Positions 1 through 64,000 of a stretch of DNA of 64,000 nucleotides are shown piece after piece; within the stretch, counting starts at the first letter, position 1; each line of letters begins with the position of its first letter. The notes under the pieces are model-generated. The model had not been told where the DNA came from. It was given only the letters and a program-made list of their open reading frames with translations, and searched no databases. Both the position numbers and the translations under genes were made by a program. The DNA comes from Oscillatoria sp. FACHB-1407 (GTDB lineage Bacteria > Cyanobacteriota > Cyanobacteriia > Elainellales > Elainellaceae). The stretch spans positions 62,001 to 126,000 of the forward strand of contig NZ_JACJSA010000005.1 of assembly GCF_014697545.1 (NCBI RefSeq), in the 5' to 3' direction.

Positions 1-221
1 CTACTGTTTTATCGCAATTGACTGTCGAGGAAGGCGTTTTAGAAGGAACGTGGGATCTGAACTGTCAAATTGGGGAAACTGCCGAAAGTGGCGATCGCTC
101 ATTTAAAGTTCGTTACACGTTTGACCCTGAGACACAAACCTTGACAGAAACGTTACTAAATCCAACCACAGAGCAACCAATTGACCGGATTCCAATCGTG
201 TTCTTCCGCGTTGCCCCGTAG
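1..221 (+). CDS. C-terminal fragment of an unrecognised protein
   Basis: An open frame enters from the left edge and stops at 221. About 73 residues are visible, acidic and polar, with alternating hydrophobic positions (for example FKVRYTFDPETQTLTETLL) that suggest beta strands of a small barrel or lipocalin-like fold. No motif identifies a function. The true start is outside the window, and the internal ATG-like codon at 18 should not be taken as the start. It could be a small cyanobacterial DUF protein; this is a guess from the strand pattern only. Confidence 0.45.
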   Translation, partial: TVLSQLTVEEGVLEGTWDLNCQIGETAESGDRSFKVRYTFDPETQTLTETLLNPTTEQPIDRIPIVFFRVAP

Positions 222-357
222 TTCTGTCCCCTTTGCGCCCCACTCCCACACGCTTGCCATCAAAACCGGGATTGCCATCTGGAAGTCAAAACAGCCATAG
301 TTGAAACGTCAGTCAAAAAACCGCGTTTCTGCTACCAAAACTTCGGGGGCAAGGGTT

Positions 358-1122
358 ATGCGTCCAGGTTCTACTTTGCGTATCTTGATCGTGACACTCC
401 TGATTTGGGGAGTGAGTGCAACAGCGGCGATCGCAAATACGTGGCCTCCTATGGCAATCTGGTTACTTCAGATGCCGTTGGGCGCAAGCTTGCTGAGCTA
501 TGGTGTGGGATTGGTGGCGATCGCCCTGTTAGAAGGGGCTATCCTGTGGCGACGAGAAAACCTGGCTCTCAAACGGAGCCTGATCATATCTGCTGTGGCA
601 AACCTGTATTCATTAGGACTGGGGTTACTGGCGATCGCAGGCTTCGCTGCCTTGCCCTATAGCATTCTGGGAACTGTATTTCTAGGAACCTTGTATGTCC
701 TGCTGATTCTAGCTTCCTGGTCTTTTGTTCCCTATTTTCAGATGCAGAGGTTAAAGCAATATCCCCTGTGGCGGACTCTATCGCGATTAGCGATTTGGGG
801 TGGCATTTGGTTTGCCCTGTTATTGAGTAGTTTATTGTTGATTTCAATTGTTCATACCATTAATCCAAGAACAACCGCTGGGATTCGTTTTCCTGATCCA
901 ACTGTTCCGTTGTATGTGAACGCTCTACAACTGCTTGCAGTCATGCTGTTTATCGGAATTGGGTTTGCGATTAGTGTTGTGTCAGAGGGGGCCTGTCTGA
1001 CTCGCTGGTTGCCCCAATCTTCTAACCGTTTGTGGCGAACTGTGTTAGTCATGAATTTACGTTCCTATGCTTATATTGCTGTACCGATTACCCTGCTATT
1101 TCTGATGAGTAGACGGACATAA
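358..1122 (+). CDS. multi-pass membrane protein of unknown function
   Basis: A protein of about 254 residues made mostly of hydrophobic segments. A first helix (IVTLLIWGVSATAAIA) looks like an uncleaved or cleaved signal. It is followed by roughly five more transmembrane segments, ending in ITLLFLM near the C-terminus. The open frame reaches back to a TTG at 301, but the ATG at 358 puts the first hydrophobic segment close to the N-terminus and is preferred. No catalytic or transporter motif was recognised. The next gene is a kinase on the same strand 130 bp downstream. No functional link is visible. Confidence 0.6.
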   Translation: MRPGSTLRILIVTLLIWGVSATAAIANTWPPMAIWLLQMPLGASLLSYGVGLVAIALLEGAILWRRENLALKRSLIISAVANLYSLGLGLLAIAGFAALPYSILGTVFLGTLYVLLILASWSFVPYFQMQRLKQYPLWRTLSRLAIWGGIWFALLLSSLLLISIVHTINPRTTAGIRFPDPTVPLYVNALQLLAVMLFIGIGFAISVVSEGACLTRWLPQSSNRLWRTVLVMNLRSYAYIAVPITLLFLMSRRT

Positions 1123-1252
1123 TGAAGGTGAGCAAATTGGGGTTATTAGTCTGGAGTCCAACTACGCTCACCCCTTCACGACAACATTTAAGCTGCACCT
1201 TGTCACTTCTTTGCTCCTCTGTTCTTTCCCTTCGTCTTCTGCTATCGCCTCT

Positions 1253-2683
1253 ATGTTGCAACCTGACCACATCCTCCGCGATCGCTATCAACTGAAACAC
1301 AAATTAGGACAAGGTGCCGGACGACAAACCTGGTTAGCCCATGACCTGGCAGAAGAACCCGCAGAGCCAGTGGTTATCAAACTCATGACCTTTGGCGAAG
1401 AAGTGCGGTGGGATGACTTGAGGCTCTTTGAACGCGAAGCACAAATCTTGCGGCACCTGAACCATCCCCACATTCCCAAATACCGAGACTTTTTCTCGAT
1501 TGACGATCGCTTATTGCGGTTTGGCTTAGTGCAAAACTACATTCCCGGTACTTCGTTAAAGGACATGCTTGCTCAAGGGAAGCACTTTAGCGAACAGCAG
1601 GTACGCCAGATTGCAACTAACCTGCTCCACATTTTGAGCTATCTACACGAACTCAGTCCTCCCGTTTTGCATCGTGATATTAAGCCCAGTAACTTGATCT
1701 TAGGAGAAGATAAGTTCATTTATCTGGTGGATTTTGGAGCCGTTCAAGATAAGGCAGCGATCGAAGGAGAAACGTTTACTGTCGTTGGCACCTACGGCTA
1801 CGCGCCGATGGAGCAGTTTGGCGGACGAGCAGTCCCCGCTTCTGACCTGTATGCTCTAGGGGCAACGCTAATTCACCTGTTAACAGGGGTTTCCCCAGCA
1901 GAACTGCCTCAACAGGATCTTCAGATTCAATTTACTGACCACGTTAGTCTTGATCCTGATTTTGTGGACTGGATTCAAATCCTCACACAACCCGATGTCA
2001 CCAAACGGTTTCAAACCGCACGGCAAGCCCTGGAGGCGTTGCGATCGCCCCAACAAGATGACCCCACCCCCTTACCTCAGCGACGATATACCCCAATCAA
2101 ACGGTTTGACGTTGCCGAATCTGTTCTTGAGCGATCGCCCCAACGGAAGGAAGGATTCGCATCGTCTAAAACAGTGGTGTCACTGACCAGCCCATCTTTC
2201 ACCCAAATCCAGATACATCACGCTCCTGATAGGTTGCTCATTCAAACTCCGGGAGCCAATCGATGGAGTTTACTGTTACTCATTCCAATTGGAATCATTC
2301 TCTTGATCATTCTTCGAGCCGTTCTTCCTGTCATCACGATTACTGTATCCGGTGCAGGGTTATTTAGCCTATTTCTACTTCTGTTCGCATTGAGTATTTT
2401 TTGGGAATTTCTGCCCACGTTTATCGATTTTCAACAGGATCGATTCATCATCTACAAACGTCCTTTCAACTTCACAATACAAACCACCAATCAGCCGATC
2501 GCTGATATTCAGGACGTATTTCACACCCTAAAAACCTTTCGCAGTGGTAAACGAACCTACGAGAAACGAGTTGTCGTTGTGCAAACCAGTTACAACGAAA
2601 CCTATTTTGCCAAGGGGTTCAGTTGGGATGAATGCAACTGGTTGGTGGAGGTGATTCAGCAGTGGTTAGGGTTTTCTCGTTAG
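1253..2683 (+). CDS. membrane-anchored serine/threonine protein kinase
   Basis: Hanks-type kinase that should phosphorylate Ser/Thr on unknown partners. The kinase domain covers about residues 12-275. It has a glycine loop (GQGAG, 19-23), the ATP lysine in VVIK (K43), catalytic loop HRDIKPSN (D142) and DFG (D160). A Pro/Gln-rich linker follows, then a pair of hydrophobic segments at about 342-395 (LLLLIPIGIILLIIL and LFSLFLLLFALSIFW), and a C-terminal region of about 80 residues on the same side as the kinase. The frame extends to 1211, but the ATG at 1253 begins MLQPDHILRDRYQL, the usual start of cyanobacterial kinases of this type. All catalytic residues are present, so it is predicted active. 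Confidence 0.9.
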   Translation: MLQPDHILRDRYQLKHKLGQGAGRQTWLAHDLAEEPAEPVVIKLMTFGEEVRWDDLRLFEREAQILRHLNHPHIPKYRDFFSIDDRLLRFGLVQNYIPGTSLKDMLAQGKHFSEQQVRQIATNLLHILSYLHELSPPVLHRDIKPSNLILGEDKFIYLVDFGAVQDKAAIEGETFTVVGTYGYAPMEQFGGRAVPASDLYALGATLIHLLTGVSPAELPQQDLQIQFTDHVSLDPDFVDWIQILTQPDVTKRFQTARQALEALRSPQQDDPTPLPQRRYTPIKRFDVAESVLERSPQRKEGFASSKTVVSLTSPSFTQIQIHHAPDRLLIQTPGANRWSLLLLIPIGIILLIILRAVLPVITITVSGAGLFSLFLLLFALSIFWEFLPTFIDFQQDRFIIYKRPFNFTIQTTNQPIADIQDVFHTLKTFRSGKRTYEKRVVVVQTSYNETYFAKGFSWDECNWLVEVIQQWLGFSR

Positions 2684-2770
2684 CTAAAGCGATACTTCTG
2701 TTGCTGATCTGCCACCCTAAATCTGCTTGAATACTGATTTAGCAACTGTCAAAACAGTTAATCCAAGGGG

Positions 2771-2842
2771 ATGTGGGGACTGCGCTCCCAGCCAGGGGTT
2801 CCACTCCTGCACCCTGTCCTAACCAACCTTCGGTTGTTATAT
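2771..2842 (-). repeat. R3 dispersed repeat, partial copy
   Basis: GC-rich core reading, on the minus strand, GGGTGCAGG followed by GGAACCCCTGGCTGGG and GCGCAG. The same core recurs at 8544-8647, 10298-10391 and 51756-51861. It contains two short stems (GGGG...CCCC type). This copy keeps the flank CAACCGAAGG but has lost part of the distal half. It lies in the non-coding gap between the kinase gene and the MFS gene. Confidence 0.75.
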
Positions 2843-2886
2843 GTAAGGACGGATTCAGCCGCAAACCCTGGCAGAATAGGGTCTGA

Positions 2887-3160
2887 TATAGCTTTGGTCA
2901 GAAAGCTGAAGGCAATGGCAATGGCTCAAACCCTGATGCTGGGAAAGCTTCCTGATTCGCCTCCGCCCTATTGCATGTGGCTAACGTGAATTCGGGATAA
3001 GGATTTCGGCGGTTAAACCCGCCGCTATCGAAGCAAAACTGACCTGCGTCGGTTCGTCAAATCCTGCCTTTTCCCTAGTCCGCGTCGGCGGGCTTCCCTC
3101 TAATAGCCGCGAATTCATTCGCTGGGCTCTTCAACCGAACTGACGTTAGCTACGGCTATA
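2887..3160 (+). repeat. R1 dispersed repeat interrupted by an R2 element
   Basis: R1 begins TATAGCTTTGGTCAGAAAGC and normally ends GTGGCTACGGCTATA after about 100 bp. Here its tail is split: the left part stops at GTGGCTA (2983), 165 bp of R2 follow, and the R1 tail resumes as GCTACGGCTATA (3149-3160). GCTA is present on both sides of the insert, as expected for a target duplication. With R3 this accounts for nearly all of the 500-bp gap between the kinase and MFS genes. Confidence 0.85.
2984..3148 (+). mobile_element. R2 MITE-like element, 165 bp, nested in R1
   Basis: Starts ACGTGAATTCGGG and ends CTGACGTTA, so its ends are imperfect inverted repeats (ACGTSARTTCGG). Inside are GC-rich inverted motifs such as GGCGGTTAAACCCGCC and CGCGTCGGCGGG. 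A second copy of exactly the same length is at 37069-37233, and a 3'-truncated inverted copy at 28319-28465. It has no coding capacity, so any movement would depend on a transposase supplied elsewhere. Confidence 0.8.
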
Positions 3161-3183
3161 TGACCCGATAAACTTGAATTGTT

Positions 3184-4380
3184 ATGCCTTTTGATCGCGA
3201 TCGCCCGTCTTTCCCAACCTCATGTTCCTATCGGCTCTGGTTATTTTGCATCTGCGCTGGGATGTTTCTCTTCTTTACCCAGGTGACCATGCTGTTTCCA
3301 GTACTGCCGCTGTATGTTGCTCAACGGTGGGGGGAGGCATCTCCCGTGGGGTTGGTGATTGGGGCGATGGCAATGGGGCTGTTGTTTTTTCGCCCCGGAA
3401 TTGGGCTATTAATCGATCGGTGGGGGCGTAAGCCCGTGCTGTGGATGGGCTTGCTCATTATGATTGGCATTTTGCCACTGTATATCTGGTCGCCCAACCC
3501 AGTTTGGTTGATGGGAGTGCGCGTATTTCACGGCATCAGTCAGGCAGCAGTCGCTACCGCATCTCAGACGATGTTAGCGGATTTGGTTCCCCCCGAACGT
3601 CGCACGGCGATGATGGGCTATTTAGCCATGTCGAACACGATTGGATTCTCCCTGGGGCCGTTGTTGGGGTCAGTGATGTTCAATAGAACAGGTTTTACTG
3701 GGGCCGTGTTGATTATGCTGGTGATTACCCTGATAGGGGTTGGGGTTAGCTTACCGTTACCCTGGTTACAGTCGGGGAGGTCGTCCCTTACGTCTGACCC
3801 CACAGGTGACCCTGATCGGGGCTTTCCCTGGAAACATATCCTGGCCTTCCCAGTACGGGATGCAACTTTTCTCTTTTTTATCGGATCTTTTTTGCACGGT
3901 GGTGTCGTTACGTTTCTGCCGCTATTCATCGACCACTCGGCGTTGTTCTATAGCCTTAACGCACTCGTTGCAGTGTTAGTGCGATTTGGCTTAGGACGGT
4001 GGGAACGGGTTTTGCCGCAACGTTGGTTAGTCAGTGGTGCTCTGTTATGTGAAGGAACGGCATTAGTAGGGTTATCCGGTTTTCCAGAGTATTTGCCCAT
4101 CTGGTCAGTCATCTACGGTGTAGGCTTTGGAGCATTGTTCCCTGTGTTATCGGCGATCGTCTCATTGTCAGCCCCTGCTGAGATTCGGGGTCGAGTGTAT
4201 AGCTTTTTTCTGGCAGGGTTTGATGCAGGCATGATGTTAGGAGGGGCAGGGGTACAACCCTTGATCCATACACTGCCACTGCGATCGCTTTTTGTGGTGT
4301 TAGGGGGGTTAGGCAGCAGCGTCAGTTTAGTCGCGTTTCGACAGTTTGCCAGACCGGCTCCGGGAGTTGAGGCTAAATAA
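3184..4380 (+). CDS. MFS transporter
   Basis: A 398-residue major facilitator with about 12 hydrophobic segments in the inner membrane. The signature loop between TM2 and TM3 is present as GLLIDRWGRKPVLWMG, with the matching loop motif RVFHGISQAA (TM4) and LVPPERRTAMMGYLAMSNTIG (TM4-TM5). The second half is less typical: the region around LPLFIDHSALFYSLNALVAVLVRFG is shorter than usual, and the TM8-TM9 loop is RWERVLPQRW rather than a clear GRxxDRxGR. The substrate is unknown; drug or sugar efflux are both possible. The ATG at 3184 directly follows the R1/R2 repeats, so its promoter may lie within them. Confidence 0.85.
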   Translation: MPFDRDRPSFPTSCSYRLWLFCICAGMFLFFTQVTMLFPVLPLYVAQRWGEASPVGLVIGAMAMGLLFFRPGIGLLIDRWGRKPVLWMGLLIMIGILPLYIWSPNPVWLMGVRVFHGISQAAVATASQTMLADLVPPERRTAMMGYLAMSNTIGFSLGPLLGSVMFNRTGFTGAVLIMLVITLIGVGVSLPLPWLQSGRSSLTSDPTGDPDRGFPWKHILAFPVRDATFLFFIGSFLHGGVVTFLPLFIDHSALFYSLNALVAVLVRFGLGRWERVLPQRWLVSGALLCEGTALVGLSGFPEYLPIWSVIYGVGFGALFPVLSAIVSLSAPAEIRGRVYSFFLAGFDAGMMLGGAGVQPLIHTLPLRSLFVVLGGLGSSVSLVAFRQFARPAPGVEAK

Positions 4381-4432
4381 TCTCAATTCGAGTACCGCCA
4401 AAATCCTGACCCTAAACTCGTCCCAAATTACA

Positions 4433-4532
4433 TAGCTTTGGTCGGAAAGCTTAGGACGAAGGTAATGGCTCAAATCCTGATTCTGGGGAGCTTTCCGACT
4501 TGCCTCCACCCCACCACATATAGCTACGGCTA
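4433..4532 (+). repeat. R1 dispersed repeat copy
   Basis: Reads ATAGCTTTGGTCGGAAAGCT ... GGGGAGCTTTCCGACTTGCC ... ATATAGCTACGGCTAT. The internal arms GTCGGAAAGCT and AGCTTTCCGAC are a perfect inverted pair. Relative to the consensus GTCAGAAAGC, the A to G change in one arm is matched by T to C in the other. This copy therefore conserves pairing rather than sequence. Confidence 0.85.
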
Positions 4533-4611
4533 TCGCTGTGGGAGAGTCACCAGGAAGCCGGAGTTTTCTGAAACCCCGACTTCCCATACAATCCAGGTGT
4601 TTCAGACAGGC

Positions 4612-4989
4612 TTAATCACGGCCAGTTTGATTCTCTAACTGACGACCGCTTCGCTTCGCCGTGTCGGGATACAATCCACCCCACTCCTTGAGGGCTTGAC
4701 CCGACTCTTCTACAATGTTTTCGACGCGATCGCCCACATTATCTTCAGTCTGACGAGCTTCCCGCTCCCACTCGCCCATGGTTTTGGGTCGTTCAGAGTC
4801 AATCTGATGAGCCGTATCGCTGACTCGCTTATCGAGTCCACGGTTTTGCTTTCTGTCACCATGGCTTGGATCAGCACTGACCGTTAGCAGCACAATTCCC
4901 ACCAAAACGACCGACAGCAATTGCTTAACTTGCAGCTTTCTCAGAAATGAACTGAGAGTGGCGATCGCGTTAGAAATTAGATTTATCAT
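4612..4989 (-). CDS. small exported hydrophilic protein
   Basis: About 125 residues. The N-terminus has a short basic segment and a hydrophobic helix (LLSVVLVGIVLLTVSA), a probable signal peptide or membrane anchor. The rest is very hydrophilic and rich in charged residues and Gln/Asn (GEWEREARQTEDNVGDRVE), predicted helical or disordered. This resembles small cyanobacterial proteins annotated as low-temperature-induced or stress-related, but that match is from memory of the general pattern and is not decisive. The ATG at 4989 has GGAG seven bases upstream and is preferred to the TTG six bases earlier. Confidence 0.6.
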   Translation of the reverse strand: MINLISNAIATLSSFLRKLQVKQLLSVVLVGIVLLTVSADPSHGDRKQNRGLDKRVSDTAHQIDSERPKTMGEWEREARQTEDNVGDRVENIVEESGQALKEWGGLYPDTAKRSGRQLENQTGRD

Positions 4990-5183
4990 GGTCAAACTCC
5001 AGTTTTGAATTCTGAATATTGTGTTGTTTTAGAGTTGGGAGCGACATCGACAAACAGCCCCTATAGTGAAGCCAATTTGCTCTGTCAAACCCGAATTAAG
5101 ACTATCCACAAAAATCTAAGAATTCCTCTAACAGAAGTCGGAACTGTGGCAATACATACCTGCCCCTTAAGCTGTAGAGGGAG

Positions 5184-5267
5184 GTATAGCAACCGAGGGA
5201 TCGGCTAGGACGGGGTGCAGGGCTTCCTAGCTCACCTCCGCCCCATCAAATGTGACTATAGCTATCA
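5184..5267 (+). repeat. chimeric R3/R1 repeat
   Basis: The left half (TATAGCAACCGAGGG ... GACGGGGTGCAGGG) matches the beginning of R3. The right half (CTTCCTAGCTCACCTCCGCC ... CTATAGCTATC) matches the end of R1. The join at about 5222 suggests recombination between two repeat families. It lies in the 770-bp gene-free stretch 4996-5768. From 4996 to 5183 no feature was recognised. Confidence 0.6.
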
Positions 5268-5309
5268 GACGTGAGCAAGACGCTCACACTCCCTCTGCCT
5301 TTACCCCTG

Positions 5310-5715
5310 ATCCCTCATCCCTCATCCTTTATCCTTTATCCTTTACCCCTCATCCTTTATCCCTTATCCTTCATCCTTCATCCTTCATCCTTCATCCTTC
5401 ATCCTTTATCCTTTATCCTTTACCCCTCATCCTTCATCCTTCATCCTTCATCCCTCATCCTTTATCCTTTACCCTTCACCCTTTACCCCTCATCCCTCAT
5501 CCCTCATCCTTTACCCCTCATCCTTTATCCTTCATCCTTCATCCTTTATCCTTCATCCTTTATCCTTCATCCTTTATCCTTCATCCTTCATCCTTTACCC
5601 CTCATCCCTCATCCTTCATCCTTTACCCCTCATCCCTCATCCTTCATCCTTCATCCTTTATCCTTTACCCTTCACCCCTCATCCCTCATCCCCTTTATCC
5701 CTTATCCTTATCCTT
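5310..5715 (+). repeat. G-free heptanucleotide repeat array
   Basis: A 406-bp run of imperfect 7-mers, mainly CATCCTT, TATCCTT, TACCCCT and CATCCCT, equivalent to 58 units. The plus strand contains no G between 5310 and 5715. Because seven is not a multiple of three, every forward frame reads a similar repeat (Phe-Ile-Leu-His-Pro-Ser-Ser type). The two long overlapping frames here are therefore artefacts and not genes. It is of the STRR type known in cyanobacteria and ends about 50 bp before the next start codon. Confidence 0.95.
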
Positions 5716-5768
5716 GTAACTGAATTGTCAAACAATCCCTTTTTGGGCATTTCACGGATTCAACCTCC

Positions 5769-7283
5769 ATGTCTCAATCACAACGTCCAAACATTGTCGT
5801 TATCGGAGCAGGATGGGCAGGGTTGGGAGCAACCTATCATCTCGCCAAACAGGGGTATGATGTCACGCTATTAGAAGCAGGGGCATATCCAGGAGGATTG
5901 GTCGCAGGGTGGAAAACGGCTCAGGGGCGATCGATTGAAGCAGGCATTCATGGGTTCTGGTATCCCTATCACAACATCTTTTCACTGGTGGATGAGTTGG
6001 GTCTAAAACCTTTTACTCCCTGGACTCAATCATCGCAATACTCCCCAGCAGGCTTGGAGGTTGAGTCTCCTATTTTTCAAGATGAGCCGCAATTACCAAC
6101 CCCACTGGGCACGTTTCTCTATACTCGGTTCCAACGATTACCCTTGAGCGATCGCCTCTCAGCATTACCGCTACTCTATGCTGTGGTTGATTTTGATAAC
6201 TCTGACCAGGCATGGCGACGCTATGACCCCGTGACCGCGCGGGAGTTGTTCAAACAGTTTGGCGTGTCGGCACGGCTCTATCGAGATGCCTTTGAACCGA
6301 TGCTGCTCGTGGGTTTGTTTGCTCCAGGGGAGCAGTGCTCCGCTGCTGCTGCGTTAGGAATGCTCTACTACTTCATCCTGGCGCACCAACCCAACTTTGA
6401 TGTGGTGTGGTGTCGCGGTACGGTTGGCGAGATGATCTTTCGTCCCTGGGTGGAGCGAATCGAACAAGCCGGGGGGCGAGTCCTGACACAACGCCGCGTT
6501 ACCGATGTGCGGTTGGAAACGGTGGGTGAAACCCTGAAAGCAACAGGAGTAGTTTGTGGGAATGAGGTGTTTGAGGCAGATGCGGTGATCTTTGCAGTGG
6601 GTGTGACCGGAATGCAAAAGATTGTTAGCAACAGCCCAAATCTGCGACGACTACCGGAGTTTTGCAAGTTGATGAATCTGGGAGCGATCGATGTGTTAGC
6701 CACACGGCTCTGGTTCGATCGCAAGGTGTCTGTTCCACGCCCTTCAAATGCCTGCTTTGGGTTTGACACAACAACCGGATGGACTTTCTTTGACTTAAAC
6801 ACGCTGCACGATGAATGGCAGGAGGCAGAGGGCAGTGTGATCGAAGCCGATTTCTATCACGCCAATCAGCTGTTGCCATTAGAGGATGAACAAATTGTGG
6901 CAAAGGTACATCGCGATCTGGCAACCTGCGTTCCTGCGTTTCACGATGCAACGGTAGTCGATCACAGTGTGGTGCGGCTCCCCAAAGCTGTCACTCACTT
7001 CTCACCGGGGAGCTACCCATCCATGTTGCCCAAGACGACCTGCATCGAGAACGTGTTAATGAGCGGTGATTGGATCACGACTCGTCATGGCTCCTGGTCA
7101 CAAGAAAAGGCTTACGTCACGGGGTTAGAAGCAGCCAATCAGGTGATCGATCGCTTCCGAACAGGAGCCTCTGCCACGATCATTCCCGTTGAACCAGACG
7201 AACCCCACATTCAAACGGCTCGTTACATCAATCAAACTATTCGAGGATGGGCAAATCAATTTCCTAACCCATGGCTCCCTTAA
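5769..7283 (+). CDS. FAD-dependent carotene-desaturase-like oxidoreductase
   Basis: A 504-residue flavoprotein of the amine oxidase/phytoene desaturase superfamily. The N-terminal Rossmann motif is VVIGAGWAGLGATYHLAKQG (about residues 10-29), followed by the conserved LLEAGAYPGGLVAGW and the substrate-loop-like EAGIHGFWYPYHNIF. Near the C-terminus, NVLMSGDW and EKAYVTGLEAANQV form the second FAD-contact region typical of carotenoid desaturases. It probably acts on a carotenoid or other isoprenoid at the membrane. The family is large, so zeta-carotene desaturase itself is not claimed, and no other carotenoid gene is adjacent. It stands alone between the heptamer array and the phosphatase gene. 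Confidence 0.8.
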   Translation: MSQSQRPNIVVIGAGWAGLGATYHLAKQGYDVTLLEAGAYPGGLVAGWKTAQGRSIEAGIHGFWYPYHNIFSLVDELGLKPFTPWTQSSQYSPAGLEVESPIFQDEPQLPTPLGTFLYTRFQRLPLSDRLSALPLLYAVVDFDNSDQAWRRYDPVTARELFKQFGVSARLYRDAFEPMLLVGLFAPGEQCSAAAALGMLYYFILAHQPNFDVVWCRGTVGEMIFRPWVERIEQAGGRVLTQRRVTDVRLETVGETLKATGVVCGNEVFEADAVIFAVGVTGMQKIVSNSPNLRRLPEFCKLMNLGAIDVLATRLWFDRKVSVPRPSNACFGFDTTTGWTFFDLNTLHDEWQEAEGSVIEADFYHANQLLPLEDEQIVAKVHRDLATCVPAFHDATVVDHSVVRLPKAVTHFSPGSYPSMLPKTTCIENVLMSGDWITTRHGSWSQEKAYVTGLEAANQVIDRFRTGASATIIPVEPDEPHIQTARYINQTIRGWANQFPNPWLP

Positions 7284-7385
7284 TTATGGAGTCTCCGTGC
7301 AATATATAGATGTCTCTATAAGAGCGTTTAGCGAAATATCTCTGCTGAATTTACGTTCTATCTTTAATGTTCAAACTCATTCACT

Positions 7386-8255
7386 ATGTCACAACGAATT
7401 ACACCTCGTCTCATTCTAGAAACGCTTTTGCCTCACCTTAAAGTTGCTGCAAATTATGCTCGAAATGTGCAAAGCCGAATCGCATCTCGCCCTGCAAAAG
7501 AGGGTGACAGTTTCTTCGCGACAGCTTTAAGTGATGCAGATCTTTCCATCCAAACGTTGATTGAAGTCACTCTATTAGGTACTTTTCCAACGATTCGGTT
7601 TTATGGTGAAGAGTATGAGCAATCCTATAATACGAAATACTTTCGAGCGATCGACCTGGGAGACAAAAATGATTATCTGGTGACGCTTGACCCGATCGAT
7701 GGCACTCAGTTTTATCTGGATGGACACTCCAACTATCAAATCATCTTGACCGTGTTGAATTCAGATGAGTTTGAAGCAGCGATCGCCCTTACCCCTGCTC
7801 AAAACAGTTACTACTATGCGTTGCGAGGCGAAGGCACCTGGCAAGGAACGTTTGAGGATGATTTGTCAGCCTGCAAAACCCTTCGGGCTGATAAGACAAG
7901 TGCGACCATCTTCTTGGGATGGGGCATGGGGTGGTTAGCCCCACACTTAAAAGAACGTTATCAGGTACTCGACGTGGCAAAAGACTATTCCGCAGAGGTT
8001 CAAATTCCCAGTGTTAATGGCATCTTAAACGGGGAGTTGGCTGGAGTTGTGCTGCGGGCAGGCAAGCTGATTGACGGGGCGGCTCTGGCGTTTATCGCTC
8101 AGGAGGCAGGCTATATTGTCACAACTCATGACGGTAACCCACTGCCCCCGATCTATACGTGTGACGATTACACCCGTCCTGGCTTGATTATCGCTGCTTC
8201 TCCTGCCGTTCACATGCATTTGTTAGAAGCCGTCAACCAGGCTCAACGCGCCTAA
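7386..8255 (+). CDS. inositol monophosphatase-family phosphatase
   Basis: A 289-residue Mg-dependent phosphatase of the IMPase/CysQ superfamily. Metal and substrate motifs are visible: FYGEEYEQ (motif A acidic pair), DPIDGTQFYLDG (DPIDGT core) and, near the C-terminus, KLIDGAALAFIAQEAGY in place of the usual W-D-x-A motif. The last motif lacks the Trp. Substrates in this family include inositol phosphates, 3'-phosphoadenosine phosphates and fructose bisphosphate; the sequence does not decide between them. The gene ends four bases into the opposing small membrane-protein gene, so the two are convergent. Confidence 0.8.
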   Translation: MSQRITPRLILETLLPHLKVAANYARNVQSRIASRPAKEGDSFFATALSDADLSIQTLIEVTLLGTFPTIRFYGEEYEQSYNTKYFRAIDLGDKNDYLVTLDPIDGTQFYLDGHSNYQIILTVLNSDEFEAAIALTPAQNSYYYALRGEGTWQGTFEDDLSACKTLRADKTSATIFLGWGMGWLAPHLKERYQVLDVAKDYSAEVQIPSVNGILNGELAGVVLRAGKLIDGAALAFIAQEAGYIVTTHDGNPLPPIYTCDDYTRPGLIIAASPAVHMHLLEAVNQAQRA

Positions 8256-8512
8256 ATTTTGCCCTCAAATCGTTGAAACCAGACGAGATTGGCTACCGTT
8301 GTAATCACTAATGTGATACCGCCTCCAACCCATGCCAGCATTGGATCGTAACCGCCCCGACTGAGGTTCACCATCCAGCGATGTGTGAGTTCAGAAGACA
8401 CAACCCAATCAGCAATCAGGGGAAAGAGATACATCAACGACGCTCCAACGATGAGCCAGCCCACCATCGAGGCGAGCAAAAAAATGGTTTTGGCGGTTGA
8501 TTGGCTACCCAT
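8252..8512 (-). CDS. small membrane protein
   Basis: About 86 residues with two to three hydrophobic segments: IFLLASMVGWLIVGASLMYLF, then MLAWVGGGITLVITTVANLVW. The linking loop is basic and contains a Trp-rich stretch. The start is placed at the ATG at 8512; the frame extends upstream to 8536 without an obvious benefit. It overlaps the convergent phosphatase gene by four bases. The function is unknown. Confidence 0.6.
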   Translation of the reverse strand: MGSQSTAKTIFLLASMVGWLIVGASLMYLFPLIADWVVSSELTHRWMVNLSRGGYDPMLAWVGGGITLVITTVANLVWFQRFEGKI

Positions 8513-8543
8513 GGGCGATCGCAATACAGGACTCAAGTAAGAA

Positions 8544-8647
8544 CTATAACAACCGAGAGATTAGTTGGAACGGGGTGCAGGGGTGGAACCCCTGGCTGGG
8601 GGCGCAGCCCCACACCCTTTGTATTAACTGTCTCGACAATTGCTATA
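8544..8647 (+). repeat. R3 dispersed repeat, full copy
   Basis: Begins CTATAACAACCGAG and ends CAATTGCTATAG, so the ends are inverted repeats (CTATARCAA). The core is ACGGGGTGCAGGGGTGGAAC followed by CCCTGGCTGGGGGCGCAGCC, which folds into two GC stems. At about 104 bp this is the reference copy of the family. It occupies the gap upstream of the methyltransferase gene. From 8648 to 8889 no feature was recognised. Confidence 0.8.
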
Positions 8648-8889
8648 GATTGAGATTACCACGGGAAATGCATGGCATGAAGAGGGCGAAAATCGGGCGA
8701 TCGCTCCTCCGCTCATGGTATGGTTTGGAGTGATCTCATCTCCCTGTTCTAGAATGCTTACAGCAATTTTCATGTGTGTATGCCACACCAACCGTTTGCA
8801 TCGCTTGAATTCATGGGTGTTCGCTGTGGGGTACTCGTTTGAAACCCGCTGTAAATCAGATGCAATGCCCAACTCAAGCATAAACTGCA

Positions 8890-9690
8890 ATGCTTGAGCA
8901 GACTGTGGGTCAAACCAATCAACAAGCCTACACTGCACGTCGCCTTGTGCAACACTACGCTCAGTTGCAGCAACTCCAACCCGCCGAGCAGACTATTCTT
9001 GAATTGCTGCGAGATCGGTGGTCGAGTATGAAAATGTTAGATATCGGAGTGGGCGGTGGTCGTACCACGCAACACTTTGCCCCGTTAGTGCGGGAATACA
9101 CTGGCATTGATTATTCCACCGACATGATTGCCGCTTGCCAAAATCGCTTTGCAGCATTCCCCCAAATACCTTTGCTTGACGTGTGCGATGCCAGAGATCT
9201 CAGCCGTTTTCCAGACAATACATTTGACTTTATTTTGTTTAGTTTTAACGGTATTGATTACATCCCTCACGGCGATCGCCTGAAGGTCTTTCAAGAAGTG
9301 AGTCGAGTTGGGAAACCTGGAGGTTATTTTTGCTTTTCGAGTCACAATCTCCAAGGCATAGAACGCGAATTAAATTGGAGAAACCACATTAGCCTGAACC
9401 CCATCACCAGTTACGTTAATTTAGTGATGTTCGCTCTACTCCGCTTCTTTAATCCCACTCTTTCGTCAACTCAACTGAGTGTAGCTAAGCACGTCATCAT
9501 CAGAGATGAAAGTCACAATTTCCGCTTAAAAACTTACTACATCAGACCTCAAGAACAACTCAGCCAACTCGCAACCGATTTTGTAAACATCAAACTTTAT
9601 TCCTGGAAGAGTGGGCTGGAAATCCTTGATGAGGCTGAATTGTGCGCAACCACCGAGATGTGGATTTATTACCTGTGCAATATTAAATAA
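8890..9690 (+). CDS. class I SAM-dependent methyltransferase
   Basis: A 266-residue protein with a Rossmann methyltransferase core. Motif I is MLDIGVGGGRTTQHF (about residues 50-64), the acidic end of strand 2 is YTGIDYSTDMI, motif II-like is DVCDARDLSRF, and FDFILFSFNGIDYI with GKPGGYFCFSSHN marks strands 4 and 5. The C-terminal 90 residues (from about 165) lack a known motif and may bind substrate. The substrate is not predictable. The next gene (putative oxygenase) is on the same strand 58 bp downstream, so a two-gene transcript is possible. Confidence 0.8.
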   Translation: MLEQTVGQTNQQAYTARRLVQHYAQLQQLQPAEQTILELLRDRWSSMKMLDIGVGGGRTTQHFAPLVREYTGIDYSTDMIAACQNRFAAFPQIPLLDVCDARDLSRFPDNTFDFILFSFNGIDYIPHGDRLKVFQEVSRVGKPGGYFCFSSHNLQGIERELNWRNHISLNPITSYVNLVMFALLRFFNPTLSSTQLSVAKHVIIRDESHNFRLKTYYIRPQEQLSQLATDFVNIKLYSWKSGLEILDEAELCATTEMWIYYLCNIK

Positions 9691-9748
9691 ACTCCATCTC
9701 TAACCACAGATTGTTCAGTTTGCTAGGCTGTAAAGGGGGGATGAGCCT

Positions 9749-10300
9749 ATGGAGATTATTGGACAAGTTCAGGGAGACAACCTGACCGAATTGTGGGAGT
9801 GGGTGCAATCCCTCACGCTGTCTCCAAACACCATTCGTAGCCGCTACGCCCCAAATCGCCTGGTGAAATGTTTTGGTATTGCCTCCAATTTGCAATCGAT
9901 CGCTAAAGGACGTGCCCGTTTATATCGAGTGGAAGACCCAGGCGATCGCATTCGTGCCCTGGGAGAAAGGTTGCTCCCCGGTTGGCACAGTCTGCTGGTC
10001 TGCGGAGGCGACACGACAATTCATTGGCATCGCGATCATGGGCACTTTGAAGGCATGGCGGTGATGGTGAACTTGGGAGAAGCGTTGTATTGTGAGCGGG
10101 ACTATGACAAAGGGGAATTGCAACACACCCTCACCGATGGTCTGGTGATTCGCATCAACACTAAACTGCTCCACAAAGCTGTTCCCCTATCTACACCGCG
10201 CTATAACCTTACCTTCCGCCACCTCAAACCTGAATTTGTACCGCAAGTGGAAGAGACGATGGCTCAATTACAGTTACCTGTGTATAGCAGTACTCACTAA
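9749..10300 (+). CDS. putative 2-oxoglutarate/Fe(II)-type oxygenase
   Basis: A 183-residue protein with a candidate metal site. HWHRDHGHF (about residues 91-99) supplies the HxD pair, LLHKAVPL (about 141) supplies the distal His, and RYNLTFRHL supplies an Arg for 2-oxoglutarate. The spacing is close to that expected for a double-stranded beta-helix dioxygenase. The N-terminal 60 residues are not recognised. The family assignment rests on this H-x-D...H...R arrangement only; a cupin-like protein without oxygenase activity is the alternative. It follows the methyltransferase gene on the same strand. Confidence 0.5.
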   Translation: MEIIGQVQGDNLTELWEWVQSLTLSPNTIRSRYAPNRLVKCFGIASNLQSIAKGRARLYRVEDPGDRIRALGERLLPGWHSLLVCGGDTTIHWHRDHGHFEGMAVMVNLGEALYCERDYDKGELQHTLTDGLVIRINTKLLHKAVPLSTPRYNLTFRHLKPEFVPQVEETMAQLQLPVYSSTH

Positions 10301-10391
10301 GGTTAGAACGGGGTGCAGGGGTGGAATCCCTGGCTGGAGGCGCAGCCCCTACACTCCCTTATGTCCTAATGCATATGCGTAGGGCTATAGT
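10298..10391 (+). repeat. R3 dispersed repeat, degenerate copy
   Basis: Starts at the stop codon of the oxygenase gene with AGGTTAGAACGGGGTGCAGG, continues with the two GC stems (GGGGTGGAATCCC, CTGGAGGCGCAGCCCC) and ends GTAGGGCTATAG. Its position directly after the stop codon would let the stems act in 3'-end formation. A further small remnant of the family (CCCCTACACCCCGTTCTAAC) is at about 13996-14020. Confidence 0.7.
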
Positions 10392-10484
10392 TCAACGCTG
10401 CTCGATCATGTCGAGATGCTGGCTTAATTCGTAAATTTGACCCGTACCATGACGATGCGGGTTGCAGTAACAACTTATTAAGCC

Positions 10485-11159
10485 TTATTTTTCGTCGGCG
10501 ATCGCCCGGTCGAGTAACGGGGCAATGGAATTGGCAAAAATTGCAGCTTGGGTGCGATCGCGCAATTCCAGTCGTGCCAGGATGTTGGTGACGTGGTTGC
10601 GGACGGTTCCTTCTGAGATGTAGAGTATTTGAGCAATTTCGCGATTGCTAGAGCCTGCGGCAATCAAACGTAGCACTTCGCGTTCACGAGGAGTGAGTTG
10701 AGTGAAACCGGGAGGCAGATCGGGGAAGGGTTGGGGAGCAGGACGAGGCGTTTGGGCAATCATCTTCTGCACAATGCCGGGGGCAAGTTGAGTGTAGCCT
10801 TTGTAAACTGTGCGAATGGCGATCGCCAGTTCTTCAGAGGGGGTATCTTTGAGTAGATAGCCTGCGGCTCCGAGACGTAATGCCTCTGCGACATAGTGAT
10901 CATCATCAAAGGTTGTCAACACCAGGACTTTAGTTTGGGGAAACTGTTGATGGATGGCTCCAGTTGCCGCGACTCCATCCATCACAGGCATTCGCACATC
11001 CATTAACACCACGTCTGGATGTAATGCCTCGACTTGTTGCAGGGCAGTCTGTCCGTTGTCGGCTTCTCCAACAATCGCCAGGTCAGCTTCGAGTTCGAGC
11101 AGGGCTTTGAGCCCCTCTCGCAGGATTGGTTGATCGTCTACTAGCAACACACGAATCAT
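10485..11159 (-). CDS. NarL/FixJ-type response regulator
   Basis: A 224-residue two-domain regulator. The receiver covers about residues 1-120, with the acidic pair in LLVDDQ, phospho-acceptor Asp in [10 protein letters not shown] (about D54), conserved Thr in [10 protein letters not shown] and Lys in YLLKDTP. The LuxR-type HTH covers about 150-215 with [20 protein letters not shown] and [16 protein letters not shown]. It is the last gene of the minus-strand signalling run, 72 bp after the NarX/DesK-type kinase that is almost certainly its partner. All key receiver residues are intact. Confidence 0.95.
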
Positions 11160-11231
11160 ATCGATCTTTCGTAGATTAGATTGCTTTTAAGGCAGGACTA
11201 CATCACTCATCTCAAAGGATTTAAAAAGGAT

Positions 11232-12473
11232 TTAAAGGGGAATGTGAATCATCAGTTGAACGCCCTGTCCGGGTGAGCTATTGAGGGTGAATTGTCCCTG
11301 AATGGCTAATGTGCGTTCGCGCATACCTTGCAAACCGAATCCAGTTTGATTCTGGTTCACCTGAAAGCCGTTGCCATTGTCGTGATAGGTCAATTCCACA
11401 TGGGTTGGGGTGTTATGCAAGTGAAGTCTAACTTCCGTAGCCGCAGCATGTTTGCAGGTGTTGGTGAGAGCTTCTTGAATGATGCGATAAAGGGTCGTGT
11501 TGATCTGATTTGGAAGGGGTTGCGTAAGGTAAATTTGACATTGGGGTTGGACGCCTGTTGTTTTGTAAAAGTCGTTCGTAAGTTGGGCGATCGCCTCGAC
11601 CAACGACTGCCCCCGCAGTGGATCAGACCGTAATGTGGCGACGGATTGACGCACTTCTTGCAGAGCCGTTGAACCGAGTTGTTTTGCCTCTTGCAAAAAG
11701 GTTTGTGCTCTGGAGGGGTTGGTCTGCCATAGTTTCAAGGCTCCCTCAAGTTGAATATTGAGGGCAGTGAGAGCATGTCCAAGCGAGTCATGAATTTCAC
11801 GGGCAATGCGGTTACGTTCCTGCACAGCCGCTAAATTTTCAACTTTTTGGGCATAGTCCCGTAGCTGCTCATTGGCGATCGCCAACTGTTGACGGCTTTG
11901 CCGTTCGGCGATCAGGGCATTGACGAGCAGCAACACGAACAACAACGCTAAACCAAACAACAGCACTGAATTAATCGCAAAACCCCAGATCAACAATCGA
12001 GATCGCTCTTCAAGGGCAAACGGCAATCGCACAATCAGATACTTGACCCGATATATCAGGATCAACAGAAATACGACGAACGCCATGCCAGTAATCATCA
12101 GTCGCCCTGCTAGGCGGAACATCAGACAACTACGGATGACCAGCACCAAATAGAGAAACGGAAACAGCCGCAACCCCCGCAAACCTGTAGCAGTCGCCAA
12201 AATGATGAGGGCAAACTCCGCAAGGACATAGCCAATTTTAGTGAGGGGACGACCCATAGGTAGACGTAACCCCATCACGCCAAACATAGCGATGCTGAGA
12301 ATGGTCAACATGGGATAGCGCGACATCCGAAAGGCGGGATTCGGCAACAATTCGCTGAGAATGGCGAGTGCGACCAATCCCCATTCCAGGTACAGCAAAA
12401 ACGGGAAAGGGTGGTTTTTGACGCGGATTGCGCCCACTGGGGCGATCGCAGTGTTAGACAGATCCCCCTGCAT
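11232..12473 (-). CDS. membrane histidine kinase, HisKA_3 type
   Basis: A 413-residue sensor kinase. The N-terminal half has about six membrane segments (for example FLLYLEWGLVALAILSELL and ILATATGLRGLRLFPFLYLV) and no large soluble sensor. A coiled coil (ALIAERQSRQQLAIANEQL) leads to the dimerisation/phospho-acceptor segment NRIAREIHDSLGHALTALN; the His is in EIHDSLGH. HATPase motifs DNGNGF and TGFGLQGMRERT close the protein. This is the DesK/NarX class, which phosphorylates NarL-type regulators, and such a gene lies 72 bp downstream. It begins five bases after the end of the cyclase gene. Confidence 0.93.
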   Translation of the reverse strand: MQGDLSNTAIAPVGAIRVKNHPFPFLLYLEWGLVALAILSELLPNPAFRMSRYPMLTILSIAMFGVMGLRLPMGRPLTKIGYVLAEFALIILATATGLRGLRLFPFLYLVLVIRSCLMFRLAGRLMITGMAFVVFLLILIYRVKYLIVRLPFALEERSRLLIWGFAINSVLLFGLALLFVLLLVNALIAERQSRQQLAIANEQLRDYAQKVENLAAVQERNRIAREIHDSLGHALTALNIQLEGALKLWQTNPSRAQTFLQEAKQLGSTALQEVRQSVATLRSDPLRGQSLVEAIAQLTNDFYKTTGVQPQCQIYLTQPLPNQINTTLYRIIQEALTNTCKHAAATEVRLHLHNTPTHVELTYHDNGNGFQVNQNQTGFGLQGMRERTLAIQGQFTLNSSPGQGVQLMIHIPL

Positions 12474-12478
12474 AAGCT

Positions 12479-13543
12479 CTACTTCCTACCGATGAGCAGA
12501 TAGGTCACCATTTCACCTTTGCCCTTCACGTCGATCGCCCCTCGTCCTTGAAACTGGTATCGGTCTTTGAGTCGTTCATAAGTCTCGGCAGTGACTTGAA
12601 TCTGACCCGGCAATCCCAGGGACTCCATACGACTGGCGGTGTTGACGGTATCTCCCCACAGGTCATAGGTAAATTTAGTCGTGCCAATCACCCCGGCTCC
12701 AACGGGGCCAGTATTGATGCCAATTCTCATGGTGAGGGGCTTGTTGAGGCTGAGTTCGGCAAAATCAAGAGCCGCGATCGCCGCTTGCATATCCAGGGCC
12801 ATCTCTGCGATCGCCTCAACATGGTCAGGTCGGGGAATGGGCAATCCACCGACAACCAGATAGGCATCGCCAATGGTTTTGATTTTTTCCAGTCCGTGTT
12901 GCTCTGCCAATCGGTCAAAGGCAGAAAAGATCGTGTTCAACACGCTCACCAATTCTGTTGGCGATAGGCGGGACGACAACTCAGTGAAGTTGACAATGTC
13001 GGCAAACATTACCGTCACTTCTGCAAAATTATCGGCGATCGTGCGTTGCTGCTGCTTCAACTGGTCGGCGATCGGCTTTGGCAGAATGTTGAGCAGTAAC
13101 CGCTCTGATTTTTCCTGTTCCTCCTGGAGTTGCTTGAGGTATGCCTGTTCCTGGTCACGCAGGCGTTTCTTCTCTAAACACGCCCCAATTCGCGCTTTTA
13201 ACAGGGTGGGGTTAAACGGCTTAAACAGGTAATCTTCGGCTCCCAATTCGATGCAGCGCACGACGCTATCAATGTCATCGAGGGCAGAGATCATAATGAC
13301 GGGAATGTGACGCAGGAGGGGGTCTGCTTTGAGTTGCTCCAGCACTTCATAGCCGTTTAACTCTGGCATCATAATGTCGAGGAGCACCAGATCAAACGGT
13401 TGGGATTGCATTTCTGAGAGGGCTTGTCGCCCGTTCTCAGCCACCACGACAGCCAGCCCCTGGCGGCGTAGCCGCTTTGAGAGCAGATCGCGGTTCATCT
13501 CGTTGTCGTCTACAACGAGAACTTGCCCCTGGTCAAGCTTCAT
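12479..13543 (-). CDS. response regulator with adenylate cyclase output domain
   Basis: A 354-residue protein: receiver at about 1-125 (VDDNE, DLVLLDIMMPELNG, KPFNP), coiled-coil linker ([19 protein letters not shown]), then a class III nucleotide cyclase from about 160. Metal Asp residues are in VMFADIVNFTELS and KTIGDAYLVVGG. The residues usually read as ATP-selecting (Lys of KTIGD and Asp of YDLWGDTVN) are present, as are Asn and Arg of NTASRM. It should make cAMP when its receiver is phosphorylated. It overlaps the upstream CheY-like gene by four bases (ATGA), indicating translational coupling. Confidence 0.93.
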   Translation of the reverse strand: MKLDQGQVLVVDDNEMNRDLLSKRLRRQGLAVVVAENGRQALSEMQSQPFDLVLLDIMMPELNGYEVLEQLKADPLLRHIPVIMISALDDIDSVVRCIELGAEDYLFKPFNPTLLKARIGACLEKKRLRDQEQAYLKQLQEEQEKSERLLLNILPKPIADQLKQQQRTIADNFAEVTVMFADIVNFTELSSRLSPTELVSVLNTIFSAFDRLAEQHGLEKIKTIGDAYLVVGGLPIPRPDHVEAIAEMALDMQAAIAALDFAELSLNKPLTMRIGINTGPVGAGVIGTTKFTYDLWGDTVNTASRMESLGLPGQIQVTAETYERLKDRYQFQGRGAIDVKGKGEMVTYLLIGRK

Positions 13544-13917
13544 ACAACGTTTTGCTTCTCCAAAAGTGCCTCAATTTTTTCCAAAAGGCGGGCAAACTCA
13601 ACGGGTTTGGTGTCGTAGTCGTCGCAACCTGCTTCAAAGCATTTCTCTTTGTCGCCCGACATAGCGTGAGCCGTCAGGGCGATGATGGGAATGGCACAAG
13701 TCGTAGCAGATTCCTTCAGTTGGCGTGTTGCTGTCCAGCCATCCAGGACGGGTAAGCTCATATCCATCAAAATCAGATCGGGTTTCTCTGCCTGTGCCAT
13801 CGCAATCCCCTGTTCACCATCTACAGCAATTAAGATCTGGTGTCCTTTGCGCTCAAGTCGTCGGGACAACATATCTCGATTCATTTCATTGTCTTCGACC
13901 AGTAGAATTTTAGACAT
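13540..13917 (-). CDS. CheY-like single-domain response regulator
   Basis: A 125-residue free receiver: acidic pair in LLVEDNEMNRD, phospho-Asp in DLILMDMSLPVLDGW (about D53), Thr in IIALTAHAMSGD and Lys in YDTKPVEF. It has no output domain. Coding lies between the 1049-residue hybrid kinase upstream (96-bp gap) and the receiver-cyclase downstream (4-bp overlap). It may shuttle phosphate from the hybrid kinases to other partners. Confidence 0.95.
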   Translation of the reverse strand: MSKILLVEDNEMNRDMLSRRLERKGHQILIAVDGEQGIAMAQAEKPDLILMDMSLPVLDGWTATRQLKESATTCAIPIIALTAHAMSGDKEKCFEAGCDDYDTKPVEFARLLEKIEALLEKQNVV

Positions 13918-14013
13918 CTCTTATTATGATTAATTGCGTTTGATTAAGAAGTGTTATGGCGATCGCTAAACCCGGTAGAGGAAAGTAAAGAATTTTTACC
14001 CCTACACCCCGTT

Positions 14014-17000
14014 CTAACCCGTTGTTTGGCTGTTATGGGAGGTCGAGTTGAGGTAGGGATGAGGTCGATTCATCACTGCCAATTTGCGGATCTCAATAAG
14101 TACTTCTTCAAGGCTATACGCTCCTTTCTGGAGAATCTGCTCGACGTGGGTGTTGAGCCGCAGGCGATCGTCGAAGGTGAGGTCTTTGGCGGTCAAAATG
14201 ACAACGGGCAGCGATCGCCACTTTTCGTGTTTTTGCAATTCGGCAATAAAGCCAAATCCATCCATCTCAGGCATCATCAGGTCAAGCAGGATCAGCTTGG
14301 GCTGTGTCTCAGCCAGACGCTCTAAGGCAACTCGACCATTTTCGGCTAACATCACCTGCCAGCCTTCCCGCTCTAACATGTGTTGCATCATGTCGCGAGT
14401 GAGGGGATCATCTTCAACTAGCAAGATCGAACAGGGGGGGTGTTCACACTGCACCCGTCTGAGAATGCTAATCAAGCGACTGCGATCAATGGGTTTCGTC
14501 AAATAGTCCGAAACTCCCAGGGCATAGCCCATATTCTTGTCATCTATCATTGTCATCATCACAACGGGGATGTCTGCCAATTCGACATCATTTTTAAGAA
14601 CCGACAGGACTGTCCAACCATCCATTCCCGGCATCATGACATCTAGCGTGATGGCGATCGGGCGTACCTCTCTGGCAAGTCGCAGCCCATCTTCTCCGGT
14701 AAAGGCACTGCAAATTTGAAAGCCCTCCTTGCTCAAAAAGCGGCGTACCAGATCATGCACGGTGGGGTCGTCATCAATCACCAGAATGGGGGTAGTGGCA
14801 TCGGTAGAAGCATCAGTTGCACAAGGCTCGCTGGTTGCTGAAGACGGTGTGAGAGCCATGACCTGAGTGGGGAGCAGCATGGTAAAAGTAGATCCCCGAT
14901 TGACTTCACTCTCAACCTCTAAAGAGCCACCCATCATATGACAAAACCGTTGGGCGATCGCCAATCCCAACCCAGTGCCGCCATACTTGCGAGTTGTCGA
15001 GGCATCTGCCTGTGTAAATGCTTGAAACAGTCTGTCCATCTGCTCCGGGGTCATTCCAATTCCGGTATCAGACACCTGAAACTGGATGACCGATGAAGAA
15101 CGTTCTGTCTTCCCCATTCCTTCTTGTGTCGTGCCTTCTTCTTCCCGGCTAACTCTCAGCGTAATCGTCCCCTGATTCGTGAACTTCGCTGCATTACTCA
15201 ACAGATTTAGCAAATTTTGGCGAACCTTGGTCAGGTCGGCATACATCGTACCGATATCCGTCGGGTAGTCCACCACAAGCGTATTGTGGTTCTTTTCAAT
15301 GAGCGGACGAATGGTGCTGACGACATCCTGAATCATCTGGGACACATCAAAGGGTTCCAGATAGAGATCCATCTTGCCTGCCTCAATCTTGGACAGATCC
15401 AAAATGTCGTTAATCAGCGATAACAGGTGCTTTCCGGCACTATGGATGCGTTTGAGGTCGGGGACAAAGTCCTCCTGACCAACATCCTCGGCTTCCTCCT
15501 GTAGCATCTCGCTATAGCCGATGATGGCGTTGAGGGGAGTCCGCAATTCGTGGCTCATATTCGCGAGGAACTGACTTTTGGCGCGATTGGCTTGCTCTGC
15601 CATGTCCTTCGCCTTTTGCAGTGCTTCGGCTTGTTTACGTTCCGTGATGTCGCGCAAGTTGACGATGATGCCACCCACGGTTTTATCGTGCAACAGGTTA
15701 TTGCTCACCGCTTCCAGGATGACCCATGACCCGTTTTGGTGCTTCAGACATAACTCAAAGGGTGAACTGACTCCCCCTTCGACGACAGCCCGGTTAAACG
15801 CCGTTAGCACGGCTGTGGTTTGCCCTGGGTGAACAAATTCCAGGATGGAGTGATTTAGCACTTCATCAGGTTCATAGCCCAACACCGATCGCAACGATGC
15901 GCTGCCGTACTGGATCGTGCCCGATTCGCTGAGAATGGTGATGACATCTGAGGCGTTTTCAATCAGCGATCGGAAGTGAGCTTCGCTTTGGTGCAGAGCT
16001 TCTTTGGCTTGCAACAACCCCTGTTCACGTTCATGCACTTCCCGCGCCATGCGCTGAAAAACTCGTGCTAACAGACCCAATTCATCTGTGCGTTCGGCAG
16101 TTCTGGTGAGGGTGTCTAGATTAAACTGATTGGTCTGGATTGTGGTTGCTGCCAGGGTGAGTTGCCCGACAGGTTGGGTAATGCGGTTTGCCAGCAGGAT
16201 GGAAGCACAAACCCCGATCGCCAGAATCAGAGCAGCGGCGATCGCGATACGTTCTAAATCTTTCATCATTTCTGCCTGGGCAGCGTTTGTGGCGATGTAG
16301 ACCACCGTTGCCCCGGTGATCACGCCCCGTTCGCTTAACGTCGGCACCATCACTTTGACAATCGTGCCATCCAGGTAGCTAAACGGTTTGCCCTCGCTCA
16401 TGACCCGTTGCAGATTGGCAAGATCGTTGGGGTTATCGAGGCTTTGCGTATTGGGCAATCCGGCAGTAACATGACGCGCCAGGTTATTCATCTGGCGATC
16501 GAGAATGCGAATGGCAATGATGTGTTCACCATCCACCAGTTCGGTGACCAGGCGGACTAACCCCAACTGCTGCCGAAACCGCTCTAACAACGCTGCATCG
16601 TAGCCCACCTGAACGATCCGGGGTTGGTCGATTCCAGCGACCCCCACATATTTAAAAAAGCGATCGTCAATCTCACGCTGCATGAGGGGTTGGTTGATCA
16701 CGCTCTGTTCCCCCGTCAACAATGACCAGAAAGCACTCGCCTGGGGTTGCTGAGTCGCGTCAGGACTAAAGGTAAAGTCAATGCCACTCAGGTTACGCAG
16801 ATAGGCACGTCCAGTTTCATCGGTGATCCAGATCTCGTCGAGGGGTGTTGTGTCGGCGATCGCCCGTAAGCGTTGGTTCAGCTCTTCTGAAGACATCCCC
16901 GATTCCTCGGCGATCGCGATCATGTGACTGGCGATCGTCGCCTGTACGATCATCTGTTCACCAATTGCCTGGTCGATGTCGCTTTGAACCTCGTTGGTAA

Positions 17001-17163
17001 AGCGAGTCATGCGTGCCAAAAATTCAGCGATGCGAATGCCATCTTCTTCGGTGTGCTTTAGCATCGCTCGTCGAGTGCCCCATGCAAACACCGAGGTTGT
17101 CACCAACACTGTTACAGCGAGGAGGGACGTGACCATCAAGAGAATACGAATGCGGAGGGTCAT
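14014..17163 (-). CDS. hybrid histidine kinase: extracellular sensor-HAMP-PAS-kinase-REC-REC
   Basis: A 1049-residue membrane sensor. TM1 is at about 5-27 and a large extracytoplasmic region at about 28-305 contains segments like [15 protein letters not shown] and [14 protein letters not shown], suggestive of a Cache-type sensor. TM2 is at about 306-328, HAMP to about 382, and PAS at about 395-515. HisKA has [14 protein letters not shown], and HATPase has [12 protein letters not shown] and [13 protein letters not shown]. Two C-terminal receivers carry [12 protein letters not shown]...LTKPIDR and [12 protein letters not shown]...LQKGAYS. Both keep the phospho-Asp and Lys. It shares its kinase and receiver layout with the 1768-residue kinase two genes upstream, suggesting duplication. 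Confidence 0.93.
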
Positions 17164-17214
17164 GGCTTAGCAGAGAAAGGGACAGGATAGAGCGACAATT
17201 AGCAATTTTAGGTT

Positions 17215-19341
17215 TTAGAGGCTGGAAGGAGATGCAGGGTGTCTCCACCGTTTGATCAGCGTTGGAGGGGATAGGGTTGTTGCGGTAGGGCTGGTAGCCG
17301 TAGAGTTCATGGGGATAGAAGGCAACAGAGTGCAGAGATGCTCAAGCACATCCGCGAAGTTCAGTTGGCTCTGGTGTAGCAGTTGTTCTGCCCAGTAGTA
17401 GAGGTGGGGATGGGTTGCCTGACTGAGGTCGGTAGGCAGAATGCTAATGAATGGGAGCGATCGCCAGGTGGGATGGTGGCTCAATTGGTGAATCAATTGA
17501 AAAGCCTCACCCGTGGGCAGCGTTAAATCGAGGAGCAGCAAATCGGGGGCGTGATTTTGCAGGTGAGCCAGAGCGGTTTGAGCGGTGTTAGCCGTGATCA
17601 CACTCCAACCTGCTTTGCTCAGCAGTCGTTGTAGCATGTCTTGCGCCATGGGGTCAGCCTGCACAGATAACACCTGTTGAGGGTGTGATCCGAGATTGTG
17701 CTGTTGTAACAGCAGACTGAGACGACGAAAGTCATCGGGCGTGCTCAGCGATTCGCACAGCCCCAGGAAAAAAGCGCACTTCTGGATCTCAGCCGGGGGA
17801 GGGCTGTCAGCCGACGATGCCAGCATGAGAACCGGAATGTTAACCAGGCGGCGATCGCGCTTGAGACTGGACAACACTGCCCAACTGTCGCGATCGGGCA
17901 TCAACGCATCCAACAAAATCACATCGGGCAACAGTTCCTTTGCCAGTCGCAACCCTTCTCTGCCACACCAGGTGGTGACCACCCGCAACCCACGCCGATT
18001 GAGGGTTTGTACCAACCCATCCCGGACAGTGCGATCGTTGTCAATGACCAGCACGAGGGCTGGCGTTTCTGTCTCCGTCTCGCTGCTACTGGGTAGCGCA
18101 GGAGCGACTGAAGAGGTTACCGATGGGGATTGGGCGGGTGATTGGGCGATGGGCGATCGCTCATGGACAGCGTTAATGGGCAGGCGTACCGTAAAGGTAG
18201 ATCCCTGGTTTAAGTTGCTCTCAACGGCGATCGTACCGCCTAGCAGAGTACACAATCGATGGCTGATGGCTAACCCCAACCCTGTGCCCTCGTAACGGCG
18301 AGTGGGTGAACTATCCCCTTGAGTAAACGCCTGAAAAATAGTGTGCTGTTGCTCTGGCGAAATCCCAATACCCGTGTCAGTCACACGAAAGATCATCCAG
18401 CCTGTGTCAGAGGGGTCGGTTGTCGGTGCTGAATCGGCAGGTAAATCGTGTCGTTCAATGCTGAGGGCGATCGCTCCATTTTGAGTAAACTTGGCAGCAT
18501 TGCTCAAGAGATTCCATAAGATCTGACGCACTTTACCCAGATCCGCATTCATAGTACCCACATTCTCAGGACAACTGATCTGTAACGTATTGTGATTCGC
18601 TTGAATCTGCGATTGCATACCTGTCGCTAGTTGATCCATTAATGCCTGAATGTCGAATATTTCGGGGTGTATTTCGATCTTGCCCGCTTCAATCTTGGAG
18701 ATATCAAGGATGTCGTTGATCATCTCCAATAGTCGTTTTCCAGAACTACAAATCTTGTTCAAGTCAGGAATTAATTCAACATATCCTTCGGCTTGCATAT
18801 CCTCTTGCAGGATTTCACTGTAACCAATAATGGCATTCAAAGGAGTTCGTAATTCATGACTCATGTTGGCTAAAAAAGCACTCTTAGCCCGGTTTGCCGC
18901 TTCTGCCAGTTCTTTCTCAATTTGCAGTTGTTTTAAGTAGGCTTGTTCCTGATCGCGCAACCATTTTCGCTCTAAACAGGCACTCACTCGCGCCTTCAAG
19001 AGAATCGCATTCAGAGGTTTAAATAAATAATCTTCTGCGCCGAGTTGAATACAACGCACCACTCCATCTAAGTCATCAGCAGAGGAAATCATGATGACCG
19101 GAATGTTTTTTAGAGCCGAGTTGGATTTGAGTTGCTCCAGCACGCGATATCCGTTCATCCCCGGCATGATGATGTCTAACAAAATCAGGTCAAACGACTG
19201 CGTCTGAACCAGATCTAACGCTTGCTCACCGCTTTCAGCCATGCTCACGGTGTACTGTTGTTGTTGCAGTTGCCGAGACACATACAGGCGAGTCGATAGT
19301 TCATCATCAACTACCAGTACGGCTCCTCGGTGTTCGGTCAT
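17215..19341 (-). CDS. soluble hybrid kinase REC-HisKA-HATPase-REC-REC with degenerate receivers
   Basis: About 708 residues from the ATG at 19341, with no transmembrane segment. The N-terminal receiver ([29 protein letters not shown]) is complete. The kinase core follows with [26 protein letters not shown] and [12 protein letters not shown]. The two C-terminal receivers are degenerate: the first keeps LLDALMP but loses the Lys ([11 protein letters not shown]). The second keeps LLDLTLPTG but has only part of the acidic pair (VQADPMAQD) and no Lys (LLHQSQL). The start ATG overlaps the stop of the upstream kinase by four bases (ATGA), which decides it over the earlier codon at 19383. Confidence 0.93.
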
Positions 19342-22300
19342 GGCGATGCCTCCTTCAGCCTTGAGTGTTGATGGCGAATGCAAGTTAAGACAAGATCACG
19401 AACTTCTTGCAGTAAGTCATCGCGACTGTAGGCACCCTTTTGTAAAATCTGTTCGACATACCCGTTGAGATGCAGGTGATCGGCTGGCGTTAAATCCATC
19501 GCGGTCACCACAATGATAGGAAGCGATCGCCACTCTGGGCTTTGTCGCAATACACGAATGAATTCAAACCCGTCCATTTCGGGCATCATCAGATCCAGCA
19601 AGATCAGATCGGGCTGATGAGCTGCAACCTGTTGTAACCCGATTTGACCATTTTCGGCTTCTAAAACGATCCACCCTTCTTTCGCCAGGATACGCTGAAA
19701 CATCTCGCGTGTCGCCCCATCGTCCTCAACAATCAACACCTGTCCGGTTGTGGTTGTCAGATCATCAACTCCCACCGGACGGTAGTTTTGTAGCAGTTTG
19801 GCGAGTCGCTTGTAGTCGATGGGTTTGGTCAGATAATCGGATGCGCCGAGGGCAAACCCCCGGTCTTTGTCATCGACAATCGTCATCACGACGACTGGAA
19901 TATCGGCTAACTCTGGGTCGGCTTTTAACGCAGACAGCACTGTCCACCCGTTCATATTGGGGATTAAGACATCCAGCGTAATGGCGATCGGGCGGAGGTT
20001 GCGGGCGAGCTGTAACCCATCTTCGCCTGTGTTAGCCGTTTCAACGTGAAAGCCCTCCTTGGCCAGGTAATGGGCAACCAACTCACGCACAGAGGGGTCG
20101 TCATCAATCACCAGGACAGTTCCCTGGGAGGCATCGATTGGTGTCGCTGCGGTGTTGTCGTCGATCCGCATTGTGGATGGCAGTCCATCAGGCGTGTGAT
20201 CGACCAACTGCATTGGCAGGTGAATCGTAAAGGTTGATCCTTCGCCTAAAGTGCTGTGAACTGAGATGTCACCGCCCATCATCTGGCAAAACCGTCGGCT
20301 GATGGCTAACCCCAATCCGGTGCCACCATACTTGCGGGTGGTAGAGGCGTCTGCCTGAGTAAATGCCTGAAACACTTTTTGCATCTGTTCCAGAGTCATG
20401 CCAATGCCCGTGTCAGTCACACGGAAGGTGATCCAGGGTTGCGATGAAGCGGTCGGGGCGATCGCATTGTTAGCGTCTAGAAGGCTGGTGTTCGGGTCAG
20501 TCAGCCCTTCCGTTGGGGTGGTTTGCTCAATGGTGAGAGTAATCGTGCCATTTTCGGTAAATTTGGCAGCGTTACTCAAAAGATTAAACAAGGATTGACG
20601 CACCTTGGTCAGGTCAGCGTGCATTCTGCCCATGGATTTGGGGCAATTGACAATCAAGCGGTTAGCATTTTTCTCAACTAATGGACGAATTGTGTTTTGC
20701 ACTTCCGCCACTAAATTAGCCACCTCAAAGGTTTCGAGGTAGAGATCCATCTTGCCTGCTTCAATCTTGGAGATATCGAGAATGTCGTTAATCAGAGCAA
20801 GCAGATGCTTTCCGGCTCCCTGAATCTTTTCCAGGTCAGGTGCGATATCGGCATAGCCCGCATCTTCGGCGTCTTCTTGCAACATTTCGCTATAGCCGAT
20901 GATGGCGTTGAGCGGAGTTCGCAGTTCGTGGCTCATGTTCGCGAGAAATTGACTCTTGGCACGGTTTGCCTCTTCTGCGGTTTCTTTTGCCTGTTGCAGT
21001 TCTTCTTCAGTGCGTTTGCGATCGCTAATGTCAAAGATCACCCCATCCAACCACAACACATTACCTGCGTCGTTAAATACCCCCTGCCCTTTCTCATACA
21101 CCCAGCGGATCATGCCATCCGAACGAACGACGCGATATTCCACGATATAGGGGCGGCGTTCTGCCAGTGCCTGATTGATCTCACCTCCAATGCGGATCAC
21201 ATCTTCCGCATGAATCAGACTGGCAAAGTTGAGAATGCGATGTTGCGTGAAATAAGCGGCGGGATATCCCACAATTTCTTCGATTGCATCACTCAAAAAC
21301 TCCATCGTCCAACTGGCATCGTTGGTACAACGGTAAACTGCACCGGGAATGTTGTTGACCAGCGATCGAAACCTCTCTTCGCGTTCGCGCAAAATTGCTT
21401 CCGCCTGCTTGCGTTCGCTGATATCCTGACAGACGCAGACCAGTTCCCCACCTTCGACCAGCGTGAGGGAGACTTCCTGGGCAAAGGTAGAGCCATCCTT
21501 GCGCTTGCCGATCGCCTCGCCTCGCCATCTTCTTTGTGTCGTCAAAACGGGGAAGATCTCTTGCTCAAACCGTTCAATCTCATTGGGGCAGTACAGATCG
21601 CGCCAGGTTTTGCCAATCAGTTCCGCCGGATGGTTATAGCCAAACAACTCAGAGTGGGCTGTGTTGAGATAGATGTAGGTGTCGTCTCTCAGGATGGCAA
21701 TGCCATCGTTGGCGGCTTCAACGGCTGCCAGTTGCCGCTCCAGGGCGTCTTCGGCGTACTTGCGCTCGGTGATGTCTTCGACGGTTCCTTCGTAGTAGAG
21801 CAACTGGTCGTTATCGTCGTAAATGGCCAACGCATTTTCAGAGATCCAGATAATGCTGCCATCCTGGCGATAGATCTGTGACTCAAAGTCTGAGACTCTA
21901 CCCTGTTCTGCCATTAACTCGATGAATTCCTGGCGGCGATCGCGCTCAACATACAATTGATGCTCGATGTTGGTCAGGTTGGCGATCAGTTCATCCGGGG
22001 AGTTGTAACCATAGATAAACGCCAGAGCCGGGTTAGCACTGATAAATTCTCCGTCGGGTGTCGTCTGAAAGATCCCGGTCACCGAATTTTCAAAGATACT
22101 GCGATATTTTTCTTCGGCTTGGCGGAGTGCCTCTTCAGTCCGTTTGCGTTCACAACTCTCCAGTGCCAGTGCAGCAAAGTCAGCGATCGACCCGGCAAAG
22201 TTGCGTTCCGTCATCGTCCAACGGTGGGGCACATCCACGTACTCGTGGCAGACGATCCCGACGATTTCTCCGGCAACCCGAATGGGTGCATCCAGACAAG

Positions 22301-24644
22301 ATGTCACCCGACAGGGAATGAGGTAGTTGTGAAGAAACTCGTGCATCCGGTAATCGTTTTGAGCCTCATGGGCAGCAATAACCCGGCTGACGGCTAATTC
22401 TCGAAAATAAACTGGGTAATCTGAAGCGACCAAAATTTCACCAAAGGAGTGGATGTTGGCAGTCCGCTCATACAGATCAACGCAGCTAAGAGCCGTGCGA
22501 TCGCTGTTGTATAGCCAGATGCTGACTCGTTCAACTTCCAGCGATTGAGCAACGGCTTCGGTAATTGTCTTAAACGCAACCTCTAAGTCTCCAGAGGACA
22601 AGGCTTTGTTTTGTGCCAGGTTTGCCAATGCCTGACTCTGTTGCCGCAATCGCCGTTCACTTTCTGCCAGCGCAAGCTCAGCCTGTTTGCGATCGGTGAT
22701 ATCCATTACCACTCCACTCAATCGCAGCGGATTACCTGCCTCATCTCGAATCAACTCGCCCCAACTGCTGACCCAACGCTGGGTGCCATCTTTCCAGATG
22801 ATGCGATATTCAGGCTTGTAGCTAATGCCATCCTGGATCGTGCGCTGTTGTGCCTGCAAAATCACCTGGCGATCGTCCGGATGCACAAAACTCATGAAGT
22901 CGTCATAGTCTCCTCGAAATGTGCCAGGAGCTACGCCAAATAGCCCCTCCGTTTCGCTAGACCATTGCTCTTCGCCGGTCACCATGTTCCATTCCCACGC
23001 TCCCATATGGGCAGCGGTGAGTGCGATGCTCTGGAGTTCTTCGGTCTGACGCAGGGCGGCTTCTGCCTGCCGAGTTTTGATGAACTGACCAATTTGGTTG
23101 CCAATAGTTGCCATCATGGCTAACAGGTCATCATCGGAGGCTTGGGTGTTGCGACTCAAGAACGACATCACTCCCAAAACTTCCTCATTGTTGAGGATAG
23201 GAAACCCACAAGCAGCATGTAGCCCAAATTTAGCCGTGCGATCGCCCCGAATAAAGGTGGGATCTTTGGTGACATCAGCAATCCACATCGGTTTTGCCTG
23301 TTGCCAGACTCGACCCACCATGCCAACGCCGCTGGTAAAAGTGATCTCTCGGTTAATTGCCTCCAGTTCGGTAATATCGATGTCGAGGCAATGCCAGCTT
23401 TCCACAAATTGCAATGCATTGGCATCAGAATCAATGCTCCACAGTTCTCCAACGTCCCATTGCAAGCTTTCACAGATGGCTTGCAGGATTTGAGGAGTAG
23501 CTTCATTCAGGGTTTTAGACTCTGCCAGAATGCGGGTTGTCGCATGTTGGGCACTGAGCCGTAATGCGGCTCGTCTGCGACCGGACAGATTGCGACTAAA
23601 GGTGATAAAGAGGTAGAGGGTGCTTCCCAGAACGATGAGGGCAAACGTCCCTATCCAACTAATTTTTTGAAACGATCGCTGAACTCGCTGTTGTAGCAAG
23701 CGGTCAAGCTGCTCACGGGTCTGTTGCCAGAGCGTATGGCTGGTGTTAAGGGCAACGGTGGCAACCTGCTCATATACCACCGGGTCGTAGGCAATTGGCT
23801 GAACCTGTACGGTTTTTAACTGGGCGATCGCCTCATTCAACACTCGAATAAAGTCGGCTGTCGCCGTGACAGTGGCTTTGACGGAGGGTTCCAGGCTGGG
23901 TTGCAGCGTTTGGGCAGTATCTTGTTGATAGGCAACTGCCATGTTGTGAGCCAGGGTGTTGACATTTGCCTGCAACAACCCCATCAACACTGTGAGGTTT
24001 GCTCTGCGCTCAGGGGTGAGGGTTTGGCGGTTGACCACATCTTCTCCCAGAAGCCTTAGCTGTGCCAGCAAGTCCTCTGCCTCTGGTAGCCGCAACAGCG
24101 TTACATCTATCAGGTAATAGCTGTCTAAATCGGGATCGAGGATGAGGTTAGAGCGATCGCCCACTTGCGAGATTAAACCCCGCAACGTTGCCGTGAGATT
24201 GGTGTAAAGCTGTTGAATTCGTATGTCTTCTTCTGGGCTGGTCTTTGCCTCAGCCAGCTGTTGTTTCAAGTGTTGCCAGCTTTGTTGCAGAGAGGTTACT
24301 AATTTAGCGGTGTCTGATGGCTCATCCCACACAGGGTCAAGATCGATGAGAGCGGCTAAATCAGCATCAACTCTGGTTTGTTGCTCCTCTAGTTCGGTTT
24401 GAGAGACTCCACGACTTAAGTAACGATGGGCTAGCAGGCGACTTTCAGGAATATCGAGTAACAACTGCTCTAGGGGGCGCAGGTAGGCGGTGCCATAGAG
24501 TTCGGACTGGGCAAAATCAATCCGCAGATGAATTTCTGAAATCAACTGATAAACCACTACAACAAACGGCAGGATCACAATTAATAGCAGCGCAATCAGG
24601 CTACATTCTTCCTGCGTATGTTTGCGTAGATTGATTTTAAGCAT
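19338..24644 (-). CDS. giant multi-sensor hybrid histidine kinase (GAF/PAS x6, kinase, two REC)
   Basis: A 1768-residue sensor, first gene of the run. TM segments at about 15-38 ([20 protein letters not shown]) and 333-352 flank a mostly helical periplasmic domain. Then come GAF (about 380-530), PAS (545-660), GAF (690-840), three PAS/PAC units (860-1230; repeated DITERK/DISERK ends), HisKA with [14 protein letters not shown] and HATPase with [12 protein letters not shown]. Two intact receivers follow ([12 protein letters not shown]...[19 protein letters not shown]...LQKGAYS). The GAF domains lack the Cys-His pair of bilin-binding domains. GGAGA lies nine bases before the ATG, and a hairpin (CTTCAG/CTGAAG, 24678-24699) sits in the leader. 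Confidence 0.95.
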
Positions 24645-24884
24645 GAGTCTCTCCGGGCGATAGCAGGGGGAAATGCATCTTCAGAGGCAACGGGCTGAAG
24701 GTGTTCTATTCCTAATGTAATGAAGTCAATCAGCGAGGGACAATCCGGAAAATCTTGTCTTTCCTTCCTTGAAACCTGAATTGACAGTCGTTCCACCCTG
24801 ATCGGCACGCAATCTAGCAATCGTAAAAGCTTAATGGTATAGTTCCCAGGTTCTCTGTATTTTAACGATCTACTTCAGCGTTTA

Positions 24885-25760
24885 ATGCAATTGATGGAGT
24901 CAACGTGGAGGTTGCAAGGGGGGCGATCGCTCACCTGGGGGCAACAAACCTATGTAATGGGAGTGTTAAATGTTACGCCGGACAGCTTCAGTGATGGCGG
25001 ACAGTTTAACGATCTAACGGCGGCGATCGCCCAGGCACAGTACTTAGTTGAGTCGGGAGCCGACATCCTGGACATTGGCGGACAATCGACTCGCCCCCAG
25101 GCAGACATAATTTCTTTGTCAGAAGAACTCGATCGCGTCATTCCCGTGATTGAGGCGTTGAGAGCAGGCTCATCAGAATTACCTCCGCTCTCAGTGCCCA
25201 TCTCGGTCGATACCACCCGGTCAGACGTGGCACGAGCCGCGATCGCCGCAGGAGCCGATATTGTCAATGACATCTCTGGGGGAACCTATGATCCAGATAT
25301 GTTGCCGACTGTTGCAGAACTCGGAGTGCCCGTTATCCTCATGCACTTGCGGGGCACTCCCAAAACCATGCAGCAGTTGACCAATTATGAAGACCTGATC
25401 GGTGAGATTAAGGCTTTTTTGCAGCAACAGATTGAGCGATCGCTTTCCCTCGGCATTGCCAAAGCCCATATCGCCATTGACCCCGGCATCGGCTTTGCCA
25501 AAACCTACGATCAGAATTTGGAGATTTTGCGGCGATTGCAAGAATTTCGCACCCTGGATTGCCCCATCCTCGTCGGGGCATCCCGCAAAAGCTTTATCGG
25601 TCACATTCTCAACCAACCCGATCCCAAACAGCGAGTCTGGGGAACCGCTGCTGCCTGTTGTGCGGCGATCGCCAACTCTGCCGACATTGTCCGAGTGCAT
25701 GATGTCAAAGAAATGCGCGATGTGTGCCGTGTCGCGGATGCGATTTATCGAGGCAGGTAA
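24885..25760 (+). CDS. folP: dihydropteroate synthase
   Basis: A 291-residue TIM-barrel enzyme that condenses 4-aminobenzoate with dihydropterin pyrophosphate in folate synthesis. Diagnostic motifs are MGVLNVTPDSFSDGGQF (about residues 26-42), GADILDIGGQSTRP, IVNDISGG, VILMHLRGTP, IDPGIGFAKT, LVGASRKSFIG and the C-terminal RVHDVKEM. The length is normal. It is transcribed away from the kinase run across a 240-bp divergent region in which no clear operator was recognised. The first ATG (24885) is used; a second ATG nine bases later is equally possible. Confidence 0.96.
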   Translation: MQLMESTWRLQGGRSLTWGQQTYVMGVLNVTPDSFSDGGQFNDLTAAIAQAQYLVESGADILDIGGQSTRPQADIISLSEELDRVIPVIEALRAGSSELPPLSVPISVDTTRSDVARAAIAAGADIVNDISGGTYDPDMLPTVAELGVPVILMHLRGTPKTMQQLTNYEDLIGEIKAFLQQQIERSLSLGIAKAHIAIDPGIGFAKTYDQNLEILRRLQEFRTLDCPILVGASRKSFIGHILNQPDPKQRVWGTAAACCAAIANSADIVRVHDVKEMRDVCRVADAIYRGR

Positions 25761-26082
25761 GGGGAAAGGGGAAGGGGAAAGGATGAACGATAAAGGATAA
25801 AGGATAAAAGGGAAGAGGCGCGATTCATCGCGTCTGTGCAAAAGGAGTAGGGATAAGGGATGAAGGATGAAAAATGAAGGATGAGGGATAAAAGATAAAA
25901 ACGGTGACAGACAGGCTTTAATTTACATAGCTCATTCATCATTGCTCGGCTCATCCACCCATGTTCTCTCTATCAAATGCTCATGCTTCGCTACGCTGTC
26001 GCTAACGAAACCTCATCTTGATAGACGCGATGAATCGCGCCTCTCCCCACTCCCCATTCCCTATTCCCCACTCCCTCTTCTC
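25761..26082. repeat. STRR-like repeats and an inverted palindrome pair before ktrB
   Basis: This 320-bp gap holds purine-rich 7-mer runs (GGATAAA, GGATGAA, GGGGAAA types) at about 25761-25900, and the opposite-strand form (CCCCACT, CCCCATT) at 26045-26080. Two 20-bp GC motifs, AGGCGCGATTCATCG... at 25816-25835 and AGACGCGATGAATCG... at 26023-26042, are exact reverse complements of each other. They could form a large stem across 227 bp. A related perfect palindrome is at 60954-60973. No gene is seen; the open frame through here into ktrB is repeat-derived. Confidence 0.75.
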
Positions 26083-27417
26083 ATGACGGTTTCTAGAACG
26101 ATTTGCCTGGGTTTTTTGGCTGTGATTGCGATCGGCACCCTGTTGCTGTGGATGCCCTTCTCGACCAGTGATGGCTCATGGAATGATCCAATTGTGGCGT
26201 TGTTTACCAGCACCTCGGCAGTTTGTGTGACCGGGCACATTGTGGTAGACACAGGCACTCACTTTTCTCCCTTGGGGCAGTTTTTCATCCTTTCCCTGAT
26301 TCAAATTGGGGGGTTGGGGTACATGACCGCCACCACCTTTTTGTTGCTGATTTTGGGACGTCGATTTGGTCTGCGCGACAAGATCGCTCTACAACAGGCG
26401 TTAGACCGACCCAATATGCAGGGCAGTACCCAGGTGCTGCGATCAATTATCGCGACAACGCTGATTTTTGAACTCACAGGAGCTTTTTTCTTACTGCCTA
26501 CGTTTGCTCGCGATCACGGGTTAAGCCAGGGGTTGTGGCTCTCCATCTTCCATAGTGTGAGTGCCTGGAATAATGCTGGGTTTAGCTTGTTTTCCGATAA
26601 CCTGGTGGGCTATCAGTTTTCGATCCCGGTTAACCTGGTGATTACAGGGCTGATTATCTTCGGGGGAATTGGCTACGAAGTGATTTTTGAGTTGTTCCTG
26701 TTGTTGCGCGATCGCCTCACTCGCTCAACTGAACGGATTGTCTTCTCTCTCAACTTCAAAGTGGCAGTCAGCACCACCATCATCCTGCTGGTTGTCGGCA
26801 CGATCGCCATTTTTCTGACTGAATTGAACAACCCTGAAACCCTCGGTCCAATGAATTTTGGTCAGAGACTCATTACCGCCTGGGCACAGGCAGTCGTCCC
26901 CAGAACGGCTGGATTTAACACCATCAATATCGGAGCGATGACCGTCCCCTCCCTGTTTATCATGATCGTCCTGATGTTTATCGGGGGTAGCCCTGGAGGG
27001 ACAGCCGGAGGCATCAAAACTACAACGCTGCGTGTTTTGACCAGTTGTACCAAAGCCATTTTGCAGGGCAAGGAAGAAGTGATCCTCTACGATCGCCAGG
27101 TTCCCGTATCCCTGATTCTCAAGGCGGTGGGTGTAGCGGTCGGGTCACTGGTAACAGTCTCCGTGATGACCATCCTGATTACGTTTAGCGATCCAAATAT
27201 TGATTTCATCCGAATCCTGTTTGAAGTCATGTCTGGATTTGCAACCGTTGGTCTTTCTACAGGCATTACAGCAGGGCTGTCTACCTTTGCCAAGCTGGTA
27301 ATCGTTGCCACCATGTATATCGGACGGGTGGGTGTGTTGCTATTGATGGGGGCAATCTTAGGTGATCCAAGTCCTACTGCTGTCAGATTTCCAGAGGAGA
27401 ATTTGCTGGTGGGTTAA
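26083..27417 (+). CDS. ktrB: potassium transporter subunit KtrB/TrkH family
   Basis: About 444 residues of K+ translocating membrane subunit built from four M1-P-M2 units. The four pore loops are visible: TSAVCVTGHIVVDTG, SAWNNAGFSLFSDN, VPRTAGFNTINIGAM and SGFATVGLSTGIT, each with the selectivity Gly. SPGGTAGGIKTTTLRVL matches the conserved family segment after the third unit. The frame extends to 25942 through STRR sequence; the ATG at 26083, just before the first hydrophobic helix, is chosen. It is followed 180 bp later by its regulatory partner KtrA. It is probably Na-dependent K+ uptake, as in other cyanobacterial Ktr systems. Confidence 0.93.
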   Translation: MTVSRTICLGFLAVIAIGTLLLWMPFSTSDGSWNDPIVALFTSTSAVCVTGHIVVDTGTHFSPLGQFFILSLIQIGGLGYMTATTFLLLILGRRFGLRDKIALQQALDRPNMQGSTQVLRSIIATTLIFELTGAFFLLPTFARDHGLSQGLWLSIFHSVSAWNNAGFSLFSDNLVGYQFSIPVNLVITGLIIFGGIGYEVIFELFLLLRDRLTRSTERIVFSLNFKVAVSTTIILLVVGTIAIFLTELNNPETLGPMNFGQRLITAWAQAVVPRTAGFNTINIGAMTVPSLFIMIVLMFIGGSPGGTAGGIKTTTLRVLTSCTKAILQGKEEVILYDRQVPVSLILKAVGVAVGSLVTVSVMTILITFSDPNIDFIRILFEVMSGFATVGLSTGITAGLSTFAKLVIVATMYIGRVGVLLLMGAILGDPSPTAVRFPEENLLVG

Positions 27418-27597
27418 GGAAGTTAACACAGTTGACACAAATCTTGATAGCCTAAAGAGTGATACATCTTACGCTTCAGTTTCTGGATGATGTCTTTACA
27501 TTTGCTCTTTAAAGGTCTGGCATCTCCAGCATCTACAGAACTACCGTTGATTGGATCAAGATCGTTTTTATTAATCAGTGATCATTGGAGTTGATCG

Positions 27598-28296
27598 GTG
27601 AATTTATCCTCGCTGAGCTTTTTTCGAAGTCTGCGAACTGGCAACAAGCAGTTTGCCGTTGTCGGGCTAGGGCGTTTTGGTCGAGCCGTTTGTGCATCAT
27701 TACATAATCTGGGATACGAGGTTTTGGGCGTTGATTCTGATGAACGGCGAGTTGCCCAGATTCTCACAGACCAGTTAGTGTCTCACGCCGTGCAACTGGA
27801 CTCCACCCAACCTGCGGCACTTAAAGAAGCAGGGTTATTTGAGTTTGATACGGTGATTGTGGCGATTGGTAATTACGTTGAGGAAAGCGTTATTACCACG
27901 ATGAACCTGAAGGAAGCCGGAGTCGCCCATGTGGTAGCAAAAGCTTCTTCAGAAATCCATGACAAATTGCTGCGGAAGGTCGGTGCAGATCATGTGATTT
28001 TCCCAGAACATGAGATGGGCTGCTCTCTGGCGCGATCGCTCACCAAACCCAACATTTTAGAGCGGTTTGAGCTAGACCCCGATCACAGCATCGTTGAGGC
28101 AGTGGTTCCTGCTGAGTTTGACGGCAAAACAATCGCTGAACTGGAACTGCGGAGTCGCTATGGGTTAAACCTGTTAGCCGTGAGCCGGGGCGACAAGTTT
28201 GAAATTAACCCCTATCCGGTGATGCGCCTGCAAAAGGGATCGGTGATGGTAGTGATTGGGTCTAATCGCTGCATCGATCGCCTACCGACCGCATAA
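27598..28296 (+). CDS. ktrA: potassium uptake regulatory subunit KtrA (TrkA-N/TrkA-C)
   Basis: A 232-residue cytoplasmic gating subunit. The RCK/TrkA-N Rossmann domain begins FAVVGLGRFGRAVCASL, with the acidic ribose-binding end VLGVDSDERRV and the HVVAKASSEIHDKLLRKVGAD segment. A TrkA-C domain (about 155-225) follows with FDGKTIAELELRSRYGLNLLAV. It binds nucleotide and controls KtrB. The start is the GTG at 27598, preceded by TTGGAG. The 180-bp spacer from ktrB could hold its own promoter, but co-transcription is likely. Confidence 0.93.
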   Translation: MNLSSLSFFRSLRTGNKQFAVVGLGRFGRAVCASLHNLGYEVLGVDSDERRVAQILTDQLVSHAVQLDSTQPAALKEAGLFEFDTVIVAIGNYVEESVITTMNLKEAGVAHVVAKASSEIHDKLLRKVGADHVIFPEHEMGCSLARSLTKPNILERFELDPDHSIVEAVVPAEFDGKTIAELELRSRYGLNLLAVSRGDKFEINPYPVMRLQKGSVMVVIGSNRCIDRLPTA

Positions 28297-28318
28297 GGCA
28301 TAGCAACCGAAGGGTTAG

Positions 28319-28465
28319 TTAACATCATTTCGGTTTAAGAGTCTGGCGAATGAATTCGCGGCTACTAGAGCGAAGTCCGCCGACGCGGACTCCGAAAAAG
28401 GCAGGATTTGACGAACCGACGCAGGTCGGTTTTGCTCCTGTAGCTGCGGTTTTAACCGCCGGAGG
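28319..28465 (-). repeat. R2 element, inverted copy, one end truncated
   Basis: Runs in reverse orientation relative to the copy at 2984. It begins TTAACATCATTTCGGTTTAA, retains GTCCGCCGACGCGGAC and CCGACGCAGGTCGG, and stops after GTTTTAACCGCCGGAGG without the last 20 or so bases (the GAATTCACGT end). It lies 20 bp downstream of ktrA. Confidence 0.75.
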
Positions 28466-28532
28466 ACTACAGGGGGTCGTTGATTTAGCGCAGCCTCATA
28501 ATTTAATTGGGATAAGTCGGTATCAGGTCATC

Positions 28533-28868
28533 CGGTTAAAACCACAGTTACAACGGTTTAAACAAAACCTACATCGGTTTGAACGCGAGTTACTTTCGTT
28601 TGAACGATTGCAGCTAATGCTTATATCTTTCTAGCTTTTGCTTAAACGAAACTTATACTTGTTTGAACGTGAGTAACTCTGATTCAAACGATTGCAGCTA
28701 ATGTTTATATCTTTCTAGCTTTTGCTTAAATGAAACTTATACTTGTTTGAACGAGAGTTACTTTCGTTTGAACGATTGCAGCTAATGCTTATATCTTTCT
28801 AGCTTTTGCTTAAACAACGCTTATACTTGCTCGAATCAGCGTTACTCCAGTTCAACCTTTTCTAACTT
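28533..28868 (+). repeat. 21-bp tandem array with an 84-bp higher-order unit
   Basis: Sixteen consecutive 21-bp units. The first unit begins CGGTTAAAACC and later ones TCGTTTGAACGATTGCAGC, ATGCTTATATC, TTGCTTAAACG and TTGTTTGAACG. From unit 4 on the types recur in a fixed four-unit order, giving an 84-bp superperiod: GATTGCAGCTAATG occurs at 28606, 28690 (ATGT variant) and 28774. Read forward, the first units encode Leu-rich heptads (RFERELL-like), but later units contain in-frame stops. It is therefore not a gene now. The 28297-28983 gap contains this array, R2 and the REP hairpin, and no gene. Confidence 0.9.
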
Positions 28869-28935
28869 GCTTTCAACGATCAACGAGTCGCGATTACCCC
28901 AAAGGGAGAACTGCTTCGCACCACCACTGCATTCC

Positions 28936-28968
28936 AGATCTGCGACTTCTTCGAGAAGTCGCAGATCT
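28936..28968. repeat. REP hairpin, distant copy
   Basis: A 33-bp perfect palindrome with arms AGATCTGCGACTTCT / AGAAGTCGCAGATCT around the loop TCG. The 15-bp arms are identical to those of the three copies around the REP-associated transposase gene at 41.4-42.2 kb. It stands between the 21-bp array and the stop codon of the small gene at 28984, where it could serve as a 3' hairpin for that minus-strand gene. Confidence 0.9.
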
Positions 28969-28983
28969 GAGCACCCAAAAGAA

Positions 28984-29184
28984 CTATCGCTCTAACACCG
29001 TCATAAACTTGCCTTGAGCAAACGGGGCAGGAACAATCGGCATAAAGTGAACTCGATCAGTCACAATCTGCTTCACATAAAACTCGTTAATCGTGTGTTT
29101 GACTTGCTCTCGTGTCCCAATAATCCAAATCTGCACTTTTTCGGCAGGCGGAACGGGCAGCAGTTCGTTGAACTCTGTAGTCAT
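28984..29184 (-). CDS. small conserved-looking hypothetical protein
   Basis: A 66-residue soluble protein with no signal or membrane segment. It contains a compact alpha/beta pattern: VQIWIIGTREQVKHTINEFY then VHFMPIVPAPFAQGKFMTVL. The clean ATG start with a purine-rich leader (GGAG within CTTCAGTGAGGC context) and good codon structure support a real gene. Cyanobacteria carry small proteins of this form, but no function is known to me. No neighbouring gene suggests a role. Confidence 0.55.
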   Translation of the reverse strand: MTTEFNELLPVPPAEKVQIWIIGTREQVKHTINEFYVKQIVTDRVHFMPIVPAPFAQGKFMTVLER

Positions 29185-29297
29185 AGTATTTGTGCCTCAC
29201 TGAAGGAGATAAACTGTAGCGAAGAAAAGCTTAAGGCGTGGTTTCCTAACCACTTGTTTTGCTTCAGTAAGGCGATTGATCCTAAAATCAACACAGC

Positions 29298-29440
29298 CTA
29301 ACCTCCTGCTGATTCCAGGAGTTAGGTTAGCTGGTTAGGAGTGCTGGTAACACTCTTAATCAGCGTTATCCTCACCTTAAGCTTGTCTACTGGAAATCCA
29401 GTGTTTCATAGAATAATCCAAAGGAAGATTGTAGACAAGC
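29298..29440. other. cluster of three hairpins in a gene-free stretch
   Basis: Three potential stems lie in a row. The first is CTCCTG/CAGGAG with flanking CTAA/TTAG at 29298-29330. The second is GAGTG/CACTC at 29339-29355. The third is a perfect 10-bp stem GCTTGTCTAC/GTAGACAAGC joining 29381-29390 to 29431-29440, enclosing a smaller hairpin (ACTGG AAAT CCAGT). A structured RNA or a protein-binding DNA site is possible. No known RNA family was recognised. The gap 29185-29910 has no gene; this is its left part. Confidence 0.4.
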
Positions 29441-29649
29441 GTACTAAGAGAATTGTTTCACCCGAATCACATCGCGCACCGAGCCGAGCAACTTTACAGG
29501 ACAAGGCAGGGCTTCACTGATCCTGGAAATCGATCTAATTGGACTATTCGTGGATTAGTATGCAAGCAAAGCGCATAGAACCAGAAGAAATGCAGAGCAC
29601 AATCAACGCATTCTCTGAGCAGAGGTTAATATGGAAGTATTCAAATCCG

Positions 29650-29818
29650 CCTAATATCCCAATTTTCCAAATGGCGTGAGGAAATCATTCTAATTGGGTT
29701 CTACAGGGGTATTAGGCTGCAAAAATCGATCTAATTCCCCGATTTTCCAAATAGAGTGATTTTTTCATACTATTTTCCCTAGGAGGGTATTAGGTTGAAA
29801 AAATCGATCTAATTAGAT
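29650..29818 (+). repeat. 78-bp tandem duplication with ATCGATCTAATT boxes
   Basis: Two direct repeats, about 78 bp apart, each contain ATTTTCCAAAT, then GGGTATTAGG, then AAAAATCGATCTAATT. The box CGATCTAATT ends the units at 29727 and 29805, and an isolated copy is at 29531. The last one extends into a 12-bp palindrome ATCTAATTAGAT (29807-29818). It lies about 90 bp downstream of the minus-strand ATP-grasp gene. No coding sense was seen. Confidence 0.6.
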
Positions 29819-29910
29819 TGTTATGCCGCTAAATATGCGTGGGGAGATCATCTTCACAGTTACTTGTTGAGATATAGCAATAAGTTGTTTGAGATGCATA
29901 GCAGCCACGA

Positions 29911-30735
29911 TTAACCATTTACTGCTTCATAGTCCTCCCAAGCTGCCTTTGCACCGGCCTCTACAATCAAGCTCAAATCACACCCATATTCTCCAGCACA
30001 GCTAAAAGAGCCAAGTTCTAGGATGAATAGCTCCCCTTCCGACTCACAAACATCTACTGTGTAGAGCAATTCTGGGTACCAATTAACCTGCTTCAACACT
30101 TCGGCAAGATAATTTACTAAATAACCACCTTTAACTCTCTCGTCAATTCTTTCTTCTCCAACCAGGTAGAGTGAGCCAGTGATAATCTCGTCCTTGTAGA
30201 CAAAAAAACGCCACTCTTTAGTAATCGATCGCTTTCCACTTACGAGTACTAACGTTGTTTCATCTCGCCTTAGCTCGCTTCCTAGAGTTTTCATGGTGTT
30301 TAGAACTTGAACGTTAAACACACCAGCACGGAACGACTTCATATTGCTGTCAGGTCTGATAAAAAGTTCACCATTAGACTGAAAATATTCAAAAATTTCT
30401 TCTCTTCTTCTGATTAGCTCACCTAATGGAAGAATGAAATATTTATTGTTCAGCAAATACTGACCAAAATAAGTATAGTAGGTCGTGCAGCGAAGATTCT
30501 TCTCATCCATATAGGCTCCAGGAATCCAAGAAGTTCGTAAGATATCTCGACCTAGATTTAGAGTTCCTCTAAAAAGCACACATTCATGATCTGGAAAATA
30601 TTTTTTTGCTGCCTCAGGTCGAAAGTCAAGATATCTAATCTCTTTGTAGAGGTATTTCTGCTTTTTTAATTCTTCCAGGAATTGCTCGTCAGCATCAAAG
30701 ACATGTCTTTCAATCAACCAATTTACTTTTTCCAT
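29911..30735 (-). CDS. ATP-grasp domain protein (DUF4343-like)
   Basis: A 274-residue protein. The C-terminal half has an ATP-grasp arrangement: ELFIRPDSNMKSFRAGVF (Lys/nucleotide region, about 124-141), EWRFFVYKDEIITGSLY, and the metal-binding end LYTVDVCESEGELFILELGSF with Asp and Glu ligands (about 228-248). The N-terminal part (about 1-110) is a predicted pre-ATP-grasp domain. It probably ligates a carboxylate to an amine; the substrates are unknown. Codon use is clearly AT-rich compared with flanking genes, suggesting transfer. It is oriented opposite to the neighbouring integron-type cassettes, with its start about 90 bp from the first attC-like site. Confidence 0.7.
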   Translation of the reverse strand: MEKVNWLIERHVFDADEQFLEELKKQKYLYKEIRYLDFRPEAAKKYFPDHECVLFRGTLNLGRDILRTSWIPGAYMDEKNLRCTTYYTYFGQYLLNNKYFILPLGELIRRREEIFEYFQSNGELFIRPDSNMKSFRAGVFNVQVLNTMKTLGSELRRDETTLVLVSGKRSITKEWRFFVYKDEIITGSLYLVGEERIDERVKGGYLVNYLAEVLKQVNWYPELLYTVDVCESEGELFILELGSFSCAGEYGCDLSLIVEAGAKAAWEDYEAVNG

Positions 30736-30824
30736 AGCGTTTGGTGTTACTACTATTATCTTTTACAAGATGTAATACTATTTGAATCTGTAGATGCAAG
30801 AGCTAGAGTCGTATCAATGCGGCG

Positions 30825-30910
30825 GTATAACCAGTCGGTTGCAGCGGACATCTAATTGTTCTTATCCCAAGTTCAAGGATACCTGCTGCCGCTGAACCGA
30901 GTCGTTAGCT
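30825..30910 (+). other. attC-like integron recombination site 1
   Basis: An 86-bp imperfect palindrome with attC architecture. R'' is GTATAAC (30825-30831), then a 5-bp spacer and L'' GGTTGCAGCGG (30837-30847). On the right are L' CCGCTGAACC (30889-30898), a 5-bp spacer and R' GTTAGCT (30904-30910). L'' pairs with L' except for one extra G, as in the extrahelical base of true attC sites. The right half closely fits the known attC consensus (GCSGCTKANCTC...GTTAGSC). The rest of 30736-31047 holds no recognised feature apart from leader sequence. Confidence 0.8.
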
Positions 30911-31047
30911 GACTTCGTTTTTGGGTTGGGGTGTGCATCCAGATTATCGGTGGGAATAGCTATGTTGAGCGATCGCAAACCAGTTACATATTTTGAGTAG
31001 AGATTTATATTTGATAAAGCAGCATTTCTGTAAATCGGTTCCTTTGC

Positions 31048-31908
31048 ATGAAGCGATCTGCCTCCTCAGTCCCAACATTTGATTCAATGTTCATACCCAC
31101 AGTTCAGGCTCTGCAAATTCTGGGTGGGTCTGGGACAACTGAGGAGATCTACGACAAAGTCGTACAACTTCTTGATTTGCCGGATAAGGTGCTTGAAATT
31201 CCACACGGCAGTACCTCCCAAAGTGAAGTGGAATACCGTCTTGCCTGGAGTCGTACCTATTTGAAGAAATACGGGCTTTTGCAAAATTCAGCACGCGGCG
31301 TATGGTCATTAGTATCGACCTCGCTCAATCTTAACAACTTAGATGCAAAGGAAATTGTCAAAGCTGTTCGGGATACAGAGAAGAGCAAAGCTGTTCCTTC
31401 AGATCCAACGACTGAAACGGTTGAATCTATCGAAACCCTGGAAGAGTTAGCATGGCATCAACAGTTGCACAAAATGTTGTTAACACTTGAGCCATCTGCG
31501 TTTGAGCGTTTAGCACAACGTCTACTGCGTGAGTCGGGGTTTATCCAAGTTCAAGTTATAGGAAAGTCTGGTGACGGTGGAATTGATGGGGTTGGCATTG
31601 CTCGGATTAACGGCTTCTTAAGCTTTCATGTTCTTTTTCAATGTAAACGTTATCAAGGTTCAGTCACGGCGGGTCAAATTCGAGATTTTCGTGGAGCCAT
31701 GCAAGGGCGCACTGACAAGGGATTATTTATCACGACTGGCACATTTACCAGAGATGCGATTAAAGAGGCAACACGAGATGGGGCACCACCGATTGATCTG
31801 ATCGATGGTGAGCAATTAGTTCAACGCTTGAAAGAGTTGGGGCTTGGTGTCAAGATCACGGTAATTGAGTCAGTGGAAGTCGATACAGATTGGTTCGCCA
31901 AAATTTAA
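31048..31908 (+). CDS. Mrr-like restriction endonuclease
   Basis: A 286-residue protein with an N-terminal winged-helix domain (Mrr_N-like; about 10-95, with SEVEYRLAWSRTYLKKYGLL) and a C-terminal PD-(D/E)xK nuclease (about 150-260). Catalytic residues are visible: FERLAQRLLRESGF (Glu helix), GKSGDGGIDGVG (Asp) and VLFQCKRYQGSV (Q-x-K). Mrr proteins cut foreign DNA, often modified DNA, without a partner methylase, and none is encoded nearby. It is the first gene of the cassette between attC-like sites 1 and 2, 15 bp upstream of a small gene that precedes an HNH nuclease. Confidence 0.85.
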   Translation: MKRSASSVPTFDSMFIPTVQALQILGGSGTTEEIYDKVVQLLDLPDKVLEIPHGSTSQSEVEYRLAWSRTYLKKYGLLQNSARGVWSLVSTSLNLNNLDAKEIVKAVRDTEKSKAVPSDPTTETVESIETLEELAWHQQLHKMLLTLEPSAFERLAQRLLRESGFIQVQVIGKSGDGGIDGVGIARINGFLSFHVLFQCKRYQGSVTAGQIRDFRGAMQGRTDKGLFITTGTFTRDAIKEATRDGAPPIDLIDGEQLVQRLKELGLGVKITVIESVEVDTDWFAKI

Positions 31909-31923
31909 TGTAATGGAGGCTAA

Positions 31924-32166
31924 ATGGTTACAACTCTTAATAAACCGTCTTCTTTAATCCATGAAATCCGACTCGAAAAAGTTGGTAACTGGAATTTATT
32001 CAAATTCAGTGAATCTCTTCAACTGCGAATGGAGAATCTTCTGGAACAGAAAAAAGCTGATCAGATCACGCCTGATGAAATTGCTGAACTCGATGCGATC
32101 GGAGAGTTAGATCGTATTTTTACCCATATCAACGCAATGCTTGCTGCTCAAAATGCCAATCAGTGA
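31924..32166 (+). CDS. small protein paired with an HNH nuclease
   Basis: An 80-residue soluble protein; the second half is helical and acidic (LQLRMENLLEQKKADQITPDEIAELDAIGELDRIF). The downstream HNH nuclease gene begins 26 bp before its stop codon, so the two are translationally linked. Small proteins of this kind next to an HNH gene are common in cyanobacterial genomes. An antitoxin-like or accessory role is an inference from the pairing only. It starts 15 bp after the Mrr gene with AATGGAGGC as ribosome binding site. Confidence 0.65.
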   Translation: MVTTLNKPSSLIHEIRLEKVGNWNLFKFSESLQLRMENLLEQKKADQITPDEIAELDAIGELDRIFTHINAMLAAQNANQ

Positions 32167-32605
32167 TGAACTCAAGCAAGCGATTCGAGAGCGTGCCAGA
32201 TATGTCTGCGAGTATTGTCATTCACCGGAGCGGCTAAGTGCCAATCGATTTACCGTTGATCATGTCATTCCAAAATCTTTGGGTGGTTCTGATGAACTTG
32301 ATAATCTTGCACTTGCCTGTCGTCGTTGCAATGAAAGGCGATACAACTTTGTAGCTAGCATTGATCCAGATACTCAGGAGATTGTTCCTATTTTTAATCC
32401 TCGCAAACAGAGGTGGGAAGAGCATTTTGTTTGGCTAAATCAAGGTGTTGTCATAGAAGGAACTACGCCCATTGGTCGCGCAACTTGCCTGCGTCTCGAT
32501 TTGAATGATACCCGTTATCCAGAGAACGATTCTATTCGAGAAACAAGACGGTTTTGGATACAAACCGGATTGCATCCTCCAGCAGATGATCCATGCCAAG
32601 CGTGA
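32141..32605 (+). CDS. HNH endonuclease
   Basis: A 154-residue nuclease. The zinc ribs are CEYCH (about 24-28) and CRRCN (about 61-65). The HNH core is FTVDHVIPKSLGGSDELDN, with the first His in DHV and the Asn in ELDNLALAC. The C-terminal 70 residues contain WEEHFVWLNQGVVIEGTTPIGRAT, typical of the cyanobacterial HNH subgroup. It overlaps the upstream 80-residue gene; a later ATG at 32153 would shorten it by four residues. It ends 18 bp before attC-like site 2, as expected for the last gene of a cassette. Confidence 0.88.
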   Translation: MLLKMPISDELKQAIRERARYVCEYCHSPERLSANRFTVDHVIPKSLGGSDELDNLALACRRCNERRYNFVASIDPDTQEIVPIFNPRKQRWEEHFVWLNQGVVIEGTTPIGRATCLRLDLNDTRYPENDSIRETRRFWIQTGLHPPADDPCQA

Positions 32606-32623
32606 GTAGTGTTGTTGCCAGCC

Positions 32624-32709
32624 AGCTAACATTGCGTTGGTGTGGACGGAACAGAGGTTATCGATGGGTGTTCAAGGTTATCTGCCGCCGCTGCACTTCA
32701 CCGTTATGC
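32624..32709 (+). other. attC-like integron recombination site 2
   Basis: R'' side AGCTAACATTGCGTTGG (from 32624) and R' side CCGCCGCTGCACTTCACC followed by GTTATGC (32703-32709), 86 bp in all. The right half matches the known attC consensus well. Pairing of the inner L arms is weaker than in site 1. It sits between the HNH stop codon (32605) and the start of the DUF6985-like gene (32722), the tight spacing seen in integron cassettes. Confidence 0.7.
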
Positions 32710-32721
32710 CTCAAAAATCTT

Positions 32722-33267
32722 ATGGACAACATTGAAGCTCCCATCTTTCCAGAATATGTTGACGACGAGTACCACCACGTTTCGACGATTACTCTACCGG
32801 CTTTCGCCGGGATGCAAACAACCAACGCCCCCTACGGTGCTGTTTCAAGTCCAGAGCCATCAATCGGTGAAACACATGCAATATCGAACAAGTCACTCGA
32901 TCCGAAGATCTTTCGTGCTGCCGTAAGTTGGGTCATCGAAAATGCTGCGGAGATTCGTAAACTTCTGTTTCCTGCACTAGTGGAACAATACTGGGAAATG
33001 CGAGATCTTGTGATCGAATGCTTAATGGATGAGAATCCGGATGATGTTGTTCCTGAGATCGAAGAGCCCGAAGAACTTGCGAAGCTTTGTAGGTTAGTCG
33101 CGGTTCATATTGGCGGACAGACGACCGACGGGCTACCTCGTTTTGGAATCGAGCTTGGTTGCAACTGGGAAGAGGAACACGGAGCAGGAGTGAGATTCGT
33201 TGGACTCCGCGTGGTAAAGGCGGGTGACGCTTCCGATGCGTTTACATTTCCGAAGTATGAGGCATAA
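32722..33267 (+). CDS. DUF6985-like cassette protein
   Basis: About 181 residues from the ATG at 32722, which lies 12 bp after the GTTATGC of attC-like site 2; the longer frame (from 32593) runs back through the attC site and is rejected. The C-terminus has the pattern FGIELGCNWEEEHGAGVRFV followed by VVKAGDAS, which I associate with DUF6985 proteins (W-D-EHGLGV then V-x-x-G-x-A-D). The middle is helical and acidic. The function is unknown. Its stop codon TAA lies inside the R'' box (GCATAAC) of attC-like site 3, a hallmark of a compact cassette. Confidence 0.75.
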   Translation: MDNIEAPIFPEYVDDEYHHVSTITLPAFAGMQTTNAPYGAVSSPEPSIGETHAISNKSLDPKIFRAAVSWVIENAAEIRKLLFPALVEQYWEMRDLVIECLMDENPDDVVPEIEEPEELAKLCRLVAVHIGGQTTDGLPRFGIELGCNWEEEHGAGVRFVGLRVVKAGDASDAFTFPKYEA

Positions 33268-33353
33268 CAACGCGTTGGACGCGGAGCCACCGATCGCGTC
33301 GTTCCTGTAGCCAATGTTGATTGGCAGCAGCCCGGTCAACACCTCCGTTATGC
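33262..33353 (+). other. attC-like integron recombination site 3
   Basis: R'' GCATAAC (33262-33268), spacer, GTTGGACGCGG; then CCCGGTCAAC, spacer and R' GTTATGC (33347-33353), 92 bp. R'' and R' are perfect reverse complements, and the inner arms pair with a one-base offset. The central part contains a further small stem (CCAAT/ATTGG). It has the same orientation as sites 1 and 2. No further site was seen downstream before the WYL regulator gene at 33489. Confidence 0.75.
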
Positions 33354-33488
33354 GGCTTGACTTATCAGTTTTGGCAGAGGTTCAAAAGATGTCTGTAGAT
33401 GTTTTAGATTAAGTTTAGTTTTACGCATGTAGGAGCACGATACAGGTGATGAGAAGGGCTATACTGCCCTGATGATCCAGATCCATTG

Positions 33489-34205
33489 ATGTCCAGCATG
33501 AGGAAAGCTGATCGTCTTTTTCAACTGGTGAATCTCATTAGATCCCACCAACCTATCACAGCAGAACAACTCGCTGAACGAGTTGGTGTTTCTGTGCGTA
33601 CAATTTACCGATATGTCGATGACCTCTCGGTGAGTGGTATTCCAATCTACGGTGAACCCGGTGTTGGTTATGCTCTGGATGAAGATTTTGAGTTACCGCC
33701 GCTCACGTTAACTCATGACGAGATTGCCGCTCTGATGTTGGGTGTTGAAATGCTGTCGCGATCGACTGGGACTGATTTGGAGGCAGCAGCAAAAACGCTT
33801 CTCAGCAAAATTGGAGCCGTATTGCCACCACGCAGCTTTGATCCAACTCGCGCATCTATTCGAGCATTAGGTAATCTTTTGAACGACCAAAGTTTGAGAT
33901 ATTGGAACGATCTTTATCGAGCCATTCAACAGCAACAAGCCGTCAGAATCGAGTACTTGAACCTGAATGAGCAATTGTCTCAGAGAGTCATCTTCCCGCT
34001 GGGACTATTCTGCTGGGGCAGTAAATGGACGGTTGGAACATGGTGTACGTTCAGAAAAACCTACAGAGATTTCCGCATTGATCGCATTCAAGATCTTGAT
34101 TTCGCTTCAGATTTTGAATTTCCAGGTCAAGAAATTAATCTTGATACATATACAGAATTTCAACTGGAGAGAATGAAATTATCTGGATTTCAGCCACTGA
34201 CATAA
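33489..34205 (+). CDS. YafY-type HTH/WYL transcriptional regulator
   Basis: A 238-residue regulator. The N-terminal HTH_11 domain (about 5-60) has SHQPITAEQLAERVGVSVRT and IYRYVDDLSVSGIPIYGEPG. A WYL-type ligand domain follows (about 135-230) with RIEYLNLNEQ and FPLGLFCWGSKWTVGTWCTF and RTYRDF-like FRKTYRDFRIDRI. The start is placed at the first ATG (33489), which follows a TTG. It lies 64 bp upstream of a Rieske oxygenase gene on the same strand, which is its most likely target. Confidence 0.88.
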   Translation: MSSMRKADRLFQLVNLIRSHQPITAEQLAERVGVSVRTIYRYVDDLSVSGIPIYGEPGVGYALDEDFELPPLTLTHDEIAALMLGVEMLSRSTGTDLEAAAKTLLSKIGAVLPPRSFDPTRASIRALGNLLNDQSLRYWNDLYRAIQQQQAVRIEYLNLNEQLSQRVIFPLGLFCWGSKWTVGTWCTFRKTYRDFRIDRIQDLDFASDFEFPGQEINLDTYTEFQLERMKLSGFQPLT

Positions 34206-34269
34206 TGCTGTCAGGAGCAGAGTTTTATGTTGGGCAACATCCAAGCATTTGTAATGGGTCAATTTTGTC

Positions 34270-35175
34270 ATGTTTGAGATGTTTCCTAACTTTTGGACTC
34301 CTGTGTTGCCTGTCGCTGAAATTGGAGCAGTTCCCATTGCAGTTGAATTAGCGGGCGAATCACTCGTTCTATTTCGGAGTTCGTCTGGTCAGTTTGCAGC
34401 GTTTCTAGATCGCTGTCCTCATCGCGGTGCGCCGCTTTCACAGGGACAAGTGACAGCCGACGGTTGTATTGAATGTCCCTATCATGGCTGGCAGTTCGCC
34501 TCAAATAGGGCTTGTGTTCAGGTTCCCTTCAACTCACTCAACCCAGATCACCTTTCCAAACTGTCGATCGTGAGCTTTCCAGTTAGAGTGATTGCAGGGA
34601 TACTCTGGATTTTTACAGGAACTGAAAATGTGCCGGAACTGAAGTTGCCGTCGAGTTTATTAGAGCCGGATGAACGCTATGTAATTCACCATGCGATTTG
34701 GAATGCTCATTGGACACACGCGATCGACATTTCGCTGGATTATCTGCATCTTCCTTTTGTTCATCGGAACTCATTTGGTGGCGAGCTAAATGACGCAGCA
34801 CACAAAAATGCGATCGCCCAAATCAGCATTACTCCAACGGCAGATGGGATGACGGTTACGAATCGGCTCAATACTTTATCTTCTGGAACGAAAATTGACT
34901 GGCATCAGCCGAATCATATCGTCCTAAATTTAGACGGAATGCCTCTTCTTCCCCATTTCTTTGCCATTCCGATTAATACTCAAAAAATGCGATTTATGCA
35001 GGTTCTTCTACCCAACCCTGGGATCGATCGGAGTAACTTTGATTTTGACGAGTTTTTTGCAGCATCTGACGACGATCGGGCTATGGTTGAATCACAAATC
35101 GGTGAAGTTCCTAACGTCAATGAAGGATATAACGTGCCTACTGATGAACCCTCACTGAGATTTCGTCGTTGGTAG
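34270..35175 (+). CDS. Rieske non-heme iron oxygenase
   Basis: A 301-residue oxygenase component. The N-terminal Rieske [2Fe-2S] site is CPHRGAPLSQG (about 42-52) with CPYHGWQF (about 62-69). The catalytic-domain iron helix is DISLDYLHLPFVHRNSFGG, with Asp, His and His ligands (about 156-165). The protein is about 100 residues shorter than bulky aromatic dioxygenase alpha subunits and resembles the PaO/choline-monooxygenase-like forms. The substrate is unknown; no ferredoxin or reductase is adjacent, so general cell electron carriers must serve. It is probably co-transcribed with the WYL regulator upstream. Confidence 0.88.
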   Translation: MFEMFPNFWTPVLPVAEIGAVPIAVELAGESLVLFRSSSGQFAAFLDRCPHRGAPLSQGQVTADGCIECPYHGWQFASNRACVQVPFNSLNPDHLSKLSIVSFPVRVIAGILWIFTGTENVPELKLPSSLLEPDERYVIHHAIWNAHWTHAIDISLDYLHLPFVHRNSFGGELNDAAHKNAIAQISITPTADGMTVTNRLNTLSSGTKIDWHQPNHIVLNLDGMPLLPHFFAIPINTQKMRFMQVLLPNPGIDRSNFDFDEFFAASDDDRAMVESQIGEVPNVNEGYNVPTDEPSLRFRRW

Positions 35176-35417
35176 TATCGCACAGTGAAAAATAAGAGAA
35201 CAGATATGGATTCGTCTGAATTTGTTTCCATAACCGCACCATACAAGCAATTGTAGTGCCGTGGGCTGAAGGAAGCTGTTGCTGCTGAATTCGGGGTTAC
35301 TAGCGACCGCTCAAGCGAGTCGTTCGTGCGATCGCCCCAAATCACCTGATTGAGTTATGGTTGCTATCAGGGTATAAAGTTCTGTGTGTAACTGGTGAGT
35401 TTTGGGGCAGTTTCCCT

Positions 35418-37064
35418 ATGGCATGGTTTGGCTTCTCTCGGCGGTGGTGGCGGCTCGTGCTGCAAAGTGTTGCTCTGTTTAGTGTCTGTGTGGCGTTGAT
35501 TGTGGGATGCGGTGCGCCCCAGTCCACCACGGATACCAGTAGTCCCGCAGCCGATGCTGGGGGTGGGCGGATTACGATCGGCACGACGCAAAAGGTCGAA
35601 ACCCTCGACCCGGCAGATGCTTACACCATCTTTACGGGCATCTTGCTCTACAACATGGGCGATCGCCTCTACACCTACCAACCGGGAACCACCGAACTCG
35701 TTCCTCAACTGGCAACCGAGATGCCGACCGTGAGTGAGGATGGGCTGACTTACACGATTCCCCTGCGAGAAGGGGTGAAGTTGCATGATGGTACAGACTT
35801 CAACGCGGAAGTGATGAAATTCTCCATCGATCGCTTCATTCAAAACGGGGGCGATCCTGCCTTCCTGTTAGCTGACCTGGTGGACTCCGTAGAAGCCACC
35901 AGCGACTATGAACTGACCATCCGCATCAAATATCCCTTTGCTGCCTTTCCTGCCGTCCTCTCCTTTTGGGGCGTAACACCCGTATCACCCCAGGCTTATG
36001 AGATTGGGGAAGGTAGCTTCAAACCCGAATCCTTCATTGGTACAGGTCCTTACAAGTTTGCCTCCCTCTCGCCTGACTCGGTTCGCCTGGATGTCAACGA
36101 AGACTATTGGGGCGAAAAACCCGCCAATGACGGCATCGACATTCAAATCTATGCCAGCCCTGCCAACCTCTACAACACCTTCCGTACAGGGGGATTGGAC
36201 GTAGCTTATCAAACGCTTGACCCGGATCAGATTGCCAGTCTGGAACGGGAAGCCTCCTCTGGCGGATGGGAAGTGATTCAAGCGGGAACCACAGTGGTTA
36301 ACTACATGACGCTGAATCAGAAGCTTGACCCGACCAAGGAAGCAAACGTGCGAAAGGCGATCGCCGCTATGATCGATCGCAACCTGATTAACGAGCGGGT
36401 CTTCCAGGGGCAAGCAGAGCCGCTCTACAGCATGTTCCCCACCAGCTTTGACATCTACAAACCTGTATTTAAGGATGCCTACGGTGATGGCGATTTTGAG
36501 AAGGCGAGAACCTTCCTGACGGAGGCGGGTTATTCCGAATCAAATCCGCTCACCTTTGAGGTTTGGTATCCGTCTGCCTCTACACAACGCAGCATCGTCG
36601 CCAACACGCTTAAGGAATCGATTGAAAACGCTCTTCCCGGTCTAGTGACCGTTGCGGTCAACAGTGCCGAGCGTGCCACCCTATCTGAAGGCGTGGACAA
36701 CGGGCTATATCAAACCGTGCTACTCAACTGGTATCCCGACTTTTACGACCCTGACAACTTCATTCAGCCGTTTGTGACTTGCGACCAGGGTTCCGCCCAA
36801 ACCCTCTGCGAAAAGGGAGCCAGTCAGGGCAACGGTTCCTTTTATTACAGTCAGGAGGCAAACGACCTGGTGAAGCAACAACGGGCAGAGCAAGACTCAC
36901 AAGCCCGGAATGCGATCTTTGACAAGCTACAAACGATGGTGGCAGATGATGTCACCTACATTCCACTGTGGCAAAACAAAGATTATGTGTTTGTCAAGAA
37001 CGGCGTTGAAGGCGTGGCGATCGAGCCGACACAGCAGTTTTTGTTGTGGCAGATCCGGAAGTAA
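35418..37064 (+). CDS. peptide/nickel-type ABC substrate-binding lipoprotein
   Basis: About 548 residues, SBP_bac_5 family. The N-terminus is a lipoprotein signal: two Arg, hydrophobic VALFSVCVALIVGC, lipobox Cys followed by GAPQ. The mature part begins with a Ser/Thr/Asp linker, then ITIGTTQKVETLDPADAYT. Family signatures include YTIPLREGVKLHDGTDFNAE and VKFS-like FSIDRF, and GTGPYKF. It should bind an oligopeptide or similar ligand outside the membrane. The frame opens at a TTG (35361), but the ATG at 35418 begins the signal peptide. No permease or ATPase gene is adjacent, so it is an orphan. Confidence 0.88.
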   Translation: MAWFGFSRRWWRLVLQSVALFSVCVALIVGCGAPQSTTDTSSPAADAGGGRITIGTTQKVETLDPADAYTIFTGILLYNMGDRLYTYQPGTTELVPQLATEMPTVSEDGLTYTIPLREGVKLHDGTDFNAEVMKFSIDRFIQNGGDPAFLLADLVDSVEATSDYELTIRIKYPFAAFPAVLSFWGVTPVSPQAYEIGEGSFKPESFIGTGPYKFASLSPDSVRLDVNEDYWGEKPANDGIDIQIYASPANLYNTFRTGGLDVAYQTLDPDQIASLEREASSGGWEVIQAGTTVVNYMTLNQKLDPTKEANVRKAIAAMIDRNLINERVFQGQAEPLYSMFPTSFDIYKPVFKDAYGDGDFEKARTFLTEAGYSESNPLTFEVWYPSASTQRSIVANTLKESIENALPGLVTVAVNSAERATLSEGVDNGLYQTVLLNWYPDFYDPDNFIQPFVTCDQGSAQTLCEKGASQGNGSFYYSQEANDLVKQQRAEQDSQARNAIFDKLQTMVADDVTYIPLWQNKDYVFVKNGVEGVAIEPTQQFLLWQIRK

Positions 37065-37068
37065 GTTA

Positions 37069-37233
37069 ACGTGAATTCGGGATAAGGATTTTGGCGGTTG
37101 AAACCGCCGCTATCGGAGCAAAACCGACTTTCGTTGGTTCGTCAAATCCTGCCTTTTTCGGAGTCCGCGTCGGCGGACTTCGCTTTGATAGCCGCGAATT
37201 CATTCGCCAGGCTCTTAAACCGAACTGACGTTA
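37069..37233 (+). mobile_element. R2 MITE-like element, full copy
   Basis: Same length (165 bp) and termini (ACGTGAATTCGGG ... CTGACGTTA) as the copy at 2984-3148. It is flanked by AAGTTA on the left and AGTTA on the right, compatible with a short target duplication. It begins five bases after the stop codon of the substrate-binding gene and so supplies that transcript's 3' end. Confidence 0.8.
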
Positions 37234-37681
37234 AGTTAGGGAGAAAGAATGAAGGATGAAGGCTCGATAGCGTTTCAGAACGGTTGCTACTGACCCCCGA
37301 CTGTCGCCGTTCTCCTTAACAGGGCTAACGTATACACACAAGTCTTCATAGCCCCCTAAATCCCCCAATTCTTAGGGGATTTTGAGCTATTTTCAAGGGT
37401 CTTAACCCGACCAGAAGCACCCGTACCTGGAACCGATGTGAAGCGCGCCTTTGGATTCACCGAAACACCTTCTGCTAGCGGCTTTGGCTTTGCCAAGCTC
37501 AGCCCAAGTGGGGAGGCAGTGGCGTCCCCCAATGGGGGTTTGGGGGAGTCTCCCCCAATGCCTGGTTCTCGAACGCATTGTAGTAACCGAGTGTTCCATT
37601 GACGTGTGTACACAACCGCTTATCAAGAGGGACTACAGGGGATGCTTAGAGAGGCTATCAACAGGGTTGGAACACCATCGG
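37234..37681. other. non-coding gap with low-complexity sequence
   Basis: No gene seen. The gap has a short STRR-like run (GAAAGAATGAAGGATGAAGG, 37251), a C/G-rich stem (CCCCCTAAATCCCCC with TTAGGGGA, 37352-37380) and a hairpin-prone stretch CCCCCAATGGGGG (37529-37541) then GGGGGAGTCTCCCCC. The open frames in it on both strands have poor coding character. Confidence 0.5.
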
Positions 37682-39430
37682 TTAACTCGACATTTTCTGC
37701 CGAAATTCCTCTGCCATTTGAGGGGAGGGAATCTTGCTAGCCAGCTTCGTAATGAGTTGAGTTTTTGACAAATGAGGTTCCTGCGCCAGGACGTTATTCA
37801 CCACGAGCCGTGCCATGGGACCAATACATCGGGCTAACTCATACTCACACGAAGCCCGAAATTCCGGCGTGATCGTGGCACCCCCAGCAGGAGAACTGCT
37901 TTGCGCCGTAGGTGCGGTTGATGGTTGAGCCGTTGCTGTTAGAGGGGTGACCGCAGGGGTTGAAGCCTTGGAGGGTGAAGTCCTTTGAGGTGGGGGGCTT
38001 GCCTGATCAAGCGCATTCAAATCCACTAAAACTGCCTGGGCTGACTGATAACGGTCTTTGGGTTTGTCCGACAACATACGATACAGGATAGCTGCGAGGC
38101 GATCGCCCACTTCCACGTAGTCTTGCCACTTCCATTCCAGCGTTTGCGGGTCCATTAAATTACCCGGTTCCTGACCTGTCAACAGCACCAGAGCCGTTAC
38201 CCCCAACGCATACAGATCGCTGCATGGAAAACACTGCCCCATACTCAACTGCTCACGAGGGGCATAGCCCACCTTCCCTGCAAAGGATCCCTGGCTTTCT
38301 CGATTTGTACGCCCTGAGCTAATGGCTTGCAACTTAGTCATCGTCTGTTTTACCAGCCCAAAGTCAATCAACATGGGCTGCATCCGTACGGCGGGCGACA
38401 TGATGTTATCAGGGGAAATATCGCGGTGAATGATGCCCTGATCATGAATGTAGGTCAGAACGGGTAACAAATCCTTGAGCCACTGAATAATCTCAGCGGG
38501 TGAAAACACCTGCCCTGCCTGTTGTCGTTCTCGCAGGATCTCGGCATAGGTTTTGCCGTTGACGTATTCCTGCACCAGGAACAAGCGTCCTTTCTCCTCA
38601 AACCACGCTAAAAACTTAGGAATTTGAGGGTGATTGATTTGATAGAGGATACCGGCTTCCTTTTGAAACAACTCCCGTGCATTGTGAGCCGTATAACCAG
38701 CCGTCCAACGAGGGACAAATTCCTTGAGTACGCATAATTCATCAAACCGTTGCGTATCCGCTACCAAATAGGTGCGCCCAAATCCTCCTTCTCCCAGGGT
38801 GTGTTGAACCCGATACCGATTGACGATTAGGGTATCAGAGGATATTTCTCGAACTTGTTCTGTAGAGCTTACGGACGCTCTGACCTCAGTCGGTGTAATG
38901 TTATATGCCGGAATGGGATGCTGAATGTTCTTCAGTTCTAACTCGCCTAAGTACTCAGCGTTAAGGGAGAGTTGACTGCTCACCACATCAAATACTGTTT
39001 GCGAAATGCAGATCCCACCGGGGCTAGCGCAGGTTTGCAAACGAGCCGCAATGTTAACCCCGTTGCCCATTGCATCTTCTTGCCGAAAGAAAACATCTCC
39101 TAAATGGATGCCGATCCGATGCATCAGAACATCTGACGGAGACAGACGGCTCCCAGAATCGGCAATCGTTTTTTGAATTTCTAAAGCACAGGAAACCGCC
39201 TGCACCGCACTGGAGAAATACATCATGAGTCCATCTCCAGTAGACTTGAGCACCTGCCCCGAAAACTGAACACACAATCGGCGCATGATGCTAATGTCGC
39301 GGTTCATTAAATCGAGTGTGTGTTCTTCGGCAGTAGACATGCGGGCACTAAAGTTAACGCCGTCTGTAAAGACAATGGCGGCTAACGTGCGCTGACCACG
39401 AATGTCAACCGAAGGAGCATCAGAACTCAT
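37682..39430 (-). CDS. nucleotide cyclase-serine/threonine kinase fusion
   Basis: A 582-residue protein joining two catalytic modules. Residues about 1-195 form a class III cyclase: IVFTDGVNFSARM and KSTGDGLMMYF carry the metal Asp residues, EDAMGNGVNIAARL the Asp, Asn and Arg of the active site. Residues about 215-480 form a Hanks kinase: LGEGGFGRTYLV, VLKEFVP (ATP Lys), IIHRDISPDNIMS and LIDFGLVK. A Pro/Ala/Thr linker leads to a conserved-looking C-terminal helical domain (FRASCEYELARCIGPMARLVV). It has no membrane segment. Cyclase and kinase on one chain suggests cross-talk between cyclic nucleotide and Ser/Thr phosphorylation; both sites look intact. Confidence 0.92.
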   Translation of the reverse strand: MSSDAPSVDIRGQRTLAAIVFTDGVNFSARMSTAEEHTLDLMNRDISIMRRLCVQFSGQVLKSTGDGLMMYFSSAVQAVSCALEIQKTIADSGSRLSPSDVLMHRIGIHLGDVFFRQEDAMGNGVNIAARLQTCASPGGICISQTVFDVVSSQLSLNAEYLGELELKNIQHPIPAYNITPTEVRASVSSTEQVREISSDTLIVNRYRVQHTLGEGGFGRTYLVADTQRFDELCVLKEFVPRWTAGYTAHNARELFQKEAGILYQINHPQIPKFLAWFEEKGRLFLVQEYVNGKTYAEILRERQQAGQVFSPAEIIQWLKDLLPVLTYIHDQGIIHRDISPDNIMSPAVRMQPMLIDFGLVKQTMTKLQAISSGRTNRESQGSFAGKVGYAPREQLSMGQCFPCSDLYALGVTALVLLTGQEPGNLMDPQTLEWKWQDYVEVGDRLAAILYRMLSDKPKDRYQSAQAVLVDLNALDQASPPPQRTSPSKASTPAVTPLTATAQPSTAPTAQSSSPAGGATITPEFRASCEYELARCIGPMARLVVNNVLAQEPHLSKTQLITKLASKIPSPQMAEEFRQKMSS

Positions 39431-39628
39431 AGATACGCCAGGGTAAGAGAGTAGATCAGGCTGCGATAAGGGTCATGGCTTTCATGACGCTAATAACATC
39501 TACACCAGTCGTGGTAGTCAACCCCTAAAGTTTTCAGTATATACGGAAGTTTCTAGCGTGACATGAGAAGGTTGACTGCCTGCCGAATCTTTTATGCTTG
39601 GCGATTGCAATTGCCGCTATAGCAATAC

Positions 39629-40540
39629 CTATGGATTGTCTACAGCTAAAACCGCTGGCATTTCGCGAACGTTTGCCTCGATGGGTTCAACCTTCTGAAT
39701 GAATTCGATCAGCCGAGAGTAATCTGGTGCATCGCTGGTTGGAATATACCCTGCGTCCCCAGCTATGTCTGAGGTTGCCTGACTCAATGCCTGACGAATC
39801 ACCTGTTCCTGATTGCGCTCAATTCTTGGACCTAACAACACGGCTCCTGGCGGAATGGCTCGGCTCTGGTGAATCACCTGTAGCTCCACATCGACCTCAA
39901 ACTCGTATTCCTCTAATTGAGCCTGGGACAAAGCTGCTGCATCGATCGCCCCTTCGTCTAACCATTCCAGGGCAGTTTTGGGAGTGGGGGCAAAGCGGAT
40001 CTCTGCCAGAGTCAAGCCGTACAAGTCATAGAGCGGTAGATAATATCCAGCGGCAGAACCCTCTTCTCCCAATGCCAGGACTCGGTTTTGCAAATCCTTC
40101 AATTCCTGAATGCCACTGTCTGCCCGTACCACGAGTACCGAGGTTTCTGTGCCCTGACTTTCGAGGGGAAAGACGGGGAGGTATTGTTGCTGATCAATGG
40201 CGATCGCAGCTAACCCAGGAGGGGCAAACACAATCGACCACGACTGCCGTTGAATCTGTTCCAACGCTTGGATTTCGTTATAAACAGGCTCCAACTCAAC
40301 CACGGCTCCGGTTTGTTCACCCAGGTATTGTTTGAAGCGATCGTACTGCTCCAGTGAGGCAGTACCCTCGCCATAGCTGACGATACCTACTGTGAGTTTG
40401 CCGATGGGAGTTTCCGGCTCACGAGCACAACCCGCCATTAGCATCAGGCTCCCGACGAGTCCAACCGTCAGATACGGAGCAATTCGGGAGATGACTTTCG
40501 GCTGAAACCAAGTGTTTCTTAAACCGTGGACACTATTCAT
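39629..40540 (-). CDS. PhnD-like phosphate/phosphonate-binding lipoprotein
   Basis: A 303-residue periplasmic binding protein. The lipoprotein signal has a hydrophobic VGLVGSLMLMAGC with the lipobox Cys. The mature fold shows the PhnD pattern: LTVGIVSYGEG, YDRFKQYLGEQTG, WSIVFAPPGLAAIA, and SVLVVRADSGIQELKDLQN then LALGEEGSAAGYYLPLY. It should bind an oxyanion or similar small ligand. As with the oligopeptide-binding gene nearby, no permease or ATPase gene follows. It may instead signal, since such domains also serve as sensors. Confidence 0.85.
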   Translation of the reverse strand: MNSVHGLRNTWFQPKVISRIAPYLTVGLVGSLMLMAGCAREPETPIGKLTVGIVSYGEGTASLEQYDRFKQYLGEQTGAVVELEPVYNEIQALEQIQRQSWSIVFAPPGLAAIAIDQQQYLPVFPLESQGTETSVLVVRADSGIQELKDLQNRVLALGEEGSAAGYYLPLYDLYGLTLAEIRFAPTPKTALEWLDEGAIDAAALSQAQLEEYEFEVDVELQVIHQSRAIPPGAVLLGPRIERNQEQVIRQALSQATSDIAGDAGYIPTSDAPDYSRLIEFIQKVEPIEANVREMPAVLAVDNP

Positions 40541-40643
40541 CAGAATTCGATTAACTTGACGATGACTGTTAGTGATTACAGAGCGATCGCACCCTAACCC
40601 TGGAATTCTTTAAGAATCTTCCTACATCACTCTTGTTGGTGAC

Positions 40644-41291
40644 CTACTGACGCAACTCCAAAAGCCGCTGAGCCTCCGTCAAGCGGTTCTGAGCCTCAAT
40701 GTAGTCGGGATCAAGTTCGATTGCCTGTTGATAAGCGGCGATCGCCTCGGTCAGATTTCCCTGCTCAACCAATGCCTGTCCTAACCGAACATAGAGAAAT
40801 GGCTGTTCTGGAGAGAGTTCGATGGCACGACGAAAATTGGCGATCGCCTCTGGTAGCTCACCTTGATCCGCGAGTGCCATAGCTAACCTCATATAAGATG
40901 CTGCCTGATCGGGGTAAACCTCAACAGCACGACGGAGGCTAGCGATTAACTCTGCCTGCTCCGCTTCGGGGTTTGCCCGCAGCGGAGAGTCAGGAGGCAC
41001 ATAGGTATCAACAGCGTTTGGGTCGAGTTGCAGAGCGAGCAAAATCTGATCTGCTGCCTCCACCCGTCTACCTTGAGCTTGGAGTGCGTTGGCTAGATAA
41101 ATGTATGCAGGCACAGCATTTGGGTCACGTTCAAGAATGCTACGAAAAATGCGTTCGGCTTCATTGTAGTTGCCTGCGGCTTGAGCCGCGTTGCCCTGTT
41201 GATATAGGTCATCAACATTTGGGGTTGTAGAGCAGGCAGGAGTCGCTACAAGAAGCAGGGTCAGTAGGGGAGGAAATAACCAACGCAGCAT
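40644..41291 (-). CDS. TPR-repeat lipoprotein
   Basis: About 215 residues. The signal peptide begins MLRWLFPPLLTLLLVATPAC, with the lipobox Cys at about residue 20. Then come about five TPR-like units: ANALQAQGRRVEAADQILLA, AMALADQGELPEAIANFRRA and GQALVEQGNLTEAIAAYQQA, each ending in an LDP or LSP pattern. It is probably an envelope scaffold. The open frame extends 102 bp upstream to 41393, but that part is the translated REP hairpin and would bury the signal peptide, so the ATG at 41291 is used. It is divergent from the REP-associated transposase. Confidence 0.85.
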   Translation of the reverse strand: MLRWLFPPLLTLLLVATPACSTTPNVDDLYQQGNAAQAAGNYNEAERIFRSILERDPNAVPAYIYLANALQAQGRRVEAADQILLALQLDPNAVDTYVPPDSPLRANPEAEQAELIASLRRAVEVYPDQAASYMRLAMALADQGELPEAIANFRRAIELSPEQPFLYVRLGQALVEQGNLTEAIAAYQQAIELDPDYIEAQNRLTEAQRLLELRQ

Positions 41292-41315
41292 AGAAGGTCT
41301 GGAGCTTGGTGAAAC

Positions 41316-41348
41316 AGATCTGCGACTTCTTGAAGAAGTCGCAGATCT
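41316..41348. repeat. REP hairpin, left flank of the transposase
   Basis: A 33-bp palindrome with arms AGATCTGCGACTTCT / AGAAGTCGCAGATCT and loop TGA. It lies about 45-75 bp upstream of the transposase start, and just upstream of the divergent TPR lipoprotein start. Coordinates may be off by one or two bases. Confidence 0.9.
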
Positions 41349-41391
41349 AAGCAGCGATTTTGTATTCCTGGGAACTTTAAGAGCGAGGTTC

Positions 41392-41976
41392 ATGATCGAT
41401 GCAATGGCTAAACAGAAAACCTTTCCCCAGACAGGACAGTTCTATCACATCTACAATCGGGGCAACAATCGTCAAAGCATCTTCTTTGAACGCGAAAACT
41501 ATCTGCATTTTCTGCGCTTAATTCGTCAGAATCTAATCAATAACAATGTGGATGTAGCGGCATATTGTCTCATGCCCAATCACTATCACCTGTTGGTCTA
41601 TCTACAAACAGACGCATTATCAGAGGCAATGAAGTCTTTGTCGTTATCCTACACAAAGGCAATCAACAAACGGTTTAATCGAGTCGGTGCTCTATTTCAA
41701 GGTCGATTTCAGAAGATTCTGATCACAAATACTGAGCACCTGATTACTCTGACCCGTTATATTCACCTGAATCCAGTCAAAGCTGATCTTGTAAAGCAAC
41801 CAGAAGAGTGGGAGTTTTCCAGTTACCTGGAATATGCAGGATTACGAAATGGCAGTTTGCCAAAGCTGGAATGGGTTAAGGAGCAGATTGATGGCGATCG
41901 CGCTTATCAGATGTTTTTGGAAGATCACCATTTGCCTAACACTCCAGTGTTGAAGGGGTTGATGTTAGACGACTAG
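41392..41976 (+). CDS. REP-associated tyrosine transposase (Y1 HUH family)
   Basis: A 194-residue single-strand DNA transposase/endonuclease of the IS200-like TnpA-REP group. The HUH pair is in CLMPNHYHLLVYLQ (about 62-75). The catalytic Tyr is probably in SLSLSYTKAINKRFNRVG (about 86-103), followed by the family signature GALFQGRFQKILI and TRYIHLNPVKA. It is predicted to nick and join REP hairpins. Identical hairpins lie on both sides, and the stop codon overlaps the right one by two bases. The start may be the ATG at 41404 (MAKQKTFPQ). All motifs are intact, so it may be active. Confidence 0.92.
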   Translation: MIDAMAKQKTFPQTGQFYHIYNRGNNRQSIFFERENYLHFLRLIRQNLINNNVDVAAYCLMPNHYHLLVYLQTDALSEAMKSLSLSYTKAINKRFNRVGALFQGRFQKILITNTEHLITLTRYIHLNPVKADLVKQPEEWEFSSYLEYAGLRNGSLPKLEWVKEQIDGDRAYQMFLEDHHLPNTPVLKGLMLDD

Positions 41977-42007
41977 ATCTGCGACTTCTCGGAGAAGTCG
42001 CAGATCT
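41975..42007. repeat. REP hairpin, right flank of the transposase
   Basis: A 33-bp palindrome with the same 15-bp arms and loop CGG. It begins within the transposase stop codon (TAG at 41974-41976). Confidence 0.92.
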
Positions 42008-42164
42008 GACCCACCTCACGAAAACAGTTTGCCCCAGAAGCCTTTGTCTTGCTTCTCAAGTTGCTCAATCTGGTTGAGGGCATAGCGATACCTCTCTGTA
42101 TTGCCCTGTTGTTGATAAATTTTGCAGCTTCTCGATAATCAGCAAGTGCCCCTTGATTGTCACC
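42008..42164 (-). pseudogene. duplicated, frameshifted 3' end of the caspase-TPR gene
   Basis: These 157 bp closely match 42211-42367, the last part of the caspase-TPR gene plus its downstream bases, with a handful of substitutions. One base is missing (GATAAATTTTG against GATACAATTTTG), which breaks the frame of the TPR end. It is bounded by REP hairpins on both sides, so hairpin plus gene end form a tandem duplication with a 203-bp period. Confidence 0.9.
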
Positions 42165-42177
42165 TAGACAAGTAGCT

Positions 42178-42210
42178 AGATCTGCGACTTCTTTGAGAAG
42201 TCGCAGATCT
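42178..42210. repeat. REP hairpin downstream of the caspase gene
   Basis: A 33-bp palindrome with the same 15-bp arms and loop TTG. It lies just past the stop codon of the minus-strand caspase gene and may act as its 3' hairpin. Confidence 0.92.
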
Positions 42211-42218
42211 GACTCACC

Positions 42219-43784
42219 TCACGAAAACAGCTTGCCCCAGAAGCCTTTGTCTTGCTTCTCAAGTTCCTCAATCCGGTTAAGGGCATAGCGATACCTCTCT
42301 GTATTGCCCTGTTGTTGATACAATTTTGCGGCTTCTCGATAATCAGCAAGTGCCCCTTGATTGTCACCCAAAGCCAATTTGGCAGCCCCGCGATTGTTGT
42401 AATCATCAGCATAGTCCGGTTTTAAGCGAATGGCTTCGTTGTAGTCTTCGATAGCCCCTTGATAGTCGCCCAAAGCCCGTTTGGCAACTCCACGACCAGC
42501 ATAAGCCTTGGCATAGTCTGGCTTTAAGCGAATGGCGTCGGTGTAGTTGGCGATCGCTCCTTGTTTGTTGCCTACTCTAGATTTCTCTAATCCGCGATTA
42601 AAGAACTCCTCGGCAGTGAGAGATTCGGTCGGGGTTTGAGTAGCAGGTTCAGGTTTGGGGGGCTGAGGGATGACTGATGGTGTGGGTACTGCGATCGACG
42701 TTGCTGATTGGGTAAATTGGGCTGCAATGTCTTGCTCAATCGGAGTAATATCAGCATCACGCAAGCCCAACAACTGTTGCAGGGTTTGTAGAGCGTCTCG
42801 CGCTTCCTCTCCGAGGGGATATTCATGTTTGGCTTCAGCTAACAGAGCTTCTTGATACTTTTGCAAGTTAGCAATGCGTTCTCGATAGGGGCGAAAGACT
42901 TCGGCTTCAATATCGTCGGTTTCAGCCGGGGTCAAGCCCAACTGCTGTCGCAGAGTATTCAGCACGGCTCGACCTGCCGGACGGATTGTGTCTCCGGTGG
43001 CATATTTCGTCACCATCTTGCGATAGCGCAATCGGGGATTAGCCACCCTTGCCTTTGACAAAATGATTTCAAAGCCCAAATCCTTGAGGCAGATTAATTT
43101 GGGAGTCATGTTAGGGGCAGTTGCCCGCACCCGATCAAAGGCATAGTGGTGCAGTTCTTGCACCGAGATTTGTCCGTCTTCGTTGACATCGCCTGCTCCA
43201 GTTTCGATCCCTTCCACCAGATAGCGGGTATAGAGCGACAGTTCAGAGTCAGCTAGTTCTAAGGAATATTGGGTTGAGCTAGAGGAGGTCAACACCACCC
43301 GTCCTTCGGCTCCTAATTGACCTGATACATCCACTGAGCCATCATCTTTTAATCGCAGTTGCGGATCAAATGCCCCACTGAAGCAGCAATCGAGAATGAT
43401 GGTCTGGCGTCGGGCACGACTGTTATATAAAACGTCATGGACAAAGCGAGCAGCCACCGCCGAGGAACGAATCAAATCACCCCTGGTATTGTTTTGAGTG
43501 ATTGGAGTTGCAAAGTAGAGATTGCCGTTGTCGTCTTTGATGCCATGTCCAGAAAAATAAAGCAGCACCAGATCATCTTTAGTGCAATTTGAGAATAGAG
43601 TCTCAATCTCATATTGCATGGCTTGTGGCTCAGGATTGAGCAAGGGTTTCACCCTATCAAATTCACCCAGTTCTGAGTTTTGCAAGACACGCCGCATGGC
43701 TTCCACATCCCTAACTGCCGCAGGTAAGGGGTTTAAGCCTGAGTGATAGTTACTAACGCCGATGAGTAATGCGATCTTTGCCAT
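42219..43784 (-). CDS. caspase-family protease (orthocaspase) with TPR tail
   Basis: A 521-residue protein. The N-terminal caspase p20-like domain (about 1-240) begins MAKIALLIGVSNY; the catalytic His is in LVLLYFSGHGIKDDNG (about H75) and the Cys in TIILDCCFSGAFDP (about C132). DVNEDGQISVQELHHYAF resembles an EF-hand-like p10 loop. A middle helical region with two similar segments (GLTPAETDDIEAEVFRPYRE, GLRDADITPIEQDIAAQF) leads to three TPR units (AIRLKPDYAKAY, GDYQGAIEDYNEAI, GDNQGALADYREAA). It probably cleaves proteins after basic residues in a regulated death or stress response. It follows an EACC1-like gene on the same strand by 57 bp. Confidence 0.9.
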   Translation of the reverse strand: MAKIALLIGVSNYHSGLNPLPAAVRDVEAMRRVLQNSELGEFDRVKPLLNPEPQAMQYEIETLFSNCTKDDLVLLYFSGHGIKDDNGNLYFATPITQNNTRGDLIRSSAVAARFVHDVLYNSRARRQTIILDCCFSGAFDPQLRLKDDGSVDVSGQLGAEGRVVLTSSSSTQYSLELADSELSLYTRYLVEGIETGAGDVNEDGQISVQELHHYAFDRVRATAPNMTPKLICLKDLGFEIILSKARVANPRLRYRKMVTKYATGDTIRPAGRAVLNTLRQQLGLTPAETDDIEAEVFRPYRERIANLQKYQEALLAEAKHEYPLGEEARDALQTLQQLLGLRDADITPIEQDIAAQFTQSATSIAVPTPSVIPQPPKPEPATQTPTESLTAEEFFNRGLEKSRVGNKQGAIANYTDAIRLKPDYAKAYAGRGVAKRALGDYQGAIEDYNEAIRLKPDYADDYNNRGAAKLALGDNQGALADYREAAKLYQQQGNTERYRYALNRIEELEKQDKGFWGKLFS

Positions 43785-43841
43785 GGGTGCCGGGATGATG
43801 AGAAGGCGTTTGGGTGTTGGGTTGCGCTACACTTCACCCAC

Positions 43842-44216
43842 CTACGAGTTGACAAAATCTTGAGCGGCTTTGACCGCCGCTTCCAGTTCTTCGCGGCTAT
43901 GGGCAGAAACTTTAAGCTTTCTACCGTTGGCTTCAACCTCTAGTTCAATAGGCTTTCCACCGAGGCGATCGCCCAAAAAACCAAACAGCTTCTTAGCATT
44001 GGCGACACTAACCTCTGCCAGGAGCCAACCGGGTATAAATCCACCCAAAGCTTTGTTGCCTTCGGGGGGGTTGGGGTCAAGGACGCGATCGACTTCATCT
44101 ACCTCGTCTAGGTCTTGCAGTTCGGCGAGGAGTCGCTGTGCCTGTTCGTCGCGTTCTTCGGGGTCGAGGTCAGAGTCAATAAAGGCGATCGTGAGTTTGA
44201 TAGCGTCGGAGAACAT
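43842..44216 (-). CDS. EACC1-like small protein paired with the caspase
   Basis: About 124 residues from the ATG at 44216. A helical N-terminal part is followed by an acidic linker (LQDLDEVDEVDRVLDP), a Gly/Pro segment (LGGFIPGWLLAEV), then a helix-plus-strands module FLGDRLGGKPIELEVEANGR and ending LEAAVKAAQDFV. This matches my knowledge of effector-associated constant component 1 proteins, encoded beside caspase-like or trypsin-like effectors in predicted conflict systems. Assignment is by pattern and neighbour, not by search. It is transcribed 57 bp before the caspase gene and should be co-expressed with it. Confidence 0.7.
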   Translation of the reverse strand: MFSDAIKLTIAFIDSDLDPEERDEQAQRLLAELQDLDEVDEVDRVLDPNPPEGNKALGGFIPGWLLAEVSVANAKKLFGFLGDRLGGKPIELEVEANGRKLKVSAHSREELEAAVKAAQDFVNS

Positions 44217-44401
44217 AGGGTTATTACGGGGTTGAGGAGTCACTGAATTCTCTCTGTTTATAAGTTAACTCAGTGATTCCTCTGGTGAACTAGCAGTGTG
44301 CGAGGTTTTCTGCCAGTGTTTACCGTTGGGATGATCCGGTGCTGCTTCCCAAAAGGCTATCCCCCCGTCTGCTCAATTTCACGTGTCCTGATGCCAAAAA
44401 G

Positions 44402-44604
44402 AACTCATTGGTTACGAATGAGAACTATTTCGTTACGTATGAGTTCTTCTTCCCTACAAATGAGAAGTCTTTCGTTACGTATGAGAACTATTTCGTTACG
44501 TATGAGTTCTTCTTCCCTACAAATGAGAAGTCTTTCGTTACGTATGAGAAGTCTTTCGTTACGTATGAGTTCTTCTTCGCTACAAATGAGAACTATTTGA
44601 TTTG
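44402..44604 (-). repeat. 21-bp tandem array upstream of the EACC1-caspase pair
   Basis: Nine 21-bp units plus a partial one, of three types: AACTATTTCGTTACGTATGAG-like, AAGTCTTTCGTTACGTATGA-like and TTCTTCTTCCCTACAAATGA-like. All end in ATGAG. Both strands are open in several frames, giving seven-residue repeats (Leu-Ile-Arg-Asn-Glu-Arg-Leu type on the minus strand), an effect of 21 being a multiple of three. The rest of 44217-44748 holds a short GC stem (CTCCCCTTAG/CTAAGGGGAG type, about 44633-44650) and no credible gene. Confidence 0.88.
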
Positions 44605-44748
44605 AGAACACGACACATGCGACTCCTCCCAACCTCCCCTTAGTAAGGGGAGGTGCCGTAGGCGGTGGGGTTAGGTGTAACCCCAAAATCACAAACCTAA
44701 AATCCAAAATTAGGTTGGTACGATCGCCACCAATAACCCCCGTCGGAA

Positions 44749-45732
44749 CTACCGATCGCCCTCCTGTCCCACTTCCAGTCTGACGACCTGAGCGGGAGCT
44801 ACTCCAGTGGGAGGTGGCAAGAACATGCCGCCATTCGTCACGACGTAAATCCCAGTCCGATCGCCCCGTCTGCGTCCAAAGACGATCGCGGTACTACCAA
44901 TCACCCCCTGCTCTGCCTGAGCGATCGTGGTAACCTCTCCAGATGGAGTAATCTGCACAACACTGTTGTAAATGTGGGTTGCGCCGTAAAGGTTGCCATC
45001 GGTATCAAAGGCAAAGTCATCAATATTGACCTCCTCGACGAATACCTCTGGGCTACCTGCCTGTCCGCGTGAGGTGATGGGAACCTTTAACAGCAGCATT
45101 TTTTCCGTGTTAGAGACATAGAGCGTGCCGTCAAAGATTTTGATGCCGTTGACAGCCGGAATCGGACTTTCAGAACTGCTACGAGCCAGCAGCGGATGCT
45201 CTAACCAGATCTCAGCCGTGCGATCGCTCACGTCAAACTGCCAAATCACACCTTTATAGGAGTCGGCAATCAGATAGCGATCGCCCCTTAACCGAGTAAT
45301 GCCATTCAAAAAGATAGCATCGGGTAGAGTGGCTAGCACTTCGACGTTGCCACTACGGGAGACTCGTGAAATAATCGACGCATTGTTGGCATCCCATCCG
45401 GTCACCAGCAAACTTCCATTTGAGGCAAAGGCGATTCCCGTCGCTTTCCCAGGGAGTGTGGCGTAGAGTTCTGCGGTGCCTCCCGGTGTAATGCGAATAA
45501 TCTTGCCCTCTTCGTGACTGGTGATGAATAGCGTCCCTTGTGAATCAATCACAACATTTTCTAGAAAAGTATTCACCGGAAATTCAGCTACGCGGCGATC
45601 GGCAGCCAGTGTCACCGGATCATCGGCAAAGATGGGGGGCAAGCCTTGAGCCAGCGCAATCTGAGGAAAGGTCATCGCACTACTCCACAGACCAGTGGCG
45701 ATCGCGGCTACAAACAACGTCATTCCTTTCAT
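44749..45732 (-). CDS. exported SMP-30/gluconolactonase-like beta-propeller
   Basis: A 327-residue protein. The N-terminal signal peptide ([16 protein letters not shown] to about ALAQG, residue 29) directs it to the periplasm. The mature part shows six-bladed propeller repeats: [79 protein letters not shown] and [19 protein letters not shown]. Such proteins are often lactonases or sugar-acid binders; the catalytic metal ligands cannot be assigned with certainty. It stands alone. Upstream (45733-46169) no feature was found. Confidence 0.8.
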
Positions 45733-46169
45733 GCTTGGCTCTTACAGATGAATACAACTAATACCGATTTAACTGGTTTCCAGTGCAAATTCGGACATTT
45801 GTAGGGGCAGGTTTAGCGGTTTACGAACAGCAAATCCAAGAACCTATCTGCAAAACCCGTCTCTACCAATATCTGCCTGGCTCACAATTTAATTTGGTAT
45901 AAACAAGATTCAAAACGCAAAGTTAGATTTAGGAGCCATTCTTTAGAAATATTTCTTTTTTGAATTAATGGCGTGTATTGCTGATCCAATGTATGAATTT
46001 CGTAGGGGCATTTCGCAAAACGCCGTACAGCGGTAGTCAATTTTTAAGCGTCATATCTGCATTCAGTAATGCCTGAAGTAATGACTTGAATCGCATGAAC
46101 GGGTGAATCAACCAATCGTGAATTTCAGTATTGTATTGGAGGCGATCGACTGCAAAAAAGGAGACTCAG
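45733..46169. other. non-coding gap
   Basis: No gene, repeat family member or clear regulatory site was recognised. The sequence is AT-rich with short phrases such as GTAGGGGC that recur in the window. The last 20 bases hold the ribosome-binding site (GGAGACTCAG) for the GST gene. Confidence 0.5.
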
Positions 46170-46790
46170 GTGAAATTGTTTTATATGCCCGGTGCTTGTT
46201 CTCTTGCTCCGCATATCGTGTTGGAGTGGATTGGGAAGCCTTATGAAGTGGGACGCATCGAGCGAGGTAAAACTCGTGAGCCTGAGTTTTTAGCAATCAA
46301 CCCCGCTGGCAAAGTCCCTGCGCTGATTGAGGATGATGGAGATATTTTGACGGAAGCAGAAGCAATTCTACTTTACCTGGCTGACAAGTTTCCAGAGGTG
46401 AATCTGGGAGCCAGTTCCACTCCTAAAGCGCGATATGAAATGCACAAGTGGATGTCGTATCTCACAGGAGATGTGCATCCTGCCTTTTACCCCTACTTTT
46501 TGCCGCAACGCTACATTGAGGATAAAGCCCAGTTTCACGCGATTCGAGAAGCGGCTTACAAACAGATTGACTTTCACTTTCAACTACTTAATGACTACAT
46601 GGGCGATCGCACTTACATGGTCGAAGATCGGCGGACAGTGCTCGACCCCTATCTGTTTGTGTTCTGTCGGTGGGGTAACTCGTTACCCAAGCCTTTCACC
46701 GATTATCCCAACCTGCATCGGTTTATGATGCAGATGGCAGAAGATGCTGCTGTGCAACGAGTCATGCAAGAGCAAAAAATTAGTCTTTAA
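46170..46790 (+). CDS. glutathione S-transferase
   Basis: About 206 residues with an N-terminal thioredoxin fold: KLFYMPGACSLAPHIVLEWIG, where Ser/Cys of ACSLAPH is the likely glutathione-activating region. NPAGKVPALIEDDG (cis-Pro) and LTEAEAILLYLADKF complete the GSH site, as in beta-class bacterial GSTs. The C-terminal all-helical domain follows. The GTG at 46170 with GGAG ten bases upstream is the best start; the frame opens at 46131 but that extension is not conserved in type. Neighbouring oxidoreductases (SDR, AKR) make a detoxification role plausible. Confidence 0.88.
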   Translation: MKLFYMPGACSLAPHIVLEWIGKPYEVGRIERGKTREPEFLAINPAGKVPALIEDDGDILTEAEAILLYLADKFPEVNLGASSTPKARYEMHKWMSYLTGDVHPAFYPYFLPQRYIEDKAQFHAIREAAYKQIDFHFQLLNDYMGDRTYMVEDRRTVLDPYLFVFCRWGNSLPKPFTDYPNLHRFMMQMAEDAAVQRVMQEQKISL

Positions 46791-46879
46791 GGAATCAGAG
46801 TTACTAACCACCGCTGTAGGGGCGTTAAAAGGTTCTCGATAGGAGAGGTTGTAGTGTCACTGGCATACTAACTGACGTT

Positions 46880-46980
46880 ATCGCTGTAGCCCCATTAATG
46901 GGGCGGAGTTGAGACGGAAAGCTCGCCCAGAATCAGGATTTGAGCCATTACCTTTGTCCTGAGCTTTCTGACCAAAACTA
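46880..46980 (-). repeat. R1 dispersed repeat copy
   Basis: Reverse orientation: TAGCCCCATTAATGGGGCGG ... GGAAAGCTCGCCCAGAATCA ... GAGCTTTCTGACCAAAACTA. It fills most of the 310-bp gap between the GST and SDR genes; the rest of the gap (46791-46879, 46981-47100) holds only leader sequence. Confidence 0.8.
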
Positions 46981-47100
46981 CAGATTAGCAAGAATTGGCA
47001 AGATTTATAGAGCCATTCTCTGAAAAAATACGTATGCAACTCGTGTACATCGTTCAAACACTTAAAGATTAGTACTCATACGATCAGGAGAACGTTGTTT

Positions 47101-48042
47101 ATGAAGCTGACGAATCTGTTGAAGTGGACTCAACTGATTAGTCAAACCCCGTTTAATGCAAACCGTCGTCGAGCCATGTTGCTGGGTGGGGCAAGCTTAG
47201 CAGGACTTGCAACCGTCGCCACTGGGCGACAAGCCGATGCTAATACGCTCAATCCGCCACAACCCAAATCCAGTGCTGATGCAAACGGTCGCTTTGCAGG
47301 AAAAGTGGTGCTGATTACGGGAGCCACATCGGGAATTGGTGAGTCAACCGCACGAGCCGTTGCCATGGAAGGTGCAACTGTCCATTTCTGTGGTCGGCGT
47401 GAAGCACTGGGAGAACAAGTTGCCCAGAGCATTCGGGATGCGGGCGGAAAAGCAACCTATCAACGAGCCGATGTCCGCGTCGAAGAAGATGTGAAAGCTT
47501 TTGTTGAGACGTGCTTACAGCAAAATGGACGGATTGACATTGCCTTTAACAATGCGGGTGTGTTTTTAGATCCAGCCCCATTGCATGAACTTTCTTTAGA
47601 AACCTACCAAGACTTAATGCTGACAAATGCGATGGGTGTTTTTCTAGCCATGAAGTATGAAATTCCCCCCATGCGGCAACAGGGAGGTGGAGTCATTGTT
47701 AACATGTCGTCTGTATCAGGACATGTGGGATTTGCCAACTTCAGTCCTTACAATGCCAGCAAGCACGCGGTGATGGGATTGACTAAAGCAGCCGCACTTG
47801 AAAACGCGGATCACAACATTCGCATTAACTCGATCTCACCACTAGCAGTCGATACACCAATGCTGCGTCAGTCCTTTCAGGATCAGGGCTTGACCTATGA
47901 TCAAGCGACTCCAACGATGGTGACGAAGCGCATTATGACGGGTGAAGAGATGGCACGAGCCGTCATGTTTCTATCATCTGACGATGCGACGTCGGTCACT
48001 GGAATGGATTTGGATGTGACGGGAGGGCACTTAGCGCGATAA
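47101..48042 (+). CDS. Tat-exported short-chain dehydrogenase/reductase
   Basis: A 313-residue SDR. The N-terminus carries a twin-arginine signal: NRRRAMLLGGASLAGLATVA (about residues 21-40), which is unusual for SDRs. The mature enzyme has the cofactor motif VLITGATSGIGESTARAVA, an NADP-type basic residue (CGRREALG), NNAG (FNNAGVF), catalytic Ser in MSSVSG and YNASKHAV (Tyr and Lys). It is thus a complete classical SDR folded in the cytoplasm and exported with cofactor. The ATG at 47101 is used. The next gene, a DUF1772-like membrane protein, follows on the same strand after 149 bp. Confidence 0.9.
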   Translation: MKLTNLLKWTQLISQTPFNANRRRAMLLGGASLAGLATVATGRQADANTLNPPQPKSSADANGRFAGKVVLITGATSGIGESTARAVAMEGATVHFCGRREALGEQVAQSIRDAGGKATYQRADVRVEEDVKAFVETCLQQNGRIDIAFNNAGVFLDPAPLHELSLETYQDLMLTNAMGVFLAMKYEIPPMRQQGGGVIVNMSSVSGHVGFANFSPYNASKHAVMGLTKAAALENADHNIRINSISPLAVDTPMLRQSFQDQGLTYDQATPTMVTKRIMTGEEMARAVMFLSSDDATSVTGMDLDVTGGHLAR

Positions 48043-48191
48043 GTCTTTATGAAGGAGCCAATGAATCGCTCAACTCGACGACAGATGGGATTCATTGACA
48101 ACCCTTTGGGAAACAGGCGATCGCCCCTTTTGATAGTGGTTATTGTTTTGCGACAGAAATTTAAATGAAGCAAAAACGTTGGGAATAGGGA

Positions 48192-48653
48192 ATGGTTTTA
48201 GTGATTCTGGCTCTGCTTCTAAACTCTGCTTTGCTAATGGGTAATGAGTTTGCAGTCGCCGCTTTTATCCATCCATCGCTGTCTGGTAAAGATCATCGCT
48301 CAAATCTGGTAGTGATACAACACTTTGCCAATCTCTATGGTAGAGTGATGCCCATATGGATGGGAGTGACAACCGCATTACACATAATTGTGTGTGTTAT
48401 GGCGTGGTTTTATTCTCCACTCGTGTTTTCCTGGCTACTTGCAGCAGCTCTCATCTGGATTATCGTCATTCCTTACAGTTTGTTCTTTCCAGTACCTCTC
48501 AACAATCAAGTTAAGGAATGGGATCTCAACAATTTACCTGCTAATTGGGAAGTTATTAGAAACCGATGGGACATCTATAACTGGATTAGAGTCATGTTGC
48601 TAATGACTGCATTTATTGCATTGTCAATTGGCTTTAGATTAACTGTGGAGTAA
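48192..48653 (+). CDS. DUF1772-like membrane protein
   Basis: A 153-residue protein with four membrane segments: LVILALLLNSALLMGNEFAV, IWMGVTTALHIIVCVMAWF, FSWLLAAALIWIIVIPYSLF and MLLMTAFIALSIGF. PVPLNNQVKEWDLNN and the following NRWDIYNWIRV match the N-x-x-I and R-W-x-x-x-x-x-R motifs of DUF1772, a family that includes anthrone oxygenase-like proteins. The function here is unknown. It lies eight bases upstream of a small hypothetical gene and is probably co-transcribed. Confidence 0.75.
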   Translation: MVLVILALLLNSALLMGNEFAVAAFIHPSLSGKDHRSNLVVIQHFANLYGRVMPIWMGVTTALHIIVCVMAWFYSPLVFSWLLAAALIWIIVIPYSLFFPVPLNNQVKEWDLNNLPANWEVIRNRWDIYNWIRVMLLMTAFIALSIGFRLTVE

Positions 48654-48660
48654 TACTGTT

Positions 48661-48891
48661 ATGACATCGTCAACCTCTGATTTAGCGATCGCAACTGCAT
48701 TTGAAACTTGGCTGAGAGAGCAGATTTTGCAGTTGAGTGTTGACACATTGAAGTCAAAAGCCGTTACTTGTACTGCCTGTGGAGAAGTCCTGGGTGCATA
48801 CATCATTGACTATCAGGGACACCAGTCCCGTTACTCACCAGCAGAGGCATATGCATTTCTCAAATTCATTGAAGCAACGGCAACTAACTAA
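48661..48891 (+). CDS. small hypothetical protein
   Basis: A 76-residue soluble protein with one CTAC pair (AVTCTACGEVLGAYIIDYQG) and a helical C-terminus. The start is seven bases after the stop of the DUF1772-like gene, supporting a real coding sequence in the same transcript. No family was recognised. The single Cys pair is too little to claim zinc binding. Confidence 0.5.
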   Translation: MTSSTSDLAIATAFETWLREQILQLSVDTLKSKAVTCTACGEVLGAYIIDYQGHQSRYSPAEAYAFLKFIEATATN

Positions 48892-48918
48892 AGCCAACCT
48901 TCGGGCAGAGGTGCTGTT

Positions 48919-49134
48919 TTGAGGGGCAACAATACCTGCGTGCTAGATGTTCACCGGGGATGGAGCAAGCCTGGAGCAGGCAATAACATCGATCAACTCT
49001 GGGCACTGCTCCTTCACATCAAGAGCGATCGCATTGTAGAAGCGGTTAACTGTTTTGGCGATCAACAGGCTGCGATGCCTTCTGGAACACCGACTCACTG
49101 ACACCAATTTGCGATCGCCTCACTCAGGATTATG
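48919..49134 (+). pseudogene. remnant of a SnoaL-like (NTF2-fold) protein
   Basis: Residues LWALLLHIKSDRIVEAVNCFGDQQAA resemble the strand near the C-terminus of SnoaL-like polyketide cyclase family proteins. A one-base shift in GCTGCGATGCC restores DAFWNTDSLTP in the next frame. No N-terminal part is found upstream, so a truncated and frameshifted remnant is likely. The region 48892-49376 otherwise contains R1 and no gene. Confidence 0.4.
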
Positions 49135-49140
49135 GATTTA

Positions 49141-49240
49141 TAGCCATAGCCACATTCAATGGGGCGGAAGCGAGTCAGAAAGCTTCCCAGAATCAGGGTT
49201 TGAGCCATTGCCTTTGTCCTAAACTTGCTGACCAAAGCTA
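49141..49240 (-). repeat. R1 dispersed repeat copy
   Basis: TAGCCATAGCCACATTCAAT ... GAGTCAGAAAGCTTCCC ... GAGCCATTGCC ... CTTGCTGACCAAAGCTA. One internal arm (ACTTGC) is mutated, so pairing is weaker than in other copies. It lies 136 bp upstream of the aldo/keto reductase gene. Confidence 0.8.
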
Positions 49241-49376
49241 GAACAAATCCGCAAACGGGACAGGCGGGTTTAGCAGAGCCATCTGTACCCAACAATGAAT
49301 GTGACGACAAAACTCGCCCCGAACAAATATCCAACTTACTTCAATTCCCATGCCTTAACGTTAAGGAGTACTGTTC

Positions 49377-50477
49377 ATGTCGCTTGCTGCTTACTACACC
49401 CTCGGACGATCTGGTTTGCGCGTCAGTCGTCTTTCCCTCGGCACGATGACCTTTGGCACCGAATGGGGGTGGGGTTCCGATGAAGAGACGGCTCGCCAGA
49501 TGTTCAATACCTACGTGGATGCCGGAGGCAACTTTGTTGATACGGCAGACCTCTACACCAACGGCACAAGCGAGATGTGGACGGGTAAGTTCATTGCAGA
49601 ACGCAATCTGCGCGATCGCATCGTCGTTGCCACCAAGTTCACCTACAGTTCTGATCCCAGCAATCCAAATGCAGGCGGTAACGGGCGCAAAAATATCATG
49701 CGGGCGTTAGAAGGCTCGTTAAAACGGTTAGGAACCGACTACATCGATCTCTACTTTCTCCATACGTGGGATCGCATTACCCCGGCTGAAGAAGTGATGC
49801 GAACGCTGGATGATCTGGTGCGATCGGGCAAGGTGCGGCATGTGGGCTTGAGCGATACTCCCGCCTGGTATGCGGCACGGGCACAAACCCTGGCAGAATG
49901 GCGCGGCTATGAACCCATCAGTTCCCTGCAACTGGAATATTCGCTGGTGGAACGCAATATCGAGCGAGAATTTATTCCTTTGGGGTTAGAACTGGGCATG
50001 GGCATCATGGTGTGGAGTCCCCTGGCGAGTGGCTTACTCAGCGGCAAATATCGCCCCAGTGAAGGCGTGTTGAATGCGGAGGGACGACTGGACACGCTCA
50101 AGGATAGCCAGAATCCGGCATTTCAAAAGTTTAGCGATCGCAACTGGAAGATTGTCACCGAGTTGGAAGCCGTTGCCAAAGAACTGGGACAGAGCATGGC
50201 GCAGGTTGCGGTCAACTGGACAGCGACACGACCGGGGGTGGGTTCCGTCATCGTGGGTGCGACCAAACTATCGCAGCTTGAAGACAACCTCAAAGCTCTA
50301 GATTTTGAGTTGCCCCAAGAACTGAGCGATCGCCTGGATGCAGTGGGTCGTCCAGACATCCAGTTCCCCTACAGCTTCTTTGATGCGAGCCATCAGACGA
50401 TGATTCACGGCAATCACTCCGTTGGTGTCAAACCGAGTGGATACTATCCCAATGTCCTGATTCAACCTGCGTCATGA
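49377..50477 (+). CDS. aldo/keto reductase
   Basis: A 366-residue NADPH-dependent reductase with TIM-barrel motifs: LGRSGLRVSRLSLGTMTFG at the start, catalytic Asp/Tyr in FVDTADLYTNGTSE, Lys in VVATKFTY, His in YFLHTWDRITP and the cofactor loop WSPLASGLLSGKYRP. The C-terminal VIVGATKLSQLEDNLKALDF is the usual NADP-binding end. GGAG lies ahead of the ATG (AAGGAGTACTGTTCATG). The stop codon overlaps the start of the following MFS gene by four bases, so the two are coupled; the pair may reduce and export a toxic carbonyl compound or its product. Confidence 0.93.
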   Translation: MSLAAYYTLGRSGLRVSRLSLGTMTFGTEWGWGSDEETARQMFNTYVDAGGNFVDTADLYTNGTSEMWTGKFIAERNLRDRIVVATKFTYSSDPSNPNAGGNGRKNIMRALEGSLKRLGTDYIDLYFLHTWDRITPAEEVMRTLDDLVRSGKVRHVGLSDTPAWYAARAQTLAEWRGYEPISSLQLEYSLVERNIEREFIPLGLELGMGIMVWSPLASGLLSGKYRPSEGVLNAEGRLDTLKDSQNPAFQKFSDRNWKIVTELEAVAKELGQSMAQVAVNWTATRPGVGSVIVGATKLSQLEDNLKALDFELPQELSDRLDAVGRPDIQFPYSFFDASHQTMIHGNHSVGVKPSGYYPNVLIQPAS

Positions 50478-51646
50478 AACTTCAAAGCCCCAACTCCCTC
50501 CTCGTCAAACTCACCCTTCTGGTTTGCAGTAGCCTCACGGTGATGGCGGGCGCAACGATCGCTCCCTCCTTACCCGCCATGCAGGATCACTTCGCCGCAA
50601 CGCCCAATGCCGCCTATTGGGTACGACTGGTGCTAACGGTTCCGGCTCTCTTTATTGCGATTGGTGCCCCTTTTGTCGGCACAATGATCGATCGTGCGGG
50701 TCGCAAACCGTTGTTGACTCTGGCGGTGTTACTCTACGGCATTGCAGGCAGTTCTGGAGCGATATTGAATGCGATCGGTTTGATTCTGGTGGGTCGAGTG
50801 TTGTTGGGCTTAAGTGTGGCAGGGATCATGACCACTGCCACAGCCCTGATCGCTGACTACTACGTTGGAGCCGTGCGTGCTCAGTTTTTAGGGTTTCAAG
50901 CGGCATTCATGGGGTTGGGTGGGGTCGTATTTCTCCTGCTGGGTGGTTTTCTGGCAGATATCAGTTGGCGGATGCCCTTTCTGATCTACCTGCTGGCGTT
51001 GCTGATTTTGCCGTTAGTGGTGTTTGTCCTGCCGGAGCCTAATCGCAGCAGTGAGGCTCAACAAACAACTCACGAACCTGCTCCCCCCTTTCCCTGGACA
51101 ATCACCGCCCTGACATATGCGGCAGCCCTGTTGTCACAGGTCGTGTTTTACCTCATCCCGGCACAACTGCCGTTCTACCTCCGGCAACTGATCAGTGCCA
51201 ACGCTTCTCAAAGTGGATTCGCGATCGCCCTTGCTACGTTGTTTAGTGCGGCAAGTGCGATCGCTTACAAGCAAATCAAAGCCCGTCTGACGTTTATGGG
51301 CATCTACACGATCGCTTTTCTATCGATGGCGGTAGGGTATGTCATCATCAGCCTTGCCACGGGCTATGGCATGGTTCTTGTCGGCTTAGCGATCGCCGGA
51401 GCGGGATTAGGGCTACTCATGCCCAACATGAATGTCTGTCTAACGTCTGTTACGCCTGGTGCTATGCGAGGTCGGGTATTGGGTGGCTTAACGACTGCAT
51501 TTTTCTTTGGTCAATTTATTTCGCCCGTGCTCAGTCAACCGATGAGTGGAGCCATTGGGCTAGATCTGACCTACCGATTGGCTGGTGGGTTGATGTTTGT
51601 GATGGGGGCGATCGCGCTGGTATTAGGGCAATTGTGGAAGCAATAA
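50474..51646 (+). CDS. MFS efflux transporter
   Basis: A 390-residue inner-membrane transporter with 12 predicted helices. The TM2-TM3 loop is GTMIDRAGRKPLLTLAV and the region GRVLLGLSVAGIMTTATALI fits TM4; ADYYVGAVRAQFLGFQAAFM fits the TM4-TM5 signature of drug/proton antiporters. The second-half loop around MPNMNVCLTSVTPGAMRGRV is also family-like. It starts inside the end of the aldo/keto reductase gene (ATGA), so it belongs to that operon. The substrate is unknown. Confidence 0.9.
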   Translation: MKLQSPNSLLVKLTLLVCSSLTVMAGATIAPSLPAMQDHFAATPNAAYWVRLVLTVPALFIAIGAPFVGTMIDRAGRKPLLTLAVLLYGIAGSSGAILNAIGLILVGRVLLGLSVAGIMTTATALIADYYVGAVRAQFLGFQAAFMGLGGVVFLLLGGFLADISWRMPFLIYLLALLILPLVVFVLPEPNRSSEAQQTTHEPAPPFPWTITALTYAAALLSQVVFYLIPAQLPFYLRQLISANASQSGFAIALATLFSAASAIAYKQIKARLTFMGIYTIAFLSMAVGYVIISLATGYGMVLVGLAIAGAGLGLLMPNMNVCLTSVTPGAMRGRVLGGLTTAFFFGQFISPVLSQPMSGAIGLDLTYRLAGGLMFVMGAIALVLGQLWKQ

Positions 51647-51755
51647 TGTTGCAGCTGTAAAAAATTATTTCAAGTGGGGGATTTGCGAGCAGCCAAGTTT
51701 TCAGGTATATCTGAAGCAAGCTTAAGATTGTATTAGGATTCTTGAGTTTCTCTAA

Positions 51756-51861
51756 TGCTACGGCAACTGGCAATCCGTTGAGACAAGCGGGTGTAGGGCT
51801 TCGTCCCAGCCAGGGGTTCCACCCCTGCACCCTATTCTCACTAACCCTTCCGTTGCTGTAA
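51756..51861 (-). repeat. R3 dispersed repeat copy
   Basis: CTACGGCAACTGGC ... CGGGTGTAGGGCTTCGTCCC ... AGCCAGGGGTTCCACCCCTG ... CCGTTGCTGTAA. It is in the 395-bp gap between the MFS gene and the photosensor kinase gene; the rest (51862-52041) holds only leader sequence without a recognised promoter. Confidence 0.75.
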
Positions 51862-52041
51862 TTAATCCTCCCCCATGCCGATCCCATGGGTTTTGAGCAG
51901 CGAATCCTCCAAGTGAAATGCTTCTCGCAACTCATCCTGACCCCAAGACCATGACTTTTGGAGCGTAATTGGGAATAATGCTGGGGAGCTTGAGCCGTAT
52001 CACGATTGTCAGAAGTTCAGGCATAAGCTGCTCAGATCCTC

Positions 52042-54225
52042 ATGCAACCACACACCCAAGCTACTCTCAAGCCCCGCCTGGAAGTGGCGATCGACTCGTC
52101 CCCATTGACTGTTGAACCTGCCACCTCATTGTGGGAAGCCTTATCAATCATGAGTAAGGCTCAAGCAAGCTGCGCTCTTCCCGGACTGGAATTATCTCTC
52201 AATTGGAATTTAAGAAACCAGGCGCGTGCCAGTTCCATTTGGGTGGTCGAAGACCGTCAGGTGCTGGGTGTTTTGACTGAAGCCGATGCACTCCGGTGGA
52301 TTGTGTCTGGACAAGATTTAGCTTCCATCCCCGTCAGTGAGGTGATGGCACAACCCGCGATCGCCCTCCTGTCCTCAGAGGAGCAAGACGTGTTTACAGC
52401 CCTTGCCCTCTTGCGAGAACATCACACGCAAGCCTTGCCTGTCGTTGATGCTCAAAATTCCTTCTTAGGAGTGATATCCATTGCAGGCATCCGCAGTGCC
52501 CTGCAATTGGACGAGTTGCTGAAATCGAAACCATTGACCAGCGTCCTCCTAACTCCAATTCTGCAAGCCCCTGTCACAACCCCTGTTTTGGAGTTAGCAC
52601 GGTTGATGAGCGACAACCAGAGCGATTGTGTCGTGATCACGGCAGCAACCACAGAAGAACCAACTCTGATTGGCATGGTTTTTGCAAAAGACGTGATTCA
52701 GCTTCGGATTCTGGGGCAAGATCTGGCTCACCTCACAGCTCAAGCCATCATGGGCACACCGTTGCTTTGTTTTCCTCCAGAACAATCGGTTTTGGCGGCT
52801 TATTGGGAGATGCAGCAACAGCAGGTACAACGGTTTGTCGTCTCGGAGGATGGCAAGATCCCCCTGGGCATCGTGACACCCACCAGTTTTTTGCAGACCC
52901 TCGATCTCAACACGATGCAATCTGTCGAGGCAGAGGTGCAGCAGTCGGTTGAACAGTTTGCACTCACCCGAACTGCACCTGAGTCAGCGATCGCCCCAGC
53001 AGCAGTGGCGTTAAGTCCCAGTGATTCAGCCGACCTGCTGGAACAACTGAAATGCAGCCGTCTCTTGTCTACCATGGCGTTGCATATCCGAGAGTCGCTC
53101 AATCTCGATGAAATTTTGCAAACAGCAGTCAATGAGGTCCGGCAGTTTCTCCAAACCGATCGGGTTTTGATCTACCAGTTCAACCCCGATATGAGCGGGA
53201 CAGTAGTCGTAGAATCCCTGGCAGCGGGTTGGCATCCCGCCCTGCACAGCACCATCCAGGACACATGCTTTGGCAAAAATTATGCTCATGCATACAAGGC
53301 TGGACGCACACAAGTTGTAGAAGATATTTATGCCGCAGGGCTAACTCAGTGCCACATTGACATTCTGGTGTTGTTTGATATCCGAGCCAGTCTCGTCGTG
53401 CCTATCCTCCAAGGGGAGCATTTGTGGGGGTTGCTCTGTGCTTATCATTGCTCTGCACCTCGTCGCTGGCAGTCTTTTGAAGTTGACCTGCTAAAACAAC
53501 TGGCAATTCATGTGGCGATCGCCATCCAACAATCGGAGCTTTATCAGCAAGCTCAAACTGAATTAAATGAACGTAAACGAGCCGAAGAACAGCTCAAACT
53601 CTCCTTGAAGGAAAAAGAATCTCTCCTCAAGGAAATTCATCATCGTGTTAAGAACAACTTGCAAATTATCTCCAGCGTTTTGAGGTTGCAATCAGATTAC
53701 ATTAAGGACGAAAAAATCTTGGCTCTTTTCAATGAAAGCCAACATCGAATTCGTTCAATGGCACTCATTCATGAAAAACTCTACCAATCTAAAGATTTAT
53801 CTAGCATTCATATGGGCGACTATATTGATGATTTAACTAATAGTTTGCTGCGCTCTTATGGAGCAATGTCACACAACATCTTGCTTCAGGCAGAAGTAGA
53901 TAATGTTTGGCTTGATATTGATAAAGCGATTCCCTGTGGTTTGATTATTAATGAACTCATTTCTAATGCCTTAAAGCACGCTTTCCCAAATCCGACTGAT
54001 TCAGAACACCAAAACAATATAATTCGTGTTGATATTCATCAAACAAATGCAGCTCGCTTTCAATTAAAGATTAGCGACAATGGCATCGGTTTACCGAAAG
54101 AGATTGACTTTCGTAATACAGAATCGTTAGGTTTAGAGTTAGTTTGTATTTTTACAGAACAATTGGGTGGCGAGATTGAGCTAAATCGTGAACAAGGAAC
54201 AAGTTTCACAATCACCTTCCCATAG
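52042..54225 (+). CDS. cyanobacteriochrome histidine kinase: CBS pairs-DXCF GAF-HisKA_2-HATPase
   Basis: A 727-residue soluble sensor. Two CBS pairs occupy about 5-305 (repeats such as [15 protein letters not shown] and [14 protein letters not shown]). A phytochrome-type GAF domain follows (about 355-510) with both Cys sites of a DXCF cyanobacteriochrome: DTCF (Cys409) and the bilin-attachment pair CH in [19 protein letters not shown] (Cys437-His438). The kinase is HisKA_2 type ([16 protein letters not shown], phospho-His about 533) with HATPase [10 protein letters not shown]. It should sense light, probably in the blue/green range as for other DXCF members, and adenine nucleotides through the CBS domains. 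A receiver-kinase gene follows by 29 bp. Confidence 0.88.
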
Positions 54226-54254
54226 CCAGAGATAATTATTAAAGGACCAGTAAA

Positions 54255-55364
54255 ATGGTTGGCGAAAAAGTGTTAGTGGTAGAAGATGAGCGAGTCGTCG
54301 CCAGGGATATTGAAAAACGACTTAAAAAGCTGGGCTATTTTGTTGTGGCTTCTGTTGCATCTGGTGAAGAAGCACTGCAAAAAGCAGCCGACCTGCGTCC
54401 TGATTTAGTATTAATGGACATCCAAATCAAAGGAGAGATGGATGGCATTGAAACGGCTGAACAAATCCGGACTGAGTTAGATATTCCAGTGATCTATTTA
54501 ACCGCTTATGCCGATGAAGACACACTACAACGGGCAAAAGTAACAGAACCTTTTGGTTATATTGTTAAGCCTTTTGATGAGAGAGACTTGCATGTGGCGA
54601 TCGAAGTCGCTCTACGAAGACGATTAGCTGAGGCGGCCGTTCGGGTTGCTCTTAAAAAAGAAAAAGAACTGAGCGAACTAAAGTCTCGTTTTTGGTCGAT
54701 GGTGGTTCACGAATTTCGCAATCCGTTGGCTTCGATCCTATCGTCGGCTCAATTGCTGGAGCGACATGGACATGATTTAGTCGAAGAACGAAGGCGGGAA
54801 TATCTGTACCTCATCCAAAATTCAATTCGTTCTTTAGACAGTTTGTTAAATGATATTTTGCACCTATCTCAAGCTGAGAGGCAGGTGTTGGAGTTTGATC
54901 CGCAACCTATCCAGCTAGAGAGTTTTTGCCAACAAACCATCGAAGAAATGCTGTTTAGTACTGGGTTCTCACACCAGATTATTTTTAATCCTCAGGGAAG
55001 CTTTAAAGATGTTTGTTTAGACCAAAAGTTGTTGTGGCATATTCTCACTAATTTGTTATCCAATGCGATTAAATATTCTCCTCAAGGAGGAGTTATTTAT
55101 CTTGACGTCATTTGTCCTAACGGAGAGGTTATTTTTAGGATCAAAGACTCCGGCATCGGCATTCCACCAGAGGATCAACAACATCTATTTCAGCCGTTTC
55201 ACAGAGCCGAAAATGTCGGCAGCATTCCGGGAACAGGGTTAGGGCTAACCATGGTTAAAAGCTGCTTAGACCTGCATCATGGAGAAATTTCCTTTGAAAG
55301 TGAAGTCGGTAGAGGCACGACATTTACGGTCAAACTGTTTTCAAGCTGTCGTGTGCCTAACTGA
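54255..55364 (+). CDS. response regulator-histidine kinase (REC-HisKA-HATPase)
   Basis: A 369-residue soluble protein. The N-terminal receiver (about 1-125) has LVVEDERVVARDI, phospho-Asp in LVLMDIQIKGEMDG, VIYLTAYADE and VKPFDERD. HisKA has MVVHEFRNPLASILSSAQLL (His in VHEFRNP). HATPase has NLLSNAIKYS, KDSGIGIPPEDQ and GTGLGLTMVKS. It lies 29 bp after the cyanobacteriochrome kinase, and a GGACC purine-poor leader precedes the ATG. It is the probable receiver of light signals from that kinase and then passes them on by its own kinase domain. Confidence 0.93.
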   Translation: MVGEKVLVVEDERVVARDIEKRLKKLGYFVVASVASGEEALQKAADLRPDLVLMDIQIKGEMDGIETAEQIRTELDIPVIYLTAYADEDTLQRAKVTEPFGYIVKPFDERDLHVAIEVALRRRLAEAAVRVALKKEKELSELKSRFWSMVVHEFRNPLASILSSAQLLERHGHDLVEERRREYLYLIQNSIRSLDSLLNDILHLSQAERQVLEFDPQPIQLESFCQQTIEEMLFSTGFSHQIIFNPQGSFKDVCLDQKLLWHILTNLLSNAIKYSPQGGVIYLDVICPNGEVIFRIKDSGIGIPPEDQQHLFQPFHRAENVGSIPGTGLGLTMVKSCLDLHHGEISFESEVGRGTTFTVKLFSSCRVPN

Positions 55365-55380
55365 TGTCAGGGATGGTTAA

Positions 55381-55959
55381 TCAAACGGATTTGGCATGAC
55401 TTAACAACATCTCTGGCAATTGCTCAAGGGTGCGTTGAAATGGAGTTGTGTCACCTAGACCCCGTGCTAATATCAATGCGCCTTGAATTTGTAGAATGGC
55501 ATTTTGAGCGCGAGTGCGGGCTTCTGATGGCTCAATTTCAGCGTCGATCAATACCTGCGCCAGTGCCTCAAGCCAACCGTTAAGAGCCGCCTTCACTTGC
55601 TGCTGAAACAGGGTGTGGGAGTCTCCCAGAGTGAGGACAGCCAGTAAGCAAGGAGTGTTGCCTTCGCTGTATAACCGATTAACCGTCGCACTCATGGTTT
55701 GGAGGCGATCGCCAGGTGAGCTATCCTGCTGTAGCGGCTCTATAATGTTTGCCTCCATCCACTGCTCCATATACTCCAGAACGGCTTGTGCCATTTCCTC
55801 TTTTCCACCTGGAAAATGGTGATACAGACTGGCTCTACCCAGGTCAGTCGCTTCTGAGATGCGGGTTAATGTTGCCCCCTCGTAGCCATACTGCCGAAAT
55901 AACCCTACAAGACGCTTAACCGTCTCTTCTCTGGATTTCGTTTGTTTTTTCTCAGGCAT
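55381..55959 (-). CDS. TetR/AcrR-family repressor
   Basis: About 192 residues. The N-terminal HTH (about 10-60) has VKRLVGLFRQYGYEGATLTR and ISEATDLGRASLYHHFPGGK, the classic TetR recognition-helix region (the YHHFPGGKEEM form found in LmrA/YxaF-like members). The C-terminal ligand domain is helical. The frame continues upstream to 56052, but that part is translated R1 repeat; the ATG at 55959 is preferred. A likely operator is at 56181-56195. The R1 copy at 55999-56100 lies in its leader, between promoter region and start. It converges with the receiver-kinase gene (16-bp gap). Confidence 0.9.
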   Translation of the reverse strand: MPEKKQTKSREETVKRLVGLFRQYGYEGATLTRISEATDLGRASLYHHFPGGKEEMAQAVLEYMEQWMEANIIEPLQQDSSPGDRLQTMSATVNRLYSEGNTPCLLAVLTLGDSHTLFQQQVKAALNGWLEALAQVLIDAEIEPSEARTRAQNAILQIQGALILARGLGDTTPFQRTLEQLPEMLLSHAKSV

Positions 55960-55998
55960 TGATTGATCCCTCTTTGGTTGAGGCTGTTGTGGGGTATG

Positions 55999-56100
55999 TA
56001 GCCGTAGCCACAGGCGATGGGGCGGAGGCGAGTCAGGAAGCCTCCCCAGCATCGGGTTTGAGTCATTGTCTTTGCCTTCAGCTTTCTGACCAAAGCTATA
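55999..56100 (-). repeat. R1 dispersed repeat copy in the TetR leader
   Basis: Reverse orientation: GTAGCCGTAGCCACAGGCGA ... GAGTCAGGAAGCCTCCCCAG ... CAGCTTTCTGACCAAAGCTATA. It lies 40 bp upstream of the TetR start, so the TetR transcript begins in or beyond it. Confidence 0.82.
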
Positions 56101-56180
56101 TCACGAGGAAGCCCAAGCCCTGTTTGAGGAGGGCATTGTGGAAGATTCACGCAAAGCATGGGGAGTTCTTCTATTACTAT

Positions 56181-56195
56181 ACCAAACGTTCGGTT
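56181..56195. promoter_or_regulatory. probable TetR operator/promoter region
   Basis: ACCAAACGTTCGGTT is a near-perfect palindrome centred on AACGTT, of the form typical for TetR-family operators. On the minus strand it sits between TTTACC (possible -35) and TATAGT (possible -10), upstream of the TetR gene. Autoregulation is inferred. Confidence 0.5.
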
Positions 56196-56205
56196 ATAGG
56201 GTAAA

Positions 56206-57303
56206 CTACTGCCGAACAGAGGGGGACAGGTCAAACGCCAATTGTACATAACGAACGGTTTTTGTGGGTTCTACCAACCCCGAAATCGTGATGCCCAAAA
56301 GCCGCACGGCTCGATCGTGCTCCAGGTGAGTGATGAGAAGTTCCTGGGCGATCGCCCTAATTTCGTCTGCTTTAGATAGCAGGGTGTTGACTGTGCGACT
56401 CCGGGTAATTTGTTGATAGTTTTCGTACTTCACCTTCAACGTCAGAGTATAGCCATAGCGACGGTGTTTATCCATCCGCTCCTGCACTTCTTCTGCAATC
56501 TGTTTGAGTTGATCACACATCAGGTCTACATCACTCAAATCCTCCGCAAACGATCGCTCTGCTCCAATGGATTTACGAATCCGGTTTGGGTTAACGGGGC
56601 GATCGTCCTGTGCTCTGGCAACGCGGTAATAGTAGTGTCCTGCTTTGCCAAAATGGTGAGTTAACGCCTCTTCTGACCACCGCTTTAAATCTGCTCCAAG
56701 GTGAATTCCCAAATCTTTCATTTTGGCGGCGGTTGCGGCTCCAACCCCATAGAACTTCTCAATGGGAAGTGCCTCAACAAATGCCTCCGCCCGGTCTGGA
56801 GCGATCAGGGTCAAACCATTGGGTTTGTTTAAGCCAGAGGCGATTTTAGCCAGAAATTTGTTGATGGAAACTCCTGCCGATGCAGTTAATTGGGTTTCCT
56901 GCACAATGGCTTGCTTAATCTCTGTAGCAATTGTGATAGCAAAGGGAATATCTCGTTTGTTTTGCGTGACATCTAGATAGGCTTCATCCAGTGATAGCGG
57001 TTCGATCAGATCCGTGTAGCGATGAAAGATCTCACGAATCTGTTGAGATACCGTTCGATAGACATCGAAGCGAGGTTTGACAAAGATGACATGAGGGCAG
57101 CGTTGTAACGCAACTCGTGACGGCATTGCCGAGTGAATGCCATAGTGACGTGCCTCATAACTGGCTGCGGCGACGGCTCCCCGCTGTTCGGGTGTGCCTC
57201 CTACGACGATGGGTTTGCCACGCAACTCTGGGCGATCGCGTTGCTCGACTGACGCAAAGAAGGCATCCATATCAACGTGAATGATTTTGCGGAGCGTAGA
57301 CAT
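56206..57303 (-). CDS. dinB: DNA polymerase IV (Y family)
   Basis: About 365 residues, translesion DNA polymerase. The start MSTLRKIIHVDMDAFFASVE has the first catalytic Asp residues (DMDAFFASVEQRD). GKPIVVGG, YEARHYGIHSAM and SLDEAYLDVT (second catalytic Asp-Glu) follow. The HhH region is FYGVGAATAAKMKDLGIHLG, and the little-finger domain begins near RKSIGAERSFAEDL. It has normal length but ends in SPSVRQ without an obvious clamp-binding motif at the C-terminus. The ATG at 57303 is chosen over a codon 21 bp upstream. No LexA-type box was identified in the leader. Confidence 0.95.
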   Translation of the reverse strand: MSTLRKIIHVDMDAFFASVEQRDRPELRGKPIVVGGTPEQRGAVAAASYEARHYGIHSAMPSRVALQRCPHVIFVKPRFDVYRTVSQQIREIFHRYTDLIEPLSLDEAYLDVTQNKRDIPFAITIATEIKQAIVQETQLTASAGVSINKFLAKIASGLNKPNGLTLIAPDRAEAFVEALPIEKFYGVGAATAAKMKDLGIHLGADLKRWSEEALTHHFGKAGHYYYRVARAQDDRPVNPNRIRKSIGAERSFAEDLSDVDLMCDQLKQIAEEVQERMDKHRRYGYTLTLKVKYENYQQITRSRTVNTLLSKADEIRAIAQELLITHLEHDRAVRLLGITISGLVEPTKTVRYVQLAFDLSPSVRQ

Positions 57304-57432
57304 CGCAGGCAACTCTATCAGCAACTCAACGGAATTGATTCACCTCATACTCCATTTCTATCGCATAGAGAGGCGATGTAGTAGAGGCACCTGGTTAAGT
57401 GGTTGCGATCGCTCGGTGTTGACCAGATGCAA

Positions 57433-58041
57433 TTAATTTGTAGGTTCATGGTTATCTCCATGATCTGTTGATTCTGGTCTTAATGGAAAGGCTAACCATA
57501 TCCAGACATAGAGTGCTGGTATGATCATGGGTGCCCAAACCATTGAAAATATAGCGGCTGCTCGTACTCCCAATAGGGGAAAGTTGCTACTCTGGGCGAT
57601 CGCACTACAAATTCCGGCGATCGCTTTGCGGCGAGGGTTGCGATAGAAGTAAACGGGCGGTCTTTCGAGTTGATACCTTTCTGCTTTCTGGATTGCGTTG
57701 AGCGATACTAACAAACCAGTTGCACCAAAAGCACCGGATGGAATGGTTAATATCAGTCCCCAGGGGGCAAAGGTTAATCCTGTGATCCAGTCTTCATATT
57801 GAGGAGCGTCTACGCAGGTATAAATCGTGATATCGACTGTGCAATTAAATTGCTCTGCCAGTTGCAATCCTGTTGCTCCTAGTAAGAGAGGTGCAAAAGC
57901 ATACAGAATGCAAAGCACTAGAAAGATGACATGCCAGGAGGCTGAGAGCGATCGTCGGATGGCGATCGCAGCCAGGGCAGGTGCAAAGAATAAAAAAGCT
58001 CCAATGCATAAGATAGAAAACAGATCTAACAAGTAGTGCAT
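57433..58041 (-). CDS. PspC-domain membrane protein
   Basis: About 202 residues. Three to four hydrophobic segments form the N-terminal half (LFSILCIGAFLFFAPALAAI; IFLVLCILYAFAPLLLGATG; FAPWGLILTIPSGAFGATG). The C-terminal PspC-like unit reads FYRNPRRKAIAGICSAIAQS, then LLGVRAAAIFSMVWAP and ALYVWIWLAFPL. PspC domains take part in envelope-stress signalling; the fusion to an unrelated membrane part is not something I can name. The start is at the ATG 58041; the longer frame runs into R1 sequence. It is divergent from the CPBP protease gene. Confidence 0.75.
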   Translation of the reverse strand: MHYLLDLFSILCIGAFLFFAPALAAIAIRRSLSASWHVIFLVLCILYAFAPLLLGATGLQLAEQFNCTVDITIYTCVDAPQYEDWITGLTFAPWGLILTIPSGAFGATGLLVSLNAIQKAERYQLERPPVYFYRNPRRKAIAGICSAIAQSSNFPLLGVRAAAIFSMVWAPMIIPALYVWIWLAFPLRPESTDHGDNHEPTN

Positions 58042-58065
58042 GATAGTTCGCTTGAAATCATGAAA

Positions 58066-58166
58066 TATAGCTTTGGTCAGCAAGCTGAAGGTAAAGGCAA
58101 TGGCTCAAACCCTGGGGAACGCTTTCTGACTTACCTCCACCCATCGAATAGGGCTACGGCTATACG
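58066..58166 (+). repeat. R1 dispersed repeat copy
   Basis: AATATAGCTTTGGTCAGCAA ... GGCTCAAACCCTGGGGAACG ... CTTTCTGACTTACCTCC ... GGGCTACGGCTATACG. It lies in the divergent region between the PspC-like and CPBP genes, 25 bp from the former. Confidence 0.82.
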
Positions 58167-58256
58167 ACCGAGTATGCCCAGCGGTTACCTGTCCTTACCT
58201 CTGAGGCGATCGCACTTATGCAATGCTGTTTGTCTGCCAAATACTTTCGCCAGGAG

Positions 58257-59057
58257 ATGAAGCCAATGGCAGTTCTAAAACAATTTGCGATTTTGTTTGT
58301 CTTGGGTAGTTTGGGAATCGTTCTGTTTGTGATGACATCTATTCCTGCCATTCAACAGCAGTTGGCTACCCTACCAGCAGAAGTCGCCGCACAAGTACCG
58401 CCCCTCTGGGTGATATTAATGCTGCAAGGAGTTCAGAATGCGATTTTGTTGGCGATCGCCATTCTCGTCGGCATTTTCTGCACCCGTCCGCTAGGCTTGC
58501 GCTCTCATCTGTTGGAGCGTTGGGTGTCCTATCCACCAAAATCAACGTCTTTTGCGACGGAAGTTAAATGGAGCTTGGGGCTTGGTGGAGTCACAACTGT
58601 AGTCATCCTGCTGGTGAATCGGCTAATGGAACCTGCCCTACCTCCAGCATTACAAGCTGCCAATCGAGGTGAGGCAAACTGGCTGAATACACTAACTGCA
58701 ATGCTGTACGGAGGCATCACCGAAGAGCTATTGATGCGCTGGGGTTTGATGTCGCTGCTGGCGTGGGCAGGCTGGAAGCTGTTGCAACGGAGAGCTACAT
58801 CACCCGGTGCGGCAATTTATTGGGGGGCGATCGCTCTGACGGCAGTTTTGTTTGGGTTATTGCACTTGCCATTCACGGCCACGATTGCGCCTATTACAAC
58901 CTGGGTGGTGATCCGTGCCGTTTTGCTCAATGGAATTGCTGGTCTTGCGTTTGGCTGGTTGTTCTGGCAATATTCCCTGGAAGCGGCAATGCTGGCTCAT
59001 ATTAGCTTTCATGCGTTGATCTTTGTTCTCAACCTGTTGCATGTGCAAGCGATTTAA
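58257..59057 (+). CDS. CPBP-family intramembrane metalloprotease
   Basis: About 266 residues with seven to eight membrane segments. The Rce1/CPBP motifs are present: motif 1 GGITEELLMRWGLMSLLAWA (double Glu and Arg), motif 2 AVLFGLLHLPFT (His) and motif 3 AMLAHISFHALIFVL (His). It should cleave prenylated or other membrane substrates, or modify bacteriocins; no such gene is adjacent. The ATG at 58257, three bases after CAGGAG, is preferred over the upstream codon at 58218. Confidence 0.88.
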   Translation: MKPMAVLKQFAILFVLGSLGIVLFVMTSIPAIQQQLATLPAEVAAQVPPLWVILMLQGVQNAILLAIAILVGIFCTRPLGLRSHLLERWVSYPPKSTSFATEVKWSLGLGGVTTVVILLVNRLMEPALPPALQAANRGEANWLNTLTAMLYGGITEELLMRWGLMSLLAWAGWKLLQRRATSPGAAIYWGAIALTAVLFGLLHLPFTATIAPITTWVVIRAVLLNGIAGLAFGWLFWQYSLEAAMLAHISFHALIFVLNLLHVQAI

Positions 59058-59161
59058 GACGATCAAACCCAGCACAGGCTGGATCAGAAGACCTGTGTAT
59101 CCACAATCGATTGACGATTAACTGTAGGATGATAAAAGCTTTGTTTTAGTGATAGCGTTCT

Positions 59162-60304
59162 GTGGCAAGCCCAACCCCTACCGATTCAAACTCTGTGCAA
59201 CCCCTGAAACAGACTCCGTTGTTTGATCTGTGTGTTGCCCTCAAAGCTCGAATGACCGCCTTTTCAGGCTGGGAGATGCCCGTTCAATTTGCTGGCATCA
59301 GTCAAGAACATCAAGCGGTACGACAACGAGCCGGGATGTTTGACATTTCTCATATGGGCAAATTTCAACTGCAAGGGGTGGATGTCATTCAGCAATTGCA
59401 ACGCCTCGTGCCCTCCAACCTCGATCGCCTGGAAGCAGGGCAAGCACAATATACGGTGTTGCTCAATTCGCAAGCGGGTATTGTGGATGACCTGATTGTT
59501 TACTACCAAGGCACTACCGCCACAGGTGAACAGCGAGTATTTCTTATCGTCAACGCAGCAACGACTGAAAAAGATAAAACATGGTTGCTGAGCCACCTGG
59601 ATACTGGGGCGATCGCCTTTGAGGATCTGTCTCCCACCAAAGTTTTGATTGCGATACAGGGACCAACCGCTGTTAAGACGCTGCAAGCGTTTGTTAAAGA
59701 AGATTTGACGGCAATCAAACGCTATTGCCATTTAGAGGGAACGGTGTTGGGACAACCTGGATTTCTGGCACGGACAGGCTACACCGGAGAAGATGGCTTT
59801 GAGGTGATGCTTGACCCAGAGGTGGGGCGAGAGTTGTGGCGATCGCTCGTAGATGCAGGAGTGGTTCCCTGTGGGCTGGGGGCACGCGATACACTGCGGT
59901 TAGAGGCAGCGATGGCGTTGTATGGTCAGGATATTGATGAAACCACCACTCCTTTAGAGGCAGGTTTGGGATGGCTGGTGCATTTGGATGAAAAGGGCGA
60001 TTTCATTGGGCGATCGGTGCTGGAACAGCAGAAGCAGGAAGGGGTTTCCCGCCGACTCGTGGGGTTACAGATGCAAGGACGCAACATTGCCCGTCATGAT
60101 TACCCCGTACTTCATACCGGGGCGATCGTTGGAGTGGTCACCAGTGGTACTTTAGCCCCTACGGTTGGACAACCAATCGCGTTAGGTTACGTTCCTACAG
60201 ACTTATCAAAACCGGGTCAGGCTTTGGAGGTTGAGATCCGGGGTAAAACCTATCCCGCTACGGTCGTTAAGCGACCGTTCTACAAAAGCCCACCCGTAGC
60301 GTAA
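59162..60304 (+). CDS. gcvT: aminomethyltransferase (glycine cleavage T protein)
   Basis: A 380-residue folate enzyme that takes the aminomethyl group from lipoyl H-protein, yielding ammonia and methylene-tetrahydrofolate. Motifs are FSGWEMPVQFAGISQEHQAV, MFDISHMGKF, CGLGARDTLRLEAAMALYGQ with the catalytic Asp, and the C-terminal KTYPATVVKRPFYK. The start is a GTG at 59162, giving MASPTPTDSNSVQPLKQTPLF; the first 15 residues are a variable leader. The length is normal. No gcvH or gcvP gene is near, and no glycine riboswitch was recognised in the 100-bp leader. Confidence 0.95.
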   Translation: MASPTPTDSNSVQPLKQTPLFDLCVALKARMTAFSGWEMPVQFAGISQEHQAVRQRAGMFDISHMGKFQLQGVDVIQQLQRLVPSNLDRLEAGQAQYTVLLNSQAGIVDDLIVYYQGTTATGEQRVFLIVNAATTEKDKTWLLSHLDTGAIAFEDLSPTKVLIAIQGPTAVKTLQAFVKEDLTAIKRYCHLEGTVLGQPGFLARTGYTGEDGFEVMLDPEVGRELWRSLVDAGVVPCGLGARDTLRLEAAMALYGQDIDETTTPLEAGLGWLVHLDEKGDFIGRSVLEQQKQEGVSRRLVGLQMQGRNIARHDYPVLHTGAIVGVVTSGTLAPTVGQPIALGYVPTDLSKPGQALEVEIRGKTYPATVVKRPFYKSPPVA

Positions 60305-60485
60305 TCTTGATTTTGAATTTTGGATTTGCGATTTTAGGTTGAGGATTACCTACTCAAAGTAGCCTTCAGCATCAAACCCATCACCTGAATTCGGGATCAA
60401 GGATTCTGACCTGGAAACCCCTGACTTTGGCGTGAGTTCACTGAAGGCTGCGAATGGGTTCACTCAATTCTTCACTTAGATCGAC

Positions 60486-60578
60486 GATAGCCACATTCGA
60501 TGGGACGAGTCAGAAAGCTCCCCTAGAATCCGAGTTTGAGCCATTGTCTTTGCCTTAAGCTTTCTGACCAAAGCTATA
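60486..60578 (-). repeat. R1 dispersed repeat copy joined to an R3 tail
   Basis: TCGACGATAGCCACATTCGA ... GAGTCAGAAAGCTCCCC ... AAGCTTTCTGACCAAAGCTATA, followed directly by AACTGTCTCGACAGTTGC (R3-type end, to 60602). It lies in the 300-bp gap between gcvT and the nonapeptide-repeat gene. The rest of that gap (60305-60485) includes an R2-like fragment (GAATTCGGGATCAAGGA, 60389) and no gene. Confidence 0.78.
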
Positions 60579-60607
60579 TTAACTGTCTCGACAGTTGCTA
60601 CATAACA

Positions 60608-60892
60608 CTACCTGACATACCATCCTGCACCAAATTGCAGCACACTTAAAACGCTGCCCGCACTGAACACCGACAACACACTGCCTGTGCTGAAAACGCT
60701 GAGAATGCTACCAGCACTACCAAAACTCAAAATGCTGCCCGCACTGCCGATGCTGAGGATACTGCCTGCACTACCGATGCTCAAAATGCTGCCAGTGCTG
60801 CCGATACTGAGAATGCTGCGATGACTGGCTCGACTGAGAATGCCTCGCCATGCTTCGATGAATTGCCCTCCCATTCTCTGCCTCCAAGCCAT
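60608..60892 (-). CDS. nonapeptide-repeat protein (SILSIGSAG repeats)
   Basis: A 94-residue protein. After a short N-terminus (MAWRQRMGGQFIEAWRGIL) come seven nine-residue units of the form S-I/V-L-S-I/F/V-G/F-S-A/T-G. The first unit is HRSILSIGSTG-like and the last VLSVLQFG. The 27-bp DNA units are diverged at third positions while the amino acids are kept, which argues for selection on the protein. A regular Ser/Gly/Ile repeat of this type could fold as a small beta solenoid. No signal peptide. Proteins with similar repeats are known to me from several phyla without function. Confidence 0.65.
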   Translation of the reverse strand: MAWRQRMGGQFIEAWRGILSRASHRSILSIGSTGSILSIGSAGSILSIGSAGSILSFGSAGSILSVFSTGSVLSVFSAGSVLSVLQFGAGWYVR

Positions 60893-60929
60893 TGAGGTTG
60901 CCGCAACTATAGAGCATCAATTCTAGAGT

Positions 60930-61045
60930 AGAAAGGGGAATGGGGAATAGGAAGAGACGCGATTGATCGCGTCTGCAAGGGAATGGGGAGTAGGAATGGG
61001 AAGAGGATTGATCGCGTCTGCAAGGGAATGGGGAATAGGGAATGG
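60930..61045. repeat. STRR-like heptamers with GACGCGAT palindromes
   Basis: Runs of GGGGAAT / GGGGAGT / AGGAATG heptamers interleaved with a 20-bp palindrome (AGACGCGAT tg ATCGCGTCT, 60954-60973) and a second partial copy, GATTGATCGCGTCTGCAAGG at about 61007-61026. The 60893-61400 gap holds this, an R2-like copy at 61139-61262, and the znuA promoter region, and no gene. Confidence 0.75.
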
Positions 61046-61138
61046 CGAGTGCGGAGTTAAGTTGATATGACCCATCTAGCCTTGCCCTTCCTCCCCTGAT
61101 TGACTGACAAAAGTTCTGAAACCCTTGATATTCCCTGT

Positions 61139-61262
61139 TGTGGCTGGCGGATGGAATTCGCGCCTATCCAATCGAAGTCCGCCGACGCGCACTGGATGCA
61201 TCCAGGTTTTCTGTAACCCGCGTCGGCGGGTTTTGCTCTTATAGCTGCGATTTCAATCGCCA
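61139..61262 (-). repeat. R2-like degenerate copy
   Basis: GAATTCGCGCCTATCC ... GAAGTCCGCCGACGCG ... ACCCGCGTCGGCGGGTTTTG ... ATAGCTGCGATTTCAATCGCC keeps the central motifs of R2 but lacks the ACGT ends. It sits 140-260 bp upstream of znuA. Confidence 0.6.
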
Positions 61263-61349
61263 AGCATCAAAGATTTGTCAGGCAGTCAGCTTCCTCCCTC
61301 CTCCAAATTTTTTAAGACAACTTGTACGAGGATTGCTGTAGAATAGCGA

Positions 61350-61365
61350 ACGATAATCATTCTCA
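61350..61365 (+). promoter_or_regulatory. Zur-like (Fur-family) operator upstream of znuA
   Basis: ACGATAATCATTCTCA, close to the dyad TGATAATNATTATCA recognised by Zur/Fur proteins. It lies 36 bp before the znuA start, where a zinc-loaded repressor would block transcription. Confirmation needs comparison with other zinc-regulated promoters in this genome. Confidence 0.65.
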
Positions 61366-61400
61366 GTCTCACCCACTGATTACATTGAGGATGTTCAACT

Positions 61401-62477
61401 ATGGTTCATCTCAAAACAGGGGTTCATTCCTCTAGTAGACCAGTTCGTCGGCTATCCGTGCTACTTGCGTCAGCGATCGCCCTGGGTCTAGGCAGTTGTG
61501 CTGCGGATACTTCAACCTCGACTTCTGAATCTCCTCAAGCTGAGACATCTCCTATTGAAACGGCTGAATTGCAGGTCGTGACAACATTTTTACCAATCAC
61601 TCAGTTTACGAAGGCAGTGGCAGGCGATCGCGCCGAGGTGACACAACTGCTACCGACGAATGTGGGACCACACGACTACCAGGCAACCCCAGAAGATGTC
61701 CAACGCCTAGCCCAGGCGGATGTGTTGGTGCAGAATGGCTTAGAAATGGAGCTATTTTTAGAAGATCTGGTTGATAACGCAGGAAATCCAGACTTACAAA
61801 TGGTTGATTCCAGTGAAGGCATTGCAACTATTGCAACGGAAGACGTTGAAGGACACGCCCATGAAAACGAAGACCATGGGCATGATCATGCTAACGAAGC
61901 GGAACACACCGACGGAGCGGAACACGCCGAAGCTGGACATCAGCACGGCGAATTTAACCCCCATGTTTGGCTTGACCCCAAACGGGCGATCGAGCAGGTT
62001 GAAAACATTCGGGATGGGTTAATTGCCGCTGATCCTGAAGGGGAAGCGGTTTACACTGCCAATGCAGCCACTTACATTCAGCAGTTGAAGGAACTCGACT
62101 CAGAAATTACAGCCATGCTGCAACCCTACGCCGGAAAGACTTTTGTTGCATTTCATGATTTTGCTCCCTACTTTGCTGAGAGCTATGGGCTAGACGCAGA
62201 ATTTTTAGTCGATGTCCCCGATGAAAACCCTTCGCCAGATGATGTCAAACGCATCTCAGATGAAGTGAAGGAATCCAGTCTCAAAACGATTCTGACGGAA
62301 CCACAAGCTGGAGAAGAGTCACTCGCGGCACTGGCGGAGGACTTAAATGTCACTGTGAGCATCTTTGACCCGATGGAGACGGGTGATGCCGAAGCTATTG
62401 AACCGGAATATTATTTAACGGTTATGCGCCAGAATGCTCAGAGTTTGATCGCAGCCTTTAGCGGCTCACCAGAGTAA
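61401..62477 (+). CDS. znuA: zinc ABC transporter substrate-binding lipoprotein
   Basis: A 358-residue periplasmic zinc-binding protein of the cluster A-I family. The lipobox is in IALGLGSC. Zn ligands are visible as His in NVGPHDYQ, His in FNPHVWLDP, His in VAFHDFAPYFAESYG and Asp in the C-terminal lobe. A His/Asp/Glu-rich loop (HENEDHGHDHANEAEHTDG) lies at about 152-180, typical of ZnuA and absent from manganese homologues. A Zur-like box sits 36 bp upstream, which supports zinc rather than manganese. ZnuC follows after 252 bp of STRR-containing spacer. Confidence 0.93.
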   Translation: MVHLKTGVHSSSRPVRRLSVLLASAIALGLGSCAADTSTSTSESPQAETSPIETAELQVVTTFLPITQFTKAVAGDRAEVTQLLPTNVGPHDYQATPEDVQRLAQADVLVQNGLEMELFLEDLVDNAGNPDLQMVDSSEGIATIATEDVEGHAHENEDHGHDHANEAEHTDGAEHAEAGHQHGEFNPHVWLDPKRAIEQVENIRDGLIAADPEGEAVYTANAATYIQQLKELDSEITAMLQPYAGKTFVAFHDFAPYFAESYGLDAEFLVDVPDENPSPDDVKRISDEVKESSLKTILTEPQAGEESLAALAEDLNVTVSIFDPMETGDAEAIEPEYYLTVMRQNAQSLIAAFSGSPE

Positions 62478-62729
62478 GGGGGGAATAGGGAGTAGGGAGT
62501 AGGGAGTGGGGAATAGGAAGTAGGGTGTGGTCAACTGGTTCGTGACTCTCAGCTACTGACCATTGACCATTGACCATTAACTACTGACCATTGACCATTG
62601 ACCATCAACGAAATTCCACCTCAGCGCACTAACCAACTGCCTTTATCTCTTACCCCTGCCCCATTGTCCCATGGGTAAACCTGTCGAACCCCTACCTTCT
62701 ATCGTTACTCATTACTGACGAGGTATTGA
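62478..62729. repeat. STRR-like spacer between znuA and znuC
   Basis: Starts with GGGGAATAGGGAGTAGGGAG heptamers (62478-62526), then ATTGACCATTGACCATTGACC-type 7-mers (TGACCAT, 62557-62604). The remaining 100 bp are CT-rich without a recognised feature. No gene. Confidence 0.8.
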
Positions 62730-63494
62730 TTGAGAGAAACCGTACTCACCGTTGAGCAATTAACCGTCTATCGAGAAACCTACGCGGCGGTAAAGAATGT
62801 GTCGTTTTCACTAGAAGCGGGAACGGACACAGCGATCGTGGGTCCAAACGGTGCGGGTAAAAGTACACTGGTTCAGGCGATTCTGGGAATTCTACCGCGT
62901 CAGTCAGGGGATGTTTTTATCCTGGGTCAACCGCTCAGTCGTACGGGTTCCCTCCCTCGCTCTATTCGTCAGCAGATTGCTTATCTGCCCCAAAACTTCC
63001 TGTTCGATCGCCGCATTCCCATCACGGTCGAAGAACTTGTCGGGTTGGGGTGGGATCGTCTGGGTTTTCAACTTCCCTGGACAAACTCCAGAAAACGGCG
63101 TCATGCGATTCGAGAAGCATTGTCAAGAGTGGATGTAAACCATCTCCGCCATCAGCCAATTAGTGGGCTTTCAGGCGGTGAAACAAAGCGAGTTTTGCTG
63201 GCGTATTGTCTGGTGCATCCGCGCAGGTTGCTCATTCTTGATGAGGCTCCTGCTGGCTTGGATATGCGCGGCGAATCTGAGTTTTATCAACTGCTGTATC
63301 AACTCAAGCATGAGCAAGGCTGGGCAATTTTGCAAATTTCTCATGATTTAGAGATGGTGCGACGACATTGCGATCGCGTCCTATGCCTCAATCAAACCTT
63401 ACTATGTCAAGGCATTCCAGAAGTAACACTCTCCCCCGATAATCTCTCCTCGGCTTATGGGTCTGAGTTTGTTCGATATCAACATCATCATTGA
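62730..63494 (+). CDS. znuC: zinc ABC transporter ATP-binding protein
   Basis: A 254-residue ABC ATPase: Walker A GPNGAGKST (about 37-45), Q-loop in YLPQNF, signature LSGGE in ISGLSGGETKRV, Walker B LLILDEAPAGLD and H-loop in ISHDLEMV. The C-terminus ends in RYQHHH, a His-rich end seen in some metal transporters. The start is a TTG at 62730 (MRETVLTVEQLTVYRE). The membrane partner ZnuB is expected next, but after 63494 an S23-type gene lies on the other strand. A start codon on the plus strand appears only at the very end of the window (63982). Confidence 0.93.
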   Translation: MRETVLTVEQLTVYRETYAAVKNVSFSLEAGTDTAIVGPNGAGKSTLVQAILGILPRQSGDVFILGQPLSRTGSLPRSIRQQIAYLPQNFLFDRRIPITVEELVGLGWDRLGFQLPWTNSRKRRHAIREALSRVDVNHLRHQPISGLSGGETKRVLLAYCLVHPRRLLILDEAPAGLDMRGESEFYQLLYQLKHEQGWAILQISHDLEMVRRHCDRVLCLNQTLLCQGIPEVTLSPDNLSSAYGSEFVRYQHHH

Positions 63495-63537
63495 AAGGGG
63501 AGTAGGGAGTAGGGAGTGGAGAGTGGGCAGAAGTATA

Positions 63538-63912
63538 TTAGGTTTTTTGTAGAGCGCGGAGGAGGGCACGAAGTAATTTTCCAGTAGACTCACAATGATC
63601 CAGAATTGGTTGCGCTATTTGTATAGAGATCAAGTCAACACGAACAGCCAACAAAAGATGGGTTTCTAGTTCCTTTAAGGAGCCTTGAGCAATGCGAAGA
63701 AACTGAATGTACTCGTTTCGATATTCTCGTCCATATCCTTCAGCAATATTGGCAGGGATTGAAACTGCTGCTCTACGAATTTGTCCAACGAAGCCATAGA
63801 CTTCTTCCTTTGGAAAAGTCTTTGTCAGGTGATAACAAGCCTCTGCCAAAGTCATCCCTTGTTGCCAAACCTCTAAATCTCGATAAGACTGAATCTTCCC
63901 ACCCACAATCAC
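63538..63912 (-). CDS. S23-type four-helix bundle protein
   Basis: A 124-residue protein of the family first named from intervening sequences of 23S rRNA genes. The signature is present: SYRDLEVWQQGMTLAEACYH, FPKEEVYGFVGQIRRAAVSI, PANIAEGYGREYRNEYIQF and SLKELETHLLLAVRV. It should fold as a four-helix bundle and pentamerise; the cellular role is not established. The start is a GTG at 63912. It lies on the opposite strand inside the zinc uptake locus, suggesting a later insertion. Confidence 0.9.
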   Translation of the reverse strand: MIVGGKIQSYRDLEVWQQGMTLAEACYHLTKTFPKEEVYGFVGQIRRAAVSIPANIAEGYGREYRNEYIQFLRIAQGSLKELETHLLLAVRVDLISIQIAQPILDHCESTGKLLRALLRALQKT

Positions 63913-63981
63913 ATATCCTCTAAACCCGTCTTACCTCCTATTATTCCCACTCCCTATTCCCCACTCCCCACTCCCTTCCCT

Positions 63982-64000
63982 TATGTCTTTGAACGCTGAA
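63982..64000 (+). CDS. start of a possible gene running off the right edge
   Basis: ATGTCTTTGAACGCTGAA opens a frame (MSLNAE) at the right edge, on the same strand as znuC. It may be the zinc permease gene znuB by position, but six residues cannot show this. The 3'-ward gap from 63913 contains STRR-like CCCCACT heptamers. Confidence 0.25.

Follow-up and report, generated by a model that had tools for sequence, protein, structure and literature searches.

Integrons are usually conceived as one platform served by one integrase, and a sedentary chromosomal integron has one long array. Matching of R' and R'' boxes between successive cassettes is a requirement for true cassettes. In transposons, non-autonomous derivatives of the MITE type carry an internal deletion of the enzyme gene, keep their ends and occur in several dispersed copies. 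CALINs, in which two or more attC sites lie without intI nearby, are described in the available text of PMC9024848 and PMC12444791, the latter stating that a functional IntI acting in trans is able to mobilise them. The available text of PMC2426708 describes intI pseudogenes that arose by intragenomic duplication, and the accessible portions of published integron surveys (PMC2426708, PMC8618304, PMC8352920) already list Cyanobacteria.

The window analysed here, a 64-kb stretch of the Oscillatoria sp. FACHB-1407 genome, contains a cassette array and its head, with the following features:

28984..29184, minus strand: orf66, a 66-aa gene downstream of the intI position
29185..29459 (~270 nt), minus strand: structured RNA element, the leader of orf66, identified by fold, covariation and the RNA model R2 (core 29226-29384)
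29447..29526, minus strand: intI stump of ~26 codons, from the start codon ATG to AGG, the rest deleted; found by tblastn with full-length IntI
29530..29826, plus strand: attI region, with the crossover G|TT after base 29820
29821..30904, plus strand: cassette 1, with an R2K-type ATP-grasp gene (29911-30735) on the minus strand
30825-30910, plus strand: attC1; covariance model R1 59.9 bits, E 3e-14; R'' against the attI R' 6/7
30905..32703, plus strand: cassette 2, with an Mrr-like gene (31048-31908), ORF80 (31924-32166) and an HNH gene (32141-32605)
32624-32709, plus strand: attC2; R1 32.2 bits, E 2e-6; R'' against the attC1 R' 7/7; weak L boxes and poor fold
32704..33347, plus strand: cassette 3, with a DUF6985 gene (32722-33267)
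33262-33353, plus strand: attC3; R1 20.3 bits, E 0.004; R'' against the attC2 R' 7/7
33348..35322, plus strand: likely cassette 4, between attC3 and the decayed fourth attC, with genes for a WYL regulator (33486-34205) and a Rieske protein (34270-35175)
35242-35328, plus strand: decayed fourth attC; R1 34.6 bits, E 4e-7; broken R boxes, R'' against the attC3 R' 2/7

The locus resembles a sedentary chromosomal integron in its attI, attC sites, cassette packing and box chaining, and in the presence of a TIGR02249 IntI in the genome. It differs in that platforms occupy, by our count, about eleven places in this genome, bearing short arrays and mostly lacking intI, and in the extra RNA and small gene that follow intI. 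At the head of the window array, attI, the intI stump, the RNA and orf66 stand in the order seen at intI-plus platforms, and only ~26 codons remain of the intI gene beside attI. The original prediction that no intI lies in the window holds for a full gene and is inexact otherwise, because these ~26 codons survive on the minus strand. Since attI and the stump are retained, the array is that of an integron whose intI was removed by an internal deletion.

The attI region holds two imperfect repeats of ~90 bp that are 73% alike, and a scan of it for a consensus sigma-70 promoter (the cassette promoter Pc) gave nothing above chance. Over the last bases before the crossover, the window attI is identical to those of platforms C2:283k and C15:47k; the three diverge after TTA. 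Cassette joining at G|TT is thus seen as a shared attI followed by differing sequence in these three platforms; C4:182k and C2:584k likewise share attI and differ soon after G|TT. In another genome, G387, the same holds for loci L204, L209, L210 and L211, and for L207 with L208.

Two full-length IntI ORFs without stops are present on other contigs (C2:583978-584919 and C19:123750-124691), scoring 478 and 461 bits against the TIGR02249 cut-off of 265, which was exceeded in none of 14 control genomes. A single intI deletion junction, that of the stump, is common to four platforms: the window (contig C5), C2:283k, C15:47k and C4:182k. Their first cassettes differ, each starting at the attI crossover, and the attI-to-attC boxes match at 7/7 positions in three of the four and at 6/7 in the window. 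In G387 a different internal intI deletion is common to five of 14 orf66 copies; four of these five have one attI in common but each carries a distinct first cassette.

We consider it probable that this is a chromosomal integron platform with intI deleted, one of about eleven, and that the intact integrases act in trans on the intI-less platforms. An IntI-family integron integrase would have inserted the cassettes at attI, after base 29820. The internal deletion joined the sequence just past the 3' end of intI to a point around codon 15-26, and the four platforms with this deletion retain attI sites to which different cassettes are correctly joined. We infer that the full-length integrases load and exchange cassettes at the intI-less platforms in trans, which would make these platforms non-autonomous integrons. 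This reading is favoured by the recovery of the window sites by R1, a model that contains no window site, and by the independent recurrence of the intI deletion pattern in G387. The structural weakness of attC2 and of the fourth site counts against it, as do nine inexact junctions among 23 and the searches described below in relatives and sister genomes, which revealed no clean empty site.

A serious rival to action in trans is spread of the deletion by gene conversion, and similarity between the platforms is indeed mosaic. The RNA and attI segments of the window and C2:283k are 96% alike, and orf66 of the same pair has a dS of 0.43; the attI of C4:182k is 92% like that of the intI-plus platform C2:584k and 85% like that of the window. 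From the contrast between the 96% RNA and attI similarity and the orf66 dS, the platforms have probably undergone gene conversion with one another, a process that could have spread the intI deletion with nothing acting in trans. The array would then be a fossil integron, its cassettes loaded when each platform had its own intI, with one deletion spread by gene conversion or homologous recombination and nothing working in trans. We regard this account as plausible but doubtful. The attI-cassette joints remain exact in three of the four intI-less platforms, where decay would be expected had they long been frozen, and the pattern repeats with a different deletion in G387. The attC sites of intI-less platforms also score as high as those of intI-plus platforms (98.7 and 97.6 against 91.8 and 82.5 bits), though these sites are the ones that trained R1.

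The RNA element and the small-protein gene are apparently undescribed so far. There are nine copies of orf66 without a stop in this genome, with a pooled pN/pS of 0.05. No relative was found in Pfam, NCBIfam, PHROGs or PDB, by sequence or fold, or in viral contigs; the predicted folds have moderate confidence (mean pLDDT 74 and 80) and gave no convincing Foldseek match (best E 0.1 and 0.15). The RNA element folds with a z of -5.8 on the minus strand and -5.3 on the other strand, shows covariation across 16 sequences and scores 145.9 bits with R2, in whose training set it is included. An Rfam scan of the window gave no match at gathering score, and at E<=5 the leader had five matches, all with E>=0.5 and far under gathering.

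An orf66-type pattern was searched for at 80 named intI loci (2.10 Mb of strand sequence). At eight of the 80 loci, Nodosilinea included, a small gene with this pattern is found 271-695 nt 3' of intI on the same strand. Eighteen matches occurred in the 2.10 Mb, and all seven that bear a second motif stand right after intI. R2 matches between intI and the small gene at six of the eight loci, the interval lacking a match at L128 and L136. The RNA and orf66 after intI form a conserved companion module; as a guess, its role may be control of intI or of recombination, or platform upkeep.

These positions after intI argue against the view that the RNA and orf66 are an independent small mobile element inserted beside intI, whose high copy number is unrelated to integrons. 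That view, which we hold to be rather unlikely, draws on the up to 62 orf66 copies in one genome and on the many copy pairs in which homology begins near the RNA 5' end and ends at the orf66 stop codon or close to it. It draws also on 30 of 40 sampled copies from five other family genomes, which have neither intI nor attC within ~3 kb on each side. The idea that orf66 and the RNA are an integron-only feature was rejected, most sampled copies in other genomes being solo.

A broader reading is offered tentatively, as a fair possibility short of an expectation: integrons of several cyanobacterial lineages may carry a third part, a structured RNA and a small beta-alpha-beta protein immediately behind intI, and in one family the whole platform may have become a dispersed multi-copy element whose non-autonomous, intI-deleted members continue to capture cassettes, those for defence among them, through a trans-acting integrase. 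The RNA-protein pair would then be the part kept by selection after intI loss.

As in a CALIN, as described in the available text of PMC9024848 and PMC12444791, no functional intI stands beside the window array, and two or more attC sites lie there without intI nearby. The classification first proposed, a CALIN without integrase, is apt only in cis; it misses the retained attI and intI stump and the two full-length intI on other contigs. Unlike a CALIN, the window array keeps these platform parts, and the same deletion recurs in four dispersed copies. The intI pseudogenes described in the available text of PMC2426708 are similar in having decayed intI with intact copies in the same genome; the platforms here differ in copy number, in one shared internal deletion and in attI sites that are kept and differently loaded. 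MITEs are alike in the internal deletion of the enzyme gene and in dispersed copies, but the platforms here keep attI and cassettes. A true CALIN, formed when cassettes insert off-target into the chromosome at a site other than att, would fit the absence of a full intI from the window and the attC clusters on contigs such as C11 and C20, where no platform remnant was found in the 7-10 kb stretches read. With attI, the intI stump, the RNA and orf66 heading the array in the order of intI-plus platforms, it is very improbable.

The three attC sites are real. R1 was trained on eight attC sites, all outside the window, taken from the higher-scoring list of loose attC pattern scans. Such scans were very noisy at low thresholds. 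Over both strands of the 64 kb, R1 gave only four matches at E<=10, all on the plus strand; the proposed covariance-model check thus returned all three predicted sites in their single orientation. The genome-wide search that was also proposed found the two full-length intI and 36 R1 matches listed at E<=1, among them the sites at 30825, 32624 and 35242; attC3 (33262) is absent from those listed. The predicted attC structure (R and L boxes, an extra base in L'', a variable loop) is present in attC1 and attC3, the latter with spacers of 5 and 6 bases, and only partly in attC2, where L is weak; the fourth site is decayed. Bottom-strand folding gave modest support for attC1 (z -2.3) and attC3 (z -1.7), the attC2 fold being no better than shuffles (z +1.0). 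Preference for the bottom strand was inconsistent, its energy being lower by 0.9 (attC2) and 2.0 (attC3) and higher by 1.2 kcal/mol (attC1).

Exact matches between R' and the next R'' occur at 14 of 23 junctions in the genome, against a permutation expectation of 2.6, and none of 100,000 permutations reached 14. The set uses model coordinates in place of a hand-placed second C2:283k site, retains degenerate sites and omits the first site of C8, for which the preceding box is unknown. The nine junctions without an exact match include the attI joint of C15:145k (2/7). Eight further attC places, outside the permutation, provided six junctions (7/7 once, 6/7 twice, then 5/7, 4/7 and 2/7). That the sites are chance hairpins is extremely improbable, since despite the attC2 fold and the noise of the loose scan, the model matches, the common orientation and the clustering beside platforms and intI speak against it, and the box-chaining permutation test refutes it for the site set.

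Packing of the genes as in cassettes was confirmed: 18 bp separate the end of the HNH ORF (32605) from attC2, and the DUF6985 ATG at 32722 lies 12 bp past attC2, with its TAA within the attC3 R'' box. Pfam matches in cassette 2 (Mrr_cat 2e-30, HNH 1e-16) and a PADLOC type IV restriction model match (1e-25), together with R1 and box chaining, support integron cassettes with defence-type cargo, as had been proposed. The Mrr/HNH cassette, taken to be the first, is the second; the array starts earlier, at attI (29820), and an additional cassette precedes attC1.

The suggestion that integron cassettes are rarely described in cyanobacteria undersells their frequency, given the published surveys and our counts. 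All 36 family genomes have attC matches at E<=1e-4, from at least 1 to at least 121 each, these being lower bounds with 123 candidates scored per genome. Integron integrases over the cut-off occur in 23 of 386 sampled cyanobacteria, this genome included. Among 92 R1 matches, 90 are on the minus strand, upstream of intI when compared by eye with the intI positions, and two are on the plus strand. At eight ktrBA loci of relatives only ktrB and ktrA keep their order; neither an empty site corresponding to the window array nor an R1 match at E<=0.01 was found there. When two sister genomes were searched with L238 and L239 for an empty site, no locus bearing both flanks was found either.

Integrons as such are known from cyanobacteria; the family of intI-less platforms and the RNA-small-protein module look new and, absent from the original prediction, are the more interesting part. 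With many short platforms, most of them lacking intI and several having a loaded attI, such a genome would part the capture site from the enzyme and multiply the places for cassette storage and expression. A small protein and an RNA conserved next to intI would provide a new lead on integrase control or platform upkeep.

The window spans bases 62001-126000 of contig 5 in a genome of 8.13 Mb and 66 contigs. Applying the attC architecture of R'', L'', L' and R' boxes with an extra base, we found the three predicted attC-like sites as described. A covariance model, R1, was made from eight attC sites that adjoin other integron platforms of this genome, none of them from the window. Pairing is kept in their alignment (12 double-sided changes vs 5.2 in shuffles; 0/500 shuffles). 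Searched over both strands of the 64 kb at E<=10, R1 matched only the three predicted sites and a fourth, which together with the parts left of cassette 1 give the following layout:

28984-29459: orf66 (a 66-aa gene) and its leader, similar to other platforms of the genome
29447-29526, minus strand: intI stump
up to ~29820: attI region, left of cassette 1
30825-30910: attC1
32624-32709: attC2
33262-33353: attC3
35242-35328: fourth attC

Genome-wide, R1 gave 36 matches at E<=1, a list from which the weakest window site, attC3, is absent, and 24 at E<=1e-4. By our count, 22 of the 36 adjoin eleven places, likewise our count, with whole or partial platforms (intI, attI, orf66 and its structured leader RNA). 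These are, by contig and approximate position, the window on C5, C5:159k, C2:283k, C2:364k, C2:584k, C4:182k, C15:47k, C15:145k, C19:124k, C8:95k and C1:170k. The sequence of attC2 is one of a recurring family, GTTGGTGNGGACGG, that also includes sites at loci L035, L036, L040, L256, L257 and L259; its L-box pairing is poor, and the family is perhaps a different attC type. In another genome, G426, at least 121 attC sites match at E<=1e-4, scattered across many contigs, and orf66 has no match.

The array had been read as a CALIN, an attC cluster lacking an integrase. No full intI is present in the window, but an intI stump and attI are kept, the sequence left of cassette 1 resembles other integron loci of the genome, and two open, full-length integron integrases lie on contigs 19 and 2, with a 3' fragment on contig 1. 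The original prediction is upheld and extended: the array is a real integron with a deleted intI. Close IntI relatives occur at several loci, L079, L110, L139 and L143 among them, in MAGs that carry the labels Gracilibacteria, Thermoflexia, Chloroflexi and Poribacteria; these may reflect real spread or misbinning. Elsewhere, at L013 (19673-19745)/L014, a tRNA-Ala(ggc) gene is directly followed by a truncated platform made up of the 3' third of intI, the RNA and orf66.

A true cassette has an R'' box that complements the R' box of the site before it, because the two come from one circular cassette. In the window the boxes agree at 6/7 positions from attI to attC1, 7/7 from attC1 to attC2, 7/7 from attC2 to attC3 and 2/7 from attC3 to the fourth site. 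Exact matches were found at 14 of 23 junctions in this genome and genome G387 (permutation mean 2.6; 0/100,000 reach 14), the other nine comprising three at 6/7, one at 5/7 and five at 2-4/7. On these matches, cassettes 2 and 3 are bona fide, cassette 1 is very likely so, and the fourth site is decayed. The cargo is, in order, an R2K ATP-grasp protein, an Mrr-like protein with HNH, DUF6985, and WYL with Rieske; cassette 2 also holds an 80-aa ORF (31924-32166), placed between the Mrr-like gene and HNH, that has no family match. The expectation of defence-type cargo was borne out by the Mrr, which matches a type IV restriction model. Since the first cassettes of C2:283k and C4:182k encode a DNA methylase and a NACHT protein, such cargo is recurrent among platforms, yet it is not their sole theme.

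One intI junction, GAGAATTG or GAGATTTG followed by TTTCACCC, is common to the window, C2:283k, C15:47k and C4:182k, the last with an extra small deletion. Past the attI crossover G|TT their cassettes differ (TTATGCC, TTAGCCT, TTAGACC and TTATACG, respectively), and the first attC agrees with the attI box at 7/7 positions in each platform other than the window (6/7). C4:182k and the intI-bearing C2:584k share their first cassette bases and then diverge. In G387 (one contig), 5 of 14 orf66 copies carry another intI deletion, with ~codons 45-227 gone, and one copy adjoins a near full-length intI match; four of the five deleted copies have one attI in common, and the cassette that begins after it differs in each. 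Also in G387, locus L208 joins in tandem a 5' portion of one intI and the deleted intI, perhaps two fused platforms. Platforms that lack intI but have a separately loaded attI thus occur twice, each time with its own deletion.

The simplest mechanism would be loading by an integrase supplied in trans. Alternatively, gene conversion may have put the deletion into platforms already loaded. Platform segments are mosaic, with 96% identity between the window and C2:283k in both RNA and attI, yet an orf66 dS of 0.43, and the deletion may therefore have spread in this way. Loading in trans is judged likely.

The window orf66 protein matches nine copies in this genome, all open (ten by profile search), with a pooled pN/pS of 0.05 and pS of 0.30 over the nine. 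Their 275-bp leaders are 85-97% identical, a conservation exceeding that of orf66 synonymous sites. The leader folds with similar energy on both strands (z -5.8 for the orf66 strand, -5.3 for its complement), so energy does not discriminate between them. In an alignment of 16 leaders taken from six genomes, standard base pairs make up 94.9% over 37 pairs, and double-sided changes number 43 vs 15 in shuffles (0/500), a test flattered by deriving the structure from the same alignment; one of five covariation measures, further pair types, showed no excess (26 vs 26.5). The RNA has no relative in Rfam and the protein none in Pfam, NCBIfam or PDB; against PHROGs the best E was 0.09, for one relative.

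A model of the leader core, R2 (12 sequences), was searched against the window, a set of 80 named intI loci, and 10 others. In addition to the window it matched L081 (Elainella), a training sequence, and, outside training, L133, L084, L091 and L109 (a Synechococcales MAG and Nodosilinea), in all five 102-501 nt past intI on the same strand, as well as a solo copy in genome G011. In a three-locus search it matched L080 (25.7 bits, E 9e-5) and neither L128 nor L136. A small ORF of the orf66 pattern follows intI in 8 of the 80 loci (L080, L081, L084, L091, L109, L128, L133 and L136); of the 80, 74 include at least 600 nt past intI. The pattern, composed after some of these proteins had been seen, matched 18 times in 2.10 Mb of strand sequence, and all seven matches with a second motif lie right after intI. 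As identity to orf66 outside Elainella is only 18-28%, the case for homology there is made by place, pattern and the RNA.

A profile search found orf66 in 21 of 36 genomes of the family, the maximum being 62 copies in G422. That genome is Elainella saxicola E1 (NCBI family Oculatellaceae), whose named contig contains the G422 stretch L222. With the single window protein as query, matches came from 2 of 292 cyanobacteria sampled. The majority of the copies sampled stand alone, given that intI or attC lies within ~3 kb on the intI side of 10 of 40 (five genomes) and on the other side of 0/40. What has multiplied may be either the platform or the RNA-orf66 unit. Homology ends at or a few bases from the orf66 stop in most G387 pairs, C15:47k, C4:182k and C2:364k, extends ~70-230 bp beyond orf66 in genomes G402 and G400 and some Elainella pairs, and covers ~430 bp more in the window, C2:584k and C1:170k, and we therefore claim no defined element end. 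The solo RNA and orf66 of G011 (L179, 5235-5390), ~280 kb from that genome's intI, has an in-frame TGA at a conserved Trp codon. An array of ~84-bp tandem repeats (28553-28850) is common to the window, C2:584k and C1:170k and recurs without orf66 at two places on C6 and at C1:600k. A 35-bp palindrome (28935-28970) is dispersed in the genome, also soon past the orf66 stop in several platforms.

Listings of cyanobacterial integrons go back to at least 2008 (PMC2426708), an attC model for cyanobacteria exists (PMC8352920) and the phylum is named in an integron review (PMC8618304). CALINs are described as mobilisable in trans by a functional IntI (PMC12444791), and duplicated intI pseudogenes have been described (PMC2426708). 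Among the entries listed from the literature searched, with subscription papers mostly outside it, none links an RNA or a small protein to intI or reports intI-less platform families in cyanobacteria, which hints that both may be new. The association of intI with an RNA and a small protein is the lead that goes furthest beyond known integron biology.

Follow-up and report, generated by a model that had tools for sequence, protein, structure and literature searches.

In classical REPs, the 5' GTAG tag is important for cleavage, and with the enzyme of S. maltophilia a reversal of the loop severely affected cleavage (PMC8266576). For subclass 2.1 of the REP-associated tyrosine transposases (RAYTs), no REP-like sequences have been reported. 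Its members carry C-terminal extensions, have a median length of 238 aa and show the motifs NH[YF]H, FQ and Y[IV]HLNP, while subclass 2.6 of the Bacteroidetes comprises short proteins with atypical, weaker flanking structures that have genomic copies (PMC6006769). TIRYT genes are flanked by inverted repeats, some of which are self-complementary and repeated in the genome (PMC3733652). In the papers cited here, recognition and spread of the repeats by a RAYT were tested only for GTAG-tagged systems.

Here, we describe a RAYT locus in the window, by which we mean the whole 64-kb stretch of DNA that was analysed. The locus resembles the REPtrons with TnpA_REP of E. coli and Stenotrophomonas (PMC6006769, PMC8266576) in that an HUH-Y1 protein with a fold nearest to 4er8 is encoded by a low-copy gene, which is flanked by cognate, dispersed palindromes. 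Unlike the REPs of these organisms, the hairpins of the window have neither a 5' GT[AG]G nor a bulge. They are perfect and symmetric, with 15-bp arms and a 3-nt loop (15-3-15), and the loop varies and inverts. Owing to this symmetry, both strands present the same stem. As the GTAG tag was sought and is absent, the hairpins of this family are not classical GTAG REPs.

The locus shares with TIRYT/TIRtron (PMC3733652) a RAYT-like protein between inverted repeats without GTAG, some of which are self-complementary and repeated. The window protein, with NHYH, FQ and YIHLNP, also fits subclass 2.1 (PMC6006769), a comparison made by motif pattern alone. It differs from subclass 2.1 as described by its length of 194 aa and by a dispersed family of 33-nt hairpins, in which a GGGGWSAS consensus is lacking. 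Several Bacteroidota relatives carry YIHQNP and are, compared by description, similar to subclass 2.6 (PMC6006769), but the hairpins found here are strong and perfect, in contrast to the weaker structures described there. HUH-Y1 chemistry and hairpins on both sides are likewise features of IS200/IS605 elements (IS608, ISDra2), from which the locus is set apart by a unit that is single-copy as found, by conserved right-hand neighbours, and by a fold and profile nearer to RAYTs. The closest known kind is the TIRYT/REPtron continuum. A literature search with the arm sequences returned no paper that deals with repeats, as judged by title or abstract, and in the literature, which was incompletely covered, we found no account of a fixed, untagged 15-3-15 class or of repeats of this kind diversifying along with their enzyme. 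Novelty is thus claimed at the level of a variant only.

The transposase gene and the hairpins of the window

The locus and the hairpins of the window consist of the following features (a dot stands for no strand).

28936-28968, strand., dispersed hairpin copy with loop TCG; perfect pairing, surrounding stretch duplicated elsewhere in the genome
41316-41348, strand., H1, left flanking hairpin with loop TGA; by pairing and folding
41392-41976, strand +, RAYT (HUH/Y1 REP-associated tyrosine transposase), 194 aa; NF047646 84.5 bits, Pfam Y1_Tnp, fold 4er8 with Z 17.2
41975-42007, strand., H2, right flanking hairpin with loop CGG; by pairing and folding, overlaps the RAYT stop codon
42008-42164, strand -, second copy of the caspase-TPR gene tail (3' end), frameshifted; by sequence comparison
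42178-42210, strand., H3, hairpin with loop TTG; duplicated along with the gene tail
42219-43784, strand -, gene with caspase domain and TPR, context outside the element; right-hand neighbour kept with the RAYT in a related genus

All four hairpins read AGATCTGCGACTTCT-NNN-AGAAGTCGCAGATCT, with 15 of 15 bp paired, a total length of 33 nt and a 3-nt loop. The earlier note had described identical 15-bp arms on both sides of the transposase gene, a right hairpin overlapping its stop codon, and further copies at 42178-42210 and 28936-28968. All of this is correct, including the coordinates: H2 starts at 41975 and the stop codon of the gene, TAG, occupies 41974-41976. No other perfect 15-3-15 hairpin occurs in the window and none in 20 first-order Markov shuffles, while the 14-nt arm core gives 8 matches compared with 0.42 expected. 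Folded singly as single-stranded DNA, H1 (loop TGA) and H2 (loop CGG) reach -16.2 kcal/mol (z < -7). None of the four hairpins has a T-tract, and intrinsic terminators were rejected for them on this ground. H1 ends 43 nt upstream of the RAYT start codon, and the hairpins at the locus are intergenic where checked. On the left, the listed start of a TPR gene ORF (41393) is probably wrong, as an ATG at 41291 opens a lipoprotein-like signal, MLRWLFPPLLTLLLVATPACS (41291-41393); with this start, H1 would fall outside the gene. Degenerate short repeats, TTCTAGCTTTTGCTTAAA and GTTTGAACGA, adjoin the hairpin at 28936 (28700-28870), and this stretch recurs, nearly unchanged, at other sites of the genome (L001, L004).

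The protein scores above the cut-off of the NCBIfam model NF047646 (REP-associated tyrosine transposase), which is matched by all 35 homologues as well, and it matches Pfam Y1_Tnp. Both the HUH motif and the single tyrosine in Y-x-x-x-N-P are present; among the 35 homologues H64, Y123 and N127 are invariant and H66 nearly so. For the predicted structure (pLDDT 90), the top match in Foldseek and VIA-align is 4er8, the crystal structure of E. coli TnpA_REP (Z 17.2, 159 aligned, rmsd 2.8), compared with a Z of about 10 for IS608 and ISDra2 of the IS200/IS605 family. A defence-system library gave no match for the RAYT. Based on the NCBIfam score, the Pfam match, the invariant residues and the predicted fold, the gene is an intact RAYT, which would be expected to be active. 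The palindromes on its two sides also occur dispersed in the genome, which is the defining property of a REPtron. Most probably, the locus is such a REPtron, in which a RAYT gene that stays in place lies between copies of the repeat it acts on, here a perfect, untagged hairpin of 33 nt.

Hairpin copies in the source genome and in relatives

All genome counts come from pattern searches in which a degenerate pattern admits variable stem positions. The earlier note had proposed a check on copies elsewhere in the genome, and in the 8.1-Mb genome there are indeed 13 exact copies; when up to 3 mismatches to the degenerate pattern are allowed, the number rises to 28, with 0 matches for reversed-pattern controls. 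Full pairing is seen in 24 of the 28, and the stem types GCG, GCA, CCG, CCA and TCA differ by paired, i.e. compensatory, changes. A second RAYT in the genome (56% identity) has a hairpin of the CCA type 8 bp past its stop codon. Most copies are solo and each hairpin is symmetric, so that its orientation is undefined, which bears on the REPIN/BIME concept of two inverted REPs as the mobile unit. At three hairpin sites the flanks are 92-94% identical over about 600 bp, and two more sites share part of them. Several copies thus lie in duplicated host sequence, and not every copy represents a transposition.

A 5' GT[AG]G tag at the foot of the hairpin was sought in the flanks of the 28 own copies and of 50 copies from a sister genus, and no GTAG consensus was found. 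The own-genome flank consensus has 7.5 bits versus 5.0-6.0 in shuffles; since this is only slightly higher and comes partly from the duplicated sites, no flank tag is claimed for this genome.

Among the relatives sampled, copy number follows the presence of a close RAYT. Among 60 genomes searched, 9 contain any copy and 51 none, and two relatives with a RAYT of 79-81% identity carry 141 and 95 copies. In a class sample of 214 genomes, the exact arm type occurs in 3 of 3 genomes with a RAYT at least 67% identical versus 5 of 211 others (Fisher 3.5e-5), where the cut of 67% was picked post hoc with the data already seen. The association is weaker when any RAYT match at 1e-40 is considered (4 of 28 versus 4 of 186 carry the exact stem, p 0.011); in these samples some genomes are incomplete, and the counts ignore relatedness. 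G016, from the same genus as the genomes with 141 and 95 copies, has no RAYT match at 1e-20; it holds 16 copies within 3 mismatches, of which 3 are fully paired. In this one same-genus genome without a close RAYT, most copies are thus no longer fully paired. G032 has 121 copies compared with these 16, and the best-matching ones listed are nearly all perfect. G021, G088 and G159, like G016, show a few copies and no RAYT match at the threshold. The earlier note had named as evidence against its reading a hairpin that is missing from the rest of the genome but occurs in relatives free of the enzyme. The pattern observed is a different one, with copies throughout the genome and none or few in relatives without a close RAYT.

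Probable mobility of the hairpins and position of the gene

Alignments of orthologous sites from the sister genus show that G026 has a hairpin at sites that are empty in G032 or G016. In the two cleanest pairs the apparent insertions measure 48 and 46 nt; each comprises the hairpin plus about 7-11 nt at one end and 4-6 nt at the other, with limits that vary with the alignment. The other empty sites are mostly messier indels. Fifty copies from this genus share the flank consensus AGCGCTC-[hairpin]-TgCCCCTT (9.35 bits versus about 3.0 for shuffled flanks), and the mobile unit there is thus probably longer than the hairpin. Larger palindromes were also seen. At L157, L160, L164 and L153 of G026, several hairpins are enclosed by an inverted repeat of greater size, AATGGCACTGA...TCAGTGCCATT, which may be a composite MITE. 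At positions 2439-2491 of L024, a hairpin sits exactly in the middle of another palindrome with 25-bp arms, AGGGGTTC...GAACCCCT, which may indicate an insertion into a hairpin.

Between G026 and G032, changes are rarer in the arms than in the flanks (5 of 390 versus 82 of 1556, p 3e-4). Among 13 orthologous pairs there are 4 whose two loops are exact reverse complements of each other, and three of these four would otherwise need three point changes, which suggests an inversion of the hairpin in place. This has consequences for a claim of the earlier note, which took constant arms with variable loops (TGA, CGG, TTG, TCG) as a sign that the enzyme reads the arms. The pattern is real, but on its own it does not prove such reading, since self-correction of the palindrome would likewise be expected to yield loop inversions at orthologous sites and compensatory changes in the arms. 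Template switching or cruciform processing might then account for most of the arm constancy, in place of selection for recognition by the enzyme. The reverse-complement loops and the origin of arm variants as paired changes speak in favour of this. Self-correction leaves unexplained, however, why the hairpins are dispersed, why stem and RAYT sequence are tied to each other (see below), and why in G016, where a close RAYT is missing, most copies have lost full pairing. As the main cause of the constant arms we regard it as rather unlikely; it is compatible with a REPtron, and both could act together.

For the REPtron, we infer that the RAYT binds, cuts and moves the hairpins on single-stranded DNA. 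It would most likely bind the hairpin in a single strand, e.g., the lagging-strand template, cut beside it via Tyr123, and join the hairpin together with a short flank to new sites, while its own gene would remain in place. The two cleanest comparisons in the sister genus give a length of 46-48 nt for the inserted piece. The stem sequence would serve as a lineage-specific signature, and the variable loop would be tolerated.

The surroundings of the gene bear on the question of whether it moves. On a contig of 12,885 bases from a related genus (L024), the two genes that come after the RAYT are those of the window, with order and orientation conserved; they encode a caspase-domain protein (47%) and a protein of 133 aa (68%). 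The left neighbour differs between the two loci. A caspase neighbour of the RAYT is also found at G037 and L031. Right-hand neighbours common to the window and a related genus make a recent transposition of the complete unit unlikely, and the RAYT gene appears stationary. H1-rayt-H2 was found only once in the genome. The recently active unit that the earlier note had seen is therefore unsupported for the source species, given these conserved neighbours and the fact that some copies are duplications of host sequence. H3 itself stems from a tandem duplication, in which a hairpin and a 157-bp piece of the caspase-TPR gene (3' end) are present twice and which has since diverged by about 5%. The two copies agree at 182 of 191 positions, with no difference in the arms, and the copy of the gene tail adjoining the RAYT is frameshifted.

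The same evidence makes it improbable that H1-rayt-H2 is an ordinary IS200-like insertion sequence with the hairpins as its ends and the other copies as solo ends or remnants. Such an element would agree with hairpins that stand close to the gene on either side at many loci, with the HUH-Y1 chemistry common to IS200/IS605, and with a DNA similarity between the window and the locus of G026/G032 that starts and stops inside the hairpins. It is hard to reconcile with one unit copy and a 56% paralogue versus 28 hairpins, with right-hand neighbours conserved in another genus, and with a profile and fold nearer to RAYTs than to IS200.

As a side observation, a caspase-domain gene lies near the RAYT at 5 of 53 RAYT loci versus 3 of 109 other loci fetched, which is too weak to claim an association. 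The five loci are the window (42219-44243), L024, L031, L122 and L217, with the gene 3' of the RAYT and convergent where inspected. Common descent, or the large number of caspase genes that cyanobacteria carry, may explain this proximity. Further to the right, at 44298-44707, short tandem coding-like repeats (units such as LRMRTISLRMSSSSLQ) coincide with overlapping ORFs on both strands.

The layout in other lineages

Hairpins within 150 nt on both sides of a RAYT relative were found at 13 of 28 cyanobacterial loci, compared with 6 of 793 random positions (0.8%); with the threshold applied, 10 of the 28 lack any flanking hairpin. In a second cyanobacterial sample the figures were 6 of 24 versus 0 of 586 random positions, and for non-cyanobacterial RAYT loci 16 of 60 versus 0 of 1920 random positions in the same loci. 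These frequencies, far above those at random positions, together with a copy number that follows the RAYT and the lack of a T-tract at any of the four window hairpins, make it very improbable that the hairpins are host elements (terminators or protein-binding sites) among which the RAYT lies by chance, although they can form strong hairpins and are intergenic where checked at the RAYT locus.

The REPtron reading is in good agreement with what is seen across lineages. Against it stand the missing GTAG tag, the few copies in genomes that gave no RAYT match, the copies within duplicated host sequence and the 10 cyanobacterial RAYT relatives that lack a flanking hairpin. The commonest flanking geometry is a 15-bp arm with a 3-nt loop, and cyanobacteria, Bacteroidota and Chloroflexota share this geometry with lineage-specific sequences, e.g., arms AGATCCCCGACTTCT in another lineage. 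Left and right stems within a locus have a mean identity of 91%, whereas stems differ between lineages. Stem similarity correlates with RAYT identity (Mantel r 0.54, 0 of 5000 permutations), where the p values overstate the evidence because related loci lack phylogenetic independence. Since related RAYTs in many bacteria each have a differently spelled 15-3-15 hairpin, the enzyme seems to have diversified in concert with its repeat. The view of the earlier note, a REP-transposase with a cognate repeat family, is well supported by the 28 copies, by the paralogue with its variant hairpin, by a copy number that tracks a close RAYT in the relatives sampled and by the recurrence of the layout in many lineages.

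As a tentative generalisation that may hold, a widespread group of RAYTs in Cyanobacteria, Bacteroidota and Chloroflexota would use untagged, strand-symmetric 15-3-15 hairpins of 33 nt, with specificity given by the stem instead of a GTAG guide, and with enzyme and stem coevolving. If true, REPs would be recognised in a distinct way in a group that has been described as lacking them, and some of the short palindromic repeats known from cyanobacterial genomes would be matched to an enzyme. With its constant geometry and with stems that differ by lineage, such an untagged class would also offer many natural enzyme-repeat pairs for finding the residues that read the stem.

Lineage-specific stem types are spread through the genomes to which they belong and are missing, or almost missing, from others. 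The CCCCG-type stem, GATCCCCGACTTCT, has 18-45 copies in four RAYT genomes versus 0 and 1 in two others. For the ACTTACGAAG type with the stem ACTTACGAAGTTT, three Mucilaginibacter genomes hold 33, 45 and 102 copies versus 0 in two others, and a third lineage-specific stem type reaches at most 7 copies, in its best genome.
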